64,000 nt of DNA from Gemmatimonadetes bacterium T265. Lineage in GTDB: Bacteria > Gemmatimonadota > Gemmatimonadetes > Gemmatimonadales > Gemmatimonadaceae. Positions 1 to 64,000 of the stretch are shown one piece after another. The notes under the pieces are model-generated. The model had not been told where the DNA came from. It saw only the letters and a program-made list of their open reading frames with translations, and searched no databases. Location: contig BPUI01000001.1 in assembly GCA_019973575.1 (NCBI GenBank), forward strand, positions 1,376,342 to 1,440,341, written 5' to 3'. The position numbers were made by a program, and so were the translations under genes. Numbering within the stretch: position 1 is the first letter of the stretch; each line of letters starts with the position of its first letter.

Positions 1-1767
1 CTGACGGAAACCGCGTTGCGGACGGCGGTCGTGGCGGGGCTGGCCGCGGGCGCTCCCCCGATCTGGGCCCCTGCGCCGGGCGCCTCGCCCGGGGCCCGTC
101 GCGCGCTCGCCGGGGCGGTCACGGCCGTGGCGGGGCTGTACGTCATCGGGAACCGCGTCTCGGACGGGGTGGCGGCCGCGGAGCGCTCGGTGGCGTTGTG
201 GGAAGCCGAGGCGCGGCGCGCCGAGGCCGAGGGCGGCGACCACAGCGCTTGGCGGTGGCTCGTCTATGCGCGCATCCCGCTGGCGGAGGGGCATTCCGCG
301 GCCGGCGACATGCGCGTTCCGCTCGCGCTCAGCGCGGCGAACGTCCTCGAAGGGCGGGCGTTAGGGAGCCGCGAGGTCTGGTTCGCGCTCGCCCGCCACG
401 GGCGCCTGCTCTACGCGGCTGGTGACCACGCCGCCGCGCGCCTGGCGCTCGACGAGGCGATCGCCTCGCTGGCGGCCGGGGGCGAGTTTACGATGCTCGC
501 CAACACGGAGCAGACGCGCGCCGAGGTGGGGCTTGCGACCGGGGACCTTGCGGACGCAGCGGCGCACCTGCGGGCGGCGATCGCCGCGCAGCGCGACGAG
601 CTCACGTCGTGGGTGTTCGTGCGCAGCCTCGACCTCGCGGCGCAGCTCGCGCTGGCCGGCGCGCTGCCGGGGGCGCCCGTCGACGCGGCGGTCCGGCTGC
701 TCGGCGCCGCGGCCGGCATCCGCCGGCGCGCGGGCATCGACGTGATCTACTACGACCGGCCGGCGTACGACCGCACCACCTCGCGCGCGCGGGAGCGGTG
801 CGCCGAGCCCGCGTTCCGCGCCGCGTGGGACGCGGGGGAATGCCTTGCCGTTCGCGCAGCCTACGAGTACGCGGTCGCGCTGCCGTGGCCGACGGCGCCC
901 GCCGGCGCGGCGCCGCCCGGGGATGGCGCGCGAGCGGCCGACGCGCTGGTCGGCGCGGCACGCGGCACGTCGGCCGGCCCCTCCACGCTCGGCCTGCGGG
1001 TGCTCGGCCCGCTCGCCCTCGCCGCCAACGGGGTGCCGACGACCGAGCCGCTCCCGTTAGGCAAGGTCGCCGAGCTGCTGCTCTGGCTCGTGCTCCACCC
1101 GGCCGGCACCAAGGAGCAGATCGGGCTCGACCTGTGGCCGGACGCCTCGGCCGCGCAGCTCCGCTCCAACTTCCACTTCACGCTCCACCACCTGCGCCGC
1201 ACGCTCGGCGACCGCCGATGGGTCGCGCACGAGCAGGGGCACTACCGCCTGGCGCGCGCGCTCGAGGCCGGAGGCGGCGGGTCCGCGGCGCGCCTCGCCT
1301 GCGACGCCGACGCGCTGTTCGCCACGGCGGACCTGCTCCGGGCGGCCGCCCGCACCCGCGCGCCGCTGGACGCCGCCGGGCTCGACGGCGCGGCGCTCGG
1401 GGAGGCGCGGCGCGTCCTCGCCGCGTCCGCCGGCGAGCTCGGCGCCGGGCTCGCGTTAGGCGACTGGGTGGTGCCGCACCAGGACCGGGCGCGCGCGGCG
1501 TGGGAGGACGGCATGGCCGTCGTCGCACACGCGCTCGCCGCGGCCGGCCGCCACGCCGAGGCGCTCGCGGCGTACGAGGCCGTCCTCGCGCGCGACCCGC
1601 TGCGCGAGGCCGCGCACCGCGCGGTGATGGCGGTCCACGCGGCGGCGGGCGAGCCGGCGCGCGCCCTCGCCCACTACGACGCGCTCGCCGCGCTGCTCGC
1701 GCGCGAGGTGGGCGCGCGCCCGTCGCGCGAGACGCAGGCCCTCGCCGAGCGGCTGCGGGCGGCGTAG
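1..1767 (+). CDS. STAND/BTAD transcription regulator, C-terminal part (cut by window edge)
   Basis: The reading frame is open to the left edge, so the N-terminus (expected to hold the STAND/NB-ARC ATPase) lies outside. Visible in order: alpha-helical TPR-like repeats (roughly residues 60-290 of the visible part), a winged-helix DNA-binding segment with the pattern LLLWLVLHPAGTKEQIGLDL followed by a conserved TLHHLRR helix, and a BTAD-type helical domain to the end. By comparison with the two full-length paralogues at 3402 and 8758 this is an AfsR/SARP-like activator with the DNA-binding part at the C-terminus. Two blocks, 1062-1196 and 1498-1655, are almost or exactly identical at nucleotide level to the paralogue at 3402, with a diverged stretch between them. 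Role as a transcription regulator is from family knowledge; targets are unknown. Confidence 0.85.
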   Translation: MTETALRTAVVAGLAAGAPPIWAPAPGASPGARRALAGAVTAVAGLYVIGNRVSDGVAAAERSVALWEAEARRAEAEGGDHSAWRWLVYARIPLAEGHSAAGDMRVPLALSAANVLEGRALGSREVWFALARHGRLLYAAGDHAAARLALDEAIASLAAGGEFTMLANTEQTRAEVGLATGDLADAAAHLRAAIAAQRDELTSWVFVRSLDLAAQLALAGALPGAPVDAAVRLLGAAAGIRRRAGIDVIYYDRPAYDRTTSRARERCAEPAFRAAWDAGECLAVRAAYEYAVALPWPTAPAGAAPPGDGARAADALVGAARGTSAGPSTLGLRVLGPLALAANGVPTTEPLPLGKVAELLLWLVLHPAGTKEQIGLDLWPDASAAQLRSNFHFTLHHLRRTLGDRRWVAHEQGHYRLARALEAGGGGSAARLACDADALFATADLLRAAARTRAPLDAAGLDGAALGEARRVLAASAGELGAGLALGDWVVPHQDRARAAWEDGMAVVAHALAAAGRHAEALAAYEAVLARDPLREAAHRAVMAVHAAAGEPARALAHYDALAALLAREVGARPSRETQALAERLRAA

Positions 1768-1784
1768 GGCGCGGCCGCGCGGCG

Positions 1785-2504
1785 TTAGGCGCGCGCGCCC
1801 CGCCGGCGGGCCCCGGCGCACGCCGCGGCGGCGCCGAGGCCGGCGGCGAGGAGCGCCACCGTCCCCGGCTCCGGCACCGCCGCGATGCTCGCGGCGTACG
1901 CCGGGGTGCCCGGCGCGTCGTCGCTGTAGTTGCCGAACGTGAGCGCGAACGACTGGCCGTCCCACGTGAGCGGGATCGGCGTCACCGCCAACGTCTGGCA
2001 GCTGCCCGGCGCGCCGACGAGGCACACGCCGCTCGACACGCCGACCCCGGCGTACCCGGTGAACGTGGTCGGCACGAGGCCGCCGGACGAGACGGCGAAG
2101 CCCGGGGTGGCGCCCGTGAAGTCCGCGACGATGCCGGCGCCGTCGGCCAGCGGGTTCTGGATCACGCCGACCCCGTAGCGGCCCGGCGGCCCGAACGGCG
2201 TCGTCGGGTCGAAGATCGCGACCGCGAGGCCGGTCGGGTGCGCCGCGTCGGACGCCTGCACCGCGTACGTCCGCCCGCCGATCGTCAGCTGCAGAGCACT
2301 CGGCGTGTACGCGACGAACCCCGGCACGCCGACCGGCGCGGCGAGGTTCGGGCCGGCGGCGTCGAACCACGCTTCCAGCGTGAACGCGGAGGGGCCGGCG
2401 AGGGGCGTCGGGGCCCCGCCGGCGCCGAGCGCCGAGCGCCCGTCGAGCACGCCCCGAGGGCGCGCGGCCGGGCCGCGGCGGTTGGGATCGCGACGCGCAC
2501 CCAC
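1785..2504 (-). CDS. PEP-CTERM sorted exported protein, N-terminus doubtful
   Basis: The C-terminus carries a canonical PEP-CTERM sorting signal: VPEP followed by GTVALLAAGLGAAAACAG and an Arg-rich tail. This is the motif recognised by exosortase for attachment or export to the cell surface. The body is a Gly/Ala/Thr-rich beta-type secreted domain with one Cys pair near residues 170-178. Oddly, the first 30 or so residues are Arg/Pro-rich and give no signal peptide, although PEP-CTERM proteins need one. The conserved-looking segment starts near 'VLDGRSALGAG', so the true signal peptide was probably lost by a frameshift upstream, or the gene is decaying. The GTG start at 2504 is only the furthest in-frame choice. 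It is convergent with the regulator ending at 1767. Confidence 0.6.
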   Translation of the reverse strand: MGARRDPNRRGPAARPRGVLDGRSALGAGGAPTPLAGPSAFTLEAWFDAAGPNLAAPVGVPGFVAYTPSALQLTIGGRTYAVQASDAAHPTGLAVAIFDPTTPFGPPGRYGVGVIQNPLADGAGIVADFTGATPGFAVSSGGLVPTTFTGYAGVGVSSGVCLVGAPGSCQTLAVTPIPLTWDGQSFALTFGNYSDDAPGTPAYAASIAAVPEPGTVALLAAGLGAAAACAGARRRGARA

Positions 2505-2527
2505 GATCGCGCCCGGCGCTTGGGGGG

Positions 2528-2645
2528 ACGCTTAGGCCGACCCCGCGCCGCCGCGCGGCCAAGCACCGCGCGGACGGACCAAGCGGCGGCCCAAGTGCCG
2601 GGGCGCAGTGTGGGGGCGCGGTCCGCCGCCACACTCGTTCACCCC
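2528..2645. repeat. intergenic word cluster, copy 1 (upstream of cupin gene)
   Basis: This gene-free stretch holds CTTAGGC, two CCAAGC hexamers (2559 and 2579), a related CCAAGT (2591) and CCACACTCG shortly before the cupin gene. Similar words recur in the same order upstream of 6944 and around 12380-12440, each time downstream of one of the three STAND/BTAD regulators. The similarity is short and imperfect; its meaning is unknown. Confidence 0.35.
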
Positions 2646-2659
2646 TCGCCACCTTACCC

Positions 2660-3226
2660 ATGCTCGCCGCGACCTTTCCCACCGCGACCCTCCCCACCGC
2701 GACCCTGCTCGGTCCGTCCAGCTCGACCACGTCCGCCGAGGCCGTGCACCTCGTGCAGGCGCAGGAGGCCCGCCGCGTCGAGGCCTTCGGCGACCGCCTC
2801 GACGTGCTGCTCTCGAGCGCGCAGACCGGCGGCGCGCTCGCCGTCGCCTTCGGCACGGTCCCCCCGCACCACGGTCCGCCGCCGCACGTCCACCACCGCG
2901 AGGCGGAGGTAATGGTGGTGCTGGAGGGCGCGCTCGAGTTCTCCGCCGGAGCCGAAGTCGGCCGCACGTGGACGCGCGTGGCGGCGGGCGGGGCGGCGTT
3001 CCTGCCGCGCGGCGTGGCGCACACGTTCCGGAACCCCGAGGACACGGCCACCCGCACGCTCATCGTCGCGCTTCCGGGCGGGTTCGAGGAGTTCTTCGCC
3101 GGCTGCGCCGAGGTGTTCGCCGCGGCGGAGCAGGGCGCGTCGCCCGACATGGCCGCGATCCTCCGCGTGGCCGACGCGCACGGCATCGAGTTCCTCGTCC
3201 CGCTCGGCGCGCCGCCGGCCGCCTAA
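2660..3226 (+). CDS. single-domain cupin protein
   Basis: Both cupin motifs are intact. Motif 1 is GPPPHVHHREAEVMVVLEG (two His and one Glu metal ligands in HxHx(3-4)E) and motif 2 is GGAAFLPRGVAHTFRN with the third His ligand. The protein of 188 residues has one cupin barrel preceded by about 30 Thr/Ala-rich residues and followed by a helical tail. It resembles quercetin-dioxygenase-like and sugar-binding cupins, so a mononuclear metal-binding role is likely, but the substrate cannot be read from sequence. The gene ends in GCC-TAA-C, an instance of the abundant window heptamer. It lies between two STAND/BTAD regulators and could be a target of either. Confidence 0.85.
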   Translation: MLAATFPTATLPTATLLGPSSSTTSAEAVHLVQAQEARRVEAFGDRLDVLLSSAQTGGALAVAFGTVPPHHGPPPHVHHREAEVMVVLEGALEFSAGAEVGRTWTRVAAGGAAFLPRGVAHTFRNPEDTATRTLIVALPGGFEEFFAGCAEVFAAAEQGASPDMAAILRVADAHGIEFLVPLGAPPAA

Positions 3227-3401
3227 CACCGCCCCTCGCCCGCCGCCCCCGCCCTCTCGAGGCTCCCCGCCGAGCCGATGCCGGGATGCCCGTGCGGGTG
3301 AGCGGGCCGCCTCCGCGGGCTTCTGCGGCCGAGGGTCTGACGCACCGCCCTCCGCGGTGCCAGAATAGACGCGTCCCGGCCTCCCCCCGCCGCCGCGCCC
3401 G

Positions 3402-6400
3402 ATGTCATCCCCGCCCGCCGCCCCCGCCCCGGTGTCCGACGTGTCGTCCCACCTCCGCGCGGCGCCGTCCCCGGCCGCGCGGGCGCCGGCCGCGAGCGTG
3501 CCCGCCGCGCTCTCGTCGTTCGTCGGGCGCGCGCGCGAGGTGGCGAGCGTGCGCGCGGCGCTCGAGGGTGCGCGCCTGCTGACGCTCACCGGGCCGGGCG
3601 GCGCGGGGAAGACGCGGCTCGCCCGCGAGGTGGCCGCCGCGCTCGCCGAGGAGCGCCTAACGCAGGACGTGTCGGCCTACCCCGACGGCGTGTGGTGGGT
3701 GGAGCTCGCGCCGCTCGTCGAAGGGGGCGAGCTCCCGGGGGCGGTCGCGACCGTGCTCGGGGTGCGCCTCGCGTCGGACCACGCGGCGGCCGCCGCGATC
3801 GCCGAGGCCCTGCGGGACGGCCGCGCGTTGCTGGTGCTCGACAACTGCGAGCACGTGGTCGCGGCGGCCGCGGCGTTCGCCGACGGGCTCCTGCGCGCGT
3901 GCCCGGGCGTGACCGTGCTCGCCACGAGCCGGGAGGCGCTCGCGGTCGAGGGCGAGGTGGCCTGGGTCGTGCCGCCCCTCGCGCACCCGCCCCGGGCGGA
4001 CCGGGCCTACGCCCGCGGGGGCGACCCGCCCGCGACGTCGTTGGGCGCGACCGCGGCCGACGTCGGCGCGTACGACGCGGTGCGCCTCTTCGTCGAGCGG
4101 GCGCGGTCGGCGAGCCCGGCGTTCGGGCTCACCGACCGGAACGCCGGGGCGGTGGCGGCAATCTGCGCCCGGCTCGACGGCATCCCGCTCGCCCTCGAGC
4201 TGGCCGCCGCGCAGGTGGCCACGTTCGGCGTGGAGCCGCTCGCCGCGCAACTCGACGACGCGCTGGCCGTGCTCGCGCGCGGCGGCCGCCGCGCGGGGCC
4301 CGCGCGGCACCAGACGCTGCGCGCGCTGCTCGACTGGAGCTACGCGCTGCTGGGCGACGCGGAGCGGCGCCTGCTCGACCGGCTGAGCGTGTTCCGCAAC
4401 GCGGCCACGCTCGACGCCGTGGTCGCCGTGTGCGGGCAGACCCCGCCGGCCGGCGGGTCCGCCGCGGGCGCGGCGGACCCCGCGCTGTTCGCGTCGTTAG
4501 GCCGCCTCGTCGAGCAGTCGCTCGTCGACGTGCGCGACGCCGGCGAGGAGGTGCGCTACGCGCTGCTCGAGACCGTGCGGCAGTACGGCGCCGCGCGCCT
4601 CGTCGGCACGGCCGAGGAGGTCGCGCTGCGCGACCGCCACCTCGCGTGGGCGGGGGACTTCATGACGCGGGCCGAGCCGCGGCTGTGGAGCTCGCGCTGG
4701 ATCGAGGAGGCGGCGCGCCTCACGGCAATCATGGACGACCTGCGTGCGGCCGTCGCGTGGGCCGCGCGCGCCGCCGACCCCTCGCCCGCGGGGGCCGCGC
4801 GCGCGACCGACGCGCTGCGCGTGGTCGGCCCGCTCGTGTGGTACTGGGCGCCGACCGGCGGGTTCGACGACGCCGTGACGTTGCTGGAGGCCGCGTTCCG
4901 CGCGGCCGTCCGCGCCGGCGTCGCCGACGACGGCGGCGGCCGGCGTCTGACGCCGACCCCCGAGGCGTCGGCCGTCGCGCGGCGCGCCCTGACCGCCGCA
5001 CTCACGACGTGGAACTCACTCGCGGCGCTGCGCAACGCGCTCGGCGACGCGGTGCCCGCCGACCACCTGATCGGGTTGTGGGACGCCGAATGTGCGGCCG
5101 CCGCCGAGGCGGGCGATGCCGCCCGGTGCGGCGCTCTCCAGAAGCGCTCGTTCGCGAAGAACGGCCAGTCCGAGATCGCCCTGATCGGCGGCGACGCGGT
5201 CGCCGCGCGCGCGCTCGGCGAGGGCGTCGTCGCCGACGCGCACGCCTCGGGCGACCCGCGTGCGATCGCGTTCGCCCTCGGGCGCCACGGGTTCGTCCTT
5301 GGCGCGCTCGGCGACCACGCCGCCGGCGCCGCCGAGCTCGAGGAGGGCGCTACGCGGTGGGCGGCGCTGGGCGACGGCGCGTTCCTCGCCCTCACGCGGC
5401 AGTCGCAGGCCGAGCATGCGCTCGCGACCGGCGACGCGTTCGCCGCCGCCGCGCACGCGCGCGCGGGCCTGGCGGCGCAGCGCGGCCTGTTCGCGCCGTG
5501 GCTGCTCGCACGCGGGCTGGAGATCGCGGCGCGCGCGCTGGTCGCCGCGGCGACCGACGCGGCCGCGTCGGCGGGCGGGGGCCCGGCGCTCGGCGCGGCC
5601 GCGGCCGGGGCGGCGCGGGTCCTCGGCGCGGCCGACGGCGAGCGCAGGCGCGCGGGCACCGTACTCCCGGACTTCGACCGCGCGGGCCACGAGCAGGCCG
5701 TCGCCGCCGCGGCGGCAGCGTTAGGCACTGAGGCGTTCCGCGACTCGTGGGCGGCGGGGGCACGCCTCACCGGGGACGCGGCGATCGACGACGCGTGGGC
5801 GGCGCCGTGGCCGACGCCGCCGGCGCCGATCGCGCCCGGCGCGGACGCCCGGCCCGCCGCCGGCGAGGGCCTGACGCCCGCCCCGACCGCCGCCGGTCGC
5901 GCCGGCGGCACGCTCACGCTCCGCGTCCTCGGCCCGCCCGCGCTCGCCCGGGACGCCGCGGCGCCCGCGGAACCGCTCCCCGGGAGCAAGGTCGCCGAAC
6001 TGCTGCTCTGGCTCGTGCTCCACCCGGCCGGCACCAAGGAGCAGATCGGGCTCGACCTGTGGCCGGACGCCTCGGCCGCGCAGCTCCGCTCCAACTTCCA
6101 CTTCACGCTCCACCACCTGCGGCGGCTGCTCGGCGACCGCGGCTGGGTGGCGCAGGACGGCGGGCGCTACCGTCTGGCGCGGGCCGTTGCCGACGGCGGT
6201 GCAGGCGACGCGGTGCGCCTGTCGTGCGACGCCGACGACCTGTTCGCGACGGCGGAGGTCCTGCGCGCCGCGGCCCGCCACCCCGCCCGAGGCGGGCGCG
6301 GGGCCCCGCCCGACGCGACCCGCCTCGACGACGCGGCGCTCGTCGCGGCGCGCGGCGTGCTGGACGCGTGCGGCGGCGAACTGGCCGACGGCCTAACGAC

Positions 6401-6713
6401 CGCGGACTGGCTCGAGCGGCACCGGGCGCGCGCCCGGTCGGCGTGGGAGGACGGCATGGCCGTCGTCGCACACGCGCTCGCCGCGGCCGGCCGCCACGCC
6501 GAGGCGCTCGCGGCGTACGAGGCCGTCCTCGCGCGCGACCCGCTGCGCGAGGCCGCGCACCGCGCGGTGATGGCGGTCCACGCGGCGGCGGGCGAGCCCG
6601 GGCGCGCGCTCGCCCACTACGACGCGCTCGCCGCGCGACTGGCGCGCGAGATGGGCGCGCGCCCGGCGCGCGAGACGCAGGCCCTCGCCGAACGCATCCG
6701 CGGCGGCCCCTGA
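3402..6713 (+). CDS. STAND ATPase regulator with C-terminal SARP/BTAD DNA-binding module
   Basis: Full-length protein of 1103 residues. Order: disordered Pro/Ala start; STAND (NB-ARC-like) ATPase with P-loop GPGGAGKT at 64-71, Walker B 'LLVLDNCEHVV' near 142-152, sensor 'VLATSREAL' and the GxP-type motif 'IPLALELAA'; winged-helix linker 'TLRALLDWSYALL'; a long TPR-like region; then, from about residue 840, the winged-helix DNA-binding segment (AELLLWLVLHPAGTKEQIGL) and a BTAD domain to the end. In the classic AfsR arrangement the DNA-binding/BTAD part is N-terminal; here it is C-terminal. The family senses ligands through the repeat region and activates nearby genes upon nucleotide-driven oligomerisation. 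ATG chosen because the conserved 'ALSSFVGR' motif starts at about residue 36. Shares two near-identical DNA blocks with the truncated copy at the left edge. Confidence 0.88.
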   Translation: MSSPPAAPAPVSDVSSHLRAAPSPAARAPAASVPAALSSFVGRAREVASVRAALEGARLLTLTGPGGAGKTRLAREVAAALAEERLTQDVSAYPDGVWWVELAPLVEGGELPGAVATVLGVRLASDHAAAAAIAEALRDGRALLVLDNCEHVVAAAAAFADGLLRACPGVTVLATSREALAVEGEVAWVVPPLAHPPRADRAYARGGDPPATSLGATAADVGAYDAVRLFVERARSASPAFGLTDRNAGAVAAICARLDGIPLALELAAAQVATFGVEPLAAQLDDALAVLARGGRRAGPARHQTLRALLDWSYALLGDAERRLLDRLSVFRNAATLDAVVAVCGQTPPAGGSAAGAADPALFASLGRLVEQSLVDVRDAGEEVRYALLETVRQYGAARLVGTAEEVALRDRHLAWAGDFMTRAEPRLWSSRWIEEAARLTAIMDDLRAAVAWAARAADPSPAGAARATDALRVVGPLVWYWAPTGGFDDAVTLLEAAFRAAVRAGVADDGGGRRLTPTPEASAVARRALTAALTTWNSLAALRNALGDAVPADHLIGLWDAECAAAAEAGDAARCGALQKRSFAKNGQSEIALIGGDAVAARALGEGVVADAHASGDPRAIAFALGRHGFVLGALGDHAAGAAELEEGATRWAALGDGAFLALTRQSQAEHALATGDAFAAAAHARAGLAAQRGLFAPWLLARGLEIAARALVAAATDAAASAGGGPALGAAAAGAARVLGAADGERRRAGTVLPDFDRAGHEQAVAAAAAALGTEAFRDSWAAGARLTGDAAIDDAWAAPWPTPPAPIAPGADARPAAGEGLTPAPTAAGRAGGTLTLRVLGPPALARDAAAPAEPLPGSKVAELLLWLVLHPAGTKEQIGLDLWPDASAAQLRSNFHFTLHHLRRLLGDRGWVAQDGGRYRLARAVADGGAGDAVRLSCDADDLFATAEVLRAAARHPARGGRGAPPDATRLDDAALVAARGVLDACGGELADGLTTADWLERHRARARSAWEDGMAVVAHALAAAGRHAEALAAYEAVLARDPLREAAHRAVMAVHAAAGEPGRALAHYDALAARLAREMGARPARETQALAERIRGGP

Positions 6714-6787
6714 GCGTCCCCGCGGACGGTCGGCCGTCCGGGTCGGTCAGGCCTGCCCGGCGCCCGCGATCGCGCGCGCCGCATGGG

Positions 6788-6860
6788 CGGGCGCTTAGGC
6801 GCGCGCCGCGCGCGCGATAAGCGCGGGCCCAAGCACGGGGGCCCACACTTGACCCCACAC
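6788..6860. repeat. intergenic word cluster, copy 2
   Basis: In the 230-bp gap after the second regulator: GCTTAGGC, GATAAGCGC, CCCAAGCAC and CCCACACTT follow one another in the same order as in copy 1 at 2528-2645. The remainder of the gap shows nothing I can name. No long palindrome or clear promoter is seen. Confidence 0.3.
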
Positions 6861-6943
6861 CGCGGCGCCTCACAGCGCCGCGCGACCGCCGTGCGGCTAC
6901 GCGCTCTCCGCGCCCCCTCCCCGTCCCGCCACCCTCCGTTGTC

Positions 6944-7582
6944 GTGTTTTCCCTCGAAGCCTCGACCACCTTCCCCTACGACCCCACCGCCGCATTTGCC
7001 GCGGTCAGCAGCATCGAGACCGCGGTGCGGTGGCAGGTGGGCGTTGTCGGCGTCCGGCGCGCCCGCGCCGTACACGGCACCCCGCATCCTGGCACTCCCG
7101 CGAGCACTCCCGCGAGCACTCCCGCGGGGGCCTTGCTCCTCGGCTACTACGCGCTCGGTGTGCGCCACACCCTGCGCGCCCGCGTGACGGCGTACGAACC
7201 GCCGAGGCACTTCGCCTACCGGGCGGAGTGCGCCGCGTTCACGCTCGACGTCGCCCTCGACTTCGCGCCGGCGTTGGGCGGGGCGGGGCTGATCTATCGC
7301 CTGCGGCTGACGGCGCACCCGGCGGCGCACCCGGCGGCGCACCCGGCGGGGGACGCCGCGCCCGCCGACCCGTCCGCGGGCGACAAGGCGGCCGCGTTCC
7401 GGCGGCTGCTAGCGCGGCGCGCGCCGCGCGACCTCGCGCGGCTGGAGCGTTACCTCGCGCGACGGCTCGGGCCGGCGGCCGTGCTCCCCGCGGCGGGCAC
7501 CCCCCTCACCGGGGCCGTAGCAACGGCCGGGGTCGCGGTGCAGAACGGCCACGCGCTGCCGACCTCGCCGCTCCTGGCCTGA
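6944..7582 (+). CDS. SRPBCC (START-like) family protein with repeat insertions
   Basis: About 212 residues starting with GTG. The opening 'FSLEASTTFPYDPTAAFAAVSS' and the later 'LRARVTAYEPPRHFAYRAE' followed by alternating strands match the SRPBCC hydrophobic-cavity fold (polyketide cyclase/START-like). Two in-frame tandem repeats are inserted in loops: three copies of a 12-bp unit near 7093-7130 (TPASTPASTPAG) and three of a 12-bp unit near 7313-7350 (AHPAAHPAAHPAG). These look like recent slippage expansions. The C-terminal 40 residues are unremarkable. Ligand and role unknown. The cytochrome gene begins 57 bp downstream, so the two may be co-transcribed. Confidence 0.65.
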   Translation: MFSLEASTTFPYDPTAAFAAVSSIETAVRWQVGVVGVRRARAVHGTPHPGTPASTPASTPAGALLLGYYALGVRHTLRARVTAYEPPRHFAYRAECAAFTLDVALDFAPALGGAGLIYRLRLTAHPAAHPAAHPAGDAAPADPSAGDKAAAFRRLLARRAPRDLARLERYLARRLGPAAVLPAAGTPLTGAVATAGVAVQNGHALPTSPLLA

Positions 7583-7638
7583 ACTCACGCCGCATCCCGC
7601 CCCTTTCCGGCCCCGCGCCGGCCGACCCCACACCTGCC

Positions 7639-8592
7639 ATGTCGACCTCCTCCCCCGCCCGCACGCGCCTCGCGCGCGCGGGCCGCCGCGCGCTCCGCGG
7701 CCTCGCCGCCGTCGCGGCGCTCGTGCTCGTGCTCCTGGGCGGCGTCTACGCGCTCACCGCGCGCCGGTTCACCCGGCACGTCGCGGTTCCGTCCCACGCG
7801 GCGCCGTCGGTGGCGGCGCTCTCGCCGACGCCCGCCGCGCGCGAGGCGCTCGTCGCGCGCGGCGCGCACGTGGTCGCCGTGCGCGGCTGCACCGAGTGTC
7901 ACGGGGCCAACTTCGGTGGGGCGACGATCGTCGACAACCCGCTCATCGGGCGGCTCGGCGGTCCCAACCTGACCGCGGGCGGCCGCGGCCCCGCGCTCGA
8001 CGACCGCGCCTGGGAGCTGGCGCTGCGCCACGGCGTGCGCCCGGGTGGGCGGCCGCTGCTCGTGATGCCGAGCGCCGAGTACGCCGGGATGTCGGACGAG
8101 GACGTGGCGGCGGTCGCGGCCTACGTGCGCTCGCTCCGCGCGGTCGGCACGCCGTCGCCCGCCCTCCAGCCCGGCCCGCTGCTCCGGGTGCTGTATACCG
8201 CGGGGAAGGCGGACATGGTCGCGGCGGCCAGCATGCCCCAACGCACCGCGCATGCGGCGGCGCTGGCCCCGGCGCCCACGGTCGCCTACGGCGCGTACGT
8301 CGCGACGAGTTGCAGCGGGTGCCACCGCGCCGACTTCGCCGGCGGCCCGATCGCAGGGGCGCCGCCCGACTGGCCGCCGGCCGCCAACATCACCCCGCAC
8401 CCCACGGCCGGGCTCGGGCGGTGGACGGCGGCGGACTTCGACCGCCTGCTCGCCACCGGGGTGCGCCGCGACGGACGGCGGGTCGACACGGCGGGGATGC
8501 CGGTGCGCATGACACGCGCGCTGAACGACGTCGAGCGGCGGGCGCTGTGGGCGTACCTGCGCACGGTCCCGGCCAAGGAAACCCTCCGGTGA
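7639..8592 (+). CDS. membrane-anchored dihaem cytochrome c
   Basis: 317 residues. A single N-terminal membrane segment (residues about 20-40, LAAVAALVLVLLGGVYAL) follows an Arg-rich cytoplasmic start, giving a periplasmic protein. Two haem c attachment motifs are present: CTECH (C84, C87, H88) and CSGCH (C225, C228, H229), each followed by a Met-containing segment that can supply the distal ligand (VMPSAEYAGM; GMPVRM). The architecture fits dihaem cytochromes such as the alcohol-dehydrogenase cytochrome subunits and related electron carriers. ATG 7639 is preferred because translation from farther upstream would run through the preceding gene in another frame. Electron donor and acceptor are unknown. 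A GC-rich hairpin follows the stop. Confidence 0.88.
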   Translation: MSTSSPARTRLARAGRRALRGLAAVAALVLVLLGGVYALTARRFTRHVAVPSHAAPSVAALSPTPAAREALVARGAHVVAVRGCTECHGANFGGATIVDNPLIGRLGGPNLTAGGRGPALDDRAWELALRHGVRPGGRPLLVMPSAEYAGMSDEDVAAVAAYVRSLRAVGTPSPALQPGPLLRVLYTAGKADMVAAASMPQRTAHAAALAPAPTVAYGAYVATSCSGCHRADFAGGPIAGAPPDWPPAANITPHPTAGLGRWTAADFDRLLATGVRRDGRRVDTAGMPVRMTRALNDVERRALWAYLRTVPAKETLR

Positions 8593-8629
8593 GTGCGTCC
8601 GCAGTGTGATGCGTTCGCTCCGCGGCAGC

Positions 8630-8686
8630 GCGGGCGCGCGGCCGCCGGCCCCGGGGCACGGCCCCGGTCGGCGGCCGCGCGCCCGC
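8630..8686 (+). terminator. GC-rich hairpin after cytochrome gene
   Basis: Arms 8630-8650 and 8666-8686 pair over 21 positions with one G-U. There is no T-run after the stem, so it could be a rho-independent-like terminator of the high-GC kind or simply a structured 3' end. It lies 38 bp after the cytochrome stop and 72 bp before the next start. Confidence 0.45.
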
Positions 8687-8757
8687 TGGCGCGGACCGGG
8701 CGCGGCACGCACAATGGTTCCGCTTCGCACGCGCCCCCCGCCTGACCGCCCGCCGCC

Positions 8758-11700
8758 ATGACGCTGTCTCCCGCACTCCCGCCCGCGGCGACTCCCGCGG
8801 CCGCCCACGGGCCGTCCAACGTGCCGTCCAACGTGCCGGCGGCACTCTCGTCCTTCGTGGGACGCGTGCGCGAGGTCTCCGCCGTGCAGACCCTGCTCGG
8901 CGCGACGCGCCTGCTCACCGTGGTCGGCCCCGGGGGCGCGGGGAAGACGCGGCTCGCGCGCGAGGTCGCCGCGTCGGCGGCCAGCACCGTCGCACCCGAC
9001 GCCGACGGCGTCTGGTGGGTCGAGCTCGCCTCGATCGCCGCGGGGGGGAGCGCGGACGACGTGCTGCAGGCCGCCGGCGCGGCGGCCGGCGTGCCCCCGG
9101 CGACCGGCGGCGGCGGGCCGGGCGAGGCGCTCGAGGCCGCGCTCGCCGACGGGCGCGCGCTCGTCGTGCTCGACAACTGCGAGCACGTCGTCGACGCGAC
9201 CGCGCGCGTCGTCGAGCGGCTGCTGCGCGCCTGCCCGGGGCTGCGCGTGCTCGCGACCAGCCGCGAGGCGTTAGGCACCGAGGGCGAGGTCGCGTGGCAG
9301 CTCCCGCCCCTCGGGCGCCCGGCGCTCCGCCCCGCGGCCGGCGCGCCGGCCACCGCCGACGCGCTCGCCGGCTACGACGCCGTCACGCTCTTCGTCGACC
9401 GCGCGCGCGCCGCGAGCCCCGGCTTCGCCCTCACCGACGCGACCGCGCCGGCGGTCGCCGAGGTGTGCGCCCGGCTGGACGGGATGCCACTCGCCATCGA
9501 GCTCGCCGCGGCCGCGATCCCGACGTTAGGCGTCGACGGCGTGGCCGCGCGGCTCGGCGACGCGCTCGGGCTGCTCACGCGCGGGCGGCGCACGGCGCTG
9601 CCGCGGCACAAGACGTTGCGCGCGGTGCTCGACTGGAGCTACGCGCTGCTCGACCCCGCGGCCCAGGCGCTCCTCGCCCGCCTCTCGGTCTTCCGCGGCG
9701 CGTTCACCCTGGACGCGGCCGAAGCGGTCGGCGGGCAGGGGCCGGAGGGGGCCGACCTGCCGGGCGACGTGCCCGTGCTCGAAGCGTTCGGGCGGCTCGC
9801 CGAGCACTCGCTGATCGACGTACGCGAGCCGAGCGAGGCGAAGGTCGGGGGCGACGCCGAACCGGGCGGCGAGCCGCGCTACGCCCTCCTCGAAACTGTT
9901 CGCCAGTACGGCGCGGAGTGCCTGCGCGGCACGCCCGACGAGCCCGTCGCCCACCGCCGCCACGCCGCGTGGGTCGCCCAACTCGCCGAGGCCGCAGGGC
10001 CGGGGCTGTGGAGCCCCGCGCACCGGCGGACGGCCGAGCGCCTCCGCCCGCACCTCGACGACATCCGCGCCGCGCTGGCCTGGACCACCGCCCCCGAGCG
10101 CGCGCCCGACGACGTGCTCCTCGGCGCGCGCACCGCCGGCACGCTCGGCTTCTTCTGGAACACCAGCGTGCCGTGGGAGGAAGGGCGGCGCTGGGTGCGG
10201 CTCGCCTTCGAGGCGGGCGAACGCGCCGGACTCGGCGACCGGACGCGCCCCGTCGCCGTGCGCCTCGCGTTCGTCCCCGTGGTCGTCTTCGAGAGCGGCA
10301 TGGCGAGCCACATGGGCGATGCCGCGACCGCGCTCGCGACCGCCGACCGCTTGACCCCGCTGCTCGAGAGCATTGATGACGACCTCGCCGGGCTACGCGC
10401 GGCGGGCGACCCGCGGTGGACGCGCGAGCTCGCCGACTGGGACGAGGTCGTCGCGTGGGGGTACACGTCCCTGGGCGACCTGCGCGCCCAAGCGCTCGTG
10501 CAGCTGGACGAGTTTGACCCGGCGGCCGCGGCCGCGCACTCGCACGCCGCATTCGCGCGCGGGCGGACGCTGCGCAACGCGTGGCACGGCACCCTGCTCC
10601 GCGGCCGATACGCATCGGTGCTGAGCGCGCTCGGCCGCCACGCCGACGCGGCGGCGGAGTGGGAGGCGACGATCGCCGGCTTCCGCGCGCACGACGACCC
10701 GTGGATGCTCTCGTTCGCCCTGCAAGGCATGGCGGCCAACGCGCTCGCCCTCGGGGCTCACGGCGACGCCGCGCGGTACGCGGCCGAGGGCGCGGCCGTG
10801 CTGCGCGCGGACCCCGACCCGTGGTTCACGGCGCGCGCGCTCGACACGCTCGCCGCCGCGTGCGCGGCGGCGCAGGACGGCGGGCCCGTCGAGGCCCGCC
10901 TGCGCGCGGCCGCGCGGCTGCTCGGGGCGGCGGGGGCGTTGCGCCGCCGCTTCGGGCTGATCGTGATCGACCTCGACCGGGAGCACCACGCAGCGGCGCG
11001 GGCCGCGGTGGAGCGCGCGCTCGACCCGGACGCGTTCGCCGAGGAGCGCGCGGCCGGCGCGGCGCTCTCGCTCGACGCCATGATCGCGCTCGCAACAGAA
11101 GCGGCGGCGCTCGCTCCGCGCTCCCCCGCCCAGGCGCCCGCACCGCGCCCGGCGCCCGTCCGGCGCGTGGACGCGGCCCCCGCGCCGCGCGCGCTCCGCA
11201 TCGACGTGCTGGGCGGCTTCGCCGTGTGGCGTGACGGGCGCGCGCTCGCCGCCGACGACCTGCCGGGGGGCAAGGTGCGCGAGTTGCTGCTCTGGCTGCT
11301 GCTCCACCCGGGCGGGGGCACGAAGGAGGACGTCGGCCTCGCGCTCTGGCCCGACGCGTCGGCGTCGCAGCTGCGCTCGAGCTTCCACTTCACCCTGCAC
11401 CACCTGCGGCGCGCGTTAGGCGACCCGCGCTGGGTGACGTTCGCCGGCAACGCCTACGCGCTCGACCGCGCGCCGGCGGCGGCGGGCACGGACCCGGGCG
11501 GCGCGCTCGACGCGGACGTCGACGCGGTGCTCGCGGCGGCCGCCGCGCTCCGCGAGGGCGTGCGCCGCGCGGGGGCGCGCCCGGAGGCGCTGGCGCACGC
11601 CCTGGACGCGGTCGCGCTCGACGCCGCGCGTGCCGGGCTGGCGCGCTACCGCGGCCCGCTCGCGACGGCGACCGGGCCGGGCGCCGCGGCCGGCGACTGG

Positions 11701-12003
11701 GCCGTCGCGCACGCCGACCGGGTGCGAGGCGCGTGGGCCGACGGCACCGCGCTGCTCGGCGTCGTCGAGAGCGCGGCCGGGCGCCACGCCGACGCCGTGG
11801 CGGCCTTTGAGCGCGTGCTCGCCGCCGAGCCGCTCCGCGAGGGCGTGCACCGCGCGCTCATGCAGGCGTACGCGGCCGCGGGCGAGCCGGGGCGCGCGCT
11901 GGCGCACTACGACGCGCTCGCCGCGCTGCTGGCGCGCGAGGTGGGCGCGGCGCCCGCGCGCGAGACGCAGGCCCTCGCCGAGCGGCTGCGGCGCGGCGCG
12001 TAG
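8758..12003 (+). CDS. third STAND ATPase regulator with C-terminal SARP/BTAD module
   Basis: 1081 residues with the same layout as the gene at 3402. P-loop GPGGAGKT at 57-64, Walker B 'LVVLDNCEHVV', 'VLATSREAL', 'MPLAIELAA', 'LRAVLDWSYALL', a TPR-like centre, then a winged helix (VRELLLWLLLHPGGGTKEDV, ASQLRSSFHFTLHHLRR) and a C-terminal BTAD. It is clearly more diverged than the other two are from each other: no long blocks of nucleotide identity. The C-terminal hundred residues repeat the helix-turn pattern 'AAGRHADAVAAFERVLAAEPLREG' typical of BTAD. ATG 8758 sits just ahead of the conserved 'ALSSFVGR' start of the ATPase. Regulatory role inferred from family; ligand and targets unknown. Confidence 0.88.
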   Translation: MTLSPALPPAATPAAAHGPSNVPSNVPAALSSFVGRVREVSAVQTLLGATRLLTVVGPGGAGKTRLAREVAASAASTVAPDADGVWWVELASIAAGGSADDVLQAAGAAAGVPPATGGGGPGEALEAALADGRALVVLDNCEHVVDATARVVERLLRACPGLRVLATSREALGTEGEVAWQLPPLGRPALRPAAGAPATADALAGYDAVTLFVDRARAASPGFALTDATAPAVAEVCARLDGMPLAIELAAAAIPTLGVDGVAARLGDALGLLTRGRRTALPRHKTLRAVLDWSYALLDPAAQALLARLSVFRGAFTLDAAEAVGGQGPEGADLPGDVPVLEAFGRLAEHSLIDVREPSEAKVGGDAEPGGEPRYALLETVRQYGAECLRGTPDEPVAHRRHAAWVAQLAEAAGPGLWSPAHRRTAERLRPHLDDIRAALAWTTAPERAPDDVLLGARTAGTLGFFWNTSVPWEEGRRWVRLAFEAGERAGLGDRTRPVAVRLAFVPVVVFESGMASHMGDAATALATADRLTPLLESIDDDLAGLRAAGDPRWTRELADWDEVVAWGYTSLGDLRAQALVQLDEFDPAAAAAHSHAAFARGRTLRNAWHGTLLRGRYASVLSALGRHADAAAEWEATIAGFRAHDDPWMLSFALQGMAANALALGAHGDAARYAAEGAAVLRADPDPWFTARALDTLAAACAAAQDGGPVEARLRAAARLLGAAGALRRRFGLIVIDLDREHHAAARAAVERALDPDAFAEERAAGAALSLDAMIALATEAAALAPRSPAQAPAPRPAPVRRVDAAPAPRALRIDVLGGFAVWRDGRALAADDLPGGKVRELLLWLLLHPGGGTKEDVGLALWPDASASQLRSSFHFTLHHLRRALGDPRWVTFAGNAYALDRAPAAAGTDPGGALDADVDAVLAAAAALREGVRRAGARPEALAHALDAVALDAARAGLARYRGPLATATGPGAAAGDWAVAHADRVRGAWADGTALLGVVESAAGRHADAVAAFERVLAAEPLREGVHRALMQAYAAAGEPGRALAHYDALAALLAREVGAAPARETQALAERLRRGA

Positions 12004-12505
12004 CGCGGGTTTCGTCTGGTGGGTGCGTGCGCGCCGCGAGTGGGGCCGCAACCGGGAGCGCGTGCCCGCTGACCGCCATGCCGTCCACCCGGGCCGCCCG
12101 GAGGCGCGTCTAACGCTTCAGGAGTTAGTCGCCGGCCGCGACCGCGCCGCCCGGCTCGCCGCGCACCCGGGCTGACGCCTGCCGCGCGCCCATCGCGCCC
12201 GGCTCTCAAAGGGCAACGCTCGCCGCCACGGGGCGGGCCAGGCCGTGAGCGCGTCCGCGGCGACCGCGAAGGCCGAGTGCTGCACGCCCGCCGCGCCATG
12301 TCTGGGCACGAGGCCGCCGGGGGTGGGAGAGCGGCCCCGCAGCCGGGCTGCCGGTCGCGAGAGGTGTCGCCGCGTGAGGCGCCGCTAAGCGCGCGCCCAC
12401 ACTCGTAAGCGCCGGACCAAGCGGTGGGCGACAACGTCCGCGCACCGCGTTGAGCGCACCGCCGCGCCCGGCGACACCCATCGCCTTCGCCTTTCGGAGC
12501 CCGCC
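12004..12505. other. 502-bp gap with no convincing gene
   Basis: Between the third regulator and a lipoprotein gene. No open frame here has a plausible protein: the best, ending at 12175, is a short fragment I do not recognise. The right half (about 12375-12445) repeats words seen before other genes in this region: GCTAAGCGC, CCCACACTCGTAAGCG and GGACCAAGCGG. TCTAACG and GAGTTAG near 12110-12125 are relatives of the window heptamer. No repeat long enough to be a mobile element is visible. Confidence 0.5.
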
Positions 12506-13312
12506 ATGTTCCCACGCCCCCGCCGCCTCGTCCTCCCCGCCGTTCTCCTGACCGCCGCGCTCGCCGCCTGCGCCGCGGGCGATGCCTCCGGCGGCTCGCC
12601 GACCGGGCCGACCACCACGACGCCGTCCGACCCGAACCCGACCGCGGGCGTCGCGACGGGCACCGTCGTCGACACCAGGGGGCAGCCGCTGGCCGGCGTG
12701 CAGGTGATCGCGGACTACCTGCTCGCCGAGAACACGAATGCGATCGGCGCCACCGACGCGCAGGGCCGCTACTCGATCGACGTCGGCCAGCCGGCGGGCA
12801 CGTGGCACATGACCGCGCACCTCCGGCGCGAGTACCAAGGCGAGACGTTCGACCTGTACCTCGACCCCGACAGCGACGCCCCGTTCGCGGGCAACGCGGG
12901 CGTGGTCCGCAACTTCTGCTGGCGCCTCACGGGCCCGCGTGCCGACGGCCTCGGCTTCTACGGCGGCACCGTCCAGGTCAACGTCGACCGGCAGGGGTGG
13001 GCGGCGGACATCCACTCGCCCGACATCGAGTTCACCTTCGCGCCGGTCGGGCCGCTGATCGACGGCAGCACGGGGCGGACGCTCACGCTGCGCACGAGCC
13101 AGCAGGACGTCTACACGATCCGCGACGTGCCGATCGGCACGTACGCGATCACGGCGCGCTACGCCCCGGACGGACAGGCGCCGCGGCCGATGGTGCTCCG
13201 CTGGTACGGGCAGGGCACCTACGCGGACACGCTCACCTCGACGTGGCCGGTCCGGAACGCCACGCACTACCCGGACCTCCTCGACGTGCAGGTCGCCCCG
13301 GCCGGCGACTAA
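12506..13312 (+). CDS. lipoprotein with carboxypeptidase-regulatory-like domain
   Basis: 268 residues. The N-terminus is a lipoprotein signal peptide (RRLVLPAVLLTAALA followed by the lipobox-like AACAAG with Cys near residue 22), then a Thr/Pro/Ser linker. Residues about 48-110 form a carboxypeptidase-regulatory/transthyretin-like beta sandwich: 'GTVVDTRGQPLAGVQVIA' and 'ATDAQGRYSIDV'. A second such fold may follow ('VPIGTYAITARY' near 215-230). Expected to sit in the outer membrane or periplasm as a structural or binding protein. No enzymatic motif is visible. ATG 12506 gives a complete signal peptide. Confidence 0.75.
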   Translation: MFPRPRRLVLPAVLLTAALAACAAGDASGGSPTGPTTTTPSDPNPTAGVATGTVVDTRGQPLAGVQVIADYLLAENTNAIGATDAQGRYSIDVGQPAGTWHMTAHLRREYQGETFDLYLDPDSDAPFAGNAGVVRNFCWRLTGPRADGLGFYGGTVQVNVDRQGWAADIHSPDIEFTFAPVGPLIDGSTGRTLTLRTSQQDVYTIRDVPIGTYAITARYAPDGQAPRPMVLRWYGQGTYADTLTSTWPVRNATHYPDLLDVQVAPAGD

Positions 13313-13337
13313 CGGCAGCCCGACCCGCACATCCGCC

Positions 13338-14456
13338 GTGATCATGTCCTCCTTCCGTGCGCGGCACCGGTTGCCGTCGCGGGGTACCACGCGCCTCGGC
13401 GTGGCCGCCCTGATCGGGGCCGCGCTCCTGGGCGCGCGTGCGACGGCCGGCGCGGCCCGAGCTCTTCCGTGCGCGATGGGGCTGGCGGACGCCCGCTGGG
13501 TCGCGGCGGCGCTCGCCCATTGGCCGGTGGCCGTCCGTGACCTGCTGCGGCTACCGCCGGCGCCACTGCCCACGATAGTGACGTTCGACCGCCGGTGTGC
13601 GTTCATCGCCACGCCGCGTGCCGGCGGCGCGCGGGTGTGGCGCGGGACGCCGCACGGCGGCACGGTCACACTTCCGGACGGCAAGCGGATCCCGGCCGGT
13701 GTGACCTCGTTGGCCGCGCCCGCCGGGGACGCGTCGGGCCGTGCGGGCTATTTCGTCATGAGCCTCCCCTCGATGTGGCGCGCCGGGGGCGTGCGGAGCG
13801 GGCTTGGGCTTGAGCGCCTCATGGACGGCGTGCTCCTGCACGAGTTGATGCACACGCGCCAGTTCTACTTCGCGAACCCCGTGCTCGCCGACGTCACGCG
13901 GCGTTACGGGCTGTCGGAGGACTCGGTCGACGACGACGCGGTCCAGCGAGCGTACGAGAAGAACCCGGCCTACGTGGCGGATTACACGGCCGAGCGGGAC
14001 CTGCTGTTCGCGGCCGCGGCTGCCCCGGACACGGCGGAGGCCCGGCGCCTCGCGCGGGAGGCGCTCGCGCGGTTGCGCGCGCGCCGGGCACGGTGGTTCG
14101 TCGGGAACGCGGCACGGTGGGGGCCGGTCGACGAGATCTTCCTCACGATGGAAAGCCTTGGCCAGTGGGTAGCCTACACATGGTACACCACAACCGAGGA
14201 GCCGCACCTCACCCCGGACGCGGCGTTGCGCGAGGTACGCCGCGGCGGGCGGTACTGGACGCAGGACGAGGGGCTCGCGCTCTTCCTCGTAGTCGACCGG
14301 CTGGTGCCGGGCTGGCAACGCCTCGCCTTCGCGCCCGAGCCGGCGACCGCCGAAGCGCTGCTCGCGCGCGCGGGCGACGAGCCGGCGGCCGTCGACGACC
14401 GCTCGTCGACCGCCCGGAGACCGGGGGCGTCCTCCCCCTCGCGGCCGGCGCCGTGA
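13338..14456 (+). CDS. secreted HExxH protein, probable metallopeptidase-like
   Basis: 372 residues from GTG (an ATG two codons in is equally possible). A signal peptide with an AlaxAla-like end (RLGVAALIGAALLGARATAGAARA) is followed by a domain containing 'LLHELMHTRQF' near residue 172. That is the zinc-binding HExxH signature in a typical setting. A later Glu-rich segment (EIFLTMESLGQW) could provide a further ligand, but I cannot assign it. The last 30 or so residues are Ser/Arg/Pro-rich and overlap a relic of an ISAs1-type transposase read in another frame, so the native C-terminus was probably replaced when that element inserted. Enzyme activity is an inference from one motif only. Confidence 0.65.
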   Translation: MIMSSFRARHRLPSRGTTRLGVAALIGAALLGARATAGAARALPCAMGLADARWVAAALAHWPVAVRDLLRLPPAPLPTIVTFDRRCAFIATPRAGGARVWRGTPHGGTVTLPDGKRIPAGVTSLAAPAGDASGRAGYFVMSLPSMWRAGGVRSGLGLERLMDGVLLHELMHTRQFYFANPVLADVTRRYGLSEDSVDDDAVQRAYEKNPAYVADYTAERDLLFAAAAAPDTAEARRLAREALARLRARRARWFVGNAARWGPVDEIFLTMESLGQWVAYTWYTTTEEPHLTPDAALREVRRGGRYWTQDEGLALFLVVDRLVPGWQRLAFAPEPATAEALLARAGDEPAAVDDRSSTARRPGASSPSRPAP

Positions 14457-14575
14457 TGGTGGGCGCCAGGACGTTCGAGGACGTCGCCGTGTACGATCGC
14501 GTGGCAGCCGCCACTCGGCGTCTCGTACGAGCTGCCCGGCGGCATGCCGCCGCATGACACGTTCCGCCGCGCACC
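14399..14575 (+). pseudogene. relic of an ISAs1-family transposase N-terminus
   Basis: Two adjoining frames together resemble the start of ISAs1/H-repeat-associated transposases. From 14399 one frame reads 'GGVLPLAAGAVMVGARTFEDV' (compare the family's 'LAAVLALAVVAVLAGARSF' style helix). After a frameshift around 14514 the next reads 'ELPGGMPPHDTFRR', matching the characteristic 'LPHGIPSHDTF' element. Beyond 14575 the resemblance stops. No catalytic DDE region or terminal inverted repeat survives. It overlaps the 3' end of the HExxH gene. Confidence 0.5.
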
Positions 14576-14724
14576 GACCGCGCCGACGAGCTGCGGCAGA
14601 CACACGCACCCTTACGGCCGTCGCAGGTCGGCGGTGCCAGTGCTCGCCGTCCATTCCACCGGCCCGACCCCGCCGGGGCCGCCTTGGCGCGCAAGAGCGC
14701 GGCCGAGAACGCTCTGCGGCGGCG

Positions 14725-14805
14725 CGCGGCATGGGCGGCGACCTCATCGCCGAGCGCGCGCCGGGCGTCGGCAGCACGTTCACGCTGACGCCGCCAACCG
14801 CCTAA
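14725..14805 (+). pseudogene. relic of a histidine kinase C-terminus
   Basis: The last 27 codons before the TAA at 14803-14805 read 'RGMGGDLIAERAPGVGSTF' and 'TLTPPTA', the classic end of a HATPase_c domain (after the G2 box: 'GG-x-GSTF-x-L-x-LP'). Nothing upstream in this frame belongs to a kinase, so only a stump remains. A similar sequence, 'ARGMGGDVTLATSAEGHGS', ends the intact kinase at 59072, which may be a distant relative. Confidence 0.5.
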
Positions 14806-15108
14806 CGGGTGGGTGCTGCCGGCGCGTCCGGATTGGGTGGGGGCGTCGGCCCGCTCCGGCCAGATGCCCGACGGGTCGATTTTGAGTCGTTGGGCAGCGA
14901 CGTACCAGAACTCGTCCTGGTCTCAACGGGTCAGTGCACCACCCGCTTCCCGTTCGCCCCGCGATTCGGTGCCGGTCGTGGCCTCGCGCGGGATCGCGAC
15001 CCGGTGGGCCGCCGCGACGCGAGCCGCGGCCGGCGCACGCGCCGGTGCGAGGGTCGTGGAACGCCCGTTGCCCTGGAGTGCGGCGCCACCCTGCACAGGA
15101 GACCGTCG
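14806..15108. other. 303-bp gap with decayed coding traces
   Basis: No intact gene. On the minus strand, 14850-14925 reads 'DQDEFWYVAAQRLKIDPSGI', a protein-like stretch with an unusually low GC content for this window, interrupted by a stop immediately upstream. I do not recognise its family. With the transposase and kinase relics to its left it suggests a small graveyard of transferred or deleted genes. A good ribosome-binding site (AGGAG near 15098) closes the gap. Confidence 0.4.
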
Positions 15109-15303
15109 ATGCTCAGCTTCGTCGCCAACGCGCTCATCACGCCGGCCGTCGCGCGCCGGCTCGCCCGCGTGATCCCGAATCCGTTCGTCCGCACCCTCGC
15201 CGTCGCGGCCGTCGGCTACGGCATCAACCGCCTCGTCGCGAACCGGTCGGCCGCGCGCGCCGTCGCCGCCCCGGGCCGCGCCGGGTATCTCGCCGCATCC
15301 TGA
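15109..15303 (+). CDS. small hypothetical protein, 64 residues
   Basis: Start ATG is preceded at 7 nt by CAGGAGA, the best Shine-Dalgarno sequence in this area, which is the main support for the gene. The product is cationic and amphipathic: 'FVANALITPAVARRLARVIP' then 'FVRTLAVAAVGYGINRLVAN' with a possible single membrane-associated helix. It ends inside an 18-bp inverted repeat. No family recognised. It is isolated after a run of gene relics. Confidence 0.5.
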   Translation: MLSFVANALITPAVARRLARVIPNPFVRTLAVAAVGYGINRLVANRSAARAVAAPGRAGYLAAS

Positions 15304-15326
15304 CGCGACGAGATACCCGGCGCGGC
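15275..15326. terminator. 18-bp perfect inverted repeat between convergent genes
   Basis: 15275-15292 and 15309-15326 are perfect reverse complements with a 16-nt loop that contains the stop codon of the small gene. It stands between two convergent genes, which suits a bidirectional transcription end, although neither side has a T-run. Confidence 0.5.
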
Positions 15327-15346
15327 GTAGCGCTGGGCGAGGCGCG

Positions 15347-16171
15347 TTACGGCGCTCCGCCCAGCGCCTGCCGTACGGCAGGGGCGAGCGCGGCATTCGT
15401 CGCGACCGCACTGCCGCCGAACGCCGTGCGGACGCCTTCCCAACTCGTGAACACGCCGCCTGCCTCCTCGACGACAGGCAGCAGCGCCGCCGTGTCCCAA
15501 TCGCCGACGACGGCGTCGACCATCGCCTCCGCGCGCCCGGTCGCGACGAGCAGGTAGCCGTAACAATCCCCCCACGATCGCGACAGCCCGGCGCCGTCCT
15601 CGAGCTGCCGCCATGCCCCGCGTCGGTCGGGGCGGTGTGAGAACTTCGGGTCCGTGGTGCAAACGGTCGCCTGCGCGAGCGTCGCGACGTCGGAGACGCG
15701 TGCCCGCGCCCCGTTCCACCAACACCCCTCGCCCGGCGCAGCCGCGACGAGCTCGCCGACCGCCGGGAAGTACGCGGCCCCGGCCAACACCTCGCCGAAC
15801 GCGCCGTCCGCGCCCTGCGCGACGCAGGCCACGAGCGTGCCCCAGAGCGGCACGCCGCGGACGAAGGTTTTCGTCCCGTCGATCGGGTCGAGCACCCAGC
15901 ACCGCGCCGCGCCGCGCCCCGCGCGCCCGAACTCCTCGCCCAGGATCCCGTCCGCCGGGTAGCGCGCCGCGAGCCACGCCCGCGCGGCCTGCTCCGCCGA
16001 CCGGTCCGCGATCGTCACCGGCGAGCCGTCGCCCTTGGTCTCGACCTCGAGCGCGCCGCCGGCCGGGCCGGCGCGGAAGTGCCGGAGCGCGACGTCCCCC
16101 GCCACCCGGGCGACGTCGGCGGCGGCGTGGAGCAGCAGGGCGGGGCGGTCGGGAAGGCGGCCGGCAGACAT
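15347..16171 (-). CDS. hisN: histidinol-phosphatase, inositol-monophosphatase family
   Basis: 274 residues. Inositol-monophosphatase fold with the metal-binding motifs in order: 'GEEFG' (Glu of motif A), 'WVLDPIDGTKTFVRG' (motif B, Asp-Pro-Ile-Asp-Gly-Thr) and 'VGDWDTAALLPVVEEAGG' (C-terminal WD motif). The 'KTFVRGVPLWGTLVA' version is the one seen in HisN-type histidinol-phosphatases rather than true inositol phosphatases. It would remove phosphate from L-histidinol phosphate, the step before HisD. The hisB in the operon to the right encodes only the dehydratase, so a separate phosphatase is required, and this gene fills the gap. It lies on the same strand, 1.0 kb downstream of the operon's last gene, separated by a divergent ROK gene. 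Confidence 0.85.
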   Translation of the reverse strand: MSAGRLPDRPALLLHAAADVARVAGDVALRHFRAGPAGGALEVETKGDGSPVTIADRSAEQAARAWLAARYPADGILGEEFGRAGRGAARCWVLDPIDGTKTFVRGVPLWGTLVACVAQGADGAFGEVLAGAAYFPAVGELVAAAPGEGCWWNGARARVSDVATLAQATVCTTDPKFSHRPDRRGAWRQLEDGAGLSRSWGDCYGYLLVATGRAEAMVDAVVGDWDTAALLPVVEEAGGVFTSWEGVRTAFGGSAVATNAALAPAVRQALGGAP

Positions 16172-16288
16172 GTCGCAAGTATGTATGTGGTCACCGTCTT
16201 GCGCAGTGTCGCGCGCCGACGATCTTCGGCCGGTGCACACCCGGCCGCCCCGGTCGTGGCGCGGGCCCCACCAGCACTTCTTCGTCGA

Positions 16289-17155
16289 ATGCGCATCCTC
16301 GTCCTCGATGTCGGCGGCACCCACGTCAAGGCGCTCGTCCTCAGCGGCCCGGACGCCGACGGCCCCATCGGAGACCCCGACGCGCAGCGCACGCCGCACA
16401 GCCGCGCCCCCGCCCCGACCGCGGCCGCCGCGCCGGGCCAGTTCGAGCCGGCCGGCGACACCCCGGCCGACCCGACGAACGGCCCGACGGCCATCCCGAC
16501 CCCGGCCCGCATCGACTCCGGCCCCACGCTCACCGCCGCCGACATGGTGGCCGGGGTCAAGGCCGCGACGGCCGATTGGACGTACGACGCCGTGTCGATC
16601 GGCTACCCGGGCCCGGTCGTCGACGGCCGCCCGGCCGTCGAGCCGCACAACCTCGGCTCGGGCTGGGTCGGCTTCGACTTCGCGGGCGCCTTCGGCCACC
16701 CGGTCCGCGTCATCAACGACGCCGCCATGCAGGCCCTCGGCGGCTACCGCGGCGGCCGCATGCTCTTCCTCGGACTCGGCACCGGGCTCGGCTCCGCCCT
16801 CGTCATCTCGGGCCACCTCCAGCCGCTCGAACTCGCGCACCTCCCCTACAAGCGCGGCCGCAGCTTCGAGGAATACGTCGGCGAGGCGGCCCGCGAACGC
16901 GACGGTGGCCACCGCTGGCGCCGGAACGTGATCGACGTCGTCTCGCGCCTCCACGCGGGCATGCAGGTCGACTCCGTCCTCCTCGGCGGCGGCAACGCCC
17001 GGCGGCTCGAAAAGGTGCTCGGCAAACTGCCCCCGTTCACCCGGCTCGGCTCGAACGCCGACGCGCTGCGGGGTGGCGTGCGGCTCTGGGTAGGGCCGAG
17101 CGACCGGGCGGAGGTCGAGCTGTCGATGGGGGCGGAAGAAGCGGCGGCGCGGTAG
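16289..17155 (+). CDS. ROK-family sugar kinase, polyphosphate-glucokinase-like
   Basis: 288 residues. 'ILVLDVGGTHVKALVLSG' is the phosphate-binding loop of the ROK/hexokinase fold, 'VSIGYPGPVVDG' and 'VINDAAMQALGGY' are the sugar/catalytic-Asp segments and 'LFLGLGTGLGSALV' is the second nucleotide loop. The order and the short C-terminal domain resemble bacterial polyphosphate/ATP glucokinases. Between the first loop and the next helix there is a Pro/Ala/Thr-rich insertion of about 40 residues (roughly 27-72) that such enzymes lack. ATG 16289 directly precedes the first loop. Divergent from hisN; substrate and phosphate donor not provable from sequence. Confidence 0.75.
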   Translation: MRILVLDVGGTHVKALVLSGPDADGPIGDPDAQRTPHSRAPAPTAAAAPGQFEPAGDTPADPTNGPTAIPTPARIDSGPTLTAADMVAGVKAATADWTYDAVSIGYPGPVVDGRPAVEPHNLGSGWVGFDFAGAFGHPVRVINDAAMQALGGYRGGRMLFLGLGTGLGSALVISGHLQPLELAHLPYKRGRSFEEYVGEAARERDGGHRWRRNVIDVVSRLHAGMQVDSVLLGGGNARRLEKVLGKLPPFTRLGSNADALRGGVRLWVGPSDRAEVELSMGAEEAAAR

Positions 17156-17201
17156 GACGCGGTAGGGATGGACGTCTCCGGTCTGGAGACGGTCTCCTGC
17201 G

Positions 17202-17816
17202 CTACCCTTCCCCCCGCCCCCGCCGCGGCGGGTGGATCGTCTCGCCGCGCGCCAGCATCGCGACGAGCGCGGCAATCTTGTTGGCGCGCGCGAGCGGCGT
17301 CTTCGCCGCGTGTACCCGGAACAGGATCGCGTACCGGTTTGCGCCGTCCAGCGCGGCGAAGCACGCCCCCGCCGTCGGGTCCCCGTCCAGCGCCGCCTGC
17401 AGGTCGTCGGGCACGGTGGCGTTCCGCTGCGAGTCGTAGGCCGCGTCCCAGCGGCCGTCCGCCTGCGCCCGCGTCACGGCCAGCAGCCCGGCCGGCCGCA
17501 TGCGGCCGGCCTCGGTGAGCAGGCGCACCTTCTCGCGGTTGATCTTCGACCAGATGCTCTTCGGCCCGCGCGGAGTGAACTTCTGCACCCACGACCGGTC
17601 GTCGTGACGCCGCTTCTGGCTGTCGATCCAGCCGTAGCACAGCGCCGCGTCGAGCGCCTCGGCGTACGACAGCGACCGCAGCCCGGCACCCTGCTTGGCC
17701 AGGCGCAGCCACACGCCCGGCGCGGTCGCGTGGTGCGCGTCGAGCCACTCGGCCCACCCCCGCGCGTCCTCGAACAGGAGCACGGGAAGCTCCGCGGCCG
17801 GTCCGGACCCGCTCAT
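17202..17816 (-). CDS. YdeI/OmpD-associated family protein
   Basis: 204 residues with the hallmarks of the YdeI family: '[23 protein letters not shown]', '[20 protein letters not shown]', '[18 protein letters not shown]' and '[10 protein letters not shown]'-like C-terminal part. The family's biochemical role is not well established (some members are linked to resistance to cationic peptides). Its ATG overlaps the TGA of hisF (ATGA at 17813-17816), so it is translationally coupled as the last gene of the histidine operon. There is no obvious functional reason for that placement. Confidence 0.82.
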
Positions 17817-18580
17817 GGCGTCGTCCGCACGGCCAGGCCGGCGCCGCGCATCGCGCCCTTGAGCGCGGCCACCGTCGTCACCCCGTCGTGCAGGATGCCC
17901 GCGACGAGCGCCGCGTCCGCGCCGCCCTCCGCGATCGCCGCGGCCACGTGCGCCGCCTCGCCCGCGCCCCCCGACGCGATCACCGGCACGTCCACCGCCT
18001 CCGCCACCGCGCGCGTGAGCGGCAGGTCGTACCCCGTGCGCGCCCCGTCGCGGTCGATGCTCGTGAGCAGCACCTCCCCCGCCCCGCGCGCCACGCACTC
18101 GCGCGCCCACGCGACCGCGTCGAGCCCGGTCGGCTCGCGCCCGCCCTTGACGTAGACGCGGAACATCCCGGCCGCGTCGTCCCACTTGGCGTCGATGCTC
18201 GCGACGACGCACTGCGCGCCGTAGCGCCACGCGCTCTCGGTCAGCACCTCGGGCCGGCGCACGGCGGCGGAGTTGATGCTGACCTTGTCCGCCCCCGCCC
18301 GGAGCGCCCGCCCGACGTCGTCCGCCGTGCGCACCCCGCCGCCCACGGTGAGCGGGACGAACAGCCGCTCCGCCGTGCGCGCCACCACGTCGAGCAGCGT
18401 CGCGCGCTCCTCCGCGCTGGCGGAGATGTCGAGGAAGGTGACCTCGTCCGCCCCCTCGGATTCGTAGCGTTCTGCTAATAACACGGGGTCGCCGACGTCG
18501 CGCAGGGCGACGAACTGCGTCCCCTTCACGACGCGGCCGCCGCGCACGTCGAGGCACACGATCAGCCGGCGGGTGAGCAC
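17813..18580 (-). CDS. hisF: imidazole glycerol phosphate synthase, cyclase subunit
   Basis: 255 residues, (beta/alpha)8 barrel. The start '[20 protein letters not shown]' carries the first catalytic Asp; '[15 protein letters not shown]' and '[13 protein letters not shown]' are the two phosphate-binding loops, and '[15 protein letters not shown]' holds the second catalytic Asp. With HisH it converts PRFAR and ammonia to IGP and AICAR. GTG start chosen because it overlaps the hisB stop by one base (TAGTG). A TTA-TTA pair at 18476-18481 is one of the few TTA codons here outside the GTTAGGC word. Confidence 0.95.
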
Positions 18581-19191
18581 TAGGAGGCGTCCGGGGCCGC
18601 GGCCCCGGGCGACGGCGCGCCGCCCTCGACCACCGTGCTGACGGCCCCCTTGGTCGAGAACACCGCCCCCGTGTCGGCGAGCGCGTCGCGGAGCGCGAGG
18701 CCTAACGCCTTGAACGCCGCCTCGACCACGTGGTGCCGGTCGCGGCCGCGCAGCACGCGCAGGTGCAGCGTCGCGCGCGCGTTGAAGGCGAACGACTGCA
18801 TCCAGTGGTCGTAGAGTCGCGCCGGCAGCGGCCCCTCGTACCACGCGCGCCCGCCGAGGTCGACGCAGGCGTGCACGAGCGCGTCGTCCATCGGGACCGT
18901 GCGGTCGCCGTAGCGCGCCGCGGTCGCGGGCGCGAACGTGCGGACCGCCTCGCCGACGGCGATGCCGACGTCCTCGATCAGGTGGTGCGCGAGGTCGCCC
19001 CGCGCGTGCACCGCGAGGTCGAGCCCCGCGTAGCGCGCGAGCGCCGTGAGCATGTGGTCGAGGAACGGCTCCGACGTGTCGACGTCGGCGACGCCGGTGC
19101 CGCGGGCGATCGTGACGCGGATCTGCGTCTCGCGCGTCTCGCGGACGAGGGTCACGGGCGCGCCCGCGGCCGACGTGTGTCGATCGGTCAT
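18580..19191 (-). CDS. hisB: imidazoleglycerol-phosphate dehydratase
   Basis: 203 residues, monofunctional dehydratase without the N-terminal phosphatase domain of the enterobacterial fusion. Conserved metal-binding motifs are seen: '[20 protein letters not shown]', '[18 protein letters not shown]' (HHxxED), and in the second half '[16 protein letters not shown]' (HHxxE). Converts IGP to imidazole-acetol phosphate. ATG overlaps the hisA stop (ATGA). The separate hisN at 15347 supplies the phosphatase. Confidence 0.95.
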
Positions 19192-19913
19192 TCGTCGCCT
19201 CCCCCGAACTCGTCGGCCACCGCGCGCGCGTCGAGCGCCCCGGTGTAGAGTGCCATCCCGACCACCGCCCCCGCCGCGCCGCAGTCGGCCAGCACGCGCA
19301 GGTCCTCAGCGGACGCCACCCCGCCCGAGGCGAGCACCGGCACCGTCGCCGCCTCGACCACGTCCTCGATGAGCCGCCGGTCGACGCCCTGCATCTGCCC
19401 CTCCTTGTGCACGGCCGTGACGAGGAGTCCGGCGAGCGGCACCCCCGCGAGCTCCTCGACGAGGTCGGTCACGCGCTTGGGCAGGGTGCGCTCCCACCCG
19501 CGCGTCACGACGAGCCGCCCGCGCACGTCGGCCGCGAGCACGAGCGCGCCCGGGTAGCGCTCGGCCGTCTCGGCCAGCCAGTCCGGGTCCTCGACGCCGC
19601 GCGTGCCGACGACCGCGGCCGCCGCGCCGAACGCGAGCACCCGGTCGATCGCGTCCTCGTCGCGCACCCCGCCGCCGACCTGCACGGCGTCGAAGCCGCC
19701 GTGGCGGACGAGCTCCTCGACCACGCCGGCGTTCGAGCCGCGCCCGGTCGCCGCGTCGAGGTCGACGACGTGCAGGCGGCGGAAGCCGAGCCGCGCCCAC
19801 TCGCGCGCGGCGGCGAGCGGGTCGTCGAGGCGCACGCGCTCGTCCGCGTACGCGCCGCCGACGAGCTGCACGCACGCGCCCTCGCGGAGGTCGACCGCGG
19901 GGAGGACGATCAC
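19188..19913 (-). CDS. hisA: ProFAR isomerase
   Basis: 241 residues. '[18 protein letters not shown]' contains the first catalytic Asp; '[17 protein letters not shown]' and '[16 protein letters not shown]' are the paired phosphate-binding loops of this half-barrel-duplicated family; '[16 protein letters not shown]' replaces the usual T-x-I-x-x-DG-x-x-x-G segment with an altered but alignable loop. It isomerises ProFAR to PRFAR. GTG start overlaps the hisH TGA (GTGA). The His-Lys in '[10 protein letters not shown]', where Asp is usual for the second catalytic residue, is worth a look but may be within family variation. Confidence 0.92.
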
Positions 19914-20542
19914 AGCGATCCCACCCACGCGGCCACGTACGCTACCCCCGGCGCGCTCGACTTCTCGGGGTGGAACTGCACGCCCACCGCGCGCCCCGCG
20001 CGCACCGCCGCCGGGAACCGGTCGCCCTCGTGCTCGCTCCACGCCGTCACGCACGCCGCCGGCGCGTCGGGGCGGCAGACGAAGCTGTTCGCGTAGTAGG
20101 CGGTCGCGAGCCCCGACGCCGCGACGAGCGCGTCGGGCGCCGCCGGGTCCGCCGGCTCGACGGCGTTCCAGCCGATCTGCGGCACGCGCCGCGCCGCGAT
20201 CCGCGTCACGCGTCCCGGCAGCAGGGCGAGCCCCGCGCCGGGCCCCTCGTCGCTCGCCTCGAAGAGGAGCTGCATGCCGAGGCAGATGCCGAGCGCGGGG
20301 AGCCCGGCCGCGAGCGCCGCGCGCATCGCGTCGCGCCCCGGCGCGAGCCGCTCCGCCGCCGCCGCGAACGCGCCCACGCCCGGGAGGACGAGCGCGTCCG
20401 TGCCCTCGACCGCCGCGGCGGGGTCGGCTTCGACCCGCACGGCCGCGCCCGCGCGCTCGATCGCCTTCGCGAGCGAGTGCAGGTTCCCCGCGCCGTAGTC
20501 GAAGAGCGTCACCCGCGGCGCGCGCCGCGCCCCGCCGCTCAC
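19910..20542 (-). CDS. hisH: imidazole glycerol phosphate synthase, glutaminase subunit
   Basis: 210 residues, class I glutamine amidotransferase: 'LFDYGAGNLHSLAKAIERAG' start, 'LVLPGVGAFAAA' oxyanion region, nucleophile elbow 'LGICLGMQLLFEASDEG' with the catalytic Cys, and the His-x-Glu pair in 'GVQFHPEKSS'. It releases ammonia for HisF. Start at GTG 20542 is preferred over the in-frame GTG at 20512 because it overlaps the hisC TGA in a GTGA, the coupling pattern used throughout this operon. That adds ten Arg/Ala-rich residues before the conserved start. Confidence 0.93.
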   Translation of the reverse strand: MSGGARRAPRVTLFDYGAGNLHSLAKAIERAGAAVRVEADPAAAVEGTDALVLPGVGAFAAAAERLAPGRDAMRAALAAGLPALGICLGMQLLFEASDEGPGAGLALLPGRVTRIAARRVPQIGWNAVEPADPAAPDALVAASGLATAYYANSFVCRPDAPAACVTAWSEHEGDRFPAAVRAGRAVGVQFHPEKSSAPGVAYVAAWVGSL

Positions 20543-21687
20543 CGCCCCAGCTCCGCCGCGAGCGCGGCGAGCACGCGCTGCTGTACCGCGTCGGGTCCCG
20601 CGTTGACGCGGAGCGCCGCCCCGCCGCTCGCGGCGAGCGCGGGTACCGCCGCGGGGAGCCCGTCGAACACCCGCACGCCCACACCGTGTCGCGCGCGCAT
20701 CCGGCCGGCGACCGCGCGCGCGTCGGGCACGGGCACGAAGACGAAGTGCGCCGCCGCCGGCGCGGGCTCCATGCCTAACGCGCGGAGCCCGGCCGCGAGC
20801 GCGTCGCGCTGCGCGACCGCGGCCCGCGCCCGCGCCCGCACCCAGCCGAGCGCGCCGTCGCCAGAGCCTAACGCGGCGCGCGCGGCCGCCTCGGCCGGGT
20901 AGGTGACCTTGAACGGACCGCGGGCCTTCTCCACGGCGCGCACCACCGCCGGGTGCCCCACGCCGTACCCCACGCGCAGCCCCGCCAGCCCGAACGCCTT
21001 GCTCAGCGTCCGCGTCGCGAGCACGCGCCCCCACCCGGGCGCCTCGGGGGTGAAGACCTCCGCGCCGGCCGCGTCGTCGGCGCGCACGTATTCCGCGTAC
21101 GCCTCGTCGAGGATGACGAGCCCGCGGGCGCCCGCGACGACGCGCTCGACCGTCGCGCGCGCGAGCGCGGTCGAGGTCGGGTTGTTGGGCGAGCAGAGGT
21201 AGATCACGGCCGCGTCGGTCGCGAGCAGCGCGTCGGCGTCGGCGGCGTAGTCCGCGCCGGCGAGCGGGACGCCTAACGGCGTCATCCCGTTCGCCCGCGC
21301 GTAGGCCGGGACCATCGAGAACGTCGGCGCCGCGTGCGCGACCACGCCCCCCGGCTCGGCGAAGGCGCGGAGCGCGCAGTCGATCACGTCGTCGGAGCCG
21401 CAGCCGGTGACGACCTCGTCGGGGGCGGCGCCCGCGTACGCGGCGAGCGGCGCCTTCAGGTCGGCGTTGTAGAGCGCGGGGTACGTAAAGAGCGCCTCGG
21501 GCGGCACGGCGCGGAGCGCCGCGAGCGCGTCGGGCGGCGCGCCCCAGAGGTTGACCGTGTCGCTCGCGTCCGCGACGCACGGGGCCTCTGCGTCCCCGCC
21601 CGTCGCGGGGGCGTAGAGCGGGATCGCGTCGTACCCCGCGCGGGGCGCCGGCGTCGACGCGCCTACTTTCGTGCCTAACGCCGTCAC
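20539..21687 (-). CDS. hisC: histidinol-phosphate aminotransferase
   Basis: 382 residues, fold type I PLP enzyme. 'VTGCGSDDVIDCALRAF' binds the cofactor phosphate, 'IYLCSPNNPTSTA' holds the conserved Asn, 'VILDEAYAEYV' the Asp-x-x-Tyr, and 'RTLSKAFGLAGLRVGYG' the Schiff-base Lys and phosphate Arg; the C-terminal 'GAALRVNAGP' carries the substrate carboxylate Arg. Converts imidazole-acetol phosphate to L-histidinol phosphate. GTG start overlaps the hisD stop (GTGA). Three GCCTAAC words lie within the gene. Confidence 0.95.
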   Translation of the reverse strand: MTALGTKVGASTPAPRAGYDAIPLYAPATGGDAEAPCVADASDTVNLWGAPPDALAALRAVPPEALFTYPALYNADLKAPLAAYAGAAPDEVVTGCGSDDVIDCALRAFAEPGGVVAHAAPTFSMVPAYARANGMTPLGVPLAGADYAADADALLATDAAVIYLCSPNNPTSTALARATVERVVAGARGLVILDEAYAEYVRADDAAGAEVFTPEAPGWGRVLATRTLSKAFGLAGLRVGYGVGHPAVVRAVEKARGPFKVTYPAEAAARAALGSGDGALGWVRARARAAVAQRDALAAGLRALGMEPAPAAAHFVFVPVPDARAVAGRMRARHGVGVRVFDGLPAAVPALAASGGAALRVNAGPDAVQQRVLAALAAELGR

Positions 21688-23294
21688 CCGGCCCCGTCCT
21701 CCGCCGCGTCGCCGGCCGGGTCGTCGCCCAGCAGCTCGCCCCCGGCCTCCGCCGCGATCCGGCGCAGCCGCCGGCGGAACGCGCGCTCGGCCAGCCGCGT
21801 GCGCCCGCCGTCGCGGGTCTTCATCCACGCCCGCGCGGCCTCCGCGTGCCCCGGCAGCCCCTCCGCGTCCGCGAACCGCCCGACGTCGTAGGCGAGCTTC
21901 GCCGCGGCCTGCGGCGTGACGCGCTGGTACGTCGTCCAGCGCACGAAGTCGAGCGTCGAGAGCCCGCTGTAGCTCCGCGCGAGCCCGCCCGTGGGGAGCA
22001 CGTGGTTGGCGCCGGTCATGTAGTCGCCGTAGGCGACCGAGGTCGTCTCGCCGAGGAAGACCGTGCCCGTGTTGCGGAGGCGGGCGAGGACCATCTTCTG
22101 CTCCGGCTCGCCGATCGCGAGCTGCAGGTGCTCGGCCGCGTAGTCGGAGGCGAACGCGGCCGCCTCGTCGTAGGTCTGCGCGACGAGCACCGCGCCCTGC
22201 CCGGCGAGCGCGGCCTCGACGATCGCACGCCGCGGCGCGTCGGGCACGAGCGCGGCGAGCGCGGCCTCGACCTGCTCCGCGGTCTCGTCCCCCACGGCCA
22301 CGCAGACCACCGCGGCGAGCGGGTCGTGCTCGGCCTGCGCGACGAGCTCGCGCGCGACCGCCGCGGGGTCGGCCGTGTGGTCGGCGACGACGAGCAGCTC
22401 GCTCGGGCCCGCGGGCGAGTCGATGCCGCAGACCCGGGCGACCTGCAGCTTCGCCTCGGCCACGTACGCGTTGCCCGGGCCGACGATGCGGTCGACGCGC
22501 GGCACGCTCTCGGTGCCGTAGGCCATCGCCGCGACCGCGCCCGCGCCGCCTACCGCGAACACCCGGTCCGCGCCGGCGAGCGCGGCCGCCGCGAGCACGA
22601 CCGCGCTCGGCAGCCCGTCCGCGCCCGCGGGCGGCGAGCAGACGACGACCTCCCCCACCCCCGCGACCTTGGCCGGGACGACGCCCATGACGAGCGAGCT
22701 GGGGTACGCCGCGCGCCCGCCGGGCGCGTAGACGCCGACGCGGCCTAACGGGTCGGGGCGGCGGCCGACGAGGACCCCGGGCTCGGGCTCGACCTCGGTG
22801 CCCCTGGGTTTGAACGCCTCGTGCACCGCGCGCACGTTCGCGACCGCGCGCTCCATCGCGCGGCGGAGCCCGGCGTCGACGTCCTCGAGCGCGGCGCGCC
22901 ACTCCGCGCGCGGCACCTCGAGGCGCGGGGCGCCCTCCGCGCCCCCGTCCGGCCCCCCGGGCGCGCCCAACTCCGCCCCGTCGAACTCGCGCGCCATCGC
23001 GACGAGCGCCGCGTCGCCCTCGCGCCGCACGCGCGCGACGATCGCGGCCACGCGCGCGGGCACCGCGGCGTCGGCCGCGCCGGGCGCGCGGTCGAAGAGC
23101 ACGCGCCGCTCGGCGGCCGCGAGCCCGGCGACGCGCCCGCGGACGCGGAGCCGGAGGCGCGGCTCGTCGGCCGCGTCGCCCGCGGTCGCCGCGAGCGGCA
23201 CGGCGCGCTCCGCCTCGGCCGCGCGCAGGTCCTCCGCCACGCCGGCCGAGACCGTCGTCTTCCCGCCGCGATTCCCGCCCCGCCGCCCGCTCAC
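21684..23294 (-). CDS. hisD: histidinol dehydrogenase, with extended N-terminus
   Basis: 536 residues, longer than the usual 430. The core is unmistakable: 'LGRVGVYAPGGRAAYPSSLVMGVVPAKVAGV', 'VDRIVGPGNAYVAEAK', 'GIDSPAGPSELLVVAD', 'LVAQAEHDPLA', 'VAYGDYMTGANHVLPTGG' with the zinc and catalytic His, and 'FVRWTTYQRVT'. It oxidises L-histidinol to histidine in two NAD-dependent steps. About 50 extra residues (Arg/Gly/Ala-rich) precede the normal start and about 30 follow the normal end. The GTG at 23294 overlaps the hisG TGA, supporting the long N-terminus, although a later start cannot be excluded. Confidence 0.95.
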   Translation of the reverse strand: MSGRRGGNRGGKTTVSAGVAEDLRAAEAERAVPLAATAGDAADEPRLRLRVRGRVAGLAAAERRVLFDRAPGAADAAVPARVAAIVARVRREGDAALVAMAREFDGAELGAPGGPDGGAEGAPRLEVPRAEWRAALEDVDAGLRRAMERAVANVRAVHEAFKPRGTEVEPEPGVLVGRRPDPLGRVGVYAPGGRAAYPSSLVMGVVPAKVAGVGEVVVCSPPAGADGLPSAVVLAAAALAGADRVFAVGGAGAVAAMAYGTESVPRVDRIVGPGNAYVAEAKLQVARVCGIDSPAGPSELLVVADHTADPAAVARELVAQAEHDPLAAVVCVAVGDETAEQVEAALAALVPDAPRRAIVEAALAGQGAVLVAQTYDEAAAFASDYAAEHLQLAIGEPEQKMVLARLRNTGTVFLGETTSVAYGDYMTGANHVLPTGGLARSYSGLSTLDFVRWTTYQRVTPQAAAKLAYDVGRFADAEGLPGHAEAARAWMKTRDGGRTRLAERAFRRRLRRIAAEAGGELLGDDPAGDAAEDGAG

Positions 23295-24175
23295 GGCATC
23301 AGCCGTTCGATGCGCGTCACGAGGATCCCCTCGGCGCCTAACGCTTTGAGCTGCGCGATCGTGCGGTAGATGGTCGCCGCGGCGGCCACCGCGTGCACGG
23401 CGACGTGCTCGCCGCCGTTCAGGATGTCGATCACCGTGGGCCCGTTGAGGCCGGGGAGTACGCGCTTGACGTCGTCGAGCGCGGCGCGCGGGACGTTGGC
23501 CATCACGTAGCGCTTGTCGCGCGCGCGGAGCACCGAGGCGAGCGCGGTGACGAGCTCGCCCATCGCCTGCTGCTTCGGCGAGGCGGCCCCCCCCTCGGGC
23601 GCGGTCGCGCCGGGCGCGGCGACGAGGCGCGCGCTCGACTCGAGCACCGTCGCGACCTCGCGCAGGCCGTTCATCTTGAGCGTCGAGCCGGTGGAGGTGA
23701 GGTCGACGATGACGTCGGCGATGCCGAGGTGCGGGGCGACCTCGACCGCGCCGGACATCGGTACGAGGTCGAAGGCGCGGCCGGCGGCGGCGAAGTAGCG
23801 CCCGGCGAGGCGGGGGAAGACGGTCGCGACGCGCACGGGCGCGTCGTCGCGTCCCGCGTCGCGGGCGCCCTCGCGGGCGCCGTCGCGGGCGGCGACGACG
23901 ACGCGGCAGCGGCCGAAGCCCAGGTCGAGGAGGGCGTCGAGCGTCCGGCCGCTCTCGCAGACGAGGTCCCACCCGGTGACGCCCGCGTCGGCCGCGCCGT
24001 CGGCGACGAACTCGGGGACGTCGGCCGCGCGGACGAAGATCGCCTCGAACTCGCCGCCTAACGACGCGGTGAGCGCGCGGTCGCCCCGCACGCGCGCGGG
24101 CAGCCCGGCGTCGGCGAACAGTTCGCGCGCGTCGTCGGCGAGGCGGCCTTTGTTGGGGAGGGCGATGCGGAGCAT
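23291..24175 (-). CDS. hisG: ATP phosphoribosyltransferase, long (HisGL) type
   Basis: 294 residues. 'LRIALPNKGRLADDARELFADAGL' is the classic start; 'DAGVTGWDLVCESG' and 'VEVAPHLGIADVIVDLTSTGSTLKMNGL' form the PRPP-binding region. The C-terminal 80 residues (RDKRYVMANVPRAALDDVKRV onwards) are the HisG_C ACT-like regulatory domain that binds histidine for feedback inhibition, so no separate HisZ is needed. First enzyme of the pathway and first gene of the operon. Its ATG lies 112 bp from the divergent HU gene; I found no His-rich leader peptide that would indicate attenuation. Confidence 0.95.
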   Translation of the reverse strand: MLRIALPNKGRLADDARELFADAGLPARVRGDRALTASLGGEFEAIFVRAADVPEFVADGAADAGVTGWDLVCESGRTLDALLDLGFGRCRVVVAARDGAREGARDAGRDDAPVRVATVFPRLAGRYFAAAGRAFDLVPMSGAVEVAPHLGIADVIVDLTSTGSTLKMNGLREVATVLESSARLVAAPGATAPEGGAASPKQQAMGELVTALASVLRARDKRYVMANVPRAALDDVKRVLPGLNGPTVIDILNGGEHVAVHAVAAAATIYRTIAQLKALGAEGILVTRIERLMP

Positions 24176-24287
24176 GCCCGCAAGATGGCGGGGGCGGGCG
24201 CCCTTGCGAAACTCGGGACCCGCGGCAAGGTTGCGCGCCCCGCACGACCCCCGCGCCCCCACACCCTCCTCACACCGCGGTCCGTCC

Positions 24288-24602
24288 ATGAACAAATCGG
24301 AACTCATCCAGCACGTGGCCGACGAGGCCGAACTGTCGCGCGCGCAGGCCGCGCGCATCGTGAACCTGCTCTTCGACCCGACGGGCGGGGTGATCGCGAA
24401 GGCGATCAAGAAGGGCGAGACGGTCTCGATCACCGGCTTCGGCAACTTCGAGCAGCGGCAGCGCGGGGCGCGCACGTTCCGCAACCCGCGCACGGGGGAC
24501 CCGGTGAAGGCGAAGGCGATGAAGGTGCCCGCGTTCCGGGCCGGGGCGACGCTGCGGGCGACGATCCGCGGGGCGAAAGCCGCCAAGAAGGCGACCGCGT
24601 AG
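24288..24602 (+). CDS. hup: HU-family nucleoid protein
   Basis: 104 residues. 'MNKSELIQHVADEAELSRAQ' start, the dimer core, then the DNA-binding arm 'GFGNFEQRQRGARTFRNPRTG' and the C-terminal helix 'FRAGATLRATIRGA' with a Lys/Ala tail (KAAKKATA). Non-specific DNA-bending protein of the nucleoid. The insertion 'FDPTGGVIAKAI' slightly lengthens the second helix. Divergent from hisG, with both promoters in the 112 bp between them. Confidence 0.93.
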   Translation: MNKSELIQHVADEAELSRAQAARIVNLLFDPTGGVIAKAIKKGETVSITGFGNFEQRQRGARTFRNPRTGDPVKAKAMKVPAFRAGATLRATIRGAKAAKKATA

Positions 24603-24656
24603 GTCGGCCGGTCCGGCAGGCGGCAGACTCCTTGCGTAGCCTTGTCGCCACACCCG

Positions 24657-24676
24657 CTTGTGAATAGATTCACAAG
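24657..24676. promoter_or_regulatory. 20-bp AT-rich palindrome with CRP/FNR-class half-sites
   Basis: CTTGTGAATAGATTCACAAG is a perfect palindrome apart from its 2-nt centre and contains TGTGA-N6-TCACA, the CRP consensus. It sits about 80 bp upstream of the blue-copper lipoprotein start and 55 bp after the HU stop, in an otherwise GC-rich gap. CRP/FNR-type binding is inferred from the motif alone. It could also act as part of the HU terminator, but the stem is AT-rich and no T-run follows. Confidence 0.55.
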
Positions 24677-24755
24677 CTCGCCGGCGACACCCGGCGGGTG
24701 CGGCCGGCACACGAGGTGCGGCCGCGCGACCGAACGGAATTGGAGACCCATCCAC

Positions 24756-25292
24756 ATGCGTTTCTCTGCGATTACGCTCGCGGCCAGCGTGCTCCTCCTC
24801 GGGGCGTGCGGCGGCGATAAGAAGGCCAGCACGGACACGGCCGCCGCCCCGGCGGCGGACGCCAGCGCCTCGGGCGCGGCGGCGGCTCCGGCCGCGGGCG
24901 CTGCCGCCGGCGGCGCGGCCCCGGCGGGCGGCGCGGTGGCGGCCAAGCCCGCGACCGGCGCGACCCACGAGGTCAAGATGTACGGCGACGACAAGGGCTA
25001 CCGCTTCGAGCCCGCGAACTTCACCGTCAAGCAGGGCGACGCGGTCAAGTTCGTGATGGTCAACGGCGGCCCGCACAACGTCGCCTTCGACCCCGCCGGC
25101 ATCCCGTCGGGCGCCGCGGCCCAGCTCAACGCCAACATGCCCAACGCGGCGTCCGAGCTCTCCAGCCAGATGCTCATGAACCCCAACGACGGCGTTACCG
25201 TCTCGTTCGCGGGCGTCCCGGCCGGCACGTACAACTACCACTGCACGCCGCACCTCGCGATGAACATGAAGGGCGTCATCACGGTGCAGTAA
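24756..25292 (+). CDS. plastocyanin/azurin-like blue copper lipoprotein
   Basis: 178 residues. Lipoprotein signal peptide 'MRFSAITLAASVLLLGACGG' with the lipobox Cys, then an Ala/Gly-rich flexible linker of about 50 residues. The cupredoxin domain (from about residue 70) has the type 1 copper ligands: His in 'NGGPHNVAFD' and Cys, His, Met in 'YNYHCTPHLAMNM' (C-x2-H-x4-M). It would carry electrons in the periplasm while tethered to a membrane. GGAG 11 bp before ATG serves as ribosome-binding site. A CRP-like site lies upstream and a strong terminator downstream, so it is a single-gene unit. Confidence 0.9.
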   Translation: MRFSAITLAASVLLLGACGGDKKASTDTAAAPAADASASGAAAAPAAGAAAGGAAPAGGAVAAKPATGATHEVKMYGDDKGYRFEPANFTVKQGDAVKFVMVNGGPHNVAFDPAGIPSGAAAQLNANMPNAASELSSQMLMNPNDGVTVSFAGVPAGTYNYHCTPHLAMNMKGVITVQ

Positions 25293-25316
25293 GGCCGCCC
25301 GACCCCGATTGCGGGC

Positions 25317-25353
25317 GAGCGCGCCGGACTTCGGTCCGGCGCGCTCGTCTTTT
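25317..25353 (+). terminator. rho-independent terminator after blue-copper gene
   Basis: A 12-bp perfect stem (25317-25328 with 25335-25346) closed by a CTTCGG loop is followed by GTCTTTT. Stable UUCG-type loop plus T-run makes this the clearest intrinsic terminator in the window. Confidence 0.88.
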
Positions 25354-25368
25354 GCTATCTATGCCCCC

Positions 25369-26361
25369 ATGATCCGCTGGGGCCTCTGCTGTCAGTTTGT
25401 CGACGCCACGTCCATCAAGTTCCGGACGGCGACCCACCGCTACGTCTCCGGCCTCGACCCGGCCGCGCGGCGCGACTACCTCGCCGGCATCGCGCGCGAC
25501 AACGCCGCCGCCCTCGCCCAAGCCGTCGAGTTCTGCTACGTGCTCGGCATCGGCGCGTTCCGCGTCAACAGCCAGATCCTGCCGCTCGCCACGCATCCGG
25601 TCACCGGCTACACCCTCGGCTCGCTCGACGAGGCGGCCGACCTCGCCGCCGAGTTCGCCGCGGTGCGGCCACTCGCCGAGTCGCTCGGCATCCGCCTCTC
25701 GTTCCACCCGGACCAGTTCGTCGTGCTCAACTCCGAGCGCGAGAGCGTCCGCGAGGCGTCGCGCCAGGAGCTCGAGATGCAGGGCTACGTGGCCGAACTC
25801 GTCGGGGCGGACCTGCTCACCCTCCACGTCGGCGGTGCGACGGGCGGGGTCGACGCGGCGATCGACCGCCTCGAGCGCGCCCTCGACACGCTCTCGCCTC
25901 GCGCCCGCGCGCGGCTCGGCTTCGAGAACGACGACCGGCTGTTCGCGCCGAGCGATCTCCTGCCGCTCTGCGCGCGGGCGGGCGTCGCGCTGGTCTACGA
26001 CTCGCACCACCACCGCTGCCACCCGGACGCGCTCACCGTCGACGAGGCGTCGCTGCGCGCGGCCGAGACGTGGGCGGGGCGGGACCCGGCGCTCGGGTTC
26101 GCGGCGCGCGAGCCGTACTTTCACGTTTCGTCGCCGCGCGACGGCTGGGACGCGAAGAACCCGCGCCCGCACGGCGACTACGTCGACCCGGCGGACGTCC
26201 CTGCGCTGTGGCGACTGATGGACGTCACGGTCGACGTCGAGGCGAAGGAGAAGGAGCGCGCCGTGCTCGCGATCAAGGCGGCGATCGACGGCGAGGACGC
26301 CGTGCTCGTGGGGGTGCCCGCGCCGGGGATGCCTGCACCGCTGATGGAGCTCGCCGTCTGA
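25369..26361 (+). CDS. uvsE: UV damage endonuclease
   Basis: 330 residues. TIM-barrel nuclease of the UvdE/UvsE family: start 'MIRWGLCCQF', 'RVNSQILPLATHP', 'RLSFHPDQFVVLNS', 'LTLHVGG', 'GFENDD' and 'LVYDSHHHRCHPD', with the His/Glu/Asp residues that bind its three metal ions. Later 'FHVSSPRDGWDAKNPRPHGDYV' completes the site. It nicks DNA 5' to UV photoproducts in an excision route independent of UvrABC. ATG 25369 is used because the conserved 'IRWG' follows at once. The coding region begins only 15 bp after the preceding terminator. Confidence 0.93.
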   Translation: MIRWGLCCQFVDATSIKFRTATHRYVSGLDPAARRDYLAGIARDNAAALAQAVEFCYVLGIGAFRVNSQILPLATHPVTGYTLGSLDEAADLAAEFAAVRPLAESLGIRLSFHPDQFVVLNSERESVREASRQELEMQGYVAELVGADLLTLHVGGATGGVDAAIDRLERALDTLSPRARARLGFENDDRLFAPSDLLPLCARAGVALVYDSHHHRCHPDALTVDEASLRAAETWAGRDPALGFAAREPYFHVSSPRDGWDAKNPRPHGDYVDPADVPALWRLMDVTVDVEAKEKERAVLAIKAAIDGEDAVLVGVPAPGMPAPLMELAV

Positions 26362-26459
26362 CCGCGCCGGCCGTCGGCGCCCCCGCCGCTGCTGCTCCCG
26401 CCGCCGCCACCACGGCGCCGGCCGCCCTCCCGCCCGGTGTACGGATTCGGGCGGCATGG

Positions 26460-28268
26460 GTGCGCGCCCGGGCACGCAACGCGCTCCGGCGCCGCGCGCT
26501 CATCGCCGGCGTGGGCGTGGTGGCCCTCGCGGGCACGCTCGCCGCGCTCGTCCTCGTGCCGCGCGAGGCGATCCGCGAGGCGCGCAACGCGATGCCGCTG
26601 CCGGGCGAGAAGGTCGACACGGCCGGCTTCGTCGCCGCCGTCGCGGCGGCGCAGGACGAGTACCGCGTCGCCGCCGCCGCCGTGACCGCGAAGCTCGCCG
26701 CCGCGTCGCGCGCGACGGCCGCCCTCGCCGCCGCGCGCCAGCGGGCCGCCGCGGCCGCGGTGGCGCTCGTGCGCACGGGGGTGTCGCGTGACTCGGCGCG
26801 GAGCGCGATGGCCGAGCTCGACCGCCTCCTCGCCCGGGCGCGCACCTCGCCGCTCCCGAGTTCGTACCGCGCGCTGGCCGACGCACCGGGGCTGCGCGGG
26901 GATCCGCGCGTGCGCGCGCTCGTCGATTCGCTCGACGACGTGGAGCGCGAGCGCGAGTCGTACGGTGTGGGAGGGGTCGACCCGGTCTACGTCTCGCTCA
27001 CGAACCGCGCGACGCAGCTCGGCCGTGCGGTCGAAGGCATCGCGGAGCGCCGGCGCACCGCTCTCGAGATGGAGCTCAGCGCTCCGGAGCCGTCGGTCGC
27101 CAGTACGGGCGCGCCGAGCGCGCCCGCCCCGAGCGTGGCCGGACCGCCGGCCGTGGGCGACTCGGCCGCGGGCGGGCGCGCGGGCGGCGTGCCGGTCGTC
27201 TCGCGCCTCGCCCCGACGGTCGTCGTCGCCGACACGGCCGCCGAGGCGGCACGGCGGGTGGTGACGGCGGCGCAGCTGGCGCGGACGCAGGGGGCGCTCG
27301 CCGCCGCACGCGTGAAAGATCTCGCCGCAGACCGGCGGGTCGAGGCCGTGCGCGCGCGCGCCGGCTTCGACACGCCGCCGCTCGCGGTCGCGGCCGCGGC
27401 CCTCGTGCTCGGCGCCGTGCTCGGCTTCGCGACCGCGTTCCTGACCGAGGTGCGCCGCCCGCGGGTGGCCGATGCGGAAGAGGCCGAGCGTGTCACGCGG
27501 GCGCGGGTGCTGGCGGTGGTGCGGCCGAGCGCGGACGTCACGCCCGAGCGCGGGCGGCGGCTCGTGGACGAGCGGGCGGGCGGGGCGGGGCCGGCGCTTC
27601 CGGCGCTCGTCGACCCGGCCGTCGAGGGCTACCGTCTGCTCTACTTCGGCCTCGCGCCGATCGGGGCGGCGGTGCCGCGCATGGCGATCACGGCGGCCGA
27701 GCCGGTGGTCGCGGCGGCGGTCGCGCTGAATTTGGCGGCTGCGGCGGCCGAGGACGGGCGCAGCACGCTCGTGGTCGACGCGGACGTGCGCGCGGCGGTG
27801 CTCTCTGCGGTCGTCGGCGTGCGCGACCGGATCGGGCTCGTGGACCTCGTGCGGGCGGGATTCGCGCCGCGCGAGGCGGTGATACCTGTGGCGGTCGGGC
27901 GCGACGTCTCGGTCGACGTGCTACCGGCGGGACTCACGGCGATCGCCGGGCGGGAGGCGCCGGAGGGCGTGCGGGAGGGAGATGACCCGCGGGCGGTGCT
28001 CGCGCGGTTGGCGAGGGGGTACGACGTCACGGTCACGACGATTCCGCCGGTCGCGGCGGGGAAGGCGGGCGCGGGCGACGGCGGGGCGCGCGCGGTGGCG
28101 GAGGGGCTCGCGCGGGAGGTGCTGTCGCGCGAGGTGATCGTGTGCGCGCGGGCGGGGCACACGCCGCTCGCGGCGCTGACAAAGGAGATCGCGCGGCTGA
28201 ACGCGGCGGGGGCGCACGTGAGGGGGCTGGTGGTATGGGACGACGCCCTCCCAGCGCTGAGGAGTTAG
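26460..28268 (+). CDS. Wzz/BY-kinase-like polysaccharide co-polymerase with degenerate P-loop
   Basis: About 602 residues. Two membrane segments (near 12-34 and 310-332 from this start) bracket a long Ala-rich, coiled-coil periplasmic part, the Wzz/PCP topology. The C-terminal 250 residues follow the CpsD/BY-kinase pattern: 'EGYRLLYFGLAPIG' (the FRTLRTNL-like helix), 'MAITAAEPVVAAAVALNLAAAAAEDG' and the Walker A'-like 'STLVVDADVR'. Where a GEGKS/T P-loop should be, the sequence is AEPVVAAA, so ATP binding is unlikely; there is also no terminal Tyr cluster. It may be a non-catalytic scaffold for chain-length control. GTG 26460 is the first plausible start after the uvsE stop, but its choice is uncertain. 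Confidence 0.65.
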   Translation: MRARARNALRRRALIAGVGVVALAGTLAALVLVPREAIREARNAMPLPGEKVDTAGFVAAVAAAQDEYRVAAAAVTAKLAAASRATAALAAARQRAAAAAVALVRTGVSRDSARSAMAELDRLLARARTSPLPSSYRALADAPGLRGDPRVRALVDSLDDVERERESYGVGGVDPVYVSLTNRATQLGRAVEGIAERRRTALEMELSAPEPSVASTGAPSAPAPSVAGPPAVGDSAAGGRAGGVPVVSRLAPTVVVADTAAEAARRVVTAAQLARTQGALAAARVKDLAADRRVEAVRARAGFDTPPLAVAAAALVLGAVLGFATAFLTEVRRPRVADAEEAERVTRARVLAVVRPSADVTPERGRRLVDERAGGAGPALPALVDPAVEGYRLLYFGLAPIGAAVPRMAITAAEPVVAAAVALNLAAAAAEDGRSTLVVDADVRAAVLSAVVGVRDRIGLVDLVRAGFAPREAVIPVAVGRDVSVDVLPAGLTAIAGREAPEGVREGDDPRAVLARLARGYDVTVTTIPPVAAGKAGAGDGGARAVAEGLAREVLSREVIVCARAGHTPLAALTKEIARLNAAGAHVRGLVVWDDALPALRS

Positions 28269-28273
28269 GCGTC

Positions 28274-28485
28274 GCGGGGCTGGCGGGGCGGGTAGGGCGG
28301 CGGCCGGGTCGGGAACCGTGGGGGGGCTTGCCCTGCTCCTGTGGTGCAGCCGGCCGCCGTCTCCGTCCCGTGGCTCCGCTCCGGGGGTCTGCCCCGCTCC
28401 GCCCGGAACCGCCCCAACGACCTGCCCGCGTGCGCCCACCTGGCACGCCCCCCCCCCCACGCCCTACTCGCCCCGCCAGCCCCGC
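28274..28485. repeat. hairpin-bearing intergenic element, copy A
   Basis: Outer arms 28274-28299 and 28460-28485 are 26-bp inverted repeats with one G-U mismatch. The interior contains GCGGCGGCCGGGTCGGG (shared with copy B at 49745) and CGGAACCGCCCCAACGACCT (28404-28423, identical in copy C at 62117), followed by a further 30 bp resembling copy C. It fills the 321-bp gap before the PEBP gene. No coding sequence and no transposase are present. Confidence 0.7.
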
Positions 28486-28589
28486 CCCGCCCTCGGTCGC
28501 GGCCAGCGTTCGAGCGCCGGAGCCGCGGTCAGCAGCAAGGCAGGCACGACCGATGCCGGGGGCCCACCTCTCACCTCCAACGATACAAC

Positions 28590-29069
28590 ATGCCCCTCGC
28601 CATCCGCTCCACCGCCTTCGTCGACACCGGCACCATCCCGACGCGCTACACCTGCGACGCCGACGGCGTCTCCCCTCCGCTGGAGTGGGAGCAGGTCCCC
28701 CCGGGCGCGCGCTCGCTCGTGCTGATCGTCGACGACCCCGACGCGCCCGACCCCGCGGCGCCGGAGCGCGTCTTCACGCACTGGGTCGTCTACGACCTGC
28801 CGCCTAACGTCGGGCGGGTGGACGAGGCGGCGAGCCCGGGCGGCGTCCCCGACCCCGGGCGCGAGGCGCGCAACGACGAGGGGCAGCCCGGCTACACGCC
28901 GCCCTGCCCCCCGATCGGCCGGCACCGCTACTACTTCCACCTCTACGCGCTCGACGCCGAGCTCGGCGACCTCGGCCCCGAGGCGGGGCGCTACCAGGTC
29001 GAGACCGCGATGCGCGGGCACGTCCTCGAGAGCGCCGAGCTCGTGGCGACGTACGGGCCGCGCGGGTAA
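28590..29069 (+). CDS. YbhB/YbcL-type PEBP (Raf-kinase-inhibitor-like) protein
   Basis: 159 residues. 'DTGTIPTRYTCDADGVSPPLEW' start, 'VLIVDDPDAPDPAAPERVFTHWVVYDLPP' with the DPD ligand-pocket motif, 'YTPPCPPIGRHRYYFHLYAL' with the conserved GxHRY segment, and 'MRGHVLESAELVATY' end define the bacterial PEBP family. These small soluble proteins bind anionic ligands in a conserved pocket; no enzyme activity is firmly known. No signal peptide. A PEBP domain also forms the C-terminus of the fusion protein at 35496. Confidence 0.92.
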   Translation: MPLAIRSTAFVDTGTIPTRYTCDADGVSPPLEWEQVPPGARSLVLIVDDPDAPDPAAPERVFTHWVVYDLPPNVGRVDEAASPGGVPDPGREARNDEGQPGYTPPCPPIGRHRYYFHLYALDAELGDLGPEAGRYQVETAMRGHVLESAELVATYGPRG

Positions 29070-29096
29070 CACGCGGCCCGTCCGCCGGTCCCGCGC

Positions 29097-30713
<1,617 letters not shown>

Positions 30714-30814
30714 AAGGGGTGCTGGACGGTTCGAAGTGGGGAGTGGGATCCCGCGTCGGGGGCGCGGGTCTGGCACGAGGCGTAGGTTAGTAGGCCCTCC
30801 CTCGACGTTCCGTG

Positions 30815-30846
30815 AACGGCACCTAAACGGCACCTTAACGGCCGGC
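30815..30846. promoter_or_regulatory. three 11-bp-spaced direct repeats, candidate OmpR-type operator
   Basis: AACGGCACCT begins at 30815 and 30826 and a third AACGGCC at 30837, exactly 11 bp apart. OmpR-family regulators bind tandem half-sites at about 10-11 bp spacing. The site lies 28 bp before the response-regulator start and about 100 bp before the divergent protease start, so autoregulation and control of degP are both plausible. Binding itself is inferred. Confidence 0.6.
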
Positions 30847-30873
30847 ACCCTGACGACGGTACTCACACGGCAC

Positions 30874-31566
30874 GTGCGCATCCTGGTCGCCGAGGACGAC
30901 GCGAAGCTCGCGGACATGCTCGCCCGCAGCCTGCGCGAGGAGGGGTACGCGGTGGACGTCGCGGCCGACGGGGAGCAGGCGCTCACGCAGGCGGCGGTGA
31001 ACGCGTACGACGCGATCGTGCTCGACGTCGGGCTGCCGCGGCGCGACGGGCTGGAGGTGAGTCGCGCGCTGCGGGCGCGCGGGCTGCGCACGCCGCTGTT
31101 GATGCTGACGGCGCGCGACGCGGTCGACGACCGCGTGGCGGGGCTCGACGCGGGGGCGGACGACTACCTCGTGAAGCCGTTCTCGGTGCGCGAGCTGATG
31201 GCCCGCGTGCGCGCCCTGCTGCGCCGCATGCCCGAGCTGCTCCCCGCCACGCTCGCCGTCGGCGACCTCGTGCTCGACACGCGCACGCACTCGGCCGCGC
31301 GCGCGGGGCGGCCGATCCCGCTCACGGCCAAGGAGTACGGGATGCTGGAGTACCTCGCGCGGAACGCCGGGCGGGTGGTCGGGCGGGCCGAGCTGACGGA
31401 GCACCTCTGGGACGAGAACCACGACCCGTTCTCGAACGCGATCGAGGTCTACGTCAACCGGCTGCGCAAGAAGGTGGACGACGGCCACGCGTCGTCGCTC
31501 ATCCACACGCGGCGCGGTGCGGGGTACGTGCTGGCCGCGCCAGGGGGTGAGGGTGCGGACGGGTGA
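30874..31566 (+). CDS. OmpR-family response regulator
   Basis: 230 residues. Receiver domain: acidic pocket 'AEDD' at 6-9, phospho-acceptor D51 in 'VLDVGLP', Thr in 'LTARD', K101 in 'LVKPF'. DNA-binding winged helix of the OmpR type: 'LTAKEYGMLEYLARNAGRVVGRAELTEHLWD' and the recognition part 'AIEVYVNRLRKKVDD...IHTRRGAGYVL'. The GTG start at 30874 gives the normal 'RILVAEDD' beginning. Its kinase partner follows after a 174-bp gap that contains a palindromic repeat. Divergent degP suggests an envelope-stress or metal-response role, which is inference. Confidence 0.93.
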   Translation: MRILVAEDDAKLADMLARSLREEGYAVDVAADGEQALTQAAVNAYDAIVLDVGLPRRDGLEVSRALRARGLRTPLLMLTARDAVDDRVAGLDAGADDYLVKPFSVRELMARVRALLRRMPELLPATLAVGDLVLDTRTHSAARAGRPIPLTAKEYGMLEYLARNAGRVVGRAELTEHLWDENHDPFSNAIEVYVNRLRKKVDDGHASSLIHTRRGAGYVLAAPGGEGADG

Positions 31567-31574
31567 GTGGGTGT

Positions 31575-31699
31575 GTCATCCTGAGCGCAGCGAAGGATCT
31601 TGCGTCCCGTGTGAGGGGTGAAGCACGCCAAGATGGACCGTCCCGGGCCCCGCGGTGCCGCGGTCCGCACACGAGATCCTTCGCTGCGCTCAGGATGAC
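31575..31699. repeat. palindromic intergenic repeat between regulator and kinase
   Basis: Arms 31575-31600 and 31674-31699 are perfect 26-bp inverted repeats separated by 73 bp. The arm word (GTCATCCTGAGCGCAGCGAA then GGATCT) resembles dispersed REP-like words I recall from intergenic DNA of several phyla. As RNA it would form a long hairpin between two genes of one system. It could lower kinase expression or stabilise the upstream message. Confidence 0.75.
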
Positions 31700-31740
31700 G
31701 GCCGCCACGATTCGTTAGGCATCAGTTAGTCGTCCGACGC

Positions 31741-33165
31741 ATGCTCACCTCCATCCGCGCCCGGCTCACCGCGTGGTACGCCGTGGCGTTCGCGCTCTTC
31801 GAGCTCGTCTTCGCGGTCGCGGGCTACGGCTTCGTCGCCCGCGCGACCGGGGCGCGCGTCGACGAAGACCTGGCGCGCACCGGGGGCGCGGTGACGGCGG
31901 CGCTCGCGGCGGAGCAGGCGGAGGGCGCGTTCGCCACCGAGGCCGTGGCCGCCGTGATGCGCGAGTTCCGCCTGAGTGACGCCGCCGTCGCGGTGTTGGA
32001 CCGCGAGACGGGAGTCGCGCTCATCGCGTCCGGCCCCCCCGGGGGCGGACCCCCCGGCGGCTGGCGCCGGCTGGTGGTGCCCCCCGCGCCCGCCGACTTC
32101 CGGGCGGTGCTCCTCGCCGCCCCGCCGGCGCCGGCGCTCGTCACGCTGCGCACGGCCGGCGCGCCGGTGCGCGTGTACACGAGCGCGTACCGCTTCGCCG
32201 GGCGCGAGCTGACCGTGGGCGTGTCGCGGTCGCTGGCGCCGCAGGTGCGCACACTTGCCGACGCGCGCACCGCCCTCACGGTCGGCGTGCCGCTGATGCT
32301 CGCCGCCGCGGTCGCGGGCGGGTACGCGCTCGCGCGGCGGGGGCTGCGGCCGGTGTCGACGATGACGCGCCAGGCCGCGCAGATCAGCGCGGGCACGCTG
32401 CACGAGCGCCTGCCGGTGTACGACCCGCGCGACGAGGTGGGCCGCCTCGCCGCGGTCTTCAACGACCTGTTAGGCCGGCTCGAGGCGGCGTTCGACCAGC
32501 AGCGCCGCTTCGTCGCCGACGCGTCGCACGAGCTGCGCACGCCGGTGGCGATCATCGCGGGCGAGGCGGAGCTCGCCCTCGGGCGCGAGGGGCGCGACGC
32601 GGGCGCGCTCCGCGCCGCGCTCGCGACGATCGGGCAGGAGGCGGCGCGGCTGCAGCAGATCGTCGCCGACCTCTTCCTCCTCGCCCGCGCCGACGCCGGC
32701 GAGCGGCCGCGCGCGGTCGAGGAGCTCTACCTCGCCGACCTCGTGGCCGAGGTGACGCACGCGGTGCGCACGCTCGCGGCGCGCAAGCGGATCACCGTCG
32801 CCGAGCGGGTCGACGGGGAGCTGCCCTTCCGCGGGGACGAGGCGCTGCTGCGGCGGCTGCTGCTCAACCTGCTCGACAACGCGATCAAGTACACGCCCGA
32901 CGGCGGCGCGGTGACGGTGGCCGCGGCGCGGCGGGGGGCGGAGTACGTCGTCGAGGTCACGGACACGGGGCCCGGGATCCCGCCCGAGCAGCGGGGGCGG
33001 GTGTTCGAGCGGTTCTTCCGCGGGGCGCGGGGCGGGAGCGGGGCGGGGCTCGGGCTGGCGATCGCGCGGTGGGTCGCGGAGGCGCACGGCGGCGGCGTCG
33101 CGCTGGCGCGGACGGGGGAGGGCGGGACGACGTTCGCGGTGACGCTGCCGGCGGCGGACGCCTAA
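31741..33165 (+). CDS. sensor histidine kinase of the HtrA-linked two-component system
   Basis: 474 residues. Two membrane segments (about 10-32 and 178-198) enclose a periplasmic sensor of about 145 residues containing a Gly/Pro loop. Then a HAMP domain ('LRPVSTMTRQAAQISAGTLHERLPV'), the HisKA box with phospho-accepting H263 in 'DASHELRTPVAI', and HATPase motifs 'LLLNLLDNAIKYTPDGG' (N box), 'DTGPGIPPEQ' (G1), 'GGSGAGLGLAI' (G2) and 'GGTTFAVTLP'. Phosphorylates the regulator at 30874. Signal unknown. ATG immediately follows GTTAGTCG, another TTAG-type word. Confidence 0.93.
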   Translation: MLTSIRARLTAWYAVAFALFELVFAVAGYGFVARATGARVDEDLARTGGAVTAALAAEQAEGAFATEAVAAVMREFRLSDAAVAVLDRETGVALIASGPPGGGPPGGWRRLVVPPAPADFRAVLLAAPPAPALVTLRTAGAPVRVYTSAYRFAGRELTVGVSRSLAPQVRTLADARTALTVGVPLMLAAAVAGGYALARRGLRPVSTMTRQAAQISAGTLHERLPVYDPRDEVGRLAAVFNDLLGRLEAAFDQQRRFVADASHELRTPVAIIAGEAELALGREGRDAGALRAALATIGQEAARLQQIVADLFLLARADAGERPRAVEELYLADLVAEVTHAVRTLAARKRITVAERVDGELPFRGDEALLRRLLLNLLDNAIKYTPDGGAVTVAAARRGAEYVVEVTDTGPGIPPEQRGRVFERFFRGARGGSGAGLGLAIARWVAEAHGGGVALARTGEGGTTFAVTLPAADA

Positions 33166-33177
33166 CGTGGCCCGGCG

Positions 33178-34065
33178 CTACGGCGCCTTGTTCGCCGGCC
33201 GGATGGTCTGGAACTCGTAGCTGAGCACGCTCTTCGCCGTGTACTTGTCGCTCCCCGGCGTGAGCCCGACGACGAGGCCGAGGTTCCAGTCGAGCCCGGG
33301 GATGAAGCGGAGGTCGACGGTCGGCACGATCGCGTGGCGCTGGTCGCGCACGGCGAGCAGCTAGCCTAACGGTCCGACCTGGTTGTAGTACTCGACCCCG
33401 GGCTGCGCGAAGTGGTAGCTCCGCCAATACACCCCGCCCGCGAAGCCGCCCGAGAAGCGGCTCCCCGCGTTCTCGGTGCCGACCATCTCGCTCCCGCCGC
33501 CGTGCTCGCCGGTCGACGGCCCCCCCGACGAGCCGCCCGACGACGAACTCTGCTCGTTGCTGAACGTGCGCCCGACGATCGGGTTGAGCACGAGGCGGAA
33601 GTCGTTGAGGTCGCGCTGCAGGATGAGCCGCGCCTCGAGCTCCTGCGCCGCCTCGTACTTCGCGCGCGGCACCGAATACTCGAGGTAGAGCGCCGGGTCG
33701 AGGAAGCGCTGGTAGCGGCTGCCGAAGCGGTAGCGCCCCTCCACCCGCGCCGCCGTGTAGCGCAGCGGCAGCCCCGGGGCGCTCTCGAAATCCGCGTAGG
33801 TCGCCAGCGTGAACTGGTCCGTCATCCCGTACTCGAACTCGGCGCTGTGTGCGGTGACGCCCTGCTCGCGCACCGTCTTGCCGAAGTGGCTGTAGTCGAG
33901 GTCGCTCCTCGCGACCCACGAGTTCCAGAGCGCGGGCTCGGCCCACCCCTGCATGGGCGTGTCCCACTGGTAGACGCGGTAGCGCTGCGCCGCGGCGGGC
34001 GCGGCGAGGGCGGCCGTGCCTAACGCGACGGCCGCCGCGGCGTACGAAACCAGGCGCGTGCTCAT
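33178..34065 (-). pseudogene. outer-membrane beta-barrel-type protein interrupted by an in-frame TAG
   Basis: Start 'MSTRLVSYAAAAVALGTAAL' is a signal peptide; the mature part has alternating strands and paired aromatic residues (RYRVYQWDTPMQGWAEP, FTLATYADFESAPG, RYRFGSRYQRF, YLEYSVPRAKYEA). After 234 codons an amber stop (33361-33363) interrupts the frame immediately after a GTTAGGC word. The same frame then continues for 60 protein-like codons ('LLAVRDQRHAIVPTVDLRFI' through 'SVLSYEFQTIRPANKAP') to a natural stop at 33178. A single GAG to TAG change would explain it. ATG overlaps the upstream gene's TGA, so the two are coupled. Product annotation rests on composition only. Confidence 0.75.
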
Positions 34066-35318
34066 TTCTGCCCCGTGACGATCTTGAGGTTGGGGACCTC
34101 GGCGTCCACCGGCCCGGCGAACAGGCGGTCGGCGAGCGGGCCGTAGCGGCGGTAGGCGGGCGGGTCGGCGTGCACGACCATCGCGTACCGCCCGCTGCGC
34201 GGGACGCGGAGGTTCATGCCGTAGTGGTGGATCCAGGGGTGCCATATGAACGGCGGCGAGAACGTGCCGACCGCGCGCCCGCGCGCGTCGAGCACCGTCA
34301 CCCGCGGCTGCCCCACGGGCAGGAAGCGCCCGGTGAGCGTGTCGCGTACGCCGACCTCGAGGTGCGCGTTGCGCGCCGCGCTCTCGTCGGCCTCGATCGT
34401 GTAGCGCAGGCCGATGCCGTCGGGGGTCCGCCCGTGCGGCTCCCAGTACCCCTCCGCGCGCTCGAACGCGACGTAGGTGGTGTACTCGCCCGCGCGCGCC
34501 TGCGCGCCGCTCACCGCGACGTTGTTCGCCATCTCGTTGAGTGAGCGCGCGAGCGCGGCGCCCTCGTCGAGCGCGAGCCGGCGCTCCGCGGTGTCGGCGG
34601 CCGCGCGGGCCGCCGGGTCCGCGGCCGCCCGCGTCACGCGCGCGAGCGCCTCGGGCGCGGGCGCCACGTCCGCGAACTGGGCCGTCACGCTGTCGGAGAA
34701 GCGGTCGCCGTTGCTCGGGTCGTGGCGCCAGTAGGTCGGCGGCGCGACCTCGACGCGAAGCGTCACGGGACCGCCGGCCGGTCAGCGCAGGTTGTCGCCG
34801 TAGCGGTGCAGCACGGGGTACCACCCGAACGGCAGCGGCCGCGCGTCGAGCGTGCGCCCGCCCGCGTCGACGAGCGTCGTGCGCACCGTGAGGCCGGGGA
34901 CGACGCGCCCGTCGGCCGCGTCGCGCACGACGACGCCCAAGTGCACTTCCCCCGGCGCCGGGTCGTGCCGCACGAGCCGGCCGCCCGCGCCCGGCTCGGC
35001 GTAGGGCAGCGCGGGCGTGACGGCGTACGCCAGGCGGTACTCGCCCACGGCCATCTCGGCGCTCGCGGCCGCCTCGTGCGCGCGCACCCAGACGAGCTCC
35101 TGCCGCACCGCGTTCCCCTGGTCGCGCGCGCGTTCGAGCTCCTCCGGCGTGGCCTCGTCGCTCGCCTCGAAGGGCGGGAGCGACGGCGCGGTGCCCCGCC
35201 CCGCCTCGGTCGTGCGCATGCCGCGCGGCGCGTTGGGGTTGACCGTGAGGCACGCGGCGAGCAGGACGGTTAGGCAGAGGGCCGCGACGCCGGCCGCAGC
35301 GGGCGTGCGGACGGGCAT
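34062..35318 (-). pseudogene. duplicated P19/Tp34-like iron-transport lipoprotein split by an in-frame TGA
   Basis: Start at 35318 has GGAGG 9 bp upstream and a lipoprotein signal (AALCLTVLLAACLTV). The frame stops at TGA 34782-34784 after 178 codons, then resumes in the same frame: 'HRYGDNLR' stop 'PAGGPVTLRVEVAPPTYWRH'. The second half repeats the first: 'HHYGMNLRVPRSGRYAMVVH' aligns with 'HRYGDNLR-x-PAGGPVTLRV'. So the original was one lipoprotein of about 418 residues with two tandem domains resembling the P19/Tp34 Fe2+-transport fold. At the stop position the family pattern has an aliphatic residue. Pseudogene, sequencing error or readthrough are all possible. The C-terminal half could still be translated from GTG 34766. 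Confidence 0.7.
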
Positions 35319-35495
35319 GAGGTGTTCCTCCGGCATCATCTCGTCGGACTGTATGGTGGAGTACACACGCGCCCTGCACGCGGCGTGCGCGGCGGCCTCG
35401 GCGGCGTCGACCGTTCCGCGCGCCGGCCGCCCGGCGGACCGGAAGCTGCGCTGCGCTACGTGGTCGACCGTGCCCGCCCGCTCCGAACGCCGTCC

Positions 35496-37382
35496 ATGCC
35501 GCGCCAGATCCCGACCCGCGCCCTCGGCGCAATGTCCGCCGCCCTCGCGTTCGCCGCCGCCCGCCCGGCCGCCGCACAGGGCGACGCCCACCCGGGCGAG
35601 TCGCCCCCGGGCGGGTCGGACGTCACCGTCACGGGCCACACCTTCCAGCCCAAGCCGCTCCCCGCCCCGGACGTGTCGGCCCTGCACGTCCCCGCCGGCT
35701 TCCGCCTCACGAAGTTCGCCGAGGGGCTCGGGAACGCGCGCGTGCTGGCCGTCTCGCCCGCGGGGCGGGTGTACGTGACGCGCCGGGCCGACGGCGACGT
35801 GCTGATGCTGGGCGACGACGGCACCGGCCGCGCCAGGGGGGCGCCGGTGCGCGTGGCCAGCCGCCCGGGGCTCCACGGGATCACCTTCTTCGGCGGCAAG
35901 GTCTACCTCGTCACGGTGCACGAGGTGTACGCCGCGGACGTGCTCCCCGACGGGCACTTCGGGCCGCTCGCGATGCTCATCCACGACCTGCCCGACGCCG
36001 GCCAGCACAACGACCGCATGGTCGTCGTCGGCCCCGACAGCGCGCTCTACCTCTCGGTCGGCGCGACGTGCAACGAGTGCGCGGAGCCCAACCCCGAGAA
36101 CGCCACCATCCTGCGCGCCGCGCGCGACGGCTCGTCGCGCGCGATCTTCGCCTCCGGCCTCCGCAACACGATCGGCTACGGCTTCCAGCCCGAGACCGGG
36201 GAACTCTGGGGCTGGGACCAGGGCATGGACTGGCTCGGCGACGACCTGCCGCCCGAGGAGTTCAACCACATCGAAAAGGGGAAGCGCTACGGCTGGCCGT
36301 ACTTCTCGGGCAACAACCTGCCCAACCCGCACCGGCAGGTCGCGCCGGGCGGGATCCCCGACTCCGAGATCGCGAAGGTCAGCACGCCGATGGTGCTCGG
36401 CTACACGGCCCACGCGGCGGGGATGCAGCTGGCGTTCTACGCGGGCGCGGACTCGGGCGCCGCGCGGTTCCCGGCCGAGTACCGCGGGGACGCGTTCGTG
36501 TCGCTGCGCGGGTCGTGGAACCGCAAGCCGCCCGCGGGCTACGAGGTGGTCCGCGTCCACTTCGAGCGCGGCCGGCCGACGTCGATCCGGCCGTTCGTTA
36601 CGGGGTTCGTCACGCCCGACGGCGAGTACGGGCGGCCGTGCGGGATGGCGGTGGCGCGGGACGGCGCGCTGCTCTTTACCGACGACCGCAACGGGGTGAT
36701 CTACCGCGTGGCCTACGCGGGCGGGGCCGGCGGCGCGCCGGGCGCGTCGACCACGTCCGCGACGTCCGCGTCTGCGGCGCCTAACACGCCGCCGGCGGGC
36801 CCGGTCGAGGCGCAGGTGCTGCGCGGCTCGGGCGTGCCGATCGCGATCCGGCGCCCCGAGACCGACGTGGCGGCGGGCGCCGCGGCGCGCCTCACGGTCA
36901 CCTCGTCCGCGTTCGCCGACGGCGCGCCGATCCCCGCGGCGTACTCGCGCTACGAGCAGAACGCGAGTATTCCGCTCGCCTGGAGCGCGGGGCCGGCGGG
37001 GACGCGGTCGTACGTGCTGGTCATGGAAGACCCGGACGTGCCCCGGCCGCCCGTGCCGGTCGTGCACTGGCTCGCGTGGAACGTCCCCGCGGGCGTGACC
37101 GCGCTCCGCGAGGGGCTGCAGGCGCAGGAGCGGCTCGACGACCCGCCGGGGCTGATGCAAGGCCCCACCAGTAGCGGCGCGCCGGGCTACCGCGGCCCGC
37201 GACCCCCGGCGGGCGACCCGCCGCACCACTACCACGTGCAGCTCTTCGCGCTCGACCGGACGCTCGACCTGCCGTTAGGCGCCGACCGCGACCGCGTGCT
37301 CGCGGCAATGCGCGGGCACGTGCTCGCGCGCGGCGAGCTGGTCGGGACGTTCCAGCGCCCCGCGGCGCCGGGCCGGCCGTAG
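35496..37382 (+). CDS. sorbosone-dehydrogenase-like beta-propeller fused to a PEBP domain
   Basis: 628 residues with a signal peptide ending near 'AAAQG'. Residues about 55-405 are a PQQ glucose/sorbosone dehydrogenase-type propeller: 'VPAGFRLTKFAEGLGNARVL', 'GQHNDRMVVVGPDSALYLSVG', 'ASGLRNTIGYGFQPETGELWG', 'GKRYGWPYFSGNN', 'GSWNRKPPAGYEVVRV', 'RPCGMAVARDGALLFTDDRNGVIYRV'. A Ser/Ala/Thr linker leads to a PEBP domain (about 465-620) with 'AYSRYEQNASIPLAW', 'VLVMEDPDVPRPPVPVVHWLAWNVP' and 'HHYHVQLFALD'. Secreted to the periplasm; substrate unknown and PQQ dependence not provable. Such a fusion is uncommon. Divergent from the broken P19-like operon. Confidence 0.85.
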   Translation: MPRQIPTRALGAMSAALAFAAARPAAAQGDAHPGESPPGGSDVTVTGHTFQPKPLPAPDVSALHVPAGFRLTKFAEGLGNARVLAVSPAGRVYVTRRADGDVLMLGDDGTGRARGAPVRVASRPGLHGITFFGGKVYLVTVHEVYAADVLPDGHFGPLAMLIHDLPDAGQHNDRMVVVGPDSALYLSVGATCNECAEPNPENATILRAARDGSSRAIFASGLRNTIGYGFQPETGELWGWDQGMDWLGDDLPPEEFNHIEKGKRYGWPYFSGNNLPNPHRQVAPGGIPDSEIAKVSTPMVLGYTAHAAGMQLAFYAGADSGAARFPAEYRGDAFVSLRGSWNRKPPAGYEVVRVHFERGRPTSIRPFVTGFVTPDGEYGRPCGMAVARDGALLFTDDRNGVIYRVAYAGGAGGAPGASTTSATSASAAPNTPPAGPVEAQVLRGSGVPIAIRRPETDVAAGAAARLTVTSSAFADGAPIPAAYSRYEQNASIPLAWSAGPAGTRSYVLVMEDPDVPRPPVPVVHWLAWNVPAGVTALREGLQAQERLDDPPGLMQGPTSSGAPGYRGPRPPAGDPPHHYHVQLFALDRTLDLPLGADRDRVLAAMRGHVLARGELVGTFQRPAAPGRP

Positions 37383-37415
37383 CGGCCGCGAGCGTTAGGC
37401 GCCCGCGACTTACTG

Positions 37416-37460
37416 GGCCGCCGCGCTACTCGCCGCCGCGCTACTCGCCGCCGCGCTACT
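37416..37460. repeat. 15-bp tandem repeat at a 3' gene end
   Basis: Three copies of CGCCGCCGCGCTACT. Read on the minus strand each copy encodes GGE followed by TAG, so the first copy terminates the gene at 37456 and the others are backup stops. Looks like slippage duplication. Confidence 0.7.
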
Positions 37461-37947
37461 CGCCGCCGAGCGCGTCGTAGGCCGCGGCGGTGGCGAGGCC
37501 GAACACGGCGTGCGCGGCGAGCGACAGCTCGCGCTGCCGCGGCGTCTGGTCGCCGAACGCGGGCACGACGCCGGCCTTCGTGAGTCCGGCCGCCCGGGTG
37601 AAGTTGGCCGCGTAGACGAGCCCGCCTAACAGCAGGCCGTGGACGAGCAGCGGCGGGTGCAGCCGGCTCTGTACGGCGCCGTAGACGGCGCCCCACGCCG
37701 CCATCGCACCCCCGTAGAGCGCCGCCGAGGCGGCCGTGCGCTGGCCGTCCGAGAGGGTCGCGCCCGCCTTCGCGGCGAGCACGTCGACGGCGCCCCGCGT
37801 GGGCGAGGCGAACTCCGCCTGCGGCCCGAGCGCCAGCCGTCCCGACTCCCAGGCGACCTTCATCACGGCGCCGCCGACGAGGGCGGCGAGGGCACCCGTC
37901 AGCGCGGCATCGCCGAGCGACGGGCGGGACTCCTGGGCGTGGCGCAT
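37456..37947 (-). CDS. predicted membrane protein, possibly DUF1440/YagU-like
   Basis: 163 residues with about four hydrophobic segments: 'ALTGALAALVGGAVMKVAWE', 'AASAALYGGAMAAWGAVYGA', 'PPLLVHGLLLGGLVYAANF' and 'AAHAVFGLATAAAYDAL'. The pattern of a glycine-rich first helix with 'MKVAWE', a pair of central helices and a final 'HAVFGLATAAAY' resembles the YagU/DUF1440 inner-membrane family, but I am not sure. No catalytic residue recognised. ATG 37947 gives a short polar N-terminus. The stop lies inside a 15-bp repeat. Confidence 0.55.
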   Translation of the reverse strand: MRHAQESRPSLGDAALTGALAALVGGAVMKVAWESGRLALGPQAEFASPTRGAVDVLAAKAGATLSDGQRTAASAALYGGAMAAWGAVYGAVQSRLHPPLLVHGLLLGGLVYAANFTRAAGLTKAGVVPAFGDQTPRQRELSLAAHAVFGLATAAAYDALGGE

Positions 37948-38160
37948 AGGGGCGGCGTCGCGAACGGGTGGGAGCGGAGGCGCGCGGTGCGACCGCCGTC
38001 TTCGCGGGCGCGTCCGTCGGCAACATTGCGACCAGCGCGGCAGGGCGGCGGCGTGTTCCCGGACCCGGGCGACCGCGGGGCGCGGTGGTGCGCGCCATGC
38101 ACAGCCCCCGCGGTCGCCCGACCGTACCGGGCCAACCCCAACTCCCCGGAGACCCGACCC

Positions 38161-38658
38161 ATGGCGTCCCTCAAATCGTTGCAGGACCTCTACCTCGAGC
38201 AGCTCCGCGACCTCTACAGCGCCGAGCACCAGATCGTCGAGGCGCTCCCCAAGATGGCCGAGGCGGCCACGCACCCCGAGCTCAAGCGCGCCTTCCAGAC
38301 CCACCTCACCCAGAGCCAGCACCAGGCGCGCCGGATCGAGCAAATCTGCGACGGGCTCGGCGAGAGCCCCAAGGGCGAGACGTGCGACGGGATGAAGGGG
38401 CTGCTGAAGGAAGGCGAGAAGACGATGAAGACGAAGGCGAACTCGGACGTGCTCGACGCCGCGCTCATCGCCGACGCGCAGCGCGTCGAGCACTACGAGA
38501 TCGCCGGCTACGGCTGCGTCAAGACGTACGCGCGCCTGCTCGGCCGCGAGCAGGACGTGCAGCTCCTGCAGCAGACCGAGGACGAGGAGGGGCAGACCGA
38601 CAAGCTGCTGACCTCGCTCGCCGAGGGGGCGATCAACCTCGAGGCGGCACGCGCCTAA
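38161..38658 (+). CDS. DUF892/YciE-type ferritin-like protein
   Basis: 165 residues, four-helix bundle of the YciF/YciE family: 'LYLEQLRDLYSAEHQIVEALPKMAE' carries the first Glu ligands, 'TQSQHQARRIEQIC' and 'DAQRVEHYEIAGYGCVKTYARLL' the second set (E, H, E), 'QTEDEEGQTDKLLTSLAE' the last. Di-metal binding is therefore likely. Family members are often induced by general stress. GGAG 13 bp before ATG serves as ribosome-binding site. Ends GCC-TAA-CG. Confidence 0.92.
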   Translation: MASLKSLQDLYLEQLRDLYSAEHQIVEALPKMAEAATHPELKRAFQTHLTQSQHQARRIEQICDGLGESPKGETCDGMKGLLKEGEKTMKTKANSDVLDAALIADAQRVEHYEIAGYGCVKTYARLLGREQDVQLLQQTEDEEGQTDKLLTSLAEGAINLEAARA

Positions 38659-38662
38659 CGTC

Positions 38663-39724
38663 TCACTTGCCGTCGCCGAGCATCGTGGCGATCCAGCGCG
38701 TGCGCGCGAACCGCTCGCACGCGCCCGCGACCGCCACGGTGAGCGGCACCGCGAGCAGCGCGCCGGTCGCGCCCCACAGCCACCCCCAGAACGTCGTCGC
38801 GACGAGCACGACGAGCGGGGACAGTGAGACGCGGCTCGCCGACACCTTGGGGTCGACGAAGTTGCCGATGAAGAACTGGATCGCGCCGAGTCCGAGGAAC
38901 ACCAGCGCGACGTGCCCCGGGCCGTCGCCCTGGATGACGGCGTAGAGCGTCGGTGGGATCACCGAGAGGAACGGCCCGATCGTCTGGATGTAGTTGAGCA
39001 GGAAGGTCGTGAGCGCCCAGGTGAGCGCGCCGTCGAGCCCCACCGCCCACGCGAACGCGCCGGCCGCCGCGCCCGCGACGAGGCTCGTCACCGTGACCGC
39101 CCAGAGGTAGCCACGCACGCGGTGGGCGATGTCGGCCGTGGCGCGCACGGTCTCGTCGCCGCCCGGCGGCCGCAGCGCGCGGCGCGCCTTATCGCGGAAC
39201 GCGCGCACCTCGAGCACGCCGAGGACGTAGTACGCGAACGTGAGGCCGAGCAGGGTGAGCGTCTCCGCGGTCGAGCCGAGCAGCGTCCCGATCGCGGACG
39301 CGATCCCCGAGAGCACGCCGCTGTCGCCGCCGCCCTTGGGCGCGGGCAGCCCGTGCGCGGTGAGCCAGGTGCGGAGCTGCTCGCCGACCGACGTCGCGCG
39401 GCGGACGAGCTCGGGGCCGCGCGCGGTGACCTGCGCGACGCTGAGCGCGACCGCCCCCGCGAGCACCGCCCCGGCCAGCACGACGACGAGCGTCGACGCC
39501 AGCAGCGCGACCCACGAGCGCGTGCGCCGCTCCACCCACAGGTACAGCGGCCACGTGAACGCGATGAGGAAGACGGCGAGCACGAGCGGCAGCGTCACCG
39601 GCTCGCTCAGGCGCAGCGCGGCCACCGTGAGCACGGTCGCGATCACCGCGAGCGCGCGCGTACGGAGGCGGGCGTCGGGGCCCGGCGGCGCCGGCGGCGC
39701 GGACTCGGCGTCGGACGTGCTCAT
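38663..39724 (-). CDS. AI-2E/PerM family membrane transporter
   Basis: 353 residues, seven to eight membrane helices. Characteristic are the paired N-terminal helices (ALAVIATVLTVAALRLSEPV, LVLAVFLIAFTWPLYLW), a central amphipathic domain ('LRTWLTAHGLPAPKGGGDSG'), and the C-terminal half with 'FLLNYIQTIGPFLSVIPPTLYAVIQG' and 'NFVDPKVSASRVSLSPLVVLVATTFWGWLWG'. The family includes putative AI-2 exporters and sodium/proton antiporters; the substrate here is unknown. Convergent with the ferritin-like gene (4-bp gap). Confidence 0.88.
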   Translation of the reverse strand: MSTSDAESAPPAPPGPDARLRTRALAVIATVLTVAALRLSEPVTLPLVLAVFLIAFTWPLYLWVERRTRSWVALLASTLVVVLAGAVLAGAVALSVAQVTARGPELVRRATSVGEQLRTWLTAHGLPAPKGGGDSGVLSGIASAIGTLLGSTAETLTLLGLTFAYYVLGVLEVRAFRDKARRALRPPGGDETVRATADIAHRVRGYLWAVTVTSLVAGAAAGAFAWAVGLDGALTWALTTFLLNYIQTIGPFLSVIPPTLYAVIQGDGPGHVALVFLGLGAIQFFIGNFVDPKVSASRVSLSPLVVLVATTFWGWLWGATGALLAVPLTVAVAGACERFARTRWIATMLGDGK

Positions 39725-39778
39725 CGCGTTCTCACGGCGTGCTCATGCGTCGCGTCTCATCTCATACCTTTCCGCTCC

Positions 39779-40126
39779 ATGTCACACGCATCGACTCCCC
39801 TGACCGTCTACGAGTTGCGCCGGCTCGGCAGCGACTATCTGTGGCGCGCGAACGAGGCGCTGGAGCACGCCCGGCGCGGCGGCCAGGGCGGCGGGGCCTA
39901 CACGCCGGTCCCCGAAACGGCGGCCGAGCACGCGGGACAGTATGTGTTGAGTGAGGGGTCGCTGCGGGGCGCGCTCGCGGCGCTCGACTACCAGCTCGCC
40001 CACCTCGACCCCGGCGAGAACGGGCCGCTGTGGCGGGAGGCGCGCGCGATCCTCGCGGCGGCCGCCGCACACGCCGCGCCGCACCCCGCCCCGTCCGGCA
40101 GCCCTCACTCCGGGCCGCCGGGCTGA
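39779..40126 (+). CDS. conserved-looking hypothetical protein, 115 residues
   Basis: Soluble, helical, rich in Ala, Glu and Arg: 'YELRRLGSDYLWRANEALEHARRGG' and 'GALAALDYQLAHLDPGENGPLWREARAILAAAA'. No signal peptide or membrane segment. Coding bias matches the neighbours (third-position G/C). Family not recognised. It starts 54 bp from the divergent AI-2E gene. Confidence 0.55.
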   Translation: MSHASTPLTVYELRRLGSDYLWRANEALEHARRGGQGGGAYTPVPETAAEHAGQYVLSEGSLRGALAALDYQLAHLDPGENGPLWREARAILAAAAAHAAPHPAPSGSPHSGPPG

Positions 40127-40154
40127 ACGCGCCGGCCGGGCGACTAGCTGGCGC

Positions 40155-40364
40155 TCAGCTGCGCTCGGTCGGCTTCTGCCGGGCGTCGTGGTTGCCGCGG
40201 CTCTCCTGGAACGCGCGGTCCGCGTCCTCGGTTTCCGCGGTCGCCTGGCTGTCGCCCTGCGCATGCGGCGCCCGGCGCTGCGATTCGAGCCGCTTGTACG
40301 CGGGGTCTTCGGCGTCGGGGCCGCCCGCGGGGCGCGCGCCGCTCACATGCTGATCGTCGGCCAC
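40155..40364 (-). CDS. small acidic hypothetical protein, 69 residues
   Basis: GTG start with GGAGAG at a good distance upstream. The product (ADDQHVSGARPAGGPDAEDP, YKRLESQRRAPHAQGD, TEDADRAFQESRGNHDARQ) is highly charged and probably disordered, like small stress-associated hydrophilic proteins. No family recognised; support is the ribosome-binding site and the amino-acid composition. Confidence 0.4.
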   Translation of the reverse strand: MADDQHVSGARPAGGPDAEDPAYKRLESQRRAPHAQGDSQATAETEDADRAFQESRGNHDARQKPTERS

Positions 40365-40623
40365 CGTTTGCTCTCCGGTGATGAGGAAGCCAGGGCGGGC
40401 GGCAGGCAACGTGCCGTAGGGCGGCCGGCGCGGCGGACCTCTTGCAGGAGAGATCTCGACGAAACTGTGTGGGTCGCCGAAGGGTTTCAGGGTGCGCGGG
40501 TGCCACGTGCGCGTACGGCGTGCTCGTCGCGTCGGCCCGAGCGCCCGCGGCCCCGCGCTCGTCTACGCCCCGTAGTTCGCGGCGCATCCGCGTCCTTTTT
40601 TCCGGCCCGTCCCCGGGACCGTC

Positions 40624-41820
40624 ATGCCCATCGTTGGATTGTCCGCGGGCGCGCGTCGCCCGCTCGGCGTCGGGGACCCCGCGCCCGACTTCGCCCTCGC
40701 CGGCGCCGCCGGGCGCGCGCGCCGGCTCTCCGACCTGCGCGGCTCGCCGGTCGTGCTCGCCTTCCCGGCGCACGCGGGCGGGCCGTGGGACCCCGCCCGC
40801 GCGGAGTACGTCGACGCGTACAACCGCCTCGTCGCGCGGGTGCCCGGCGGCGCGGGCGCGCGGCTCCTGCATGTGGGCGGGGCCGCGGGCTGGCGCGAGC
40901 TGACCTTCGCCGACGACGCGGCGGCGATCCCGGTCGTGGCCGAGGACGACGCGGCGGTCGCGCGCGCGTACGGCGCGGCGGACGGGCCCGCGGTGTTCGT
41001 GCTCGACGAGGCGGGCACGGTGCGGTGGCGCTCGGACGACGCGCCGCATCCCGCGGCGCTCCCCCACCCCGACGCGGTGGCCGCGGCGCTCGCCGCGCTC
41101 GCCCCCGGGGACGCGGCGGGCGACGGCGCGGGGGACGCCGGTTGGAGCCGGCGCGCGTTCGTCGCGACGCTCTTCGGCGCGACGCTCGCGCTCGCCCTCG
41201 CGCCCGGGCGGGCGCGGGCCGCGCGCGGCGCGGCGGGCGCGCCGGCGGACGGCGGCGGCGCGGGCCGGACGTTAGGAGCGGCCGTCCCGGTCACCCTCCA
41301 CGTCAACGGGCGCGACCTCGCGCTGCAGCTGGAGCCGCGCGTGACGCTGCTCGACGCGCTCCGCGAGTACGCCGGCCTCACGGGCACCAAGAAGGGGTGC
41401 GCGCACGGCCAGTGCGGCGCCTGCACGGTGCACGTCGAGGGGCGGCGCGTGCTCTCGTGCATGACCCTCGCGGTGATGCAGCAGGGCAAGGCGATCACGA
41501 CGATCGAGGGGCTCGCGCCGGTCCCGGTCGCGCGCGCCGCGGAGGCCGAGCCCGCGGCGGGCCAGAGCCCGGCCGTGCTCCACCCGATGCAGCAGGCGTT
41601 CATCACCCACGACGGCTACCAGTGCGGCTACTGCACGCCCGGGCAGATCATGTCCGCCGTCGCGGTCACGCGCGAGCCGTGGGGCCCCGACGACGCCGAC
41701 GTGCGCGAGGCGATGAGCGGCAACATCTGTCGCTGCGGCGCCTACCCCGGGATCGTCGCCGCCATCCAGGAGGTGCGCGGCCACACGGCCTCGCGCTCCG
41801 CCATGCAGCCCGCCGACTGA
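40624..41820 (+). CDS. 2Fe-2S subunit of molybdenum hydroxylase with N-terminal redoxin-like domain
   Basis: 398 residues. Residues 10-160 resemble an AhpC/TSA redoxin ('GVGDPAPDFALAGAAGRARRLSDLRGSPVVLAFPA', 'GPAVFVLDEAGTVRWRSDDAPHP') but have no Cys where the peroxidatic one should be. At 174-197 a twin-Arg, Tat-like segment (SRRAFVATLFGATLALALA) follows. The C-terminal 175 residues are the two-cluster xanthine-dehydrogenase small-subunit fold: cluster 1 ligands C259, C264, C267, C279 (KKGCAHGQCGACTV), cluster 2 ligands C334, C337, C369, C371 (CGYCTPG, CRCGAYPG). Closest known layout is E. coli PaoA, which has the Tat signal at its N-terminus. First gene of the operon. Confidence 0.88.
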   Translation: MPIVGLSAGARRPLGVGDPAPDFALAGAAGRARRLSDLRGSPVVLAFPAHAGGPWDPARAEYVDAYNRLVARVPGGAGARLLHVGGAAGWRELTFADDAAAIPVVAEDDAAVARAYGAADGPAVFVLDEAGTVRWRSDDAPHPAALPHPDAVAAALAALAPGDAAGDGAGDAGWSRRAFVATLFGATLALALAPGRARAARGAAGAPADGGGAGRTLGAAVPVTLHVNGRDLALQLEPRVTLLDALREYAGLTGTKKGCAHGQCGACTVHVEGRRVLSCMTLAVMQQGKAITTIEGLAPVPVARAAEAEPAAGQSPAVLHPMQQAFITHDGYQCGYCTPGQIMSAVAVTREPWGPDDADVREAMSGNICRCGAYPGIVAAIQEVRGHTASRSAMQPAD

Positions 41821-41836
41821 TGCAGCCCCTCGACCA

Positions 41837-42832
41837 GTGACTCCTTTCGACTACGTCGTCGCGTCCGACGTCGACGCGGCCGTCCGCGCCGGCGCGGCCC
41901 CGGGCACGCGCTTCGTCGCGGGCGGCACCAACCTCGTCGACCTCATGCAGCTCGGCGTCGAGACGCCCTCGCACGTCGTCGACGTCAACGCGCTCGCCGG
42001 GCGCGACCCGGCCCTCGCCGCGGTCGCGGTCCTGCCCGACGGCGGCCTCCGCCTCGGCGCACTCGCGCGGATGAGCGACGTCGGGTGGGACGCGCGCGTG
42101 CGCGAGCGCTACCCCGCGGTGAGCGAGTCGCTCCTGCTCGCCGCGTCGGGGCAGCTCCGCAACATGGCGACGTTGGGCGGCAACGTGCTGCAGCGCACCC
42201 GCTGCCCGTACTTCCGCGACACCGGCACGCCGTGCAACAAGCGCGAGCCCGGCTCCGGCTGCCCGTCGATCCCCGGCTACAACCGCACCAACGCCGTGCT
42301 CGGCACGAGCAAACACTGCATCGCGACGCACCCGTCGGACTTCGCCGTCGCGCTGACGGCGATGGACGCCGTGGTGCGCGTGCGCACGCCGGGCGCGGGC
42401 GAGCGGACGATCCCCTTCCCCGACTTCCACCTCACGCCCGGCGACCACCCCGAGCGCGAGACGGTGCTGCGGCCGGGCGAGTTCATCACCGCGCTCGACC
42501 TGCCGCCGCTCGAGGCCGCGCGGCGCTCGACGTACCGCAAGGTGCGCGACCGCGCGAGCTACGCCTTCGCCCTCGCCTCCGCGGCCGTCGCGCTCGACGT
42601 CCAGGGCGGTACGGTGCGCGACGCGCGCGTCGCGTTAGGCGGCGTCGCCACCAAGCCGTGGCGCGCGCGCGAGGCCGAGCGCGCGCTCGTCGGCCGCCCG
42701 GCGACGGAGGCCACCTTCCGCGCCGCGGCCGACGCGGCGCTCAAGGGCGCCGTGCCCTACCGCGAGAACGCCTTCAAGATCGAACTCGCCAAGCGCACGC
42801 TCGTGCGCGCGCTGACGGAGGTGTCGGCATGA
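41837..42832 (+). CDS. paoB: FAD-binding subunit of molybdenum hydroxylase (PaoB-like)
   Basis: 331 residues. FAD-binding motifs 'RFVAGGTNLVDLMQLG' and 'LAASGQLRNMATLGGNVLQRTRC' plus a C-terminal CO-dehydrogenase-flavoprotein domain ('YRKVRDRASYAFALASAAVAL', 'VALGGVATKPWRAREAE'). The insertion 'RCPYFRDTGTPCNKREPGSGC' followed by 'KHCIATHPSDFAVAL' matches the extra 4Fe-4S site found in PaoB-type subunits. It passes electrons from the 2Fe-2S subunit to the acceptor. GTG start 16 bp after the upstream stop; its stop overlaps the next ATG. Confidence 0.9.
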   Translation: MTPFDYVVASDVDAAVRAGAAPGTRFVAGGTNLVDLMQLGVETPSHVVDVNALAGRDPALAAVAVLPDGGLRLGALARMSDVGWDARVRERYPAVSESLLLAASGQLRNMATLGGNVLQRTRCPYFRDTGTPCNKREPGSGCPSIPGYNRTNAVLGTSKHCIATHPSDFAVALTAMDAVVRVRTPGAGERTIPFPDFHLTPGDHPERETVLRPGEFITALDLPPLEAARRSTYRKVRDRASYAFALASAAVALDVQGGTVRDARVALGGVATKPWRAREAERALVGRPATEATFRAAADAALKGAVPYRENAFKIELAKRTLVRALTEVSA

Positions 42833-45090
42833 GTACCGACGTCACGGGCACCCCCAGCCTCGGCGCGCCGAGCCCCGGAACGCCGAGCCTCGGCGCGCCG
42901 ATCGACCGCGTCGACGGGCACCTCAAGGTCACCGGCGGCGCGCGCTACACGGCCGAGATGCCGGTGGAGCGCGTCGCCCACGCGGTGATGGTGACGAGCA
43001 CCATCGCGCGCGGCCGCGTGCGGCACGCCGACACCGCGGCGGCCGAGCGCGCGCCGGGGGTGATCGCCGTGCTCACCCCCGCCAACGCGCTCAAGCTGCC
43101 GACGTCGGACAAGGCGCTCGGGCAGCCGCCCGAGGGGCGCAAGCTCACGACGCTGCAGGACGACAGGGTCTATTACAACGGCCAGCCGGTCGGCCTCGTC
43201 GTCGCCGACACCCTCGAGCACGCGATGGCCGCGGCGGAGCTCGTCCGCTTCACCTACGACGCCGAGCGCCCCGAGCTCGACATGGCGAGCGCGCCGCGCG
43301 GCTCGACGGCGAGCGGGCGTCCGGGCGGCGGCGAGCCGCCGTCGTCCAACCGCGGCGACGTGGACGCGGCCCTCGCGGCCGCCCCCGTGCGCGTCGACCA
43401 GACGTACACGACGCCCATCGAGCAGCACAACCCGATGGAGCTGCACGCGACGCTCGCTGTGTGGGACGGCGACCACCTCACACTCTACGACGCGACGCAG
43501 GGGATCTTCGGTGTGCGGAAGACGATCGCGAAGGCGTTCGGGCTGCCGCCGGAGAACGTGCGCGTCGTCTCGTACTTCGTCGGCGGCGGGTTCGGCTCCA
43601 AGGGCTCGGCGTGGTCGCACGTGCTGCTGTCTGCTATGGCCGCGCGGCAGCTCGGGCGGCCGGTCAAGCTCGTCCTCACGCGGCGGCAGATGTTCGGCCC
43701 CGTCGGCGCGCGCCCGCGCACCGTGCAGCGCGTCGAGCTGGGCGCGGAGCGCGACGGCGCGCTCACCGCGGTCCGCCACGTGAGCACGTCCAACACCTCG
43801 ATGCTCGAGGACTGGCTCGAGCCGTCGGCGGTGTCGACGCGCGTGATGTACGCGTCGCCCAACTGCCAGACCGACCACGTCCTCGCCCGCCTCAACCTCG
43901 GCACGCCCACCTTCATGCGCGCGCCCGGCGAGGCGAGCGGCACCTTCGCCGTCGAGAGCGCGATGGACGAGCTGGCCTACGCGCTCGGCATGGACCCGGT
44001 CGCGCTCCGGCTCAAGAACTACGCGGAGCGGGACCCGGAGAGCGGCAAGCCGTGGTCGAGCAAGTCGCTCCGCGAGTGCTACGCGTTAGGCGCCGAGCGG
44101 TTCGGGTGGGCGCGGCGCACGCCCGCGCCGCGCTCGATGACGGACGGGCGCTGGCTCGTCGGCTACGGGATGGCGACGGCGACCTACCCGACGCGTCGCG
44201 CCAAGGCGGAGGCGGCGGCGCGCATCCTCCCCGACGGAAGGGCGTGGGTGCGCGCGGGCTCGCAGGACATCGGCACCGGCACCTACACGGTGATGACGCA
44301 GGTCGCCGCCGACGCGTTGGGCATCGCGCCCGAGCGCGTCCGCTTCGAGCTCGGCGACACGAACATGCCCGAGAACCCGGGCTCCGGCGGTTCGCGCACC
44401 GCGGCGTCGACCGGGTCGGCGGTGCACGAGACCGCGCTCGCGGCGCGGCGCCTGGCCGTGCAGATGGCCGTCGCCGACGCCGCCTCGCCGCTCCACGGCG
44501 CGCGGGAAGAGGACGTGCGCGCGGGCGACGGCCGGCTCTTCCTCGCCGCCGACCCGTCGCGCGGCGAGACCTACGCCGCGCTGATCGCCCGCAACGGCGG
44601 CCGCCCGATCGAGGCGGCGAGCGCCGCGCAGCCGGGCGAGGAGGCCAAGCAGTACTCGATGCACGCCTGGGGCGCGGTGTTCACCGAGGTGCGCGTCGAC
44701 CGCGACCTCGGCGAGGTCCGCGTGCCGCGCGTCGTCGGCGTGTACGGCGTCGGCAACCGGCTCAACGCGAAGACCGCGCACAGCCAGCTCGTCGGCGGGC
44801 TCGTCTTCGGGGTCGGCATGGCGCTCATGGAGGAGGTGCACGTCGACCCCCGCCTCGGCCGCTACGTGAACGCCGACCTCGCCGACTACCACGTGCCGGT
44901 CAACGCGGACGTGCGGGAGGTCGACGTCCAGTTCGTCGACGAGCGGGACCCGTACGTGAACCCGTTAGGCATCAAGGGGATCGGCGAGATCGGCATCACC
45001 GGCGTCACGGCCGCCCTCGCCAACGCGGTCTATCACGCGACCGGCAAACGCGTGCGCGACCTGCCGCTCACCCCCGACAAGCTGCTCTGA
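42829..45090 (+). CDS. paoC: molybdenum cofactor-binding catalytic subunit (PaoC-like)
   Basis: 753 residues, xanthine-oxidase large-subunit family. 'RVDGHLKVTGGARYTAEMP' start, the ald_Xan_dh hammerhead, 'QHNPMELHATLAVWDGD', 'VVSYFVGGGFGSKGSAWSHV', 'TFMRAPGEASGTFAVESAMDELA', 'GSQDIGTGTYTVMTQVAADAL', 'GSGGSRTAASTGSAVHET' and, near the end, 'GIKGIGEIGITGVTAALANAV' with the catalytic Glu. Molybdopterin cytosine dinucleotide is the expected cofactor, given the mocA gene downstream. Substrate probably an aldehyde, by analogy only. The N-terminus has a short GTPSLGAP repeat. ATG overlaps the previous stop (ATGA). Confidence 0.92.
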   Translation: MSTDVTGTPSLGAPSPGTPSLGAPIDRVDGHLKVTGGARYTAEMPVERVAHAVMVTSTIARGRVRHADTAAAERAPGVIAVLTPANALKLPTSDKALGQPPEGRKLTTLQDDRVYYNGQPVGLVVADTLEHAMAAAELVRFTYDAERPELDMASAPRGSTASGRPGGGEPPSSNRGDVDAALAAAPVRVDQTYTTPIEQHNPMELHATLAVWDGDHLTLYDATQGIFGVRKTIAKAFGLPPENVRVVSYFVGGGFGSKGSAWSHVLLSAMAARQLGRPVKLVLTRRQMFGPVGARPRTVQRVELGAERDGALTAVRHVSTSNTSMLEDWLEPSAVSTRVMYASPNCQTDHVLARLNLGTPTFMRAPGEASGTFAVESAMDELAYALGMDPVALRLKNYAERDPESGKPWSSKSLRECYALGAERFGWARRTPAPRSMTDGRWLVGYGMATATYPTRRAKAEAAARILPDGRAWVRAGSQDIGTGTYTVMTQVAADALGIAPERVRFELGDTNMPENPGSGGSRTAASTGSAVHETALAARRLAVQMAVADAASPLHGAREEDVRAGDGRLFLAADPSRGETYAALIARNGGRPIEAASAAQPGEEAKQYSMHAWGAVFTEVRVDRDLGEVRVPRVVGVYGVGNRLNAKTAHSQLVGGLVFGVGMALMEEVHVDPRLGRYVNADLADYHVPVNADVREVDVQFVDERDPYVNPLGIKGIGEIGITGVTAALANAVYHATGKRVRDLPLTPDKLL

Positions 45091-45139
45091 GTGCGCGGCG
45101 GGCGACCCCTGGTGAGCGGCCGTCGGTGAGCGGCTCTCG

Positions 45140-46312
45140 GTGAGCGACCAGCGCGCGGTGGTCGCCGAGCTGGCCGAGCTGGCCGTGCGCGGCGAGCGGG
45201 TGGTACTGGCGAGCGTGGTCCGCGTCGTCGGCGCGGCGTACCGCGGCGTCGGCGCGCGCATGCTCGTGCGCGTCGACGGCACCACGGTCGGCATGGTGAG
45301 CGCGGGGTGCCTCGAGGCGGACCTCGTCGCGCACGCCGAGCGCGTGCGCGCGGGGGACGCGCCGGCGCTCGTCACCTACGACAACGGCGCCGACGAGGAC
45401 CTCGTCTGGAGCCTCGGCCTCGGTTGCGACGGCACAGTCGAGGTGCTGCTGGAACCGCTCGCGCCCGCGCGCGGCGCGTCGCTCGCCGCGCTGCTCGGAC
45501 GCGCGCTCGCCGGCGACGAGCCGGCGCGCCTGGCGACGGTGGTCCGCGCCGAAGGCGCGGGGGCGCCGGACGTCGGCGCGCGGGTGCTGGTCGCCCCGGG
45601 CAACGTCCCGCGCTGCGACGGCGGCTGGGGCGACGGCGTCGTACTCGCCCGCGTGCTCGCCGACGCGGCCGCGCCCGTCCCCGCGCCCGTGCCTAACACG
45701 CTCGACGTTGGCGGCGTGCGGGTCGCCGTCGAGCGCGTCGACCCGCCGGTGCGGCTCGTCGTCTGCGGGAGCGGGCCCGACGTGGTGCCCGTCGTCCGGC
45801 TCGCGGCCGGGCTCGGGTGGGACACGACCGTGGTCGCGCCGCACGCGGCTCCGGCCGGGCGCGCGGACCGCTTCCCCGGAGCGCGCACGGTCGCCTGCGA
45901 CGACCCGGCACGCGTGGCCGACGCGGTCGCGCTCGCCCCGCACACCGCGGCCGTCGTCATGTCGCACGACTACGCCCGCGACCGCGCCTACGTGGGCGCG
46001 CTGCTCGACTCGCCCGCGGGCTACGTCGGCGTGATGGGGCCGCGGCGGCGCACCGACCGCATGCTCGCCGACCTCGCCGCGGCCGGCCGCGCGTGGCCGG
46101 CCGAGCGCTTTGCGGCCCTCTACGCGCCCGTCGGCCTCGACGTCGGCGGCGACGGCCCCGACGCGATCGCCCTCGCGATCGTCGCCGAGGTGAGCGCGAC
46201 GGCGGGCGGCCGCGCGGGCGGGCACCTGCGCGAGCGGCGCGCTCCAATCCACGCGCCGCGCGAGGACGCCCGCGCCGACGCGCCCGCCGGGGCCGCCGGA
46301 CGCACGGCCTAA
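45140..46312 (+). CDS. xdhC: XdhC/CoxI-family molybdenum cofactor insertion factor
   Basis: 390 residues. N-terminal XdhC part 'VLASVVRVVGAAYRGVGARMLVRVDGTTVGMVSAGCLEADL' and 'NGADEDLVWSLGLGCDGTVEVLLEPL'; C-terminal Rossmann-like part 'LVVCGSGPDVVPVVRLAAGLGWDTTVV', 'AVVMSHDYARDRAYVGALL' and 'YVGVMGPRRRTDRML', closing with 'GLDVGGDGPDAIALAIVAEV'. The family binds mature Mo cofactor and inserts it into hydroxylases (PaoD in E. coli). Start at the third of three tandem GTGAGCG words (45112-45146), so the exact start is uncertain by a few codons. Confidence 0.9.
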   Translation: MSDQRAVVAELAELAVRGERVVLASVVRVVGAAYRGVGARMLVRVDGTTVGMVSAGCLEADLVAHAERVRAGDAPALVTYDNGADEDLVWSLGLGCDGTVEVLLEPLAPARGASLAALLGRALAGDEPARLATVVRAEGAGAPDVGARVLVAPGNVPRCDGGWGDGVVLARVLADAAAPVPAPVPNTLDVGGVRVAVERVDPPVRLVVCGSGPDVVPVVRLAAGLGWDTTVVAPHAAPAGRADRFPGARTVACDDPARVADAVALAPHTAAVVMSHDYARDRAYVGALLDSPAGYVGVMGPRRRTDRMLADLAAAGRAWPAERFAALYAPVGLDVGGDGPDAIALAIVAEVSATAGGRAGGHLRERRAPIHAPREDARADAPAGAAGRTA

Positions 46313-46326
46313 CGGACGGGCCGGCG

Positions 46327-46917
46327 GTGGCGCGCGTCGGGGCGGTCGTGCTCGCCGCGGGCGCGTCGACGCGGCTCGGGCGCCCCAAACAGCTCGTGCC
46401 CTACGCGGGCGAACCGCTCGTCCGCCGCGCCGTGCGGGCCGCGGTCGACGCCGGCGCGCGGCCGGTCGTCGTCGTCCTCGGCGCGCACGCCGACGCGGTC
46501 GCGCCCGCGCTCGACGGCGTGGCGGGCGTGCGGGTCGTCGTGCACGCGCGGTGGCGCGACGGGCTCGGCGCCTCGATCGCGGCCGGGGTGCGCGCGCTCG
46601 ACGGCGCGGCCGGCGCCGCCCTGGACGGCGTACTGGTGGCCGTCTGCGACCAGCCGCTCGTCGACGCGGAGGCGTTAGGCGCGCTGCTCGCGGCGTTCGG
46701 CGGCCCGGGCGCGGTCGTGGCCGCCGCCTACGCGGACACGCTCGGCGTGCCCGCCGTCGTCGGGCGCGACCACCTGGACGCGCTGCGGACGCTCGCGGGC
46801 GACGCCGGCGCGGGGCGGTGGCTGCGCGCGCACGCGGGGCTCGTCACCCCGGTCGCACTCCCCGCCGCGGCGCTCGACGTCGACACCCCGGAGGACGTCG
46901 CACGGCTGGCGCGGTAG
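46327..46917 (+). CDS. mocA: molybdenum cofactor cytidylyltransferase-like nucleotidyltransferase
   Basis: 196 residues. 'VVLAAGASTRLGRPKQLVPYAG' is the NTP-binding loop of the MobA/MocA/IspD fold, 'GLGASIAAGVRAL' the base-selecting segment and 'VLVAVCDQPLVDAEAL' the metal-binding Asp region. The QLVPYAGEPLVRRAV variant is typical of MocA, which adds CMP to molybdopterin to form the cofactor of PaoC-type enzymes. GTG start 15 bp after xdhC. Last gene of the five-gene operon. Confidence 0.88.
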   Translation: MARVGAVVLAAGASTRLGRPKQLVPYAGEPLVRRAVRAAVDAGARPVVVVLGAHADAVAPALDGVAGVRVVVHARWRDGLGASIAAGVRALDGAAGAALDGVLVAVCDQPLVDAEALGALLAAFGGPGAVVAAAYADTLGVPAVVGRDHLDALRTLAGDAGAGRWLRAHAGLVTPVALPAAALDVDTPEDVARLAR

Positions 46918-46966
46918 CCGCCGCGGCTGTCACCGGGTAGAGCGCCGCCGCCGTGCGCCGCGCCGG

Positions 46967-47257
46967 TTACCGCGCCGGCGGCGTTCCCGGCGTGGTCGGG
47001 GCGCCCGGAGTCGTCGGGCTACCCGGCGTCGTCGGGCTACCTGGCGTCGTCGGCGTACCCGGCGTCGTCGGCGCGCCGGGGGTCGTCGGCGTTCCCGTCG
47101 TCGGGCCGGGCGTCCCCGGCGCGGTCGTCGGGGTGGGCGAGGTCGTCGGCGGCGTGGACGAGGACGTCGTCGACGCGCAGCGCGCGGCCGCCACGGACAG
47201 CGCAGCGGCCATCAAGCTCCGGCTGATCCGGCGGGTGGTATGACGCGAGATCGACAT
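46967..47257 (-). CDS. small exported Pro/Thr repeat protein, putative
   Basis: 96 residues: a basic start, hydrophobic segment 'SLMAAALSVAAARC' that could be a lipoprotein signal, then Ser/Thr and at least five copies of the six-residue repeat (T/S/A)PTTPG encoded by an 18-bp tandem repeat at about 46980-47115. Low-complexity surface tether or spurious frame: the opposite strand is also open across the repeat (Gly-Val-Pro), but without a signal peptide. No good ribosome-binding site was found. Confidence 0.4.
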   Translation of the reverse strand: MSISRHTTRRISRSLMAAALSVAAARCASTTSSSTPPTTSPTPTTAPGTPGPTTGTPTTPGAPTTPGTPTTPGSPTTPGSPTTPGAPTTPGTPPAR

Positions 47258-47436
47258 GGAGACGCTCTGGTGAGAGGGGAAGACCGCCGCTCCGGACCGG
47301 GAGCCGGCGGTCGGTCCCACCACGCCGAGCGTCGGCCGGGACCTGACGGAATCGTCACGCAAGACGACGTCCACGGCCCTTTTCCCTCATCGACTGCGTC
47401 ACACGGCGGATGACGTTGTGGGCGGCGGGACCGCAC

Positions 47437-47898
47437 TCAGCCGAGATCCAGCCGGTACCGACAGGGTCCGCCCTCCCCCGCGACGAGCACCCCGCCGAGC
47501 CGCTCGCACGTCCGCCGCGACGCGGCGTTGTCCACGGCGCAGAGGATCCACAGCGGGTCGAGCCCGTGCGCGCGGGCGAGCGGAAGCAGGAGCCGCCCCG
47601 CACGCGCCGCGTACCCGCGGCCGCGCCACGCCGGCTCGACGAAGTACCCGACGTGCCCGGTCGAGCGGTCGAGCGCGCCGCCGAGGTCCACGCGCAGCTC
47701 GATCCCGCCGACGCGGCGGCCGCCGACCCGGAGCGAAAAGTGGTAGGCCGGGATCCACCCACGGCCCGGGTCCGCGGGCGAGCGGTAGTCGAGGGACAGC
47801 GTCAGGTCGCCGTCGCACAACGGGCCCGGATCGCGGAACGTGAACGGGGCGCGCAGATTCGCCACCCGCGCCGGCCGGCGCATCCTCCGACGCCTCAC
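47437..47898 (-). CDS. GNAT-family N-acetyltransferase
   Basis: 153 residues. Strands 'LTLSLDYRSP', 'YHFSLRVGGRRVGGIELRVDLG', then 'TGHVGYFVEPAWRGRGYAARAGRLLLPLAR' containing the acetyl-CoA loop (R-G-x-G-x-A), and 'PLWILCAVDNAASRRTCERLGG' give the complete GNAT fold. The RimJ/RimL-like subgroup is likely; substrate unknown. GTG start overlaps the TGA of the DNA ligase gene (GTGA), so it is coupled as the second gene of that unit. Confidence 0.85.
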   Translation of the reverse strand: MRRRRMRRPARVANLRAPFTFRDPGPLCDGDLTLSLDYRSPADPGRGWIPAYHFSLRVGGRRVGGIELRVDLGGALDRSTGHVGYFVEPAWRGRGYAARAGRLLLPLARAHGLDPLWILCAVDNAASRRTCERLGGVLVAGEGGPCRYRLDLG

Positions 47899-49610
47899 GC
47901 CCCGCCCTCCCCCGCGAGCGCGCGCACCGCGGCGAGCGTGTCCACCTCGGCCGCCGGCTTGTCGTCGCGCACCCGCAGGATGCGCGGGAAGCGGAGTGCG
48001 TACCCCGCCTTATGGCGCGCGCTCTTCTGCACCACGTCGAACGTGACCTCGAGCACCACCTCCGGCCGCACCTGCTGGTACCGCCCGAACTTCTGGACGG
48101 TGAGCCCTCGCAGCCGCTCGGTCAGCTCGGCGATCTCCGCGTCGGTGAGGCCGTTGTACGCCTTGCCGACCGTGAGCAGTGTCGGGTCGTCCTCCGACGC
48201 GCGCACGGCGAACGTGTAGTCGGAGAGAAACTTCGCGCGCCGCCCGTGCCCCCACTCCGCGCCGACGACCACGACGTCGAGCGTGGCGAGCGCCTTCTTG
48301 AGCTTGATCCACAGCTTGCCGCGGCGCCCCGGCGTGTACGGCGAGCCGAGCGCCTTCGCGATGATCCCCTCGTTCCCCGCCGCGCGTGCCTCCGCGAACG
48401 CGGCCTCGACCTCCGCCGCCGTCGCGACGAGCCGCCGCGGCGTGAGGCGCGCGTACAGCACCGGCCCCTGCGCCTCGGGCCAGGGGAGCGCCGCGAGGCG
48501 CGCCCGCCGCTCCTCGTAGGGCTCCTCGATCACCAGCGCCCCGTCCCAGGCGAGCGCGTCGTAGGCGACGAACTGCACCGGCACCTCCGCGCGGACCGCC
48601 GCGTCGGGCGTCTTGCGGCCGAGCCGGCGCTGCATGGCGGTGAACGGGAGCGCGCGCCGGGGGTCGGCGGGGTCGTAGGCGAGCAGCTCGCCGTCGAGGA
48701 TGACCCCCCCGCCTGTGCGCGCGCCTAACGCTTCCAGCGCGCCCGCGACCTCGGGGTAGCCGTGCGTGATCTCGTCGAGCGTGCGCGAGTAGAGGGCGGC
48801 GCGCACGGCGCCGCCCGCGCCCGGCCCGACGTGCGCCTGGGCGCGGATGCCGTCGTACTTGTCCTCGACCGCGAACGGCGCGGGGAGCGCCGCGGCGATC
48901 GCCTCCGCCGTCTCGAGCGGCTGGGCGAGCATGAACCCCACGGGGTGAAAGAGCGCGAGCCGCGCCTCGGCCAGCCGCCCGCCGCGCGCGAGCACCGCGA
49001 CCTCGCCGACGTCGCCGCGCAGCAGGTTGGCGTGGCGGACCTCGCCTAACGTCCCCCCGAACGCCCGCGCGAGCGCCTCCTCGACCTGCGCCTCCTTGAG
49101 CCCGATCCGCAGCTCGCCGCTGCCGAGCAGGAGCTTGACGGCGTACTGCGCCTCCGCCGGGCCCAACGCGGCGAGCAGGTCGCGCACCCGGTCGCGCTTC
49201 GCGTGGGCGCCGCGCGTGGCGGCGAGCGCGTCGAACGCGGCGGCGACCTCCGGGAGCGTCATCCCGCTCGGCGCGGGCGGCGGCTCGCGCTCCTCCCACA
49301 GCAGCCGCGCGACGTCGCCCAGGTCGCCCACCGCGACCACCCGCGGGTGCAGCGCCTCGCGCGTGGTGCCCGCCACGGCGCACAACGCGTCGCTCACCGC
49401 CGCGCCGCCGACGCTCGTCGTGCGCTGGTCGTGGCGCGGGAAGGGCAGGCCCGAGAAGAAGCGCGCCGCGACCGCGAGCGCCGAGTCGTCGAGCGTCGGG
49501 AAGTAGGCCTCGAGCGCGGCGCTCTTTTCGAGGCGTTTGGTCGTCGCACGCACCGCGTCGGCGGTGGCGCACCAGCGCTGGAAGGTCGCGGGAGGGGGCG
49601 CGTCGGTCAC
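47895..49610 (-). CDS. ATP-dependent DNA ligase
   Basis: 571 residues. N-terminal DNA-binding domain of the ligase_A_N type (about 20-215: 'LPFPRHDQRTTSVGG', 'KRDRVRDLLAALGPAEAQYAVKLLLG', 'LRIGLKEAQVEEALARAFGG'). The adenylation domain has motif I 'EDKYDGIRAQAHV' with nucleophile K251, motif III 'VILDGELLAYDP', motif IV 'NEGIIAKALGSPYTPG' and motif V 'LWIKLKKALATLDVVVVGAEWGHG'. A C-terminal OB fold follows ('FLSDYTFAVRA', 'GLTVQKFGRYQQVRPEVVLEVTFDVVQKSARH'). Seals nicks in repair; bacteria normally rely on NAD-dependent LigA for replication. GTG 49610 chosen as start of the conserved domain. A repeat element lies 58 bp upstream. Confidence 0.93.
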   Translation of the reverse strand: MTDAPPPATFQRWCATADAVRATTKRLEKSAALEAYFPTLDDSALAVAARFFSGLPFPRHDQRTTSVGGAAVSDALCAVAGTTREALHPRVVAVGDLGDVARLLWEEREPPPAPSGMTLPEVAAAFDALAATRGAHAKRDRVRDLLAALGPAEAQYAVKLLLGSGELRIGLKEAQVEEALARAFGGTLGEVRHANLLRGDVGEVAVLARGGRLAEARLALFHPVGFMLAQPLETAEAIAAALPAPFAVEDKYDGIRAQAHVGPGAGGAVRAALYSRTLDEITHGYPEVAGALEALGARTGGGVILDGELLAYDPADPRRALPFTAMQRRLGRKTPDAAVRAEVPVQFVAYDALAWDGALVIEEPYEERRARLAALPWPEAQGPVLYARLTPRRLVATAAEVEAAFAEARAAGNEGIIAKALGSPYTPGRRGKLWIKLKKALATLDVVVVGAEWGHGRRAKFLSDYTFAVRASEDDPTLLTVGKAYNGLTDAEIAELTERLRGLTVQKFGRYQQVRPEVVLEVTFDVVQKSARHKAGYALRFPRILRVRDDKPAAEVDTLAAVRALAGEGGA

Positions 49611-49667
49611 GACACGGAGGGAGGCAGGACGCGCACCAGCGGGAGGAATCGGGAGGGCGGAGCGGGG

Positions 49668-49872
49668 CGTTCGGGGCGGGAAGGGCGACGGGTGGGGCAG
49701 AGCCAGCGGGGCGACACCCACGGCGCCCATGACGCGGGGCGGCAGCGGCGGCCGGGTCGGGCACGGCCGGGGAGAGCTGCCCCAACCCCTGTTGTGCAAG
49801 CGGCCGCTCGTCCCGTCCCGTGCGTTCGCCCCGCCACCCACGCCCCACCCGTCGCCCTTCCCGCCCCGAACG
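49668..49872. repeat. hairpin-bearing intergenic element, copy B
   Basis: Outer arms 49668-49698 and 49842-49872 are a perfect 31-bp inverted repeat around a 143-bp interior. The interior shares GCGGCGGCCGGGTCGGG (49745-49761) with copy A, and GCGGGGCGACACCC and GACGCGGGGCGG with copy C; the outer CGTTCGGGGC is also in copy C. It occupies the 298-bp gap between the DNA ligase start and the flavoprotein stop. No coding content is visible. Confidence 0.75.
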
Positions 49873-49908
49873 ATCCGTCGCTCTACCCGCCCGGCCAAAC
49901 ACCCTCCG

Positions 49909-51408
49909 TTAGGCCCTCCCCCCGAGCACCCCTTCTGCCGCGAGCATTCCCCCCCTCGCCGCCCCTTCGAGCGAACTCGAATGCGCCGTCTCGCTCGCCC
50001 GCCACAACCCCGGCAGCTCCGTCCCCCCCCCCGTCCTCCTCCCCTTCGTCCCCGGCGGCTGCGCGAACTGCGCGTACCCCACCCGCTCCACCGCCACCGG
50101 GGCCAGCGCCGGCACCGGCCCGAGTCCCGCCGCGCGGCGCATCCCCGCCAGCTCCGCGAGCATCCGCGCCGCGAGCACGTCGTCGTCGAGCGCGGCCGCC
50201 GCCCCGACCGCGCTCGCGGCGAGCAGGTGGCGGCCGTGCGGCGCGTCCGCGGCCGCGTACTCGGGCGCGACGTCGGTGAGCGTGACCGCGTGGCTCACCG
50301 CCGGCCGCGGCTCGCCCCCAGTCGACGCGCCGTGCTCCGCGTGCTCGTGGCGCTGCTCGTGGCTCCGCTCGTGGCCCGACGCGTTGAGCCAGATCGCCCG
50401 CCCGGGGAGCGGCGCCTCGTGCGCGGCGAAGTAGAGCGTCGTCGAGCCGAGCGCGTCGGGGCGCCCGTCGAGGGCGACGCCGGCGGTCGCGGCGAGGCGG
50501 GCCGCAGCCGGCGGCTCGGCGGCGAGCACGACGTCGGCGGCCGCGAGGTGCTCGCCGTCGCTCGTCACCACGCCCCGCGCGCGCCCGCCGTCCGCGCGCA
50601 CCGCGGCCACCGTCACGCGCGTGCGCAGCGCGCCGGGCGGCAGCCCCGCCGCGAGCCGCGCGGCCACCGCGCCGATCCCCGCCGCCGGGACGACCGCGTC
50701 TCCCTCGGACAGCATCTTGAACGTGAAGAGCAGGATCGCCGCGCTCGTGCCGAGGGCGGGGTCGAGCAGGATGCCGCCGTAGAACGGCGCGAAGAAGCGC
50801 GCGATCGCGTGGGGCGTGAAGCCGCGCGCGGCGAGGAACGCGCGGGCCGTCGTCCGGTCGTAGCGGTCCGCGAAGCACTCGTCGACCGAGAGCGACGTCG
50901 CGAGCCGCTTGAGGGCGAGCACGCGCAGCTTGTCGCCGAGCGGGAGTGCGCGGGCGAGCGCGGTGCCGGCGAGCATGCGCAGGCTGTCGAGCGGCGCGCG
51001 GAGCGGGGCGCGGAACGCGTCGCCCACGTACGACGCCCCGCCGGCCGTGACGACGCGGGCGGCGGGCGCGAACCGGCGGAGCGCGAGGCCCGCGTCGTCC
51101 TCCCGCGCGTCGCCCGCGAGGGGGGCGAGGCCCAGCGCGGCGCCTAACACCGGGTACGCGGTGAAGAGCACTTGGAAGCCGCGGTCGACCGTGTAGCCGT
51201 CGACGATTCGCGAGCGCGCGCGCCCGCCCGGCTCCGCTTCGCGCTCGAGCACGAGCACCCGCCGCCCGGCCCGGTGGAGCGCGCGGGCGCAGACGAGGCC
51301 CGCGATCCCGGCGCCGACGACGATCACCGGGTCGTCGATCACCGGGTCGTCGATCACCGGGTCGTCGTCCGGCGTCACGCGCCTCGGCGGCGCCGGCTGC
51401 GACGGCAT
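49909..51408 (-). CDS. FAD-dependent amine-oxidase/desaturase-like oxidoreductase
   Basis: 499 residues. Dinucleotide-binding start 'VIVVGAGIAGLVCARALHRAGRRVLVLEREAEPGGRARS' (GxGxxG and the downstream GG-R), 'TVDRGFQVLF', 'FFAPFYGGILLDPALGTS' and a C-terminal FAD-contact 'LPGLWRASETAHSSSLEGAARGGMLAAE'. The overall layout matches the NAD(P)-binding Rossmann/amine oxidase family that includes protoporphyrinogen oxidases and phytoene desaturases. Substrate unknown. Before the Rossmann fold the peptide DDPVI is repeated three times, encoded by a 15-bp tandem repeat. A His/Glu-rich insertion (ASGHERSHEQRHEHAEHGAS) sits around residue 345. Confidence 0.85.
   Translation of the reverse strand: MPSQPAPPRRVTPDDDPVIDDPVIDDPVIVVGAGIAGLVCARALHRAGRRVLVLEREAEPGGRARSRIVDGYTVDRGFQVLFTAYPVLGAALGLAPLAGDAREDDAGLALRRFAPAARVVTAGGASYVGDAFRAPLRAPLDSLRMLAGTALARALPLGDKLRVLALKRLATSLSVDECFADRYDRTTARAFLAARGFTPHAIARFFAPFYGGILLDPALGTSAAILLFTFKMLSEGDAVVPAAGIGAVAARLAAGLPPGALRTRVTVAAVRADGGRARGVVTSDGEHLAAADVVLAAEPPAAARLAATAGVALDGRPDALGSTTLYFAAHEAPLPGRAIWLNASGHERSHEQRHEHAEHGASTGGEPRPAVSHAVTLTDVAPEYAAADAPHGRHLLAASAVGAAAALDDDVLAARMLAELAGMRRAAGLGPVPALAPVAVERVGYAQFAQPPGTKGRRTGGGTELPGLWRASETAHSSSLEGAARGGMLAAEGVLGGRA
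51321..51365. repeat. 15-bp tandem repeat within the flavoprotein gene
   Basis: Three perfect copies of CGATCACCGGGTCGT encode the DDPVI repeat just ahead of the FAD-binding loop. Copy number could vary by slippage without breaking the frame. Confidence 0.9.
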
Positions 51409-51438
51409 GCGAGGTCGGTCATGGTAGGCCCAAACGCA

Positions 51439-51471
51439 CGGCGGGGGGCTGGAAGATCCAGCCCCCCGCCG
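51439..51471 (-). terminator. terminator of the cold-shock gene
   Basis: A 15-bp perfect stem (51439-51453 with 51457-51471) with a 3-nt loop, followed on the minus strand by TGCGTTTGGG. It lies 31 bp after the csp stop and 31 bp before the downstream flavoprotein start. Confidence 0.75.
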
Positions 51472-51501
51472 CGGTCCCGCTGACGGCCGCCTCGCGAATG
51501 C

Positions 51502-51717
51502 TTAGCGGGCGCCGACGCGTGAGACGTTCTCGGCCGCCGGGCCCTTCTGGCCCTGCACGATCTCGAACTCCACCGGGTCACCCTCGGCCAGCGTCTTGAA
51601 GCCCTGGCCCTGGATGGCGCTGTAGTGGACGAAGCAGTCCTTCGTGCCGTTGTCGGGCGTGATGAACCCAAAGCCCTTGGCGTCGTTGAACCACTTCACC
51701 TTGCCGGTCGTACGCAT
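51502..51717 (-). CDS. csp: cold-shock domain protein
   Basis: 71 residues, one CspA-type OB fold with RNP1 'KGFGFI' and RNP2 'CFVHYSAI' (Cys where most relatives have Val). '[20 protein letters not shown]' and '[20 protein letters not shown]' are diagnostic. Binds single-stranded RNA/DNA as a chaperone. GAGGAG lies 9 bp upstream of the ATG. A promoter-like pair at 51839-51867 implies a 5' leader of over 100 nt, as is usual for cold-shock mRNAs, and a stem-loop terminator ends the unit. Confidence 0.95.
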
Positions 51718-51838
51718 GCGTTCCTACTCCTCTGAGGTGTTGATTTGTCCAGGGAGCGGAACCCCGTACCCCGACAAACGTCCGCGGGACCTGCGCCCCC
51801 CACGGTGGACCGTCCGGCGCGTCCGCCGGAACGGGGCC

Positions 51839-51867
51839 AACATAGGGGGGGCTGGCACTTGACACAA
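51839..51867 (-). promoter_or_regulatory. sigma-70-like promoter for csp
   Basis: On the minus strand TTGTGT (51867-51862) and TATGTT (51844-51839) are separated by exactly 17 bp. This is unusually AT-rich for the window and would start transcription about 115 bp before the csp ATG. Confidence 0.6.
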
Positions 51868-51911
51868 TAGTGCGTGCGGTGGGGAGCGGGGGTGGTGGGG
51901 CGGGGGACTAC

Positions 51912-52111
51912 GCCGTTGATGGGGCGCTGTTGGTGTAACGCTGTTGACGGGGCGCTGTTGACGGGGCGCTGTTGATGGGGCGCTGTTGAAACGGCGGGTA
52001 CAACCGCGGCCGCGCCCGGACGCGGATGCGTCTCGTCCCGCGCCGTTCCAACAGCGCGGCACCAACAGCGTTACATCAACAGCGCCCCATCAACAGCGCG
52101 GCACCAACAGC
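51912..52111. repeat. 14-bp-periodic array arranged as a large inverted repeat
   Basis: GCTGTTG (first copy GCCGTTG) starts at 51912, 51926, 51940, 51954, 51968 and 51982, always 14 bp apart. After about 50 bp the complement CAACAGC ends at 52055, 52069, 52083, 52097 and 52111, again 14 bp apart. The 7 bases between cores vary (AYGGGGC, GTGTAAC, GTGCCGC, AAACGGC). The two halves can pair into a stem of about 70 bp. There is no coding sequence between 51868 and 52156. Confidence 0.9.
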
Positions 52112-52156
52112 GCCGTCACTCCGCCGTACCACCCGCGCCCCACCAGCCGTCGACCG

Positions 52157-52699
52157 TCAGAACCGCACCCCCACCCGCAGCGGAACGAAGTTGGCGCTCA
52201 CGCCGTCGGTGAACACGCGCGTGTAGCGCACGTCGGCGAACGCGGTCACGGCGACGAGCGGCACCGCGAGCCCGCCGCCGATGTTCACGCCCGCCTTCGT
52301 CCCCAACCCCTGGTTACCGCCGTAGATGCCCACGCCGCCGATCAGGTACGGGCGCACGAGGCTGAGCGCGACGGGGCTCGCCCGAAGCACCACGTTGGCC
52401 GTGCCCGAGATGAAGTGCGCGCTGCCGGATTCGTTCTTGAGGCCGAAGCCCGCGTAGCCGCCCTCGAAGCGCAGGCCGATCGGCAGCACGGGAAGCCGCG
52501 CCTCGACGAGCGCGTCGGCGGTGAAGCCCGTCTTCACGGCGTCGCCGAAGCTGCCCACGGGAAACGCGGGCCCGGCCTCGACGCCGAAGCTGAACGGGTT
52601 CACGCCGGGGACGCCGGGGAGTTGGGCGCGGATCGGGGCGGCGGCCAGGACGATCCCCGCGAACGTGGTCGCGCCGAGCGAGGCGAAGCGTGTGGTCAC
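52157..52699 (-). CDS. outer-membrane beta-barrel protein, OmpX/opacity-like
   Basis: 180 residues. Signal peptide 'FASLGATTFAGIVLAAAPIRAQ', then about eight amphipathic strands with glycine and aromatic girdles: 'FSFGVEAGPAFPVGSF', 'IGLRFEGGYAGFGLKN', 'VRPYLIGGVGIYGGN', 'GVNIGGGLAVPLVAVTAFADVRYTRVF', ending 'VPLRVGVRF' with terminal Phe, the signature for outer-membrane insertion. Function unknown. GTG 52699 selected since it begins the signal peptide. The 14-bp array lies immediately downstream. Confidence 0.8.
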   Translation of the reverse strand: MTTRFASLGATTFAGIVLAAAPIRAQLPGVPGVNPFSFGVEAGPAFPVGSFGDAVKTGFTADALVEARLPVLPIGLRFEGGYAGFGLKNESGSAHFISGTANVVLRASPVALSLVRPYLIGGVGIYGGNQGLGTKAGVNIGGGLAVPLVAVTAFADVRYTRVFTDGVSANFVPLRVGVRF

Positions 52700-52838
52700 A
52701 GAGGGTGAAAGCAGAGGGTAGGACGACGGAGAGTCGCGCCGGCCCCGGCCGGTATCGCGGTCGTGCCGGGCGGTCGGTGGACCCAAGGAATAACACGACA
52801 GCCCGTCGTTCACCCGACTACCGACGGTAGAACGATCG

Positions 52839-53315
52839 CTAGCGCGGCACGGCCGGCGGTGCGGCGGCCGGCGCCGCCGGCCCGTACCCCGGGAACGGGG
52901 CGGCCGGCGCGACCCGCACGCTGTCGACGAAGTAGTCGGTCTCGCCGAAGCACCGCGTCGGGGCGTGCATGTGCTGCTTGTAGATCACCGTCACGCGCTG
53001 CCCGTCGAGCTGGCGGATGCGCTGCGCCACCGCGTCGTCGCGCACCGAGTACACGAAGATCTCGGGCGCCTGACCCGGCACGTTCGTGATCGCCAGCTCC
53101 CCCTCCCAGGTTTTGCAGACGAACCCCTTGCGCGAGATCTTCTGGTTGTAGCCCGTCCGGTCGCCACGCGAGTAGGTGAAGGAGAGCGCGGCCGTCGTCC
53201 ACAGGGCGAAGATCAGCGCCGGCAGCACGACGACGATCAGCACGGCCGTCACGCCCCAGTGGCGGCGGAAGAAGGCCGGGCGGGCGGCAGAAGCGGTGGC
53301 GCGGGGAGCCGTCAT
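52839..53315 (-). CDS. single-pass membrane protein, conserved hypothetical
   Basis: 158 residues. An Arg-rich start and one membrane helix (WGVTAVLIVVVLPALIFALW) precede a soluble domain: 'SFTYSRGDRTGYNQKISRKGFVCKTWEGELAI' and 'RIRQLDGQRVTVIYKQHMHAPTRCFGETDYFVDSV', then a Pro/Ala tail. The 'SRKGxxCKTWEGEL' motif recurs in small hypothetical membrane proteins I have seen in other bacteria, but no role is known to me. It is divergent from ispG. Confidence 0.7.
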   Translation of the reverse strand: MTAPRATASAARPAFFRRHWGVTAVLIVVVLPALIFALWTTAALSFTYSRGDRTGYNQKISRKGFVCKTWEGELAITNVPGQAPEIFVYSVRDDAVAQRIRQLDGQRVTVIYKQHMHAPTRCFGETDYFVDSVRVAPAAPFPGYGPAAPAAAPPAVPR

Positions 53316-53384
53316 CGGAGCAGGGCGCGGGGAGGCAGACGCGGGGTAGTATAGCCGTCCCCCTCGCCCGCTAGCTTCCCCGCC

Positions 53385-54695
53385 ATGCCGCCGTTGATCC
53401 TCCCCGTCGCCGACTTCGCCACGCAGGCGAGCAGCGCCGCGCCGACCGTCTCCGAGCCGTCCCCCTTCGCGCGCCGCCGCGCGACCGTCACGTGCCGCGT
53501 GCGCACCGTGCCCGTCGGGTCGGCCCACCCGGTCGTCGTGCAGTCGATGACCAACACCGACACGGCCGACGCGGCGGCCACCGCCGCGCAGGTCGCCGCC
53601 CTGTACCAGGCGGGCTCGCAGATCGTGCGCGTGACGGTGAACAACGACGAGGCCGCGCGGGCCGTCCCCGAGCTGCGCCGACGCCTCGACGACCTCGGGC
53701 TCGACGTCCCGCTCGTCGGCGACTTCCACTACAACGGGCACCTGCTGCTGACGAAGTACCCGGGCGCCGCGGCGGCGCTCGACAAGTACCGCATCAACCC
53801 GGGCAACGTCGGCAACAAGCGGCGCGACGAGAACTTCGCGCAGATCGTGCGCGTCGCGGCCGACCACGACAAGCCGGTGCGCATCGGCGTCAACTGGGGC
53901 TCGCTCGACCAGGACCTGCTCACGGCGATGATGAACGCGAACGCCGCGAGCGACGCCCCGTTAGGCGCAAAGGAGGTCTACATGGAGGCGATGCTCGAGA
54001 GCGCCCTCCGCTCGGCCGCGCTGGCCGAGGAGTGCGGGCTCGGGCACGACCGGATCATCATCTCGGCCAAGGTGTCGGTCGTGCCCGACCTGGTCGAGGT
54101 GTACCGCCGCCTCGCCGGCCGCTGCGACTACCCGCTGCACCTCGGCCTCACCGAGGCGGGGATGGGGAGCAAGGGGATCGTCGCCTCGGCCGCGGGGCTC
54201 TCGATCCTGCTGGCCGACGGGATCGGCGACACGATCCGCGTCTCGCTCACGCCCAAGCCCGGCGGCGACCGCACCGAGGAGGTCTACGTCGCGCAGCAGG
54301 TGCTGCAGTCGTTAGGCCTGCGCAGCTTCGCGCCGCAGGTGACGGCGTGCCCGGGGTGCGGGCGCACGACGTCGACGTTCTTCCAGCACATGGCCGAGGA
54401 CATCCAGGGCTACCTGCGCGACCGGATGCCGGCCTGGAAGCGCGCGCACCCGGGCGTGGTGGACATGAAGGTCGCGGTCATGGGGTGCGTCGTGAACGGG
54501 CCCGGCGAGAGCAAGCACGCGAACATCGGCATCTCGCTCCCTGGGACGTTCGAGGAGCCGGTCGCGCCGGTCTACGTCGACGGGCGGCTCGCGACGACGC
54601 TGCGCGGCGACCGGATCGTCGAGGAGTTCCTCGGCATCCTCGACGAGTACGTGGCGCGCACGTACCCGGCCGAGCGCGAGCTGGCGGGGGTGTAG
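53385..54695 (+). CDS. ispG: 4-hydroxy-3-methylbut-2-enyl diphosphate synthase
   Basis: 436 residues. TIM-barrel part: '[28 protein letters not shown]', '[15 protein letters not shown]', 'YRINPGNVG', '[15 protein letters not shown]' and '[38 protein letters not shown]'. Fe-S part: 'ACPGCGRTT' with two Cys, '[22 protein letters not shown]' with the third Cys and the Glu ligand of the 4Fe-4S cluster. It makes HMBPP in the MEP isoprenoid pathway. The '[16 protein letters not shown]' insertion fits the longer proteobacterial-type enzyme. About 30 extra N-terminal residues are present. Confidence 0.96.
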
Positions 54696-54718
54696 CGCGC
54701 GCCGCCCCGGCGGACCGC

Positions 54719-55417
54719 TCAAAGGAACAGTGTGAGCCCGAAGCGTACCGGCCCGAGCGCTGCCCCGACGCCGTGCAGCCGGGTGACGTTCCCGAACGAG
54801 CCGTTCGGCCCGTTCTGCGCGATGGTGGAGTGCGTGAACGTTCCGCTGACGGTCCCGAGCCCCGAGCCATTGACCGTGAGGCGCCGCAGGACCAGGTAGG
54901 AGGCGCCGAGTTCCCCGAACGCGCCGACGCTGCCGGACGTGTTGATCGACACGTTGGTGTACGTGCCCTGCGCCGTCGTCTGCGTCTGGTCCTGTCGGTT
55001 GTGCGAGTACGCGGTGGTCAGCCCCGCGGTGCCGTAGGCGGTGATGCGGTCGCGCAGGCGCCCGTAGCGGCGGTAGCCCAGGTTGAGGCCGACCGAGCCG
55101 GTGTTGAGCGTCGTCGTGCTGCTGGACGTGCTGCCGGATTGATGCGAGGCGCCGGCCGTGAGCGTGACGCCGAGCGCCGAGCGAGGAGAGAGAAACCGCA
55201 AGACGCCGAGCGACGTCGACGTGGCGCCCACGCCCCCCTCGAGCGCGTAGGTGCCGGCGCGCGCGGGGAGCGAATCGCGGGCGCCGGCGTCCCCCGCGCG
55301 GGCGTCCCCGGCGCGAACGTCATGGGCGCGGGCGGCCGCGGCCGCGCCTAACGTGGCGCCGACGGCGAGGGTGACGAGGGCGGGGCGGCGGCGGACCGGA
55401 CGGCGCTCGGCGGACAT
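54719..55417 (-). CDS. exported beta-strand-rich (porin-like) hypothetical protein
   Basis: 232 residues. Signal peptide 'RRPALVTLAVGATLGAAAAARA', a repeated Arg-Ala-Gly-Asp linker (RAGDARAGDAGARD), then alternating Ser/Thr-rich strands: 'LEGGVGATSTSLGVLRFL', 'SALGVTLTAGASHQSGSTSSS', 'SVGLNLGYRRYGRLRDRITAYGTAGLTTAYSH', 'VGAFGELGASYLVLRRLTVNGSG', ending 'GPVRFGLTLFL'. A small outer-membrane barrel is the best reading. No family recognised. Convergent with ispG. Confidence 0.65.
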   Translation of the reverse strand: MSAERRPVRRRPALVTLAVGATLGAAAAARAHDVRAGDARAGDAGARDSLPARAGTYALEGGVGATSTSLGVLRFLSPRSALGVTLTAGASHQSGSTSSSTTTLNTGSVGLNLGYRRYGRLRDRITAYGTAGLTTAYSHNRQDQTQTTAQGTYTNVSINTSGSVGAFGELGASYLVLRRLTVNGSGLGTVSGTFTHSTIAQNGPNGSFGNVTRLHGVGAALGPVRFGLTLFL

Positions 55418-55675
55418 GGGCGTGGGGGCGCGGGGTGGGCGACACCGGCGGCGGCGCGGCGTCGTGTGCGCAGGGTCACGTCCGGCAAGGTGGCATCCAC
55501 GCTACCTGCGGCCGGCGGCGCGCGGCGCGGATTCGGCCTAACACGATGCCACGGCGGACGTTCGCGGCCGGCACGGCGCCAACTGTTTTCAGACGCCGGC
55601 GCGGCGCGTGTCCCGCTTCGCGGACGAACACCGCCCCGGAAAGGGGACGCCGCCGCGGGCGCGCTCCGTGCGCGG

Positions 55676-56290
55676 TCAGTGCGCCGTCGCGTGCCCGCCC
55701 AGGTCGGTGGCGACGACGCGGAGCTCGTCCACGATCGCGGCGTGGAAGCCGGCGCCGGTCAGCCGCTCGGCCGCCTCCGCGTACCAGCGCAGCCGCGCCA
55801 CGGGCCCCTCCGCCACGCGCTGCCACACCGCGTCGGGGAAGCTCGTCCGCCGCAGGTCGGCGAGGAGCGTGGCCGCGTCGTGGACCTCGTGCGCGGCGAA
55901 CGCCCAGCGCGCCGCCTCGGGCGCGCCCGCGAGGCGGGCGAGGGCGTCGTGCTTCTGCTCCTCGTGCGACAGCTCCACGCCGTCGTCGTCGAAGCGGCGG
56001 CGCGCGACGCCGAGCACGGCGTGCACGGCGCCGGGGCCGAACTTGTCCGCCAGGCGCTCGCGGACGCCGTCCGCGCTCGCGCCGTCGCGCAGCATGTCCT
56101 CGACCGCGTGGCGGAGGATGCCGGCCACCACGGCGTCCTCGTCACACCCGTAGCGCGTGAGGATCACCGCCACGTTGGCGGGCGCGGTGAAGTACGGGGC
56201 CCGCGCGCCCTTGCGCACCTCGCGGTCGTGGTGCTTCGCGGCAAAGGCGAGCGCGTGGTTCACGCGGTCCGAGTATCCGGGGGCGGCCAT
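55676..56290 (-). CDS. RelA/SpoT-like HD-domain protein with degraded metal site
   Basis: 204 residues. Overall it follows the SpoT/MESH1 hydrolase fold: 'NHALAFAAKHHDREVRKG', 'YFTAPANVAVILTRYGCDEDAVVAGILRHAVED', 'DKFGPGAVHAVLGVARRRF', 'EEQKHDALARLAGAPEAARWAFAAHEVHDAATLLADL'. However the HD pair of active enzymes (LLHDVVED) reads RHAVED, the HP of 'YIxHP' reads AP, and the later Asp reads Glu in 'AHEVHDA'. Metal binding and (p)ppGpp hydrolysis are thus doubtful. It may be a non-catalytic binding protein, or the fold assignment is only approximate. Confidence 0.7.
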   Translation of the reverse strand: MAAPGYSDRVNHALAFAAKHHDREVRKGARAPYFTAPANVAVILTRYGCDEDAVVAGILRHAVEDMLRDGASADGVRERLADKFGPGAVHAVLGVARRRFDDDGVELSHEEQKHDALARLAGAPEAARWAFAAHEVHDAATLLADLRRTSFPDAVWQRVAEGPVARLRWYAEAAERLTGAGFHAAIVDELRVVATDLGGHATAH

Positions 56291-56351
56291 CAGGAGCGAA
56301 GGTAACGCAGAGCCCGCGGCCCGCGCACCGCGACGCGCTCGGCCGACGCAG

Positions 56352-56840
56352 TCAGCGGCCCGCGAACCACCCGACGATCCGGGCCAGCCCCATCGCGTCG
56401 GCGGCGTCGAACGCGCCCACCCGCTCGCTGTCCACGTCCAGCACCGCCGCGAGCGCGCCGGCGCGGTCCCACACCGGCACGACGATCTCGCTCCGCGACC
56501 GGGCGTCGCACGCGATGTGTCCCGGGAACGCCTCCACGTCCTCCACCACGACCGTCCGCCTCTCCGCCGCCGCCGTCCCGCACACGCCGCGGCCGAAGGC
56601 GATGTCGAGGCAGCCGAGCGTGCCCTGGAAGGGGCCGACGCGGAGCAGGCGGCCGGGGTCGACGACGCGGTAGAAGCCCGTCCACAGGTGCCCGAACGCG
56701 TGGTGCACGAGGCAGCTCACCGTCGCCATCGCGGCGATCGGGTCGTCAACGCCATCGAGCACCGCGCGCACCTGTGTGTCGAGCTGGGCGTAGGCGTCGG
56801 GCTTGGGCAGGTGGCGCAGGTCCAACGTGACTTCGGCCAT
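56352..56840 (-). CDS. msrC: free methionine-(R)-sulfoxide reductase (GAF domain)
   Basis: 162 residues, a single GAF domain: 'GHLWTGFYRVVDPGRLLRVGPFQGTLGCLDIAFGRGVCGTAA', 'VVVEDVEAFPGHIACDARSRSEIVVPV', 'LAAVLDVDSERVGAFDAADA'. The three Cys C77, C87 and C111 have the same spacing (10 and 24) as C84, C94 and C118 of the E. coli enzyme. It reduces free methionine-R-sulfoxide with thioredoxin, protecting against oxidative damage. The stop is 62 bp from the upstream end of the HD gene; both may belong to one transcript with the serine hydrolase. Confidence 0.93.
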   Translation of the reverse strand: MAEVTLDLRHLPKPDAYAQLDTQVRAVLDGVDDPIAAMATVSCLVHHAFGHLWTGFYRVVDPGRLLRVGPFQGTLGCLDIAFGRGVCGTAAAERRTVVVEDVEAFPGHIACDARSRSEIVVPVWDRAGALAAVLDVDSERVGAFDAADAMGLARIVGWFAGR

Positions 56841-56887
56841 GGCGAAGCATACCGCGCCGCGCCAGGGTGCCCCGCCCGGACGCCGCG

Positions 56888-58936
56888 TCAGGACGCTGCG
56901 GTGTACACGTACTCGTGCTGCCCGTCGCGCGTGACCAGCACGCGCTGCCCGCCGCGGTCGCCGACGACGAACTCGATGCCGAGCGACGTGGGGTCGACGG
57001 TGATGAACGACAGCGTGCCGTCGTCGTTCTTGCGCGACGCGACGCGGCTGTGCCACAGGCCGAAGTCGAACACCACGTCCGCACCCTCGCGGCGGACGTC
57101 GATGTGACCGAGATCGGGGCTCGTGTAGCGCGCGGCGAGGGCGGCCGTCGGGTCGGCGGCCGGCGGCACCGTCAGGCGCTCGCGCTCCTTCGCGACCGCC
57201 GCGTGGCGCTGTGCCGCGGACGCGGCGACGTCGCCCGCCGCCTCGGCCCGGCCGGCGTAGAGCACCTCGAGCAGGCGCCGCATGAACGGCCGCAGCATCG
57301 CCCCGCCCTCGTCGGCGTTGGTCAGGAGCACCGCGCCCACGCCCGCGCCGGGGAGCACCCACCAGTTGCTCTTGTACCCGGCCATGCTGCCGCCGTGCTC
57401 GACCACCGACACGCCCCAGGTGTGGTCCTCGATGAGGCCCATGCCGTAGTAGCTGTCTTCGCCGATCGGCACGCTTTCCGCGCGCCGGGCCAGGAGGTTC
57501 TTGGCCGAGACGAGTTGGCGGCCGTCCGGGAGCCGGCCCTGGGTGATCTCGTTCTGGACGTACTTGACCAAGTCGTGCGCGCTCGACCAGGCTCCGCCCG
57601 CGGGGCGATAGGGGACGATGGAGTAGTTGAAGTCCACGCGCCCCACCCCGGGGCGGCCGTCCGCGTCCCAGCCGTGCGGGCTGGCGTGGTCGCCGGCGAG
57701 CGCGCGCGCGTAGTCGAACGTCGTCTCGCGCATGCCTAACGGATCGAAGACCATCGCCTGCATGGCCGCGTCGTACGCCGCGCCGAGCTCGCGGTCGGGG
57801 TAGACGAGGTGACCGCCGACGTAGCCCGCGGCCGACGCCATCAGGTTGTTGTACTGGAACACCTCGCCGAACTGGCTCGTCGGCTGCGTGGCGGCGAGCT
57901 GGGCGAACGTGGTCGACGCCGGCGTGTCGCGCCGCGTGTTGAAGATCCAGTCGAGGTCCTTGCGCGGCAGCCCGGTGCACGCGCACACGAGGTGTTTGAC
58001 CAGCACGCTGCGCGTGGTGCTGTCGTTGCCGAGGCGGAACGCGGGGTAGACCTGCGTGACGGGCTGGTCCCAGGCAAGCTTGCCCTGGTCGACCAGCTCG
58101 GCCAGGAGCAGCGTCGACATCCCTTTCGTGTTGGACGCGATCATAAAGAGCGTGTGCGCGTCCACGCTGTCCGGCTTGCCGAGTTCCTTGACGCCGAGCC
58201 CGCCTTCGTAGACCACGCGTCCGTGGTCGACGAGCGCGAGCGCGGCGCCCGGCACGCCGAGTTGTCGCATCGCCGTCCGGACGAACGCCTTGAGCGAATC
58301 GACGCGGGCGGGGTCGAGCGGGCGCGCCGTGCGCCCGGCGAAGCTCTCGCGGCGGTAGCTGCCCGGGCGTAGGCTCTCCCCGATCAGCCCGATGGCGGCG
58401 CCGCGCTTCTCGGCCGTGGCCTCGCTGCCGTCGAGGAGCAGCACCGTCCAGCGCGCGCCGCTGCGCAGGGCGAACGCGCCCACCGCCGCGCGCTCGTTGG
58501 GCGAGGTTTCGTAGTTGACGCTCTGGCGCTCGTCCCAGCCCTCGCGCGCCGGCGTGGGGCTCACGAGCTTGACCGGCCGGCGGAAGTCGGGCCGGACGAC
58601 CTTCCAGGCCGCCGCGGCCGCGGCCCCCGCATCGGCCGCCGCGCCGACGTCCACGATGGCAACGCGCGTGTCGCCCTCTGGCGCCGTGACGACCGCCGCG
58701 CGCGGCCCCGCGACGAGCGACCACCCCTTGGGCGCTGTGAACGTGGCACCCGACGCCGTGCGGCTCGGCGTGTCGGCCGTGAGCGTCGTACCGGCGGGCG
58801 CGGCGGTGGACGCGCCCGCCGGCGACGAGGCCGCCGGCTGGGTGGCCTGTTGCTGGGTCGGCTGCTGCGCCCGCGCGGCCGACGGCAGCAGGAACGCGGT
58901 GGCGATCGCGAACGCGCGCGAACGGGGGAGCGGCAT
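56888..58936 (-). CDS. secreted serine hydrolase of the beta-lactamase/DD-peptidase superfamily
   Basis: 682 residues. Signal peptide 'FAIATAFLLPSAARAQ', a Gln/Pro/Ala linker, an extra N-terminal domain of about 130 residues (60-195), then the class C-like hydrolase domain: SxxK as S268-N-T-K271 in 'MIASNTKGMSTLLLAEL', Tyr-x-Asn as 'QYNNLMASAAGY', and the third motif 'EHGGSMAGYKSNW' (HGG). A C-terminal beta domain (from about 575) follows, as in Pab87/EstB-type enzymes. Could be a D-amino-acid peptidase or an esterase; sequence does not decide. Periplasmic or secreted. Not evidence for antibiotic resistance. Confidence 0.9.
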   Translation of the reverse strand: MPLPRSRAFAIATAFLLPSAARAQQPTQQQATQPAASSPAGASTAAPAGTTLTADTPSRTASGATFTAPKGWSLVAGPRAAVVTAPEGDTRVAIVDVGAAADAGAAAAAAWKVVRPDFRRPVKLVSPTPAREGWDERQSVNYETSPNERAAVGAFALRSGARWTVLLLDGSEATAEKRGAAIGLIGESLRPGSYRRESFAGRTARPLDPARVDSLKAFVRTAMRQLGVPGAALALVDHGRVVYEGGLGVKELGKPDSVDAHTLFMIASNTKGMSTLLLAELVDQGKLAWDQPVTQVYPAFRLGNDSTTRSVLVKHLVCACTGLPRKDLDWIFNTRRDTPASTTFAQLAATQPTSQFGEVFQYNNLMASAAGYVGGHLVYPDRELGAAYDAAMQAMVFDPLGMRETTFDYARALAGDHASPHGWDADGRPGVGRVDFNYSIVPYRPAGGAWSSAHDLVKYVQNEITQGRLPDGRQLVSAKNLLARRAESVPIGEDSYYGMGLIEDHTWGVSVVEHGGSMAGYKSNWWVLPGAGVGAVLLTNADEGGAMLRPFMRRLLEVLYAGRAEAAGDVAASAAQRHAAVAKERERLTVPPAADPTAALAARYTSPDLGHIDVRREGADVVFDFGLWHSRVASRKNDDGTLSFITVDPTSLGIEFVVGDRGGQRVLVTRDGQHEYVYTAAS

Positions 58937-59071
58937 GGGCGGGCCTCGGGCGGGTGGACGGCCGGCGCGCTCGGGCGGTGGACCGCCGGCCTACCATACG
59001 GCTCGTGGGGCGATGCCGCAAGCCGGCGCGCGCGGCCCCCGCGACCACCACCCGGCGCCCGCCGCGCTCCG

Positions 59072-61384
59072 TTAGGCCTCGGGCGCGGTCGCCACGTCAC
59101 CGACGTCGCGCCGTTCCTCGCCGGCGCGCCGGTCGGGCACCTCGCGGCGCTGGCCGTCGCGCCGCTCCTCGCCCGTGCGGCGGTCGACGTCGGGGCCGTC
59201 CGGGAGCACGCGCGGCAGCGTCAGCGCGAACACCGAGCCGTGCCCCTCCGCGCTCGTCGCGAGCGTGACGTCGCCGCCCATCCCGCGCGCGAGGTCGCGG
59301 CTGATCGCGAGGCCGAGCCCGGTTCCCTCCTGCTGCCGCGCGTACCCGGCGTCGAGCTGCACGAACGGCTCGAAGATCCGCACCCGGTCCTCGGCCGGGA
59401 TCCCACGCCCCGTGTCGCGCACGCGGAACATGACTTCCGGGCCGGCGCCGCCTTCCTCCGCGCGGGCTTCGAGCGTAACCCGCCCGCCGGCGTCGGTGAA
59501 CTTGGTCGCGTTGCTCAGCAGGTTGAGCAGCACCTGCGACGCCTTCTCCCGGTCCGCCCACACGACGACGGCATCGTCCGCGGGGACGTCGACGGTGAAG
59601 GCGACCCCCTTGGCCGCGAGCTGCGGCTCAACGAGCGACGCCACATCGGCCACGAAGTCGGCGACCCCGAACTCGGTCAGCCGGTAATCCACGCGCCCGG
59701 CCTCGATGCGCGCGAGGTTCAGCACGTCGTTGATGAGGCCGAGCAGGTGGCGCTGGGCGCGCTGGGCGCGGTGGAGGGCGTTGCGCTGTTCGTCGGTGAC
59801 CGGGCCGTGGAGGCCGAGCTCGACGAGTTGGACGTGCCCCGAGATGGCATTGAGTGGGGTGCGCAGCTCGTGGCTCATCGTCGCCAGGAACTGGCTCTTG
59901 GCCCGGTTGGCGCGCTCGGCCTCCGCCCCCGCCCGCTCGGCGTCCGCCCGCGCGCGGCGTTCGGCGACGAGCAGGCGTTCGCGCTCCGCCTCGAGCGCGC
60001 GCTGCGCGGTGACGTCGGTGTTCGTGCCGAACCAGCGGAGTACTGGACCGCCGTCCGGGCTGCCGCTGCTGGCGGCGCGGATCGGGTTGGCGCGCGAGAG
60101 GAACCAGCGCCACTCGCCGTCGGCCGAGCGCAGGGGGAAGGTGTCCTCCCAGGGCGTGCCCGCCGCGACGGCGGCGCGGAAGTCGGACTCGACATGCTCG
60201 ACGTAGTCGGGGTGGTGTACGGCCCGCCAGCCCCAGCCGAGCATCTGGTCGGCGGTGGTGCCGGTGTAGTCGTACCAGCGCCGGTTGTACCAGAAAATCG
60301 CGCCCGTGGCGTCGGCCATCCACGCGAGCTGCGGGAGGTTGTCGGCCATCTCCCGGAACTCGGCTTCGGTGCGGCCGAGGGCCTCGCGTGCGGCCTCGCG
60401 CTCGCCGCGGATGCGCTCGCGGTCGGCGGCAAGACGGTAGGCGGCGGCGCCGGCGCGCGTGAGGGTGGTGACCATCGCGACGGTGAAGGCGAGCACGAGC
60501 CCCGCCACGCCGGCGCGCGGGGCGTACCAGCCGAGCTCCTCGCCGCGGATGCGCAGCCAGCCGAAGACGATCGGCACGACCACGATGACGGGGAGCGCGC
60601 GCCGGAGGAGGAGCGCGCCGGCGTCGTCGCCCGAGAGCAACCGCGCCACGCCGCGCGCGGGGCGGGCGAGCGCGGTGCCGACGCCGAGCAGGGTGAGCGC
60701 GGTGGCGGTGTTGAGCGCCATGCCCGCGACAAGCGCCGACGGGTTGTAGAAGCGCTGGACGCCGAACAGGTAGCCGACGAGGGCGAAGTAGGGGACGAGC
60801 AGCCCCAACCCGGTGCACGCCCACCGCACGACGCGCCCGATGCGCGCGACGACGTTCCGGCCGACGAGGGCGGGCGCGTCGAGCAGGAGGAGCGACACGC
60901 CGAGGACGAGAATCGTGGACGCGGTGTTGACGGCGACGCGTCCGACGGGGGCAAAGTCCGCCGCCGGGCGGGCCGCCCGCACCGCGGCCGGGAACAGCAG
61001 GTGGTCGACGACGAGGTCGCGGCCGGTCACCCACTCGACGCAGATCGTGAACGCGATGAGGGCCGCGATGGCGGCGCAGAGGTGGGCCGCAGTGCGCAGG
61101 GCGCGCGCGTTCGACGACGGCGTTCCCTCGCGCGGGCGCAGGAGCCAGAGGGCGACGCCGAGCAGGAAGATGCAGGTCGCGCTGTTGGGCAGGGTGACCG
61201 CGGGCCCGACCAGCCCGCGGGCGAGCGTCGCGTCACCCAGCGCCCAGCCCGCGAGCACCGCACCGCCGATCGTGACGGCGACGAGTGCGCTGGCGGCGGG
61301 GAGGGCGCGGTAGAACCGCCGGCCCGAGTGGCCGGTCACGCGCGCGAGATCGCGCGCGGCGCGATCGGCGAACGGCAGCGACAT
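59072..61384 (-). CDS. membrane PAS histidine kinase
   Basis: 770 residues. About eight membrane helices (30-320) form an integral sensor; then a coiled segment, a PAS domain ('EFREMADNLPQLAWMADATGAIFWYNRRWYDYTG', PAC 'LRWFGTNTDVTAQRALEAER'), HisKA with the phospho-His in 'LATMSHELRTPLNAISGHV', and HATPase motifs 'LLNLLSNATKFTDAGG', 'DTGRGIPAEDRVRIFEPF', 'GTGLGLAISRDLARGMGGD'. No receiver domain. The C-terminal tail is an unusual charged stretch with two copies of GEERRD (DRRTGEERRDGQRREVPDRR). No response-regulator gene adjoins it, so the partner is unknown. Confidence 0.92.
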   Translation of the reverse strand: MSLPFADRAARDLARVTGHSGRRFYRALPAASALVAVTIGGAVLAGWALGDATLARGLVGPAVTLPNSATCIFLLGVALWLLRPREGTPSSNARALRTAAHLCAAIAALIAFTICVEWVTGRDLVVDHLLFPAAVRAARPAADFAPVGRVAVNTASTILVLGVSLLLLDAPALVGRNVVARIGRVVRWACTGLGLLVPYFALVGYLFGVQRFYNPSALVAGMALNTATALTLLGVGTALARPARGVARLLSGDDAGALLLRRALPVIVVVPIVFGWLRIRGEELGWYAPRAGVAGLVLAFTVAMVTTLTRAGAAAYRLAADRERIRGEREAAREALGRTEAEFREMADNLPQLAWMADATGAIFWYNRRWYDYTGTTADQMLGWGWRAVHHPDYVEHVESDFRAAVAAGTPWEDTFPLRSADGEWRWFLSRANPIRAASSGSPDGGPVLRWFGTNTDVTAQRALEAERERLLVAERRARADAERAGAEAERANRAKSQFLATMSHELRTPLNAISGHVQLVELGLHGPVTDEQRNALHRAQRAQRHLLGLINDVLNLARIEAGRVDYRLTEFGVADFVADVASLVEPQLAAKGVAFTVDVPADDAVVVWADREKASQVLLNLLSNATKFTDAGGRVTLEARAEEGGAGPEVMFRVRDTGRGIPAEDRVRIFEPFVQLDAGYARQQEGTGLGLAISRDLARGMGGDVTLATSAEGHGSVFALTLPRVLPDGPDVDRRTGEERRDGQRREVPDRRAGEERRDVGDVATAPEA

Positions 61385-61415
61385 CGGGCGGGGCGGCGGT
61401 GGCGACGGGAGGAGG

Positions 61416-61856
61416 TTAGAGGCTGGCCTGCAACTGCCGGACGAACAGTAGGTCGAGCAGAAACAGCGCGGCGCCCTGCACGATCACGCCGAGCCCGGCG
61501 CCCACGGGCGCGTAGCGGCGGCCGAAGAGCCAGCCGCAGAGGGCGAGCGTGACGCCGACGCCGATGTACCCGGCATCGAGGCCGAGGTTGAGCCAGAGGA
61601 CGCGGTCGAGCTGGCGGGCGCCGGCGTAGTCGCGGAGGGCGAGGCCGCGCTGAGCCCAGAGAGCGAGGGCGAGGTCGATGGCGCCCCAGGCGACGGTCTG
61701 GATCGCGAAGTGACGGAGGAGGGAGGGAGAGCCGGCGGTGCGCTGGAGGGCCTGGAGGGCGAGGAGAAGAGTGCCGGCGACGACGCTCCCGGCGCCCCAG
61801 ATCAGGAGGCGGAGGAGGTGGGAGCGTTCGAGGCTCAGGAGGGTGTCGGCGAACAT
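61416..61856 (-). CDS. small four-helix membrane protein
   Basis: 146 residues with hydrophobic segments 'LLRLLIWGAGSVVAGTLLLAL', 'FAIQTVAWGAIDLALALWA', 'LNLGLDAGYIGVGVTLALCG' and 'GAGLGVIVQGAALFLLDLLF'. The pattern 'AWGAIDLALAL..' and 'NLGLDAGYIGVG' repeats across a family of hypothetical membrane proteins, but I cannot name a function. 32 bp downstream of the kinase start on the same strand, so it may precede the kinase in one transcript. Element copy C lies upstream. Confidence 0.65.
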   Translation of the reverse strand: MFADTLLSLERSHLLRLLIWGAGSVVAGTLLLALQALQRTAGSPSLLRHFAIQTVAWGAIDLALALWAQRGLALRDYAGARQLDRVLWLNLGLDAGYIGVGVTLALCGWLFGRRYAPVGAGLGVIVQGAALFLLDLLFVRQLQASL

Positions 61857-61885
61857 GAAACTCGTGGGGGCGGAAGGCGGGGCGG

Positions 61886-62206
61886 GGCGTTCGGGGCAGG
61901 CAGGGCGGGGCGACACCCGCGACACCCGCGACGCCCGTGACGCGGGGCGGGACCGGCGGCTCGCGGCGGGATCGTCTGCGAGCGGCAACGATCGACGTGG
62001 GCGGCCGGTGCCCGGAGCGTGCCGCCGCGGACGGGGTACCGGGAATGTACGAATCGTGGGCACATTCGCCGTTCCCGTTCCGTGACTCCGCCCCGATTGC
62101 TCTGCCCCGCGGTGTTCGGAACCGCCCCAACGACCTCCCCGCGAGCGCCCACCTGGCACGCCCGCCCACCCACGCCCGACCTCTCGCTCTCCGCGCCCCG
62201 AACGCC
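61886..62206. repeat. hairpin-bearing intergenic element, copy C
   Basis: Outer words GGCGTTCGGGGC (61886-61897) and GCCCCGAACGCC (62195-62206) are perfect inverted repeats. The interior contains CGGAACCGCCCCAACGACCT (62117-62136), identical to copy A, with about 60 bp of close similarity around it, and GCGGGGCGACACCC plus TGACGCGGGGCGG in common with copy B. It fills the gap between the divergent membrane-protein and exonuclease genes, ending 28 bp before the latter's ATG. Confidence 0.7.
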
Positions 62207-62233
62207 GCGCCCCGCCGTTTCCACGACCGGCTC

Positions 62234-63364
62234 ATGCTCCTTCGTCTGACCTCGTCGGGCCTGTACTCTCCCCCTTCCGCGCTCCACCTGGACGCGCGCG
62301 ACGCCCCGGGCACGGTCTTCGTCTCGCACGCTCATAGCGACCACTGCTCCCGGGCCGCGCGCATCCTCTGCACCCCGGAGACCGCCGCGCTGCACGACGC
62401 CCGGCGCGGCGCGCGCGACGCGCTGACGCTGCGCTTTGGCGAGACCGCGGCCGTGGGCGACGCGGCGGTCACGCTCACCCCCGCCGGCCACGCGCTCGGT
62501 TCCGCGATGCTCGTCGCCGAATCGGCGGAGGGGCGACTCGCGTACACCGGTGACTACAAGCTGCGCCCCAACCCGTTCTCGCCGCCGGTGACCATCCCGC
62601 GCGTCGACGAGCTGGTAATGGAGTGCACGTTCGGCGAGCCGCGCTACCGGTTTCCGCCCGAGCCCGAGCTGATCGAGCGCCTGTTCCGCTTCGTCGACGA
62701 GAGCCTCGCCGAGGGCGCGACGCCGGTGCTGCTCGCCTACGCGTTAGGCAAGGGGCAGGAGGTGCTCTGGCACCTGACGCGCCGCGGGTACGACGTGGTG
62801 CTGCACGGCGCGATCGCCAATCTGTGCGACCTGCACGTGCGGTTGGGCTACGACTTTCCCGGCCCGGGCGCGTGGGGGCGGTACGAGCGCGGCAAGGTCG
62901 GGCGGCGGGTCCTGCTCACCACGCCCGGCACCCGCAAGACCGCGATGGTGCAGGGGCTGGAGCGCAAGCGCGTCTGCCACCTCACGGGGTGGGCGCTGCA
63001 CCCGGGCGCGCACAACATGTACCGCGACTGCGACCTCGTGCTCCCCCTGTCCGACCACGCCGACTTCGACGAGCTGGTGCGGACGGCGGTCGAGAGCGGC
63101 GCGCGCAAGGTGTGGACGGTGCACGGGCCGGCGTCGTTCGCGGGCGAGTTGCGCGCGCGCGGCGTCGACGCGGAGCACCTCGCCGAGCATCCGCAGAGTG
63201 CGGGGAGCGCAGAGCGCGCGGGGGAGGAGGACGACGGCGGCGCGCGCGAGGGCGGCGCACCGGCGCGGCCGTCGAAACCCGCGGCGAAGGCCCGGCGGCG
63301 TACCGCGGCGGCGCCCGCGCCGGGCGGTGCCGCAGACGATCGGCAGATCGGGCTGGATCTGTGA
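62234..63364 (+). CDS. ligase-associated-type MBL-fold DNA exonuclease
   Basis: 376 residues. Metallo-beta-lactamase/beta-CASP fold: 'VFVSHAHSDHC' (HxHxDH), 'LTPAGHALGSAMLV', 'LAYTGDYKLRPNPFSPP', 'VMECTFGEPRYRFPPE', 'LLAYALGKGQEVLWHL' and 'VLPLSDHADFDELVR' (terminal SDHxD). This layout is that of the putative exonucleases found next to ATP-dependent DNA ligases in bacterial repair clusters. Here the ligase is 12.6 kb away but both carry the same intergenic element upstream. The last 60 residues are a disordered, charged tail (Glu/Asp then Lys/Arg/Ala). DNA-repair role is inferred from the family. Confidence 0.85.
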   Translation: MLLRLTSSGLYSPPSALHLDARDAPGTVFVSHAHSDHCSRAARILCTPETAALHDARRGARDALTLRFGETAAVGDAAVTLTPAGHALGSAMLVAESAEGRLAYTGDYKLRPNPFSPPVTIPRVDELVMECTFGEPRYRFPPEPELIERLFRFVDESLAEGATPVLLAYALGKGQEVLWHLTRRGYDVVLHGAIANLCDLHVRLGYDFPGPGAWGRYERGKVGRRVLLTTPGTRKTAMVQGLERKRVCHLTGWALHPGAHNMYRDCDLVLPLSDHADFDELVRTAVESGARKVWTVHGPASFAGELRARGVDAEHLAEHPQSAGSAERAGEEDDGGAREGGAPARPSKPAAKARRRTAAAPAPGGAADDRQIGLDL

Positions 63365-63399
63365 AATAACGCGCGCCTCGGAGAACCCATCACGCCCGA

Positions 63400-63426
63400 C
63401 GGGGGCGCCCGATTCTGGCGCCCCCG
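63400..63426 (+). terminator. GC-rich hairpin after exonuclease gene
   Basis: 10-bp perfect stem (63400-63409 with 63417-63426), 7-nt loop, no T-run. It lies 36 bp after the stop and 25 bp before the next start, so it may attenuate rather than end transcription. Confidence 0.5.
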
Positions 63427-63450
63427 GGCGCGCCGGGGCGATGTTGCGGC

Positions 63451-64000
63451 GTGAGCGCTCTGCCTCCTGACACGCCGCAGCCGGGCGGCCCGCCGCCTGG
63501 CCCCGACGACGCCCGCCTCGCCGCCCTCGAGCAGGCCGTCGCGGCGCTGCGGCAGGAGGTCGCCGAGTTGCGCGCGAGCCGGTCGGTGGACGCGCCGCTC
63601 ACCTACCGCGACGTGCGGACGCCGGCCGCGCGGCCCGGCGTCGCACGCCGGTTTCCCACCGCCGACCTCCGCACCGCCGCGCGCGACTGGATGACCGGGC
63701 TCGGCGTGCCCGAACTCCCCGCCGACGGGGGCGGGATCGAGACCCTCGTCGGCCGCTACGGCGCGGTCGCGGTGGGCGCGCTCGTCCTGCTGATGGGCGT
63801 CGGCGCGTTCCTCACCTGGGCGGTCGCCACCTTCACCCTCGCCCCCGCCACCCGCGTCGTGCTCGGCGGCCTCGGCGCGGCGGCGCTCGCCGCGCTCGGC
63901 GAACGACTCCGCCGGCGCGAGGGGGCGCGACGCTTCGGCGAGGTGCTGCTTGCCCTCGCGCTCGCCGTCGTACACGTCGACGCGTGGGCCGCGGGCCCGT
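63451..64000 (+). CDS. DUF2339-type multi-pass membrane protein, N-terminal part (cut by window edge)
   Basis: Starts with GTG and runs open to the right edge (183 codons visible). A Pro/Gly-rich start is followed by a short coiled segment 'RLAALEQAVAALRQEVAELR', a linker, and then the characteristic 'IETLVGRYGAVAVGALVLLMGVGAFLTWAV' first membrane helix with the following 'LAPATRVVLGGLGAAALAALGERLRRR'. This is the N-terminal pattern of the large (often over 800-residue, 20 or more helices) DUF2339 family, of unknown function. Confidence 0.75.
   Translation, partial: MSALPPDTPQPGGPPPGPDDARLAALEQAVAALRQEVAELRASRSVDAPLTYRDVRTPAARPGVARRFPTADLRTAARDWMTGLGVPELPADGGGIETLVGRYGAVAVGALVLLMGVGAFLTWAVATFTLAPATRVVLGGLGAAALAALGERLRRREGARRFGEVLLALALAVVHVDAWAAGP

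Follow-up and report, generated by a model that had tools for sequence, protein, structure and literature searches.

Copies A, B and C and their gene neighbours

The window that we analyzed, a 64,000-nucleotide stretch of the genome of Gemmatimonadetes bacterium T265, contains three intergenic copies (A, B and C) of a hairpin-armed element. Copy B lies between genes for a flavin amine oxidoreductase and an ATP-dependent DNA ligase, copy C lies between a DUF6992 gene and a gene for an MBL-fold exonuclease-like protein, and copy A starts 5 bp past the stop codon (28268) of the plus-strand gene on its left (Table 1).

Table 1. Element copies and neighbouring genes in the window; consensus positions refer to the 334-bp family consensus
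Feature	Position	Strand	Remarks
Copy A	28274..28485	+	Most of left arm missing; consensus 122-325 matched at 28283-28484
Most conserved family word, GGAACCGCCCCAACGACCT, inner right arm	28406..28424	+	Approximate position within copy A
Copy B	49663..49877	+	Internal deletion: consensus 221-283 (63 core bases) and inner left arm gone
B left arm	49668..49698	+	31/31 paired
B right arm	49842..49872	+	Mirror of 49668-49698
Copy C, left element piece	61880..61960	+	Consensus 65-140
Copy C, non-element interior (~110 bp)	61961..62072	.	No match to other copies; divergent intergenic DNA between DUF6992 gene and MBL exonuclease
Copy C, right element piece	62073..62204	+	Consensus 198-329, 88% identical
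ATP-dependent DNA ligase, downstream neighbour of B	47895..49610	-	Pfam PF01068, PF04675, PF04679
Flavin amine oxidoreductase	49909..51378	-	Pfam PF01593; B located 32 bp beyond the stop codon
DUF6992 gene to the left of C	61416..61856	-	Pfam PF22503
MBL-fold exonuclease-like gene to the right of C	62234..63364	+	Pfam PF12706

The arms and shared interior words described for the three copies in the initial annotation were all found where it had placed them, including the full set of 31 pairs between the arms of B and the pairing of 28274-28299 with 28460-28485 in A (26 positions, one mismatch). The outer arms of C were weaker (61876-62216, 22 positions). The interiors of A and C matched at 77% over 151 bp (E 2e-27 against the window), those of B and C at 77% over 111 bp, and those of A and B at 72% over 145 bp; the pieces of B that match the consensus are 49663-49698, 49676-49833 and 49827-49877. 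The span previously assigned to C (61886-62206) holds at its two flanks, which are element sequence, but not in the ~110 bp between them, which are unrelated to the consensus. Likewise, A and B had been described as lying upstream of genes, but B also follows its neighbour's stop codon and A lies just past that of the gene on its left, and a description as downstream of a gene end fits both at least as well.

The ligase and exonuclease genes had been said to be adjacent in other bacteria, and this was correct in three relatives (L103-L105). Exonuclease relatives, which are 67-69% identical, directly precede the ligase, and in two of the three relatives with this arrangement the DUF6992 gene is divergent to the exonuclease gene. 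In the T265 genome, DUF6992 and the exonuclease are still together and the ligase is 12 kb off. This ligase is closest to that of Roseisolibacter sp. H3M3-2 (80%), by which the genome is assigned to Gemmatimonadaceae. Copy B adjoins the ligase side of the rearrangement that separates these two genes.

Size, anatomy and gene context of the family

As the initial annotation had proposed, the element is dispersed: A, B and C belong to a family of ~28 copies in their own genome, a count of 28 loci that leaves aside a 29th match resembling noise (C3:47893) and may miss copies weaker than the scored candidates. The shared interior 19-mer GGAACCGCCCCAACGACCT was found at 7 sites exactly and at 27 sites in total with up to 3 mismatches in the 5.63-Mb genome, versus 4 for the reversed control, and several of these sites form inverted pairs ~172 bp apart. 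A 334-bp consensus built from the complete copies retrieved full-length copies with E values down to 5e-126. These 19-mer counts and consensus matches contradict the possibility, raised at the outset, that GC-rich low complexity explains the interior similarity.

The consensus is nearly palindromic, with outer and inner inverted arms (~100 nt per side) and an asymmetric core of ~130 bp, and as a whole it aligned with its own reverse complement at ~75%. Ten of the 28 copies are nearly complete, the others being truncated, internally deleted or reduced to arms, and no gene was called within any of them. For complete copies, the folding energies ranged from about -260 to about -330 kcal/mol, with z scores of -6 to -18 versus dinucleotide shuffles. 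Many arms share an outer limit near GCGTCGCGGG, and past this limit some copies go on pairing through copy-specific sequence; at C1:2344128 this outer pairing is 28 nt long and covers the 3' end of the right-hand gene, with its last codons and stop codon. Two copies at unrelated loci, C1:932983 and C1:1441929, have 98.2% identity across 223 bases of the core, which indicates recent copying.

Contig C1, which makes up 53% of the assembly, carries 27 of the 28 copies (binomial 5e-7). An explanation of this bias by replicons, with C1 as the chromosome and the other contigs as plasmids, was weakened by the presence of both 16S rRNA genes on C2. The DDE_Tnp_1 transposase genes lean the opposite way, with one of eight on C1.

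Gene context was determined with a home-made codon-usage gene caller and not from curated annotation. By this caller, 18 of the 28 copies separate convergent genes, typically at a distance of 0-50 bp from each stop codon, nine separate tandem genes, and C alone separates divergent ones. Convergent gaps account for ~5% of the sampled non-element intergenic bases, and the resulting enrichment (binomial 1e-16 by length and 1e-7 by gap count; Fisher 1e-8 by gap count) applies to loci that were picked around the copies. Convergent gaps free of the element have a median length of 28 bp. At C1:660848 and C1:1300495, both outside the window, the neighbouring gene takes its stop codon and its protein's C-terminal residues from an arm of the element (protein ends ...RVQRGGESDG and ...RVVRGGQSDG).

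The location of B and C directly upstream of two genes that are neighbours in relatives would fit a cis-regulatory RNA common to the ligase and the exonuclease. However, no fewer than 25 further copies are found next to unrelated genes and mostly on the 3' side of the two flanking genes, no Rfam match was found within the window at the gathering score, B is internally deleted and the centre of C is foreign, and we regard such an RNA as highly improbable. The particular connection with the ligase and exonuclease that had been drawn from these two copies does not extend to the family, the majority of whose members lie between unrelated convergent genes; their position upstream of this pair is a sampling accident.

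Other hairpin families were also observed. Positions 31575-31699 of the window hold a separate intergenic repeat with GTCATCCTGAGCGCAGCGAAGGATCT arms (26/26 paired, 73-nt loop), of which a second copy lies elsewhere in the genome (L158 16527-16665). A third family, composed of iterated CGCTGTTGG / CCAACAGCG words, occupies 51911-52098 and is also present at C1:935121-935324 and L161 15728-15868. Among relatives, G015 and G066 appear to be Roseisolibacter-like and G016 Gemmatirosa-like. Long intergenic hairpins with almost perfect pairing, built from short iterated words, are numerous in G015 and G016, where they occur in ~21-29% of the sampled convergent gaps; the words differ between genomes (examples are L145 2075-2181, L144 3255-3373, L136 4936-5013 and L137 10838-10937). 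The family itself gave no match above noise-level scores in 58 related genomes, and no exact 25-mer match was found in genome and viral contig collections.

Possible mobility and comparison with known repeats

A MITE-like element was one of two options offered by the initial annotation, and the terminal inverted repeats, 334-bp length, lack of coding sequence and dispersal of the family agree with it. Target-site duplications and an autonomous partner with the same ends, which it had suggested looking for, were not found: inspection, with no formal test, revealed no consistent direct repeat flanking the copies that retain both ends, no distant pair of element ends flanked a gene, and element ends near the eight DDE_Tnp_1 loci gave only noise (families surveyed: DDE_Tnp_1 and Y1_Tnp).

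Bacterial MITEs such as RUP, NEMIS, Chunjie and QMITE are non-coding, 50-500 bp long and bounded by terminal inverted repeats, and frequently occur as partial copies (PMC10969869). The family shares their size class, paired inverted ends and lack of coding capacity, but neither a target duplication nor a parent insertion sequence (IS) with common ends was found. A classical IS-derived MITE, whose ends are recognized by a transposase in trans with formation of target-site duplications, would account for the long terminal repeats of a gene-free element with dispersed, variable copies. Considering the missing duplications, the lack of any distant end pair enclosing a gene and the noise at the DDE_Tnp_1 loci, we judge this origin to be quite unlikely, a possible variant being that the transposase is extinct or unsampled.

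REP units are 20-40 bp long; in convergent contexts they are found <20 bp from the 3' end of each flanking gene, and in tandem contexts near the end of the upstream gene (PMC3733652). The family is likewise found at gene ends, mostly in convergent and tandem contexts. It differs from REPs and REPINs in its length of ~334 bp and in that a search of its own genome, in which the controls were positive, revealed no RAYT (Y1_Tnp) gene.

YPAL elements insert just past stop codons, often at terminator-like sequences. These elements (YPAL / RU-2) of Yersinia are intergenic, palindromic and miniature, are ~168 bp long with target duplications of 3-26 bp, have targets that span or abut dyad symmetry, and are known from both empty and filled sites (PMC2229807). 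Compared by description, the family resembles YPAL in being intergenic and palindromic, and differs in its length of ~334 bp, its outer inverted arms and the lack of a duplication by inspection. The family sits in the genome like YPAL or REP elements but corresponds to the full definition of no named family, and a literature search found no published description of such repeats in Gemmatimonadota.

Arm pairing, orthologous gaps and origin of the family

The covariation analysis that had been proposed for the arms was performed with the 10 complete copies, and both-sided (compensatory) changes were found in 16 of 70 arm pairs, versus 4.1 in shuffles, none of 500 being as high; with the most divergent copy left out, there were 8 such pairs versus 3.0 expected. 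Furthermore, the two arms of one copy agreed at 85.9%, versus 81.0% for arms of different copies (permutation p 0.0016), and concordant double deviations of the arms numbered 29, versus ~3 expected.

If pairing were selected in RNA, G-U would be tolerated and A-C would not on the transcribed strand, whereas a DNA-level process would leave G-U about equal to A-C. The latter was observed: the GU:AC ratio was 24:32 on one strand of unselected family arms, and for hairpins in tandem contexts, read on the transcribed strand, it was 6:5 (T265), 29:30 (G015) and 13:17 (G016). The pairs chosen by RNAalifold in a structure-selected alignment gave 29 GU versus 15 AC, a count that we set aside because this choice of pairs favours GU columns. 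The earlier reading of preserved pairing as selected structure is not supported, as far as RNA is concerned, by the unselected stems, in which G-U is not in excess of A-C, and we infer that the data favour DNA-level copying of the arms by template switching over RNA selection. Documented outcomes of template switching include new hairpins and changes on both sides of a stem (PMC8794818) as well as homogenized arms (PMC8604942), and the patterns seen here point to such homogenization.

Five element-bearing convergent pairs could be traced into relatives. At C1:351622, where the genes putatively encode Lon and DUF445 proteins, unrelated long hairpins were present in 3/3 relatives. Hairpins were found for the C1:161351 pair in G016 and G015, with a gap of -4 bp in G066, and for the C1:468383 pair in G015 and G066, with a gap of 7 bp in G016; the C1:794794 pair has imperfect hairpins in G015 and none in G016 (161 bp), and the G016 gap for the C1:58437 pair is 35 bp. 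Altogether, a hairpin was seen by eye in 8 of 12 orthologous gaps, and the automatic threshold behind the ~25% base rate was passed in only 6 of the 12 (p about 0.06). The element-free convergent pairs intended as controls were not syntenic in relatives and hence gave no usable control, and the excess, without a matched control, is suggestive only. Judging by the short gaps of -4, 7 and 35 bp, these sites can do without the element.

Convergent gaps with family copies may be hotspots for hairpin insertion. We also consider it doubtful, if conceivable, that some convergent pairs keep a slot for a long hairpin across genera, filled by the active hairpin family of each lineage, such that structure and position persist without sequence homology. 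We also judge unlikely a selected bidirectional 3'-end structure, in which the hairpin would terminate or protect both convergent transcripts and RNA selection would keep the arms paired. The proximity of copies to both stop codons (tens of bases), the very stable folds and the sequence-unrelated long hairpins in the same Lon/DUF445 gap of three relatives are consistent with such a role. However, the transcribed strands show no G-U excess, only 6.5% of the sampled convergent gaps in the T265 genome contain a long inverted repeat, and the shortest orthologous gaps manage without a hairpin. Moreover, the hairpin followed by a T-run that defines an intrinsic terminator was not seen, as none of 56 hairpin exits had a T-run of at least 4 and no terminator-like site was found in A, B or C.

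The family is probably a lineage-restricted, non-autonomous, nearly palindromic repeat of ~334 bp, similar to MITE, REP and YPAL elements, that has spread to the 3' ends of genes, above all into convergent gaps, and whose copies then decay by internal deletion. Because no target-site duplication and no autonomous relative were found, movement is deduced only from dispersal, and the spread would have occurred by some route of transposition or copying. Copies would be tolerated where harm is small, and template switching at DNA replication would keep the arms complementary and sometimes extend them into copy-specific flanking DNA. Transcripts entering from the gene on either side would run into a hairpin of ~100 pairs. 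This hairpin could impede exonucleases or serve as a substrate for RNase III; consequences of this kind are probably by-products.

Covariation is often read as proof of a functional RNA, and here strong covariation of the arms occurs without a G-U preference. The family, together with the hairpins of the Roseisolibacter-like and Gemmatirosa-like genomes, provides a natural setting for testing whether covariation like that of RNA can arise through template switching alone.

Follow-up and report, generated by a model that had tools for sequence, protein, structure and literature searches.

The two opposed repeat arrays in the window, i.e. the whole stretch of 64,000 nucleotides analyzed here, are probably an IVP-less, non-autonomous, MITE-like copy from a family of mobile IVP hairpin elements. 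In its fuller form, such an element consists of a small gene coding for an IVP/S23 four-helix-bundle protein (PF05635) that is enclosed by short-repeat arrays facing each other; in this host, the repeat is a GCTGTTG core placed every 14 bp (2 × 7). PF05635/TIGR02436 is the IVP/S23 four-helix-bundle protein that is encoded in 23S rRNA intervening sequences. Mobility of the family is supported by sequence comparison; we further infer a putative moving enzyme and recognition of the repeat by IVP.

In the window, the element occupies the intergenic space between a cold-shock protein gene (csp) and a gene for a predicted outer-membrane beta-barrel protein (OMP-like, a label given by eye from the ORF). 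The features of this region are as follows.

51502..51717, minus strand: gene for a 71-aa cold-shock protein, directed away from the element (ORF; syntenic in G016 and G183)
51862..52154, no strand: whole hairpin element, approximate limits, occupying the csp-OMP intergenic space
51890..51906, plus strand: G-rich outer segment of the left arm, GGGTGGTGGGGCGGGGG, pairing with 52132-52148 (inverted-repeat search and fold)
51912..51988, plus strand: left array, GCCGTTG followed by five GCTGTTG cores in 14-bp steps
51989..52048, no strand: center, 60 bp, differing from the GGCGGCCCGAGCCGGCCGGGGGCAGCGCCGTTCC-like center of 11 other loci
52049..52111, minus strand: right array, five CAACAGC cores in 14-bp steps
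52132..52148, minus strand: C-rich outer segment of the right arm (inverted-repeat search and fold)
52157..52699, minus strand: predicted outer-membrane beta-barrel (OMP-like) gene, reading into the element (ORF, gene call, and synteny)

Exact GCTGTTG cores (n = 5) start at 51926, 51940, 51954, 51968, and 51982, preceded by the variant GCCGTTG at 51912, and the CAACAGC cores (n = 5) start at 52049, 52063, 52077, 52091, and 52105. The core-to-core steps in both arrays are exactly 14 bp, which bears out the six left cores, one of them a variant, and five right cores at strict spacing that a sequence-only reading of this DNA had described; the center, which it had given as 50 bp, measures 60 bp. 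The left-array fillers are, in order, ATGGGGC, GTGTAAC, ACGGGGC, ACGGGGC, and ATGGGGC. The same reading had placed the arrays in non-coding DNA adjoining the cold-shock gene, and the element indeed fills the csp-OMP space, with the stop codon of the OMP-like gene abutting the right arm. The inverted-repeat arms comprise 74 nt with 84% complementarity, and the region 51850-52156 folds as a single long hairpin of roughly -210 kcal/mol (about -208 on the plus and -212 on the minus strand), so that the previously suggested long structured RNA, or alternatively a cruciform, is possible. The 14-bp period does not put the cores on alternating helix faces, as had been assumed, but corresponds to 1.33 turns and rotates them by about 120 degrees per step. 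Apart from these cores, the 64-kb window contains no 7-mer with a period-14 run of at least four units, and 20 block-shuffled windows contained no such run either.

The host genome (Gemmatimonadota; 5.63 Mb, 6 contigs, 97.6% complete) was screened by pattern searches, on which the genome-wide array counts are based. GCTGTTG-N7-GCTGTTG occurs 52 times in forward and 49 times in reverse orientation, compared to zero matches for the reversed-pattern control, and a relaxed pattern groups the host matches into at least 27 loci, of which 25 are on contig C1, one on C2, and one on C3. The search of the host for such runs and inverted pairs, which had been proposed as a check, hence yielded a dispersed family with conserved core and period; a single array produced by slippage plus inversion at one place, the trivial outcome named beforehand, is refuted because the family occurs at 27 loci. 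Two-armed loci carry a GCTGTTG array on the left and a CAACAGC array on the right, and each folds into one large hairpin. With few exceptions, the loci are intergenic and take up the whole gap between adjacent genes; one exception is L044, a single-arm copy within a predicted ORF. The loci other than the window one are situated between or beside predicted protein genes. Ten flanking genes, a subset of the neighbors, were identified as metabolic, transport, regulatory, or protease genes. None of the 27 dispersed loci was recognized beside replication or partition genes, which speaks against the iteron-like replication sites that had been considered. C1 represents 53% of the assembly, and six of its loci are within about 210 kb around dnaA (C1:1341436); GC skew over 20 samples of this contig was too noisy for placing the origin. 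Two further ORFs with a DnaA domain, L051 (C1:2142084) and L052 (C4:5853), have identical scores and lengths and are located on different contigs and opposite strands. Either this segment is duplicated or the assembly contains a repeat here.

Computation over the whole family also confirmed that cores are conserved and fillers vary, as had been noted from the window alone. Among the interior units (n = 65), which were scored as those between exact cores and hence not selected on their own core, 56 have an exact core and nine differ by one mismatch, and the filler follows the consensus R-T-N-N-N-R-C, whose three middle positions contain only 0.3-0.5 bits. The number of units per arm ranges from 2 to 9 and differs among loci and between the arms of one locus. 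A center close to GGCGGCCCGAGCCGGCCGGGGGCAGCGCCGTTCC is common to 11 host loci. Since this center and the core are shared by unrelated sites, the element must have been copied. The loci with a recognizable center are L021, L023, L024, L028, L031, L033, L036, L040, L042, L043, and L087; on both sides of dnaA it has the same orientation along the contig in 10 of these 11 loci, L043 alone being reversed. Complementarity is higher between the two arms of one locus than between arms of different loci (permutation p = 0.0003). A perfect hairpin maintained for pairing was nevertheless rejected, because this effect stems mainly from L025, L030, L033, and L026 and most arms have diverged. An empty-site comparison for L025 was uninformative, its two flanking genes being non-adjacent in relatives. 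The only transposase met inside a copy belongs to an insertion at L034:1625-3020 (C1 near 1684.6-1686.0 kb), which splits the copy C1:1684566-1686089 in its hairpin center and was assigned to the IS256 family from its protein by eye. This IS has its own, different ends (GGCCTGTCCGGAATTTTGTGTGCGGGG...) and is thus a later insertion, and the idea that the arrays are transposon terminal repeats was discarded.

Arms of the window type are also found at IVP loci of the same genome. On C2, arms with GCTGTTG cores in 14-bp steps enclose an IVP ORF (C2:437661; whole element C2:437454-438070) that matches PF05635/TIGR02436, and on C1 a TAG-interrupted IVP gene (C1:852873) abuts an array (C1:853222). 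The sole PDB match of the host IVP is 2gsc (XCC0516, the S23p structure of X. campestris). Some observations count against the preferred reading of the window feature as an IVP-less copy: the IVP-bearing or IVP-abutting copies are few (2 of the 27 loci), one of the two genes is stop-interrupted, another host IVP gene (C1:2787685) lies within a 222-nt inverted repeat that lacks the 14-bp array, and the fourth (C1:1446232) has no flanking inverted repeat.

The gene order csp, OMP-like gene, CcmE-like gene, and ispG is kept in two related genera (G016 and G183). From the csp upstream region (window position 51831) to the OMP gene (52159), the distance is 327 bp in the host compared to 50 bp in G016, and the corresponding space in G183 is about 130 bp long and contains only a small ordinary hairpin. 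Because the window element is absent at this conserved csp-OMP site in both genera, the computed comparison indicates that the window copy probably is a lineage-specific gain of the host; its loss by deletion in both G016 and G183 is possible but less likely. No clear target-site duplication was found at the window site or at the G004/G412 junction described below, and the element ends are degenerate, not sharp. Close to the csp gene, a 15-bp tandem repeat, GATCACCGGGTCGTC, which encodes DDPVIDDPVIDDPVI, was observed at window positions 51326-51374. It is situated at the start of an ORF for a FAD-dependent oxidase-like protein (49909-51408, minus strand), whose true start may be downstream of the repeat.

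In a second genus, an IVP element (L142) keeps two convergent genes of G004 about 700 bp apart. The congener G412 has the two stop codons at this site about 4 bp apart, which represents an empty site, whereas G353 carries opposed GCGGGAT heptamer arrays without IVP and G154 yet another hairpin. Judged from these four states in four species of one genus, the site is an insertion hot spot. The arms of the G004 element recur as IVP-less hairpins at many sites in G004, G382, and G298. In these hairpins (L195-L210), a conserved center of about 150 bp is enclosed by opposed repeats of about 28 bp; this center is a candidate structured RNA. The combination of an IVP-bearing copy and IVP-less offspring is seen in the host and G004, and probably in G006, whose IVP-less opposed arrays consist of a 7-bp GCTGTTG/GCTATTG unit with the same core heptamer as in the host. 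The GCTGTTG-N7 array family itself was found only in the host among 395 genomes of the phylum, G301 of the same family having one plain tandem run, and 40 sampled relatives from the same family and order lacked the array except for the 7-bp satellite of G006 and one single match. The 25 matches in named genomes were dismissed as instances of the same array, all being one-directional tandem repeats with none opposed.

The association between IVP genes and opposed arrays extends far beyond the host and was likewise established by computation. Among 118 genomes from the host's family, 95 contain PF05635, with up to 14 members each. At a score threshold of at least 40, an inverted repeat surrounds the IVP gene in 85% of 27 full-length loci from relatives, compared to 1 of 162 control windows taken from the same IVP loci. 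A larger set of 85 unique IVP loci was drawn from five phyla and one unassigned MAG; with the same threshold, 70 of them are flanked by a long inverted repeat, mostly made of opposed 7-, 8-, or 14-bp arrays. Where the periodicity of the arms is clear, the period is 7 in 43, 14 in 7, 8 in 6, and 28 in 2 cases. The association is also present in Cyanobacteriota, Bacteroidota, Planctomycetota, and Fermentibacteria; inverted repeats flank most tested IVPs from Oscillatoriales, Tychonema, Chitinophaga, a Planctomycetaceae MAG, Fermentibacteria, and the unassigned MAG, a set that was reached via heptamer-like matches and hence is a biased sample. It holds on named plasmids of Calothrix and Nostoc as well. 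On plasmid pNe_5 of Nostoc edaphicum (L259:1453-1821), the genes annotated as the two ribonucleotide reductase subunits are separated by an IVP gene that has opposed TAGGGAG arrays and is located on the strand opposite to both. The search for IVP in phages yielded no match in 50,697 records at the sensitivity used.

With pairs that share homologous flanks removed, IVP identity predicts heptamer identity (r = 0.158, base composition of related genomes being uncontrolled), and none of 5000 permutations (0.001 ± 0.034) reached this value. The clearest covarying pair, L219 and L220, shares 95% IVP identity and the same GGGCAT heptamer in unrelated flanks. Five IVP loci of G005 carry five different heptamers, which speaks against simple inheritance of the arms from a single master copy in each genome; the arms either evolve fast, were acquired separately, or are made locally. 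As a further point against the preferred reading, arrays may instead form locally and then be colonized by IVP genes.

According to an alternative that we regard as unlikely, the hairpins are host-maintained structures at gene 3' ends that end transcription or protect mRNA and grow by heptamer slippage, the IVP genes being secondary passengers inserted into them. The arrangement of the flanking genes, which were called by a home-made codon-usage scorer, would agree with it: of the pairs around 24 host loci, 9 are convergent, 13 co-directional, and 2 divergent, versus 37, 192, and 40 of 269 background pairs from a 360-kb sample of C1, and convergent pairs are enriched accordingly (9/24 versus 37/269, Fisher p = 0.006; p = 0.001 versus gaps of at least 100 bp). 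The convergent L142 site, which in four congeners is empty or holds a heptamer hairpin, another hairpin, or an IVP element, also fits, as does the IS256-family insertion, according to which hairpins do receive insertions. In X. axonopodis pv. citri, moreover, transcripts start or stop more frequently at quadruplex-forming repeats of such a type than at control repeats (PMC4692102). However, the common core at 27 loci and the common center at 11 need copying instead of local growth, and the heptamer varies together with the IVP sequence across unrelated sites. The window hairpin is G+C-rich, but inspection of the sequence revealed no T-run behind it on either strand; with the U-tract absent, it is not a standard intrinsic terminator, and no structure of this type is present at the window site in G016.

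Clearly less probable still is a role in chromosome organization, with a host protein binding the arrays and thereby marking one chromosome part. While the location of 25 of the 27 loci on C1 with six of them around dnaA, and a core conservation that exceeds that of the filler, would be consistent with such sites, the contig bias may reflect replicon history, and apart from the exceptions mentioned above the array was not found in the 40 sampled relatives. Furthermore, the variation from 2 to 9 units, the missing element at the syntenic window site in related genera, and the copies that enclose an IVP gene or an IS argue against this function. REP/BIME-type palindromes whose mobility depends on a RAYT (Y1) transposase, and which share the dispersed intergenic location and the frequent position at gene 3' ends, are already largely refuted and hardly credible as an explanation: a search for Y1 transposases (PF01797) was negative in the nearly complete host genome and positive in 5 control genomes, and arms made of 14-bp arrays do not resemble REP hairpins.

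The preferred reading of a mobile IVP hairpin-element family would imply that the element is propagated as a whole, that IVP acts on its repeat, and that insertions are tolerated mainly at gene 3' ends. The arms could form a cruciform in DNA and one giant double-stranded stem in RNA, and by analogy to reports for 23S rRNA intervening sequences this stem might be cut by RNase III. One may speculate that the 14-bp spacing, with 120 degrees per step, suits a multimeric IVP ring contacting each core. Avd, which presumably is a relative of IVP, works with a reverse transcriptase in diversity-generating retroelements. As a tentative generalization, to which we give somewhat less than even chances, IVP/S23 genes with opposed heptamer arms may be widespread minimal mobile elements of about 0.7 kb with no recognized transposase, for whose movement IVP would either suffice or cooperate with an enzyme of host or foreign origin (e.g. 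a reverse transcriptase); many bacterial heptamer repeats would then be IVP-less offspring and the 23S rRNA intervening sequences a special case. With reasonable probability, the class as a whole represents a type of mobile element that has gone unrecognized. To our knowledge, IVP/S23 proteins still lack an assigned function after decades, and we know of no source for the heptamer repeats that are over-represented in many bacterial genomes. The tie between both across phyla, together with the presence or absence at orthologous sites and the IVP-less offspring, gives them a testable role as a protein-repeat recognition pair in a mobile element, and giant hairpins in intergenic space at the 3' ends of genes could derive from IVP hairpin elements.

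The initial view that no named element has this layout stands in part, but opposed heptamer arrays are described for Xanthomonas (PMC4692102) and heptamers beside IVP for Coxiella (PMC4990558). Such repeats thus are already known, and their general link to IVP is apparently unreported: the searches yielded no paper that connects heptamer arrays generally with IVP genes, with subscription journals and preprints outside reach and novelty therefore unproven. Like bacterial MITEs and REP/BIME, the host elements are small, dispersed, non-coding, intergenic inverted repeats; unlike them, they have arms of variable-length arrays, and a RAYT gene was not found. No transposase with matching ends was met inside a copy, and no clear target duplication was seen at the two sites compared. 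The TAACTGA repeats of Beggiatoaceae, Cyanobacteria, and Bacteroidetes are dispersed intergenic 7-bp direct repeats of patchy taxonomy, for which a mobile source was considered in Beggiatoaceae with no mechanism evident (PMC4679880). Unlike the host arrays, almost all of them are single-direction runs upstream of start codons, with only one inverted repeat in that genome (PMC4679880).

The GGGAATC heptamers of X. campestris and X. axonopodis pv. citri form 70 and 75 opposed inverted pairs and are dispersed, intergenic, and biased to positions near stop codons (PMC4692102). They generally have no known mobile-element association, show high positional conservation between both species, and were not connected to IVP by the authors (PMC4692102). 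X. campestris is also the source of the solved S23p structure 2gsc/XCC0516. The host family resembles the GGGAATC heptamers in its dispersed intergenic short-repeat arrays with opposed pairs and in a bias to positions near stop codons. The unit in Xanthomonas is a plain 7-mer, however, whereas a plain tandem 7-bp unit does not describe the host arrays, in which alternate 7-mers are conserved and the filler 7-mers vary, each unit being a 7-bp core plus a variable 7-bp filler. In the 23S rRNA intervening sequence of Coxiella burnetii, GACAGAT heptamers adjoin the S23p ORF, the ends are complementary, and RNase III cuts (PMC4990558); earlier authors suspected that intervening sequences are transposition remnants or mobile (PMC4990558). 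The host elements differ in that they sit between protein genes, in 27 dispersed copies that mostly lack the ORF, and have long opposed 14-bp arrays as arms; the window copy lies outside rRNA, between the cold-shock and OMP-like genes, and its 60-bp center contains no IVP/S23p ORF. The window element nevertheless shares with the intervening sequences the long stem formed by complementary ends, and the family further resembles that of Coxiella in having a fuller form with an IVP/S23p ORF in the loop, heptameric direct repeats that adjoin this ORF, and ORF decay.
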